Shown here in pieces: positions 1 through 11,043 of a stretch of 11,043 bases of DNA. Source of the DNA: Pseudomonadota bacterium. GTDB lineage: Bacteria > Pseudomonadota > Gammaproteobacteria > Burkholderiales > Thiobacillaceae. The notes under the pieces are model-generated. The model ran no database searches. It was not told the origin of the DNA and worked only from the letters and a program-made list of their open reading frames with translations. The position numbers and the translations under genes were made by a program. The stretch is from NCBI GenBank assembly GCA_021821425.1, contig JAKACL010000077.1, positions 1-11,043 on the forward strand. Reading direction: 5' to 3'. The number at the start of each line of letters is the position of its first letter. Position 1 is the first letter of the stretch.

Positions 1-80
1 TGCGGCAACGCTCCGGTTTGCGGCAGCGCGTCCGCGATAAGCGCGGGAATCAGCCAGAGTGCGAGGTCGAATCTCGTCAT
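1..80 (-). CDS. Partial hypothetical protein, possible membrane N-terminus
   Basis: An ATG at 80-78 on the minus strand opens a frame with no stop through the window edge (26 codons seen). The translation begins MTRFDLALWLIPALIADALP, which looks like an N-terminal hydrophobic segment. It would be divergent from moaA, with the putative ModE site lying between the two starts. A weak GGA-type ribosome-binding stretch sits about 8 bases upstream of the ATG. The fragment is too short to identify, and the call rests only on an open frame and hydrophobic character. Confidence 0.35.
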   Translation of the reverse strand, partial: MTRFDLALWLIPALIADALPQTGALP

Positions 81-102
81 GGAGGCAGTCCGAATGATTT
101 GT

Positions 103-124
103 GTTATATTTTTTCATATATAAC
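103..124. promoter_or_regulatory. Putative ModE (molybdate-responsive) operator upstream of moaA
   Basis: The sequence reads GTTATATT, six bases, then TATATAAC: an inverted repeat with one mismatched pair between its 8-base arms. From memory, the E. coli modA operator has the arms GTTATATT and TACATAAC, also with a 6-base spacer, so the left arm is identical and the right differs at one base. ModE with bound molybdate regulates molybdate transport and, in E. coli, the moa operon. The site ends 33 bases before the moaA start, so it would overlap or abut the promoter. Whether it activates or represses cannot be read from the sequence. Confidence 0.6.
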
Positions 125-157
125 CCATCTCTGGCAATCCACCCCCCCTCGCCCATC

Positions 158-1138
158 ATGTCAGCCACGCTTCAGGATCAGTTCGGACGCCGCATCGATT
201 ACGTGCGCCTGTCGGTGACCGACCGTTGCGACCTGCGCTGCAGCTACTGCATGCCGGAAGGCTTCAAGGGCTTCGAGGAGCCCGAGCACTGGCTCGATTT
301 CGACGAGATCGAGCGCCTGATCGGCGCGTTCGCCCGGCTCGGCGTCAGCCGCATCCGCCTGACCGGCGGCGAGCCGCTGCTGCGGCGCGACATTTCGGAT
401 CTTGCCAGGCGCATCGCTGCCTTGCCCGGCGTCGACGACCTGTCGCTGTCGACCAACGCCACCCAGCTCGACAAGCACGCGCAGGCGTTGAAGGCCGCCG
501 GCGTCACGCGGCTCAATGTCAGCCTCGATTCGCTGCAGCAGGCGCGGGTGGAAAAGATCAACGGCCGCGACGTGCTGGCGAAAGTGATGGCGGGCCTCGC
601 CGCCGCGCAGGACGCGGGCTTTGCGCCAATCAAGCTCAACATGGTGGCGCTCGCCGGCAGCAACGACGACGAGATCGACGAAATGGTCGCGTTCTGCATG
701 CAGCGCGGCTTCGTGTTGCGCCTGATCGAATCGATGCCGATGGGCGCCACCGGGCAGAACGCCGAATACCTCGACCTGCAGCCGGTGAAGGAACGCCTGC
801 GCCGGCAGTTCGACCTCGTCGAAACCACGCTGCCCGGTGCCGGCCCCGCACGCTACTTGGGCACGGCCGACGGCCGCTTCAACGTCGGCTTCATCACGCC
901 GATCTCGCAGCATTTCTGCGAAACCTGCAACCGCGTGCGCATCGCCGTCGACGGCACCGCCTACATGTGCCTGGGGCAGGACGAGAAATTCGAGTTCCGT
1001 CCGCTGCTGCGCGGCGGCTGCAGCGATGTCGAACTGGAAGCGGCGATCGTCCATGCCATCAACCTCAAGCCCGAGCGCCACGAATTCCGCGAGGCGCCGC
1101 ACAAGATCCTCCGCTTCATGTCGATGACCGGCGGCTAA
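158..1138 (+). CDS. moaA: GTP 3',8-cyclase MoaA (molybdenum cofactor biosynthesis)
   Basis: MoaA is a cytoplasmic radical SAM enzyme that rearranges GTP to 3',8-cyclo-7,8-dihydro-GTP, the first step of molybdopterin synthesis; MoaC acts next. The 326-residue protein has the radical SAM motif CX3CX2C at Cys24, Cys28 and Cys31, and a TGGEP motif. The second cluster motif CX2CX13C is at Cys254, Cys257 and Cys271. The protein ends in Gly-Gly, as functional MoaA proteins do. I chose the ATG at 158 because the protein then starts like family members; extending the frame to 101 would run through the putative ModE site. No good Shine-Dalgarno sequence precedes it. The stop codon overlaps that of the convergent EgtB/SenA-like gene (CTAA shared). 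No other molybdopterin gene is in the window. Confidence 0.96.
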   Translation: MSATLQDQFGRRIDYVRLSVTDRCDLRCSYCMPEGFKGFEEPEHWLDFDEIERLIGAFARLGVSRIRLTGGEPLLRRDISDLARRIAALPGVDDLSLSTNATQLDKHAQALKAAGVTRLNVSLDSLQQARVEKINGRDVLAKVMAGLAAAQDAGFAPIKLNMVALAGSNDDEIDEMVAFCMQRGFVLRLIESMPMGATGQNAEYLDLQPVKERLRRQFDLVETTLPGAGPARYLGTADGRFNVGFITPISQHFCETCNRVRIAVDGTAYMCLGQDEKFEFRPLLRGGCSDVELEAAIVHAINLKPERHEFREAPHKILRFMSMTGG

Positions 1139-2292
1139 GCCGGACTCACCGTCCGGAAACCCGCGAACGGGTCGCGCCGCTCGGGCAGGTAGAAATTGCG
1201 GAAGCCGGCACGTTTGAGCGAAGGATCGGTGACCGGCCCGCCGCCGCGCAATTCGCCGTGGGTATGGAACCAGGGTTCGGAATAATCGTGATACGGATCG
1301 GGTGCAAAGCCCGGATACGGCGCGAACGGATCGCGCAGCCATTCCCATGCCCTGCCCCACTGAAAATCCGGATGGGCTGCCGCACGCAGCCACTGCGCGG
1401 CGGTCGGCAATTGCCGGCCCTGCCACGCGGCGAACGCCTCGGCCTCAAAACGGTTCACGTGCAGCATCGGTGTCTTCGGATCCGGATGCAGCCAGCGGTC
1501 GAAGTGGCGCGCCTGCCAGTCGCCGTCTGCCTGACGCCAGTACAGCGGATGGCGGGCGTCGTGCGTCTGGCGCCAGGCCCAGCCTGCGTCCGACCATGCT
1601 GAGCGCTGCCGATAACCGCCCGCCTCGATGAACTCGGCGAAGGCCGTCTCGGTCACCGGGATCGCGTCGATGTCGAATGCCGGCACCGCCACCGTGTGGC
1701 GCCATTTTTCATTGTCGAAAATAAACCCGCCGTCGGCTCCGCTCCCCAGCGCCACCTCGCCTTCGGCGAACACCTGCCGCGGCGCGAACTGCACGCCGCC
1801 CATTTGCGGCCACACGGGCGGCACATAGCCGAGATCCTGAAACGCCATCCACCAGGCTTCGATGTGCATCAGCTCGTGATACAGACACAGCTCGGCGAAG
1901 TAGGCGATGTCCCCGTCGAACGCATTGCGCAGGCGGGCGGACACGGCATCGGCCACCCGGCGCGCGTAGTCGTCGACTGCGGCCGGGTCGAGCAAGGGCA
2001 GGTCCCAGCGCGTGTCGTGCGGCACGGCCGAGGAATCGTACAAGGCATCGGCGCCTGCCAGCAGGCTGGGGAGGCGCGTGCCGTCGGCACGTTCGCGCAA
2101 ACACCAGCGCTCCTGGAACCAGACGAGATGTCCGTACTCCCACAACGGCGGATTCAGATGCCCGGCGCGCGGCCCGAGCCAGCCGCCGTCAGGCAGGCAT
2201 TCGATCAGCGCACGCAGCCGGCCGCGCGCCTGCGCAAGCAGATCGATGAGGGTGTCTGCGCTGAACGCGCTGACGGGATGAGCCGGGTTCAT
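1135..2292 (-). CDS. EgtB/SenA-family nonheme iron C-S or C-Se bond-forming enzyme
   Basis: This 385-residue protein has two domains: an N-terminal DinB-like helical domain (about 15-155) and a C-terminal formylglycine-generating-enzyme/sulfatase-modifying domain (about 175-385). The iron-binding HX3HXE is at His139, His143 and Glu145, with a further candidate His at 55 in YGHLVWF. The C-terminus carries the typical RNFYLPERRDPFAGFRT stretch. EgtB oxidatively couples hercynine to gamma-glutamylcysteine or cysteine for ergothioneine; its relative SenA couples hercynine to a selenosugar for selenoneine. Segments such as NPPLWEYGHLVWFQERW and LYDSSAVPHDTRW resemble, from memory, betaproteobacterial members of the SenA type. 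The gene is divergent from selD by about 50 bases, with the hercynine-forming egtD after selD. A TTG at 2316 would add 8 residues; the ATG at 2292 is preferred. Family is sure; sulfur versus selenium substrate is open. Confidence 0.85.
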   Translation of the reverse strand: MNPAHPVSAFSADTLIDLLAQARGRLRALIECLPDGGWLGPRAGHLNPPLWEYGHLVWFQERWCLRERADGTRLPSLLAGADALYDSSAVPHDTRWDLPLLDPAAVDDYARRVADAVSARLRNAFDGDIAYFAELCLYHELMHIEAWWMAFQDLGYVPPVWPQMGGVQFAPRQVFAEGEVALGSGADGGFIFDNEKWRHTVAVPAFDIDAIPVTETAFAEFIEAGGYRQRSAWSDAGWAWRQTHDARHPLYWRQADGDWQARHFDRWLHPDPKTPMLHVNRFEAEAFAAWQGRQLPTAAQWLRAAAHPDFQWGRAWEWLRDPFAPYPGFAPDPYHDYSEPWFHTHGELRGGGPVTDPSLKRAGFRNFYLPERRDPFAGFRTVSPA

Positions 2293-2342
2293 GTTATATA
2301 AAGGCGTAGTGACCAACCGAATTCTAGGCGCCCACTCTCACG
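2293..2342. promoter_or_regulatory. Divergent promoter region between EgtB/SenA-like gene and selD
   Basis: Only about 50 bases separate the two divergent starts, so the promoters and any shared operator must lie here or inside the coding ends. The AT-rich stretch GTTATATAAA (2293-2302) is the only promoter-like signal, and it touches the minus-strand start codon. No convincing -35 element at standard spacing was found for either direction. Confidence 0.35.
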
Positions 2343-3428
2343 ATGGGCGAATTTGAAAAAATGAGCGACCCCCAATTCGACGCACCCATCCGCCTGACCC
2401 AGTTCTCCCACGGCGGCGGCTGCGGCTGCAAGATCGCACCCTCGGTGCTGCGCGACATCCTGTCCGACACGCCCTTCGCCTCGCATGTTGCCGCCGCGTT
2501 TCCCGACCTGCTGGTCGGCATCGAGCACGGCGACGACGCCGCGGTGTACAGGCTCAACGACACGCAGGCGATCGTCGCGACCACCGATTTCTTCATGCCC
2601 ATCGTCGACGATCCGTTCGAGTTCGGCCGCATCGCCGCGACCAACGCGCTGTCCGACGTCTACGCCATGGGCGGGAAACCGCTGTTCGCGCTGGCCATCG
2701 TCGGCATGCCGATCGGCAAGCTGTCCAACAGCGTCATCCGGCAGATCCTCGCCGGCGGCGAGGCGGTGTGCAAGGCCGCCGGCATTCCCATCGCCGGGGG
2801 GCACTCGATCGATGCGCCGGAACCGATCTATGGCCTGGTCGGCATCGGTGTGGTCGATCCGCGCCGCGTCAAGCAGAACAGCGGCGGCGAAGCCGGCGAC
2901 CATCTCATCCTCGCCAAACCGCTGGGCGTCGGCATCTACAGCGCAGCACTGAAAAAGAGCCTGCTGAGCGACGACCAGTACGCGGCGATGATCGCCGCCA
3001 CCACCCAGCTCAATACGCCCGGCGCCGATCTGGCCGCGATCGACGGCGTGCATGCGATGACCGACATCACCGGCTTCGGCCTGCTTGGCCATCTGCTCGA
3101 AATCACCCGCGCCTCGACCGTGGCCGCGCAGGTCGACCTTGCCCAGCTGCCCCTGCTGCCGGGCGTGGCGGCCCTGGCGCAGGGCGGCCACATCACCGGC
3201 GCCAGCGAGCGCAACTGGACGAGCTACGGACACGAAGCCCATCTCTCAGGCATCGCCGACTGGCAGCGCGCGCTGCTGACCGACCCGCAAACCAGCGGCG
3301 GCCTGCTGGTGAGCTGCACGTCCGAATCCAGGGACGCGGTACTGGACACCTTCCGCCGCCACGGCTTTGCGAACGCGACCGAAATCGGCCGGCTGCAGGC
3401 CGGCACTGGCGTGACGATCGTGGCCTGA
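2343..3428 (+). CDS. selD: Selenide, water dikinase SelD (selenophosphate synthase)
   Basis: SelD uses ATP to turn selenide into selenophosphate, the selenium donor for selenocysteine, for 2-selenouridine in tRNA and, as SenC, for selenosugar and selenoneine synthesis. The 361-residue protein (355 from the alternative ATG at 2361) has the N-terminal IRLTQFSHGGGCGCKIAP segment with the catalytic Cys and Lys; the active site uses Cys, not selenocysteine. It also has the ATP-site Asp-rich motifs GDDAAVY and TTDFFMP, and the family motifs NALSDVYAMG, GGHSI, MTDITGFGLLGH and TDPQTSGGLL. The 2361 start matches the E. coli SelD length better; neither start has a clear Shine-Dalgarno. It is divergent from the EgtB/SenA-like gene and directly abuts egtD. 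No selA, selB, tRNA-Sec or mnmH is visible, so the local clients appear to be the small-molecule genes. Confidence 0.95.
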   Translation: MGEFEKMSDPQFDAPIRLTQFSHGGGCGCKIAPSVLRDILSDTPFASHVAAAFPDLLVGIEHGDDAAVYRLNDTQAIVATTDFFMPIVDDPFEFGRIAATNALSDVYAMGGKPLFALAIVGMPIGKLSNSVIRQILAGGEAVCKAAGIPIAGGHSIDAPEPIYGLVGIGVVDPRRVKQNSGGEAGDHLILAKPLGVGIYSAALKKSLLSDDQYAAMIAATTQLNTPGADLAAIDGVHAMTDITGFGLLGHLLEITRASTVAAQVDLAQLPLLPGVAALAQGGHITGASERNWTSYGHEAHLSGIADWQRALLTDPQTSGGLLVSCTSESRDAVLDTFRRHGFANATEIGRLQAGTGVTIVA

Positions 3429-4379
3429 GTGGGATTCGCGTTCACCGACCTTTCCGTCGACCGCGACGATCTGCGCGACGACGTGCTGACGGGGCTGGCA
3501 GCCAGCCCCAAATCCATTCCGCCCAAGTATTTCTACGACGCGGCAGGCTGCCGCCTGTTCGAGGCAATCTGCGCGCAACCCGAATACGTGCTGTGCCGCA
3601 CCGAGCAGACGCTGATGGCTGCCCGCATGCCCGACATCGCCGCCGCCATCGGCCCGGTGGATGCCATCGTCGAGCCGGGCGCGGGCGATTGCATCAAGGT
3701 GCGCCGGCTGCTCGACGCGCTGCATCCGGCGAACCTCGTCGTGATGGACATTGCCGGCGCGCCGCTGGCCGCGGCGGCCGAGTCCCTCGCCCGCGATTAT
3801 CCGGACCTAGCCGTCACCGCGCTGGGCATGGACTTCATCCACGACCTCGAAGCGGCCACCCCGTATCTGCCTGAAGGCCGGCGGCTCGTCTACTACCCCG
3901 GCTCCAGCATCGGCAACTTCCCGCCCGACGCGGCAACCGCGCTGCTTGCGCGCTTTCGCCGGCTCGCCGGCGAGGACGGCCAGCTGCTGATCGGCTTCGA
4001 CCTCAAGAAGGATCCGCAGCGATTGCACGCCGCCTATAACGACGCGGCCGGCGTCACCGCCGCCTTCAACCTGAACCTGCTGGCACGGCTGAACCGCGAG
4101 CTGGGTGCCGATTTCGACCTGACCCGTTTCCAGCATTACGCGTTCTACAACCCGATGGCCGGCCGCATCGAGATGCATCTGGTCAGCCTCGCCGAGCAGG
4201 ACGTTAACATCGCAGGGCAGCGCGTTCATTTCGCGCTGGGCGAAACGCTGCATACCGAGCATTCCTACAAGTTCCGCTGCGACGAATTCAGTTCGTTGGC
4301 GAAAACCGCCGGCTGGTCGCTGGCCGGGGAATGGCAACACGAAGGATTCGCGGTGCAGCTCTACCGCGGATCCTGCTAG
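3429..4379 (+). CDS. egtD: L-histidine N-alpha-methyltransferase, EgtD family
   Basis: EgtD trimethylates the amino group of histidine with three S-adenosylmethionine molecules, giving hercynine, the shared precursor of ergothioneine and selenoneine. The 316-residue protein (mycobacterial EgtD is about 320) matches the Methyltransf_33 family throughout. It has PPKYFYDAAGCRLFEAI near the N-terminus, a SAM loop EPGAGD at 82-87, and YYPGSSIGNFPP at 155-166. Further on are LLIGFDLKKD, AAYNDAAGVTAAFNLNLL and TEHSYKF, where Glu277 and Ser279 fit the histidine-binding Glu-x-Ser pair known in mycobacterial EgtD. The GTG start follows the selD TGA with no gap and in the same frame, implying an operon and likely translational coupling. 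Its stop overlaps that of the convergent HD-GYP gene (CTAG). Confidence 0.92.
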   Translation: MGFAFTDLSVDRDDLRDDVLTGLAASPKSIPPKYFYDAAGCRLFEAICAQPEYVLCRTEQTLMAARMPDIAAAIGPVDAIVEPGAGDCIKVRRLLDALHPANLVVMDIAGAPLAAAAESLARDYPDLAVTALGMDFIHDLEAATPYLPEGRRLVYYPGSSIGNFPPDAATALLARFRRLAGEDGQLLIGFDLKKDPQRLHAAYNDAAGVTAAFNLNLLARLNRELGADFDLTRFQHYAFYNPMAGRIEMHLVSLAEQDVNIAGQRVHFALGETLHTEHSYKFRCDEFSSLAKTAGWSLAGEWQHEGFAVQLYRGSC

Positions 4380-5746
4380 AACCCGAGCCCCGGCAAGGCC
4401 TGCTTCAAGGCATCCAGGCAGGCGCCGTCGATGGCGGCATCGCGCTCCTTCTCCATCATGGCGATCGCATCCGTCACCGGGATCGGGCCGCGGTAGGGGC
4501 GCTCGGCCGTGATGGCGTCGAAGATGTCGGCCACGGTGATGATGCGGGTAGCGAGCGGGATGCGGTCGGCTGCGATTCCGCGCGGATAACCCTTGCCGTC
4601 GAGCCGCTCGTGATGCGCCGCGGCGACGAAGGCCAGCTCCGAAAAGATATCCAGACGCGACAGGATCTGTTCGGAATAGGCAGCGTGGGCCTTGACCTGC
4701 TCCCATTCGTCCGCGTCCAGTTTGCCCGGCTTGTCGAGCACGGCGTTGCTGACGCCGAGCTTGCCGATGTCGTGCAGCAACGCGCCGCGGCGCAGCCAGC
4801 GCACCCGTTCGCGCGGCAGGCCGAGCGCGGTCGCGACGGCCTCCGTATAGATCGCCACCCGGGCGCTGTGGCCGTAGGTGTAATGGCTCTTGGCGTCGAC
4901 CACCTGGGCAAAGGCTTCGGCAATGGTGTCGAGCCGCTGCTCGTCGATGCGGACCACTTTCGAAGCCGGCTCGATCCGCTCGATGCGCTGCTGCAGGTCG
5001 ACATCATTCAGGCCTTCCCAGAACCCGGGCTGAAGCTGCACTTCCAGAAACGCCTCCACCACGGCCGGATCGAACCACGAGCCCGAACGCTGGCGCACTT
5101 CCGCCAGCACATGCGTCCGGCCCGCTGCGGAATGGAACACCTCCACCACCTGCGACAGCAGCGCGATGCGGGACGCGAGCGGAATCTCCGCCCCGCTGCG
5201 GCGGGCCGGCTTGCCTCTACCGTTCCAGTGCTCGTCGAGACAACGGATGCCGGCCGCGACTTCCTCGTCGAAACCCAGCTGGATCGAGATATGCGCGCCG
5301 CGTTCGCAGCGCGTGGCAATCAGCTCGGTGGCGAACTGCTCGCCGTTCTGCGCCAGATCGAGGATGCGGCTGACCCGCTCGTGCAGCGACTTGCCGACGC
5401 CGACGTGCGACATGACGAATCGTCCGAGGCGCATCAGGCTGTCGGTGTCGACCAGTTTGAAATCCCGCTTCACCTGCCGGTCGTCGGTGCCGTACAGCTC
5501 GAACAGGCGCGCGGCATTGCTGCTGCAGCCCGCGTCCTTCAGCAGCAAGGTGTAGTACAGATGCGAGAGCGCCTCACTGTCCATCCCCATCCGCTCGCCG
5601 ACATGCATGCCCACCCAGCAGCAGCGCAGGCTGTGGCCCGCCGGCAGGCCCTCGGTCAGGTCGAGCGCGTAGCTCAGCGAACCGATGATGGCGGAAAGCG
5701 ACAGTTCCTGCGCCGTCGCGGCGGGCTGCATGTCGAGCGGACTCAT
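4376..5746 (-). CDS. HD-GYP domain protein with degenerate second HD-GYP-like N-terminal half
   Basis: HD-GYP proteins are metal-dependent phosphodiesterases that hydrolyse cyclic di-GMP, lowering this motility/biofilm second messenger. The 456-residue protein has an intact C-terminal HD-GYP domain (about 290-440): HSARV, HDIGKLG with His325-Asp326, then HHERLDGKGYP at 378-388 and IITVADIFDAI. The N-terminal half (about 35-235) repeats the pattern in decayed form: HSLRCC, LLLKDAGC where Lys-Asp replaces His-Asp, and EHWNGRGKP where HHERLDGKGYP would be, followed by IPLASRIALLSQVVEVFH. This suggests a tandem duplication in which the first copy lost catalysis and may sense or regulate. No membrane segment or receiver domain is seen. 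The ATG at 5746 is preceded by GGAGA at good spacing. Confidence 0.9.
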   Translation of the reverse strand: MSPLDMQPAATAQELSLSAIIGSLSYALDLTEGLPAGHSLRCCWVGMHVGERMGMDSEALSHLYYTLLLKDAGCSSNAARLFELYGTDDRQVKRDFKLVDTDSLMRLGRFVMSHVGVGKSLHERVSRILDLAQNGEQFATELIATRCERGAHISIQLGFDEEVAAGIRCLDEHWNGRGKPARRSGAEIPLASRIALLSQVVEVFHSAAGRTHVLAEVRQRSGSWFDPAVVEAFLEVQLQPGFWEGLNDVDLQQRIERIEPASKVVRIDEQRLDTIAEAFAQVVDAKSHYTYGHSARVAIYTEAVATALGLPRERVRWLRRGALLHDIGKLGVSNAVLDKPGKLDADEWEQVKAHAAYSEQILSRLDIFSELAFVAAAHHERLDGKGYPRGIAADRIPLATRIITVADIFDAITAERPYRGPIPVTDAIAMMEKERDAAIDGACLDALKQALPGLGF

Positions 5747-5838
5747 GGCGATGGTCTCCGGGTGCGTATCGGAGATATCGGCATCCGGGCGCGATGCTCA
5801 ACCGTGGTGACGAAAGGGTCTTTCAGCCGCCACCGGTC

Positions 5839-6297
5839 TCATCCGCAGCGTGTGCGGATCCAGTGGTCGAGCGACAGCCGGCCCGGCCCCGACAGCACCA
5901 GCGGCACCAGCATCAGCGCATACATCAGCGGCAGCTTGAACCCGTTGTCGCAGACGTTGTAGCCGTGGGCCCCATGCACCGACGCCCAGGCGACGATGTC
6001 CAGAATCAAGAGCGACACCGCCCAGAAGCGGGTGCCCAGACCGATCACCAGGGCTGCCGCGCCGATCAGTTCGGTCCAGGTCGCCAGGAACCAGCTGAGC
6101 TCGATCGGCACGATGCTGAACGGAAACGGAAAGTCGCCCTGGATGTCGGCGAACCAGTTTTCGCCGCGCAGTTTTTCCAGGCCGGCAATGCCGAATTCAT
6201 ACGCCAGCAGCAGGCGGATGCCGAGCAGGCCGACCCAGGCGCCGCCCAGGTCCAGGGTGTGAAGTCCGCGTGCAATACAAGGGGATAGACGATTCAT
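5839..6297 (-). CDS. DoxX family integral membrane protein
   Basis: A 152-residue protein with about four hydrophobic helices (roughly 18-40, 65-86, 90-108 and 121-138). It has DoxX-type features: GIRLLLAYEFGIAGLEKL near the first helix, the ELIGAAALVIGLGTRF segment, and a short polar tail. DoxX proteins are small inner-membrane proteins; some are linked to quinone/thiosulfate oxidation or redox stress, but for most the role is unknown. The ATG at 6297 is favoured over a TTG at 6348 because the extra 17 residues are polar and unlike DoxX N-termini. It is divergent from selO with a 77-base gap, and upstream of the HD-GYP gene on the same strand with a 92-base gap, so the two could be separate units. 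Confidence 0.85.
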   Translation of the reverse strand: MNRLSPCIARGLHTLDLGGAWVGLLGIRLLLAYEFGIAGLEKLRGENWFADIQGDFPFPFSIVPIELSWFLATWTELIGAAALVIGLGTRFWAVSLLILDIVAWASVHGAHGYNVCDNGFKLPLMYALMLVPLVLSGPGRLSLDHWIRTRCG

Positions 6298-6374
6298 GAC
6301 GGGTTCCGTTGTTGAGGGGGTAACCCTGAAGTCGGGCGGGTCGTTCAAACCTTACAAGGCCTTAAAATCGGCCC

Positions 6375-7841
6375 ATGGCCACCCTTGAATCGCTCGTCTT
6401 CGACAACGGCTTCGCCCGCCTGCCCGAAGCCTATTACTCGCGCGTCTGCCCGACCCCGGTTCCCGATCCTTATCTCGTCTGCTACAGCCCGGAAGCGCTG
6501 GCACTGCTCGACCTCGACGAGCGCGAAATGACGCGCCCGGAACTGATCGAGACGCTGGCCGGCAACCGGCTGCTGCCGGGCATGGACGCGATCGCTGCGC
6601 TCTATGCCGGGCACCAGTTCGGCCACTATGTGCCACAGCTCGGCGACGGCCGCGCGATCCTCCTGGGCGAAGTGAAGAATGCCGCCGGCGAAGGCTGGGA
6701 AGTCCAGCTGAAGGGCGCCGGCCGCACCCCCTATTCGCGCGGCGGCGACGGCCGCGCGGTGCTGCGCTCGAGTATCCGCGAGTTCCTGTGCTCGGAAGCG
6801 ATGCACGCGCTCGGCATCCCCACCACGCGCGCGCTGTGCATCGTCGGCAGCGACCGCCCGGTCTACCGCGAGGACGAGGAGACCGCCGCGCTGGTGACGC
6901 GGCTGGCGCCGAGCTTCGTGCGCTTCGGCTCGTTCGAGGTGTTCTACTACCGCAACCAGATCGAGCCGATCAGGCAGCTGGCCGACTACGTCATTGCGCG
7001 CTACTACCCGGACCTGAAAACCCTCGTCGACCCCTACCCGGAATTCCTGCGCCAGGTGAGCTTGCGCACCGCCGAGCTGATGGCGCAGTGGCAGGCGGTC
7101 GGTTTCTCGCACGGCGTGATGAACACCGACAACATGTCCATCCTCGGTCTCACGCTCGATTACGGCCCGTTCGGCTTCCTCGACGCCTTCGATCCCGGCT
7201 ACGTCTGCAACCATTCCGACACCGGCGGCCGCTACGCCTTCGACCAGCAGCCCGACGTGGCGGCGTGGAACCTCACCAAGCTGGCGCAGACGCTGGTGCC
7301 GCTGATGTCGGTGGAAACCGCGTCGCAGGCGATCGGCGAATACCCTCAGGTGTTCGGCAAGGCCTATCTCGAACGCATGGCCGCCAAGTTCGGCCTGCCT
7401 CCGGGCAGCGAGACCGCCTCGCACGTGATGGATGCGCTGCAGCTGATGGCGCAGAACCACGTCGACTACACCATCTTCCTGCGCCGGCTGTGCGATTTTG
7501 ACAGCAGCACGGGGGCAGCCAACGCGCCGCTGCGCGACCTGTTTCTCGACCGCGCGGCCTTCGACGCCTGGGCGGCGCGCTACGCCGCCGCGCTGCGCCA
7601 GCAGGGTTCAAATGACGCCGAACGCGCTGCGGCGATGCGCGCGGTCAACCCCAAGTACCTCCTGCGCAACCACCTCGCCGAAATCGCCATCCGCCGGGCT
7701 GCAGACGACCGCGATTACAGCGAGGTGAACCGCCTGCACACGCTGCTGATGCATCCATTCGACGAGCAGCCCGAACACGAGGCCTACGCCGCCGAACCGC
7801 CTGACTGGGCAAGGAAGATTGAGGTAAGCTGCTCTTCGTGA
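6375..7841 (+). CDS. selO: Protein adenylyltransferase SelO (YdiU/UPF0061), cysteine form
   Basis: SelO is a pseudokinase-fold enzyme that transfers AMP from ATP to Ser/Thr/Tyr of target proteins and is tied to oxidative-stress responses. The 488-residue protein has the ATP-site segments LGDGRAILLGEV and EVQLKGAGRTPYSR at about 89-121. The active-site stretch HGVMNTDNMSI leads to LDYGPFGFLDAF; Asp252, Asn253 and Asp262 coincide with the catalytic and metal residues described for Pseudomonas syringae SelO. It ends in EVSCSS, the bacterial cysteine counterpart of the selenocysteine tail in animal SelO, so it does not itself need selenium. The ATG at 6375 fits family N-termini. Its TGA overlaps the GTG of the lipoprotein gene (GTGA), so the two are translationally coupled. 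Confidence 0.95.
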   Translation: MATLESLVFDNGFARLPEAYYSRVCPTPVPDPYLVCYSPEALALLDLDEREMTRPELIETLAGNRLLPGMDAIAALYAGHQFGHYVPQLGDGRAILLGEVKNAAGEGWEVQLKGAGRTPYSRGGDGRAVLRSSIREFLCSEAMHALGIPTTRALCIVGSDRPVYREDEETAALVTRLAPSFVRFGSFEVFYYRNQIEPIRQLADYVIARYYPDLKTLVDPYPEFLRQVSLRTAELMAQWQAVGFSHGVMNTDNMSILGLTLDYGPFGFLDAFDPGYVCNHSDTGGRYAFDQQPDVAAWNLTKLAQTLVPLMSVETASQAIGEYPQVFGKAYLERMAAKFGLPPGSETASHVMDALQLMAQNHVDYTIFLRRLCDFDSSTGAANAPLRDLFLDRAAFDAWAARYAAALRQQGSNDAERAAAMRAVNPKYLLRNHLAEIAIRRAADDRDYSEVNRLHTLLMHPFDEQPEHEAYAAEPPDWARKIEVSCSS

Positions 7842-8560
7842 ATCGCGCCCCCATCCTGCTCGCCTGCCTGTTGACCGCCACGCTGCTCGCTGCCTGTGGC
7901 AGTCAACCGATAGCGCGCAAGGACGGCAGCAGCAGCGTACGCAGCTTCAGCATGAAGGAGCTGGCCAAGGGCGATGTCGACACGGTGATCGAAATCCACC
8001 AGCAGGAAGTCATCGCGATCCTCAGGACGCTCACCCTCAAGCTCTATCGCCGCAATCCCAACGAGTGGCGCAAATCCGGTTTTGCCAGCGCCGACGAAGC
8101 CGTCGCCGCCGTGTTCAAGCCGCTCGACCACTGGCATCTGGCGCCGCAGAAAAACCTCCCCTGGGAAACCGTCCTGCTCGAACCCTGGCGCGCCGATTTC
8201 AACGGCGACCGGGTGAAGGCACTGATGAGCGGCCTCCTGGTCATGCACATGGCGGCCTTCGACCACAAGACCGAGTTCTACCTGCTGACCGAAGTGGACG
8301 CGCAGAAGCTCTACAACGCCGCGCGCAATACCGAGGCCGTGGTTTGGAAACTCTCCAGCGCCCGAGACGCGCAGGGCGAGCCGGTCCTGCTCTCCAACGG
8401 CGTCGACGGCAGCGGCGTTGCCAACCTCAGCTTCGAGCGCGAATTCGGCAAGCTGATCGGCATCCAGGACACGCTGGCGAAGATCATCGAGGACAAGAGC
8501 AATCGCGCGATCCGCTTCGGCGTCGTCAACGTCGCGAGCATGGTGTTCCTGCCGATCTGA
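7838..8560 (+). CDS. Putative lipoprotein of unknown function
   Basis: A 240-residue protein with a clear lipoprotein signal: charged MNR, a hydrophobic stretch, and the lipobox LLAAC with the acylated Cys at residue 20, followed by Gly-Ser. This predicts export and membrane anchoring, with the mature part in the periplasm. I do not recognise a characterised domain. The mature protein looks soluble and mixed alpha/beta, with a block around VKALMSGLLVMHMAAFDHKTE and a conserved-looking tail. The GTG start overlaps the selO stop by 4 bases, and the next gene begins one base after its stop, so it lies in the middle of a three-gene operon. Similar lipoproteins with no assigned role occur in betaproteobacteria, as far as I recall. 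Confidence 0.85.
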   Translation: MNRAPILLACLLTATLLAACGSQPIARKDGSSSVRSFSMKELAKGDVDTVIEIHQQEVIAILRTLTLKLYRRNPNEWRKSGFASADEAVAAVFKPLDHWHLAPQKNLPWETVLLEPWRADFNGDRVKALMSGLLVMHMAAFDHKTEFYLLTEVDAQKLYNAARNTEAVVWKLSSARDAQGEPVLLSNGVDGSGVANLSFEREFGKLIGIQDTLAKIIEDKSNRAIRFGVVNVASMVFLPI

Positions 8561-8561
8561 G

Positions 8562-9245
8562 ATGGATGCCGATACCTACGCCTATTGTTCTGCGCTGACG
8601 CGCGACCAGTGGGCGTGGGAGTTCCTCCGCCGCAACCCCGACTACCAGCGCGACTACCGCGCCTTCATCGCGCTCTGGCGCGCACTCGAAACCGCCTACG
8701 GCGCCCCGCCCAACCGGGATTTTTCAAGATGGAAGCAGGATCCACGCGCCTACGGTCCACTGCCGGGCGACGCCGAACTCGCCGCCCCCGGCGGCAAACT
8801 GTGCACGGTCGACGACGACCGCGTACTGCTCGAATGCTGGATGGGCGCGAAATGGGGCTTCCACAAATTCCCGCTCGACCCCAACCGCATCGCACCCGAC
8901 CCCGACGAACTGTCGTGGCGCCCGCCGCCGCAGCCGGACACACCCGTCGACACGCCCTACCGCCTCGATATCGCTTTCGATCTGTCCCTGCCGCTGCCGC
9001 TCCAACTCGAAGCCGCAAAATTCCGCCTCGTCAGCCGCGTCGCCGAACTGCGGCGCCAGGGTCACGCCGCGCCGAAGACCGTGGCGAACCAGCGCGCCCG
9101 CTGGACCACGATGCTGCGCCTGCTCGACGGCGCTGCAGTGCCAGACGCCGACAGCGCAGAACTGCTGGATGAAGGTCGAGCGCTGGTGGCGGGTGGCTAC
9201 CGCGAAATATTGTGGCTGGCGGACGGGGGCACGGAGGCGAAATGA
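8562..9245 (+). CDS. DUF6499-like (transcriptional regulator-like) protein
   Basis: A 227-residue protein. Its N-terminus (about 17-35) contains WAWEFLRRNPDYQRDYRAF, the hallmark of DUF6499, usually found in proteins paired with a DUF2285 domain and often annotated as transcriptional regulators of integrative elements. The middle has WGFHKFPLDPN and a Pro-rich stretch (about 120-135). The second half, YRLDIAFDLSLPLPLQLEAAKFRL onward, may correspond to DUF2285. I see no classic helix-turn-helix. It starts one base after the lipoprotein stop and is the last gene of the selO operon, before a probable terminator. A DNA-binding role is a family-based guess, and the chromosomal operon context is unusual for this family. 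Confidence 0.75.
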   Translation: MDADTYAYCSALTRDQWAWEFLRRNPDYQRDYRAFIALWRALETAYGAPPNRDFSRWKQDPRAYGPLPGDAELAAPGGKLCTVDDDRVLLECWMGAKWGFHKFPLDPNRIAPDPDELSWRPPPQPDTPVDTPYRLDIAFDLSLPLPLQLEAAKFRLVSRVAELRRQGHAAPKTVANQRARWTTMLRLLDGAAVPDADSAELLDEGRALVAGGYREILWLADGGTEAK

Positions 9246-9289
9246 AAGCCGGCGACTTGCTTGCAACAGGCATGCCTGCGTCCGGCTTT
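9245..9289 (+). terminator. Probable terminator of the selO operon
   Basis: The arms AAAGCCGG (9245-9252) and CCGGCTTT (9282-9289) pair perfectly and are followed by one more T. The loop contains a perfect 12-base palindrome, CAGGCATGCCTG (9267-9278), which could form an inner hairpin. It begins within the stop codon of the last operon gene. The large loop makes it less typical than a simple intrinsic terminator. Confidence 0.55.
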
Positions 9290-9358
9290 TCCTCACGTAA
9301 TATCGGGACCAACTGGCAATTTGCTTGGGCAATCAACGGCTGAGTTGGTGATTTGCAA

Positions 9359-9433
9359 ATGCCTGATATCACAAAAATGTTCAGACCCATGGTGCTCTTG
9401 AAAAACTGTTATGTGCATGAAGGAAACCAATGA
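9359..9433 (+). CDS. Possible 24-residue leader peptide
   Basis: A short frame starting ATG at 9359 encodes MPDITKMFRPMVLLKNCYVH plus GNQ-ended tail residues. Its TGA overlaps the ATG of the downstream membrane protein (ATGA at 9430-9433). Such an overlap would allow translational coupling. No Shine-Dalgarno precedes the start, and the frame is short enough to arise by chance, so this is a tentative call. Confidence 0.25.
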   Translation: MPDITKMFRPMVLLKNCYVHEGNQ

Positions 9434-9897
9434 GTCCATCTAGATGGAAGCTGTTGTTCTATTTCCTGACGTCGCCTAAACGGCTTGTCAGCCTCTCCGA
9501 ACGTCATGGAGCCTGGATGAATACGCCAGAGGCGATGGACGAGAAGAACCAGAAGTTGTCTGAGCCCTACTCGGCACGTTCATTGGTCGAGATTCGACAC
9601 GCGCTTTGCACGTCGTTTTGGCTCGTTGTCGGCTCAATAGTTGTCGGAGTTCTAGCTGGCCGCATTTACGTTTGGTGTAGTCTTCCGAATCCCCTCTTCT
9701 TCTCCGAAGTATCCCAGTACATCGGGGTGGCGATCTTACTTTGGGCCACGCTTGGTAAGATCGGCTGGAGCATTCAAACCGTGAACGGCACTACATTGCC
9801 AGAACAGGTAAATGACTTTGTGTATCGACTCTTGTATGTCATCGGGTCAGTTTTCTTGGCACTGTCTGCAAGCTTGGCTTTCGGCACAGCAATATAA
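9430..9897 (+). CDS. Hypothetical membrane protein, three predicted helices
   Basis: A 155-residue protein of unknown function. Three hydrophobic segments are visible: about 58-80 (SFWLVVGSIVVGVLAGRIYV), 96-115 and 132-152. The first 55 residues are polar and charged and probably cytoplasmic, with a basic, partly hydrophobic start (SRWKLLFYFL). The start is fixed by an in-frame TGA at 9418-9420 and a good Shine-Dalgarno AAGGA (9420-9424) five bases before the ATG. Codon use differs from the genes to its left, with many A/T-ending codons such as TTG, GTT, TCT and ATA, which points to horizontal origin. It is followed by a hairpin terminator. I recognise no family. Confidence 0.7.
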   Translation: MSPSRWKLLFYFLTSPKRLVSLSERHGAWMNTPEAMDEKNQKLSEPYSARSLVEIRHALCTSFWLVVGSIVVGVLAGRIYVWCSLPNPLFFSEVSQYIGVAILLWATLGKIGWSIQTVNGTTLPEQVNDFVYRLLYVIGSVFLALSASLAFGTAI

Positions 9898-9922
9898 CGA
9901 CAGGCTGAAGTGACTACATAAC

Positions 9923-9949
9923 AAAACCGGGGCACATGGCCCCGGTTTT
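9923..9949. terminator. Bidirectional intrinsic terminator
   Basis: An 11-base perfect stem, AAAACCGGGGC and GCCCCGGTTTT, with a 5-base loop ACATG, gives an A-tract on one side and a T-tract on the other. It can end the membrane-protein gene from the left and the superoxide dismutase remnant from the right. A close copy lies at 10857-10882. A smaller hairpin, GGAAGC/GCTTCC (9960-9976), follows it. Confidence 0.85.
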
Positions 9950-9986
9950 CATTTCAGAGGGAAGCGCAAGGCTTCCGCAAAGCCGC

Positions 9987-10225
9987 TTAAGCGAAATTCG
10001 CTTCCGCAAACTTCCAGTTCACCAGCTTGTCGAGGAAGGTCTCGACGAACTTGGGGCGCAGGTTGCGGTAGTCGATGTAGTAGGCATGCTCCCACACGTC
10101 AATGCACAGCAGCGCGGTGTCGCCCGTGGTCAGCGGGGTGCCGGCGGCGCCCATGTTGACGATGTCGACCGAGCCGTCGGCCTTTTTCACCAGCCAGGTC
10201 CAGCCGGACCGAAGTTGCCGACAGC
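9987..10225 (-). pseudogene. sodB: Superoxide dismutase (Fe/Mn type) C-terminal remnant
   Basis: The minus-strand translation ending at TAA 9989-9987 is the C-terminal domain of an Fe/Mn superoxide dismutase: SGWTWLVKKADGS, NMGAAGTPLTT and DVWEHAYYIDYRN, with the Asp and His metal ligands of DVWEH, then the LVNWKFAEANFA end. Upstream, the codons for AVGNFG (about 10225-10209) are in a different frame: a single base is missing between the Gly and Ser codons of NFGSGW. Beyond about 10225 the similarity stops, so the N-terminal part, with the first two metal-binding histidines (over half of the roughly 190-residue enzyme), is gone. The gene is therefore both truncated and frameshifted and cannot make active enzyme. 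The breakpoint lies beside the toxin-antitoxin operon. Confidence 0.88.
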
Positions 10226-10249
10226 CCGAAGCGGCAGGACCGCGCCGGA

Positions 10250-10279
10250 TTGACATATCCTATTTGATATAGCCACAAT
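10250..10279 (+). promoter_or_regulatory. Candidate promoter/operator of the toxin-antitoxin operon
   Basis: A perfect -35 hexamer TTGACA (10250-10255) is followed after 18 bases by CACAAT (10274-10279) as a poor -10. Between them is an inverted repeat, ATATC, six bases, GATAT (10255-10259 and 10266-10270). It could be the autoregulatory operator for the XRE antitoxin, as is usual for such operons. The predicted start of transcription falls almost at the toxin ATG, and no Shine-Dalgarno is seen, so the mRNA may be leaderless. Confidence 0.45.
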
Positions 10280-10284
10280 ACGAC

Positions 10285-10569
10285 ATGTGGCAAATCGAGG
10301 AACACCGTCGGGTCGACAAGCAGCTTTCGGGCGGCGTGCCGGTCGAGGTGCTGAAGCGCTACGAAAAATGGAAAGACATCGCTCGCCTTTCGGGTCCGCC
10401 GGGCTTGCGCGCGATCAAGGGGTTTCACGACGAAGCCTTGTCGGGTGAATGGAAGGGCTACCGTTCGTCCCGACTCGGGCTTCAGTGGAGAGTGATCTAC
10501 CAGGTCATCGCCGACGTTTTTCTGATTCAAGTCGTTCAAGTGACTGCCCACGATTACCGGAGACCCTGA
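10285..10569 (+). CDS. Type II toxin, RelE/HigB-like (ParE/RelE superfamily)
   Basis: A 94-residue basic protein. The C-terminal half, LSGEWKGYRSSRLGLQWRVIYQV and then VVQVTAHDYRRP, matches the RelE/ParE superfamily, whose members mostly cleave mRNA on the ribosome. The GYRSSRL...WRVIY core and the terminal HDYRR resemble HigB/RelE mRNA interferases, with Arg/His residues near the end as candidates for catalysis. The N-terminus is helical and charged (WQIEEHRRVDKQL). It lies one base upstream of the XRE antitoxin gene; toxin-first order is typical of higBA modules. Whether it is HigB proper or another RelE branch is not settled. The ATG at 10285 is the only sensible start. Confidence 0.85.
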   Translation: MWQIEEHRRVDKQLSGGVPVEVLKRYEKWKDIARLSGPPGLRAIKGFHDEALSGEWKGYRSSRLGLQWRVIYQVIADVFLIQVVQVTAHDYRRP

Positions 10570-10570
10570 T

Positions 10571-10831
10571 ATGAAAAACTTTCGTCCTGCCAAGAAGCGC
10601 GTCGAGGTCTCTGTCGGCGAGTCTGTCCGTATCCTGCGCGAGCTCCAGGAACTCAGCCAAAGCCAGCTCGCCGAGTTGACCGGCATTCCCCAGTCCACCC
10701 TCTCCGCCATCGAAAACGGCCGGGTCAATCTTGGCGTTGAGCGCGCGAAGGTGCTTGCCCGCGCCCTCAAGTGCCATCCCGCCGTGCTCGTATTCCCCGG
10801 TTGGGAAGTCCCGCTGGATGCCGCCGCATAA
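10571..10831 (+). CDS. XRE-family antitoxin (HigA-like)
   Basis: An 86-residue protein with an XRE/Cro-type helix-turn-helix: SVRILRELQELSQSQLAELTG, then IPQSTLSAIENGRVNLGVER and AKVLARALKCHPAVLVFPGW. The Q-SQLAELTGIPQSTLSAIENGR pattern, split across helices 2 and 3, is typical. It follows the toxin stop by one base. Antitoxins of this type neutralise the toxin by direct binding and repress the shared promoter through the helix-turn-helix; the ATATC/GATAT repeat upstream of the toxin is a candidate site. The basic N-terminal 15 residues (NFRPAKKRVEVS) may contact the toxin. A terminator follows. Confidence 0.88.
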   Translation: MKNFRPAKKRVEVSVGESVRILRELQELSQSQLAELTGIPQSTLSAIENGRVNLGVERAKVLARALKCHPAVLVFPGWEVPLDAAA

Positions 10832-10856
10832 CGGTTGATTCAGCCGTTTCAAAAAC

Positions 10857-10882
10857 AAAACCGGACCACATGGCCCGGTTTT
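10857..10882. terminator. Terminator after the toxin-antitoxin operon
   Basis: AAAACCGG and CCGGTTTT pair perfectly, with two further inner pairs around one mismatch and the loop ACAT. It matches the terminator at 9923-9949 in the same orientation across roughly 34 bases, including the flanking ACAAAACC and TTTTCATTTC, with only a few differences. Confidence 0.8.
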
Positions 10883-10905
10883 CATTTCTGCATGGAAGCT
10901 AGGGC

Positions 10906-11043
10906 GTGTTAACACGAATTTCGCGTCCGCGTTGCCGCGAGAAAGCGATGGATGCAAGGCGCGGCGCGCCGGCAAGGGCCCTCCCTTGCCAAGCGGCGCA
11001 ACGCCGCAGACGCGCTTTCTCGCGGCAACCCGAAGGGACGGGT
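10906..11043. repeat. Large nested palindromic element, runs off the window
   Basis: It begins with the palindrome GTGTTAACAC (10906-10915). A perfect 17-base inverted repeat follows: GTTGCCGCGAGAAAGCG (10931-10947) and its complement at 11013-11029. Inside it is a perfect 8-base pair, GGCAAGGG (10971-10978) and CCCTTGCC (10983-10990). The intervening arms are partly complementary, so about 100 bases could fold into one long stem. No open frame of a transposase is seen. It may be an intergenic palindromic repeat, a MITE, or one end of an insertion sequence continuing beyond 11043. Confidence 0.6.

Follow-up and report, generated by a model that had tools for sequence, protein, structure and literature searches.

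A candidate selenoneine locus of the split kind in Thiobacillus, with SenB predicted to be encoded elsewhere

Our results suggest that three neighbouring genes, senA, selD and egtD, would cover three parts of a selenoneine pathway, namely the making of selenophosphate, the making of hercynine and the final step, and that its middle enzyme, SenB, is encoded elsewhere; we put the probability of this reading at about 0.87. The genes lie in a stretch of 11,043 bases (the window, the whole DNA analysed), together with moaA, an HD-domain protein, a DoxX/HvfX-family protein, selO and two more proteins (Table 1). In the proposed pathway SelD would make selenophosphate from selenide and ATP, a trans-encoded SenB would turn selenophosphate and a UDP-sugar into a selenosugar, and EgtD would form hercynine by methylating histidine. 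Using iron and oxygen, SenA would join hercynine and the selenosugar into a selenoxide, the breakdown of which would yield selenoneine. The same SelD probably also serves SelU in the selenation of tRNA and, in some of the relatives, SelA in selenocysteine formation. We infer from the relatives that the window's own genome carries SenB, and by analogy the enzymes would work as in Variovorax; selenoneine production by the window's host is a prediction made from sequence.

Table 1. The trio and its intergenic region within the window
Feature	Positions	Strand	Evidence
senA, selenoneine synthase family (non-haem iron enzyme), 385 aa	1135..2292	-	NF041186, PDB matches, tree, diagnostic columns
divergent intergenic region senA/selD, 50 bases	2293..2342	.	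alignment of 29 sequences
selD (role of senC), selenide, water dikinase, Cys type, 361 aa	2343..3428	+	TIGR00476; E. coli SelD 3u0o
egtD, L-histidine N-alpha-methyltransferase (hercynine supply), 316 aa	3429..4379	+	TIGR03438; structures 4uy6, 4pim

Identity of the SenA enzyme

Judged by its sequence features, the divergent gene of the trio encodes SenA. Its product passed the SenA model NF041186 (432.1 bits, cut-off 420) and failed the classical EgtB model TIGR03440 (247.3 bits, cut-off 360). Note that the clade to which it belongs scores near the NCBI cut-off, with nine family genomes just under it at 399-418 bits. The sequence-only reading had described a DinB/FGE enzyme with an HX3HXE motif, and both features were confirmed, as DinB_2 and FGE-sulfatase domains and as H139-x3-H143-x-E145; this motif and H55 occupy columns common to the SenA and EgtB rows. 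The nearest solved structures were those of SenA (8ryz and 8k5i, E 4e-78 to 5e-78), followed by OvsA and then by EgtB.

A quick IQ-TREE analysis covered 97 of the 127 rows, the Thiobacillus sequences having been thinned and L045 being too short to enter. Classical EgtB formed a single clade (31 rows, support 100) and the window enzyme fell outside it; clustering with it would have spoken against the sequence-only reading. The enzyme was placed in a 19-row clade (support 100) with Thiobacillus, other Hydrogenophilales-type and three further betaproteobacterial loci, and grouped with the characterised SenA 8k5i (27 rows, support 85). This group was nested in a larger side of the tree (63 rows, support 89), of which OvsA is a member too. 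Moreover, the enzyme is SenA-type at 17 of 18 diagnostic columns and EgtB-type at one, the columns having been set by comparing 34 senB-linked SenA rows plus 8k5i with 30 EgtB rows, and the 48 rows of the window's kind, L160, L168 and L192 having been kept out. A classical EgtB was rejected on model scores, tree and diagnostic columns. At the columns where OvsA and SenA differ, W63, A146, P340 and W341 among them, the window enzyme is SenA-type. Thiobacillus genomes are the nearest relatives found, and the window itself appears to come from a Thiobacillus. The closest relative found (L001, from the Thiobacillus sp. MAG G001) has a SenA that is 85% identical.

SelD, EgtD and the layout of the locus

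The two genes on the other strand also proved to be what had been proposed, a Cys-type selD and an EgtD-type methyltransferase. The window SelD scored 429.6 bits against TIGR00476 (cut-off 125) and matched E. coli SelD (3u0o) at E 9.8e-103, with SHGGGCGCK aligned to SHGAGCGCK, so that the Cys/Lys stretch of the E. coli enzyme is kept. EgtD scored 374.5 bits against TIGR03438 (cut-off 290.9) and matched the EgtD structure 4uy6 at E 2.8e-57, as well as 4pim. On re-check the coordinates of the three ORFs held, and all three frames are open and conserved. As had been noted earlier, selD and egtD abut and senA diverges from them across 50 bases: egtD begins with GTG immediately after the selD stop and senA begins with ATG, while selD has an alternative in-frame ATG at 2361. 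A TATATAA-like stretch touches the senA start in most of the 29 aligned sequences (the window and 28 relatives).

Profile scans of the nine window ORFs revealed no SenB, no classical EgtB and no other ergothioneine gene, so the reported absence of SenB, egtA, egtC and egtE holds within the window. No known RNA family reached its gathering threshold there. The intergenic region is a candidate promoter, from which senA and selD could possibly be under shared control. A plasmid home for the window was considered and rejected: of the 144 plasmid records that matched the query in part, not one covered 80% of it.

Other parts of the window were also inspected. The selO gene (6375-7841) is on the same stretch as senA in 25 of the 67 loci collected; the window SelO ends in SCSS, so the residue near its C-terminus is Cys rather than selenocysteine. 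In 9917-10831 (minus strand), a C-terminal piece of what we take to be a superoxide dismutase resembles the relatives up to about 10225; beyond that point a toxin of the RelE/StbE family, together with an HTH protein, takes its place. About 142 bases of 10900-11043 recur in L009, L014 and L022 with 85-96% identity, forming a dispersed repeat.

The neighbourhood is conserved in relatives: of the 67 loci, several of which end at contig edges, 31 have senA, selD and egtD as direct neighbours, and moaA adjoins senA in 28/67. Seven loci of the window's kind (L005, L028, L030, L038, L040, L043 and L067) have egtD by senA with selD absent there, and L039, from Hydrogenophilus sp., has egtD, senA, selD and senB inside about 6 kb. 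Genome-wide searches were made for 42 of the 67 loci, omitting L003, L018, L031, L044-L048 and L050-L066. EgtD was present in all 42 of these SenA-bearing genomes (above cut-off in 41, with a partial match below cut-off in G012) versus 1 of 52 SenA-less genomes (p 4e-26), the latter set consisting of 32 genomes with SenB and 20 of those without it, G216 left out; the single positive, G104, carries classical EgtB. In three genomes (G010, G011 and G022; loci L011, L012 and L024) egtD is absent from the senA locus and adjoins a classical egtB instead, and in G013 and G020 it adjoins an oxidoreductase-SelD fusion. A fusion of this type, of about 760 residues, lies beside egtD in L175 (4122-8129) and L176, preceded in L175 by a TIGR04282 glycosyltransferase, and long SelD-related frames occur within the sen clusters of L157 and L065.

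SelD was found in 38 of the 42 SenA-bearing genomes, four lacking it at E 1e-40; a second SelD is fused in five genomes and plain in G034. SelU was above cut-off in 35/42 and SelA in 25/42, which indicates that the window selD is probably not specific to selenoneine and is probably shared with other selenium uses. The closest relative has SelU and gave no SelA match, and in G040 and G042 selD adjoins selU rather than senA. Since classical EgtB was also above cut-off in 6/42, some relatives may make ergothioneine as well, sharing EgtD.

SenB away from SenA and without it

SenB (TIGR04348) was above cut-off in 40 of the 42 genomes bearing SenA of the window's kind, G019 and G035 having SenA and no SenB found (2/42; completeness not given). 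The SenB of the closest relative scored 440.7 bits (cut-off 300), resembles solved SenB structures and keeps all nine tested residues (N20, T23, H58, R61, T83, T85, R155, K158 and E231), whose active-site roles are given in PMC10891094. The distant SenB that had been offered as one option fits these genomes, in most of which it lies away from the senA locus. The senB of L039 was the only one seen in the fetched stretches around senA of the window's kind, 33 of 45 of which extend 5 kb or more to either side, and the window locus itself is not a senA-senB-selD cluster. Among the two-gene genomes of the G001 family, senA and senB were within 10 kb in 6 of 58, and farther apart or on another contig in 52/58, versus 23 of 28 within 10 kb in the order sample (Fisher p 6e-11, relatives treated as independent). 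The two genes are often on different contigs, and the true distance is then not measurable; on single contigs the separation was about 105 kb in G032 and several hundred kb in both G210 and G212. Four genomes outside this family (G044, G097, G120 and G144) also show the split.

These counts come from two surveys, with G001 and a few others in both. The family survey (117 genomes) counted 60 SenA, 51 above cut-off plus the nine at 399-418 bits, which were included because no full-length classical EgtB exceeds 347 bits there; G216 was counted as having EgtB only, and G219 and G226 (partial, contig edges) stayed outside the 2x2 table. The order survey counted 31 SenA, 29 above cut-off plus G118 and G155 by tree, and left the sub-cut-off matches of G071, G081 and G161 unplaced. 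SenB was present in 58/60 SenA-bearing versus 26/55 SenA-less genomes of the family (Fisher p 6e-10, genomes treated as independent), and in 28/31 versus 9/89 of the order. SenA without SenB above cut-off was seen in five genomes over both surveys (G019, G035, G075, G101 and G146).

The reverse situation was seen in 32 SenA-less SenB genomes over both surveys, 30 of which have SelD and one EgtD. SelD is also found in 16 of the 20 searched genomes lacking both SenA and SenB (as a fusion in one, as a partial match in another), so that the presence of SenB is not explained by SelD alone. All nine tested residues are kept in 29 of the 30 SenA-less genomes whose loci were fetched (30/32), the remaining one having Lys for Arg61. 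In a tree of 91 of 113 SenB rows, a 22-row clade with the Thiobacillus sequences contained no senA-linked row and mixed SenA-bearing with SenA-less genomes; note that the 65 sequences classed as unlinked include L063 and L183, whose senA lies 5-6 kb away. Some absences may reflect incomplete assemblies, but G085 (2,720,636 bases) and G111 (3,387,087 bases) are essentially single contigs with senB and selD adjacent, and neither yielded EgtD or a match of SenA grade (best E 1.8e-7 and 2.4e-11, respectively). The frequency of SenB in SenA-less genomes of the family, together with its preserved active site, suggests that SenB can be used independently of SenA. We give even odds to a wider proposal, in which selenosugars would have a second fate in Betaproteobacteria, independent of SenA and EgtD, and the Thiobacillus trio would tap this separately encoded supply to convert hercynine to selenoneine.

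L200, L210 and other loci retain senB, sometimes adjoining selD, with neither SenA nor EgtD detected in their genomes. The senB of Thiobacillus, like that of several SenA-less genomes, is surrounded by housekeeping genes, none of them an obvious partner. The small ORFs just before the Thiobacillus senB were rejected as a partner, being antisense to an ORF (seen in L098) that has a relative in L226, a SpoU-type methylase. Nor does EGGAHV versus EGGANV mark linked and orphan SenB, EGGANV occurring in 28 of 40 senA-linked sequences. G192 has two senB genes, one by senA and the other near a MacB/HlyD-type transporter (L212, L213); this second arrangement recurs in L202, L219, L221, L223, L232 and L239, and in L213 and L219 a SPOUT methyltransferase gene lies between senB and the transporter.

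Alternative explanations and known systems

The distance between senA and senB in 52 of the 58 two-gene family genomes, and the five genomes with SenA and no SenB above cut-off, would also fit a SenA that in this clade uses a selenium donor not made by SenB, or one that, like OvsA, yields a different histidine selenide; OvsA forms a long branch within the SenA side of the tree. However, SenB nearly always accompanies SenA, the window enzyme is SenA-type at positions where OvsA departs, the four named above among them, and the presence of EgtD in 42/42 genomes points to hercynine, so that we consider this explanation very unlikely. Less likely still is an ordinary EgtB making ergothioneine, with selD as a chance neighbour serving selenocysteine or selenouridine. 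The adjoining egtD and the other jobs of SelD, seen in the SelU and SelA counts of the relatives, would agree with it, but the enzyme fails the EgtB model while passing that of SenA, has one EgtB-type diagnostic column against 17, and belongs to a group in which six of the 42 relatives carry a separate classical EgtB and 58 of the 60 SenA-bearing family genomes carry SenB.

The least likely possibility is that the trio is a relic whose SenB was lost from the window's own genome. It is favoured by the fact that this SenB is deduced from relatives; against it, the three ORFs are open and conserved, and the closest relative found has SenB. We retain the reading of the trio as part of a split selenoneine pathway, and the sequence-only proposal of a candidate selenoneine locus is supported by the SenA model, structures, tree and columns. 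Note that, because SenB occurs without SenA, its presence supports SenA function less than strict pairing would.

This reading would extend predicted selenoneine synthesis to sulfur-oxidising Thiobacillus, and implies that split pathways would escape any search that looks for a compact senABC cluster. SenB without SenA or EgtD, in organisms with essentially complete genomes, predicts another use of bacterial selenosugars. Our literature search found no paper that treats selenoneine in Thiobacillus, and none that treats SenB in the absence of SenA, an earlier mention in the two primary papers being possible. The senABC cluster of Variovorax paradoxus was reportedly described by Kayrouz in 2022.

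The individual steps of this split kind of selenoneine locus are known from Variovorax, and production in Thiobacillus, a SenB gene in the window's own genome and the second role of SenB are predictions. As in the V. paradoxus selenoneine cluster, which is treated in PMC9814287, PMC10702425, PMC10891094 and PMC10903977, the window has the SenA and SelD/SenC families and the same predicted product; unlike it, the window locus lacks SenB, which is elsewhere in the relatives, and has EgtD directly downstream of SelD. With classical EgtB-EgtD loci (TIGR03440, TIGR03438) it shares EgtD and the DinB-FGE domain pair, but its enzyme is not a member of the EgtB clade and does not reach the EgtB cut-off, and selD stands in between. 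Finally, the window SenA is related to the OvsA selenoxide synthase (PDB 8ux5) and shares its side of the tree, whereas it keeps SenA-type residues where OvsA departs and is adjoined by EgtD.
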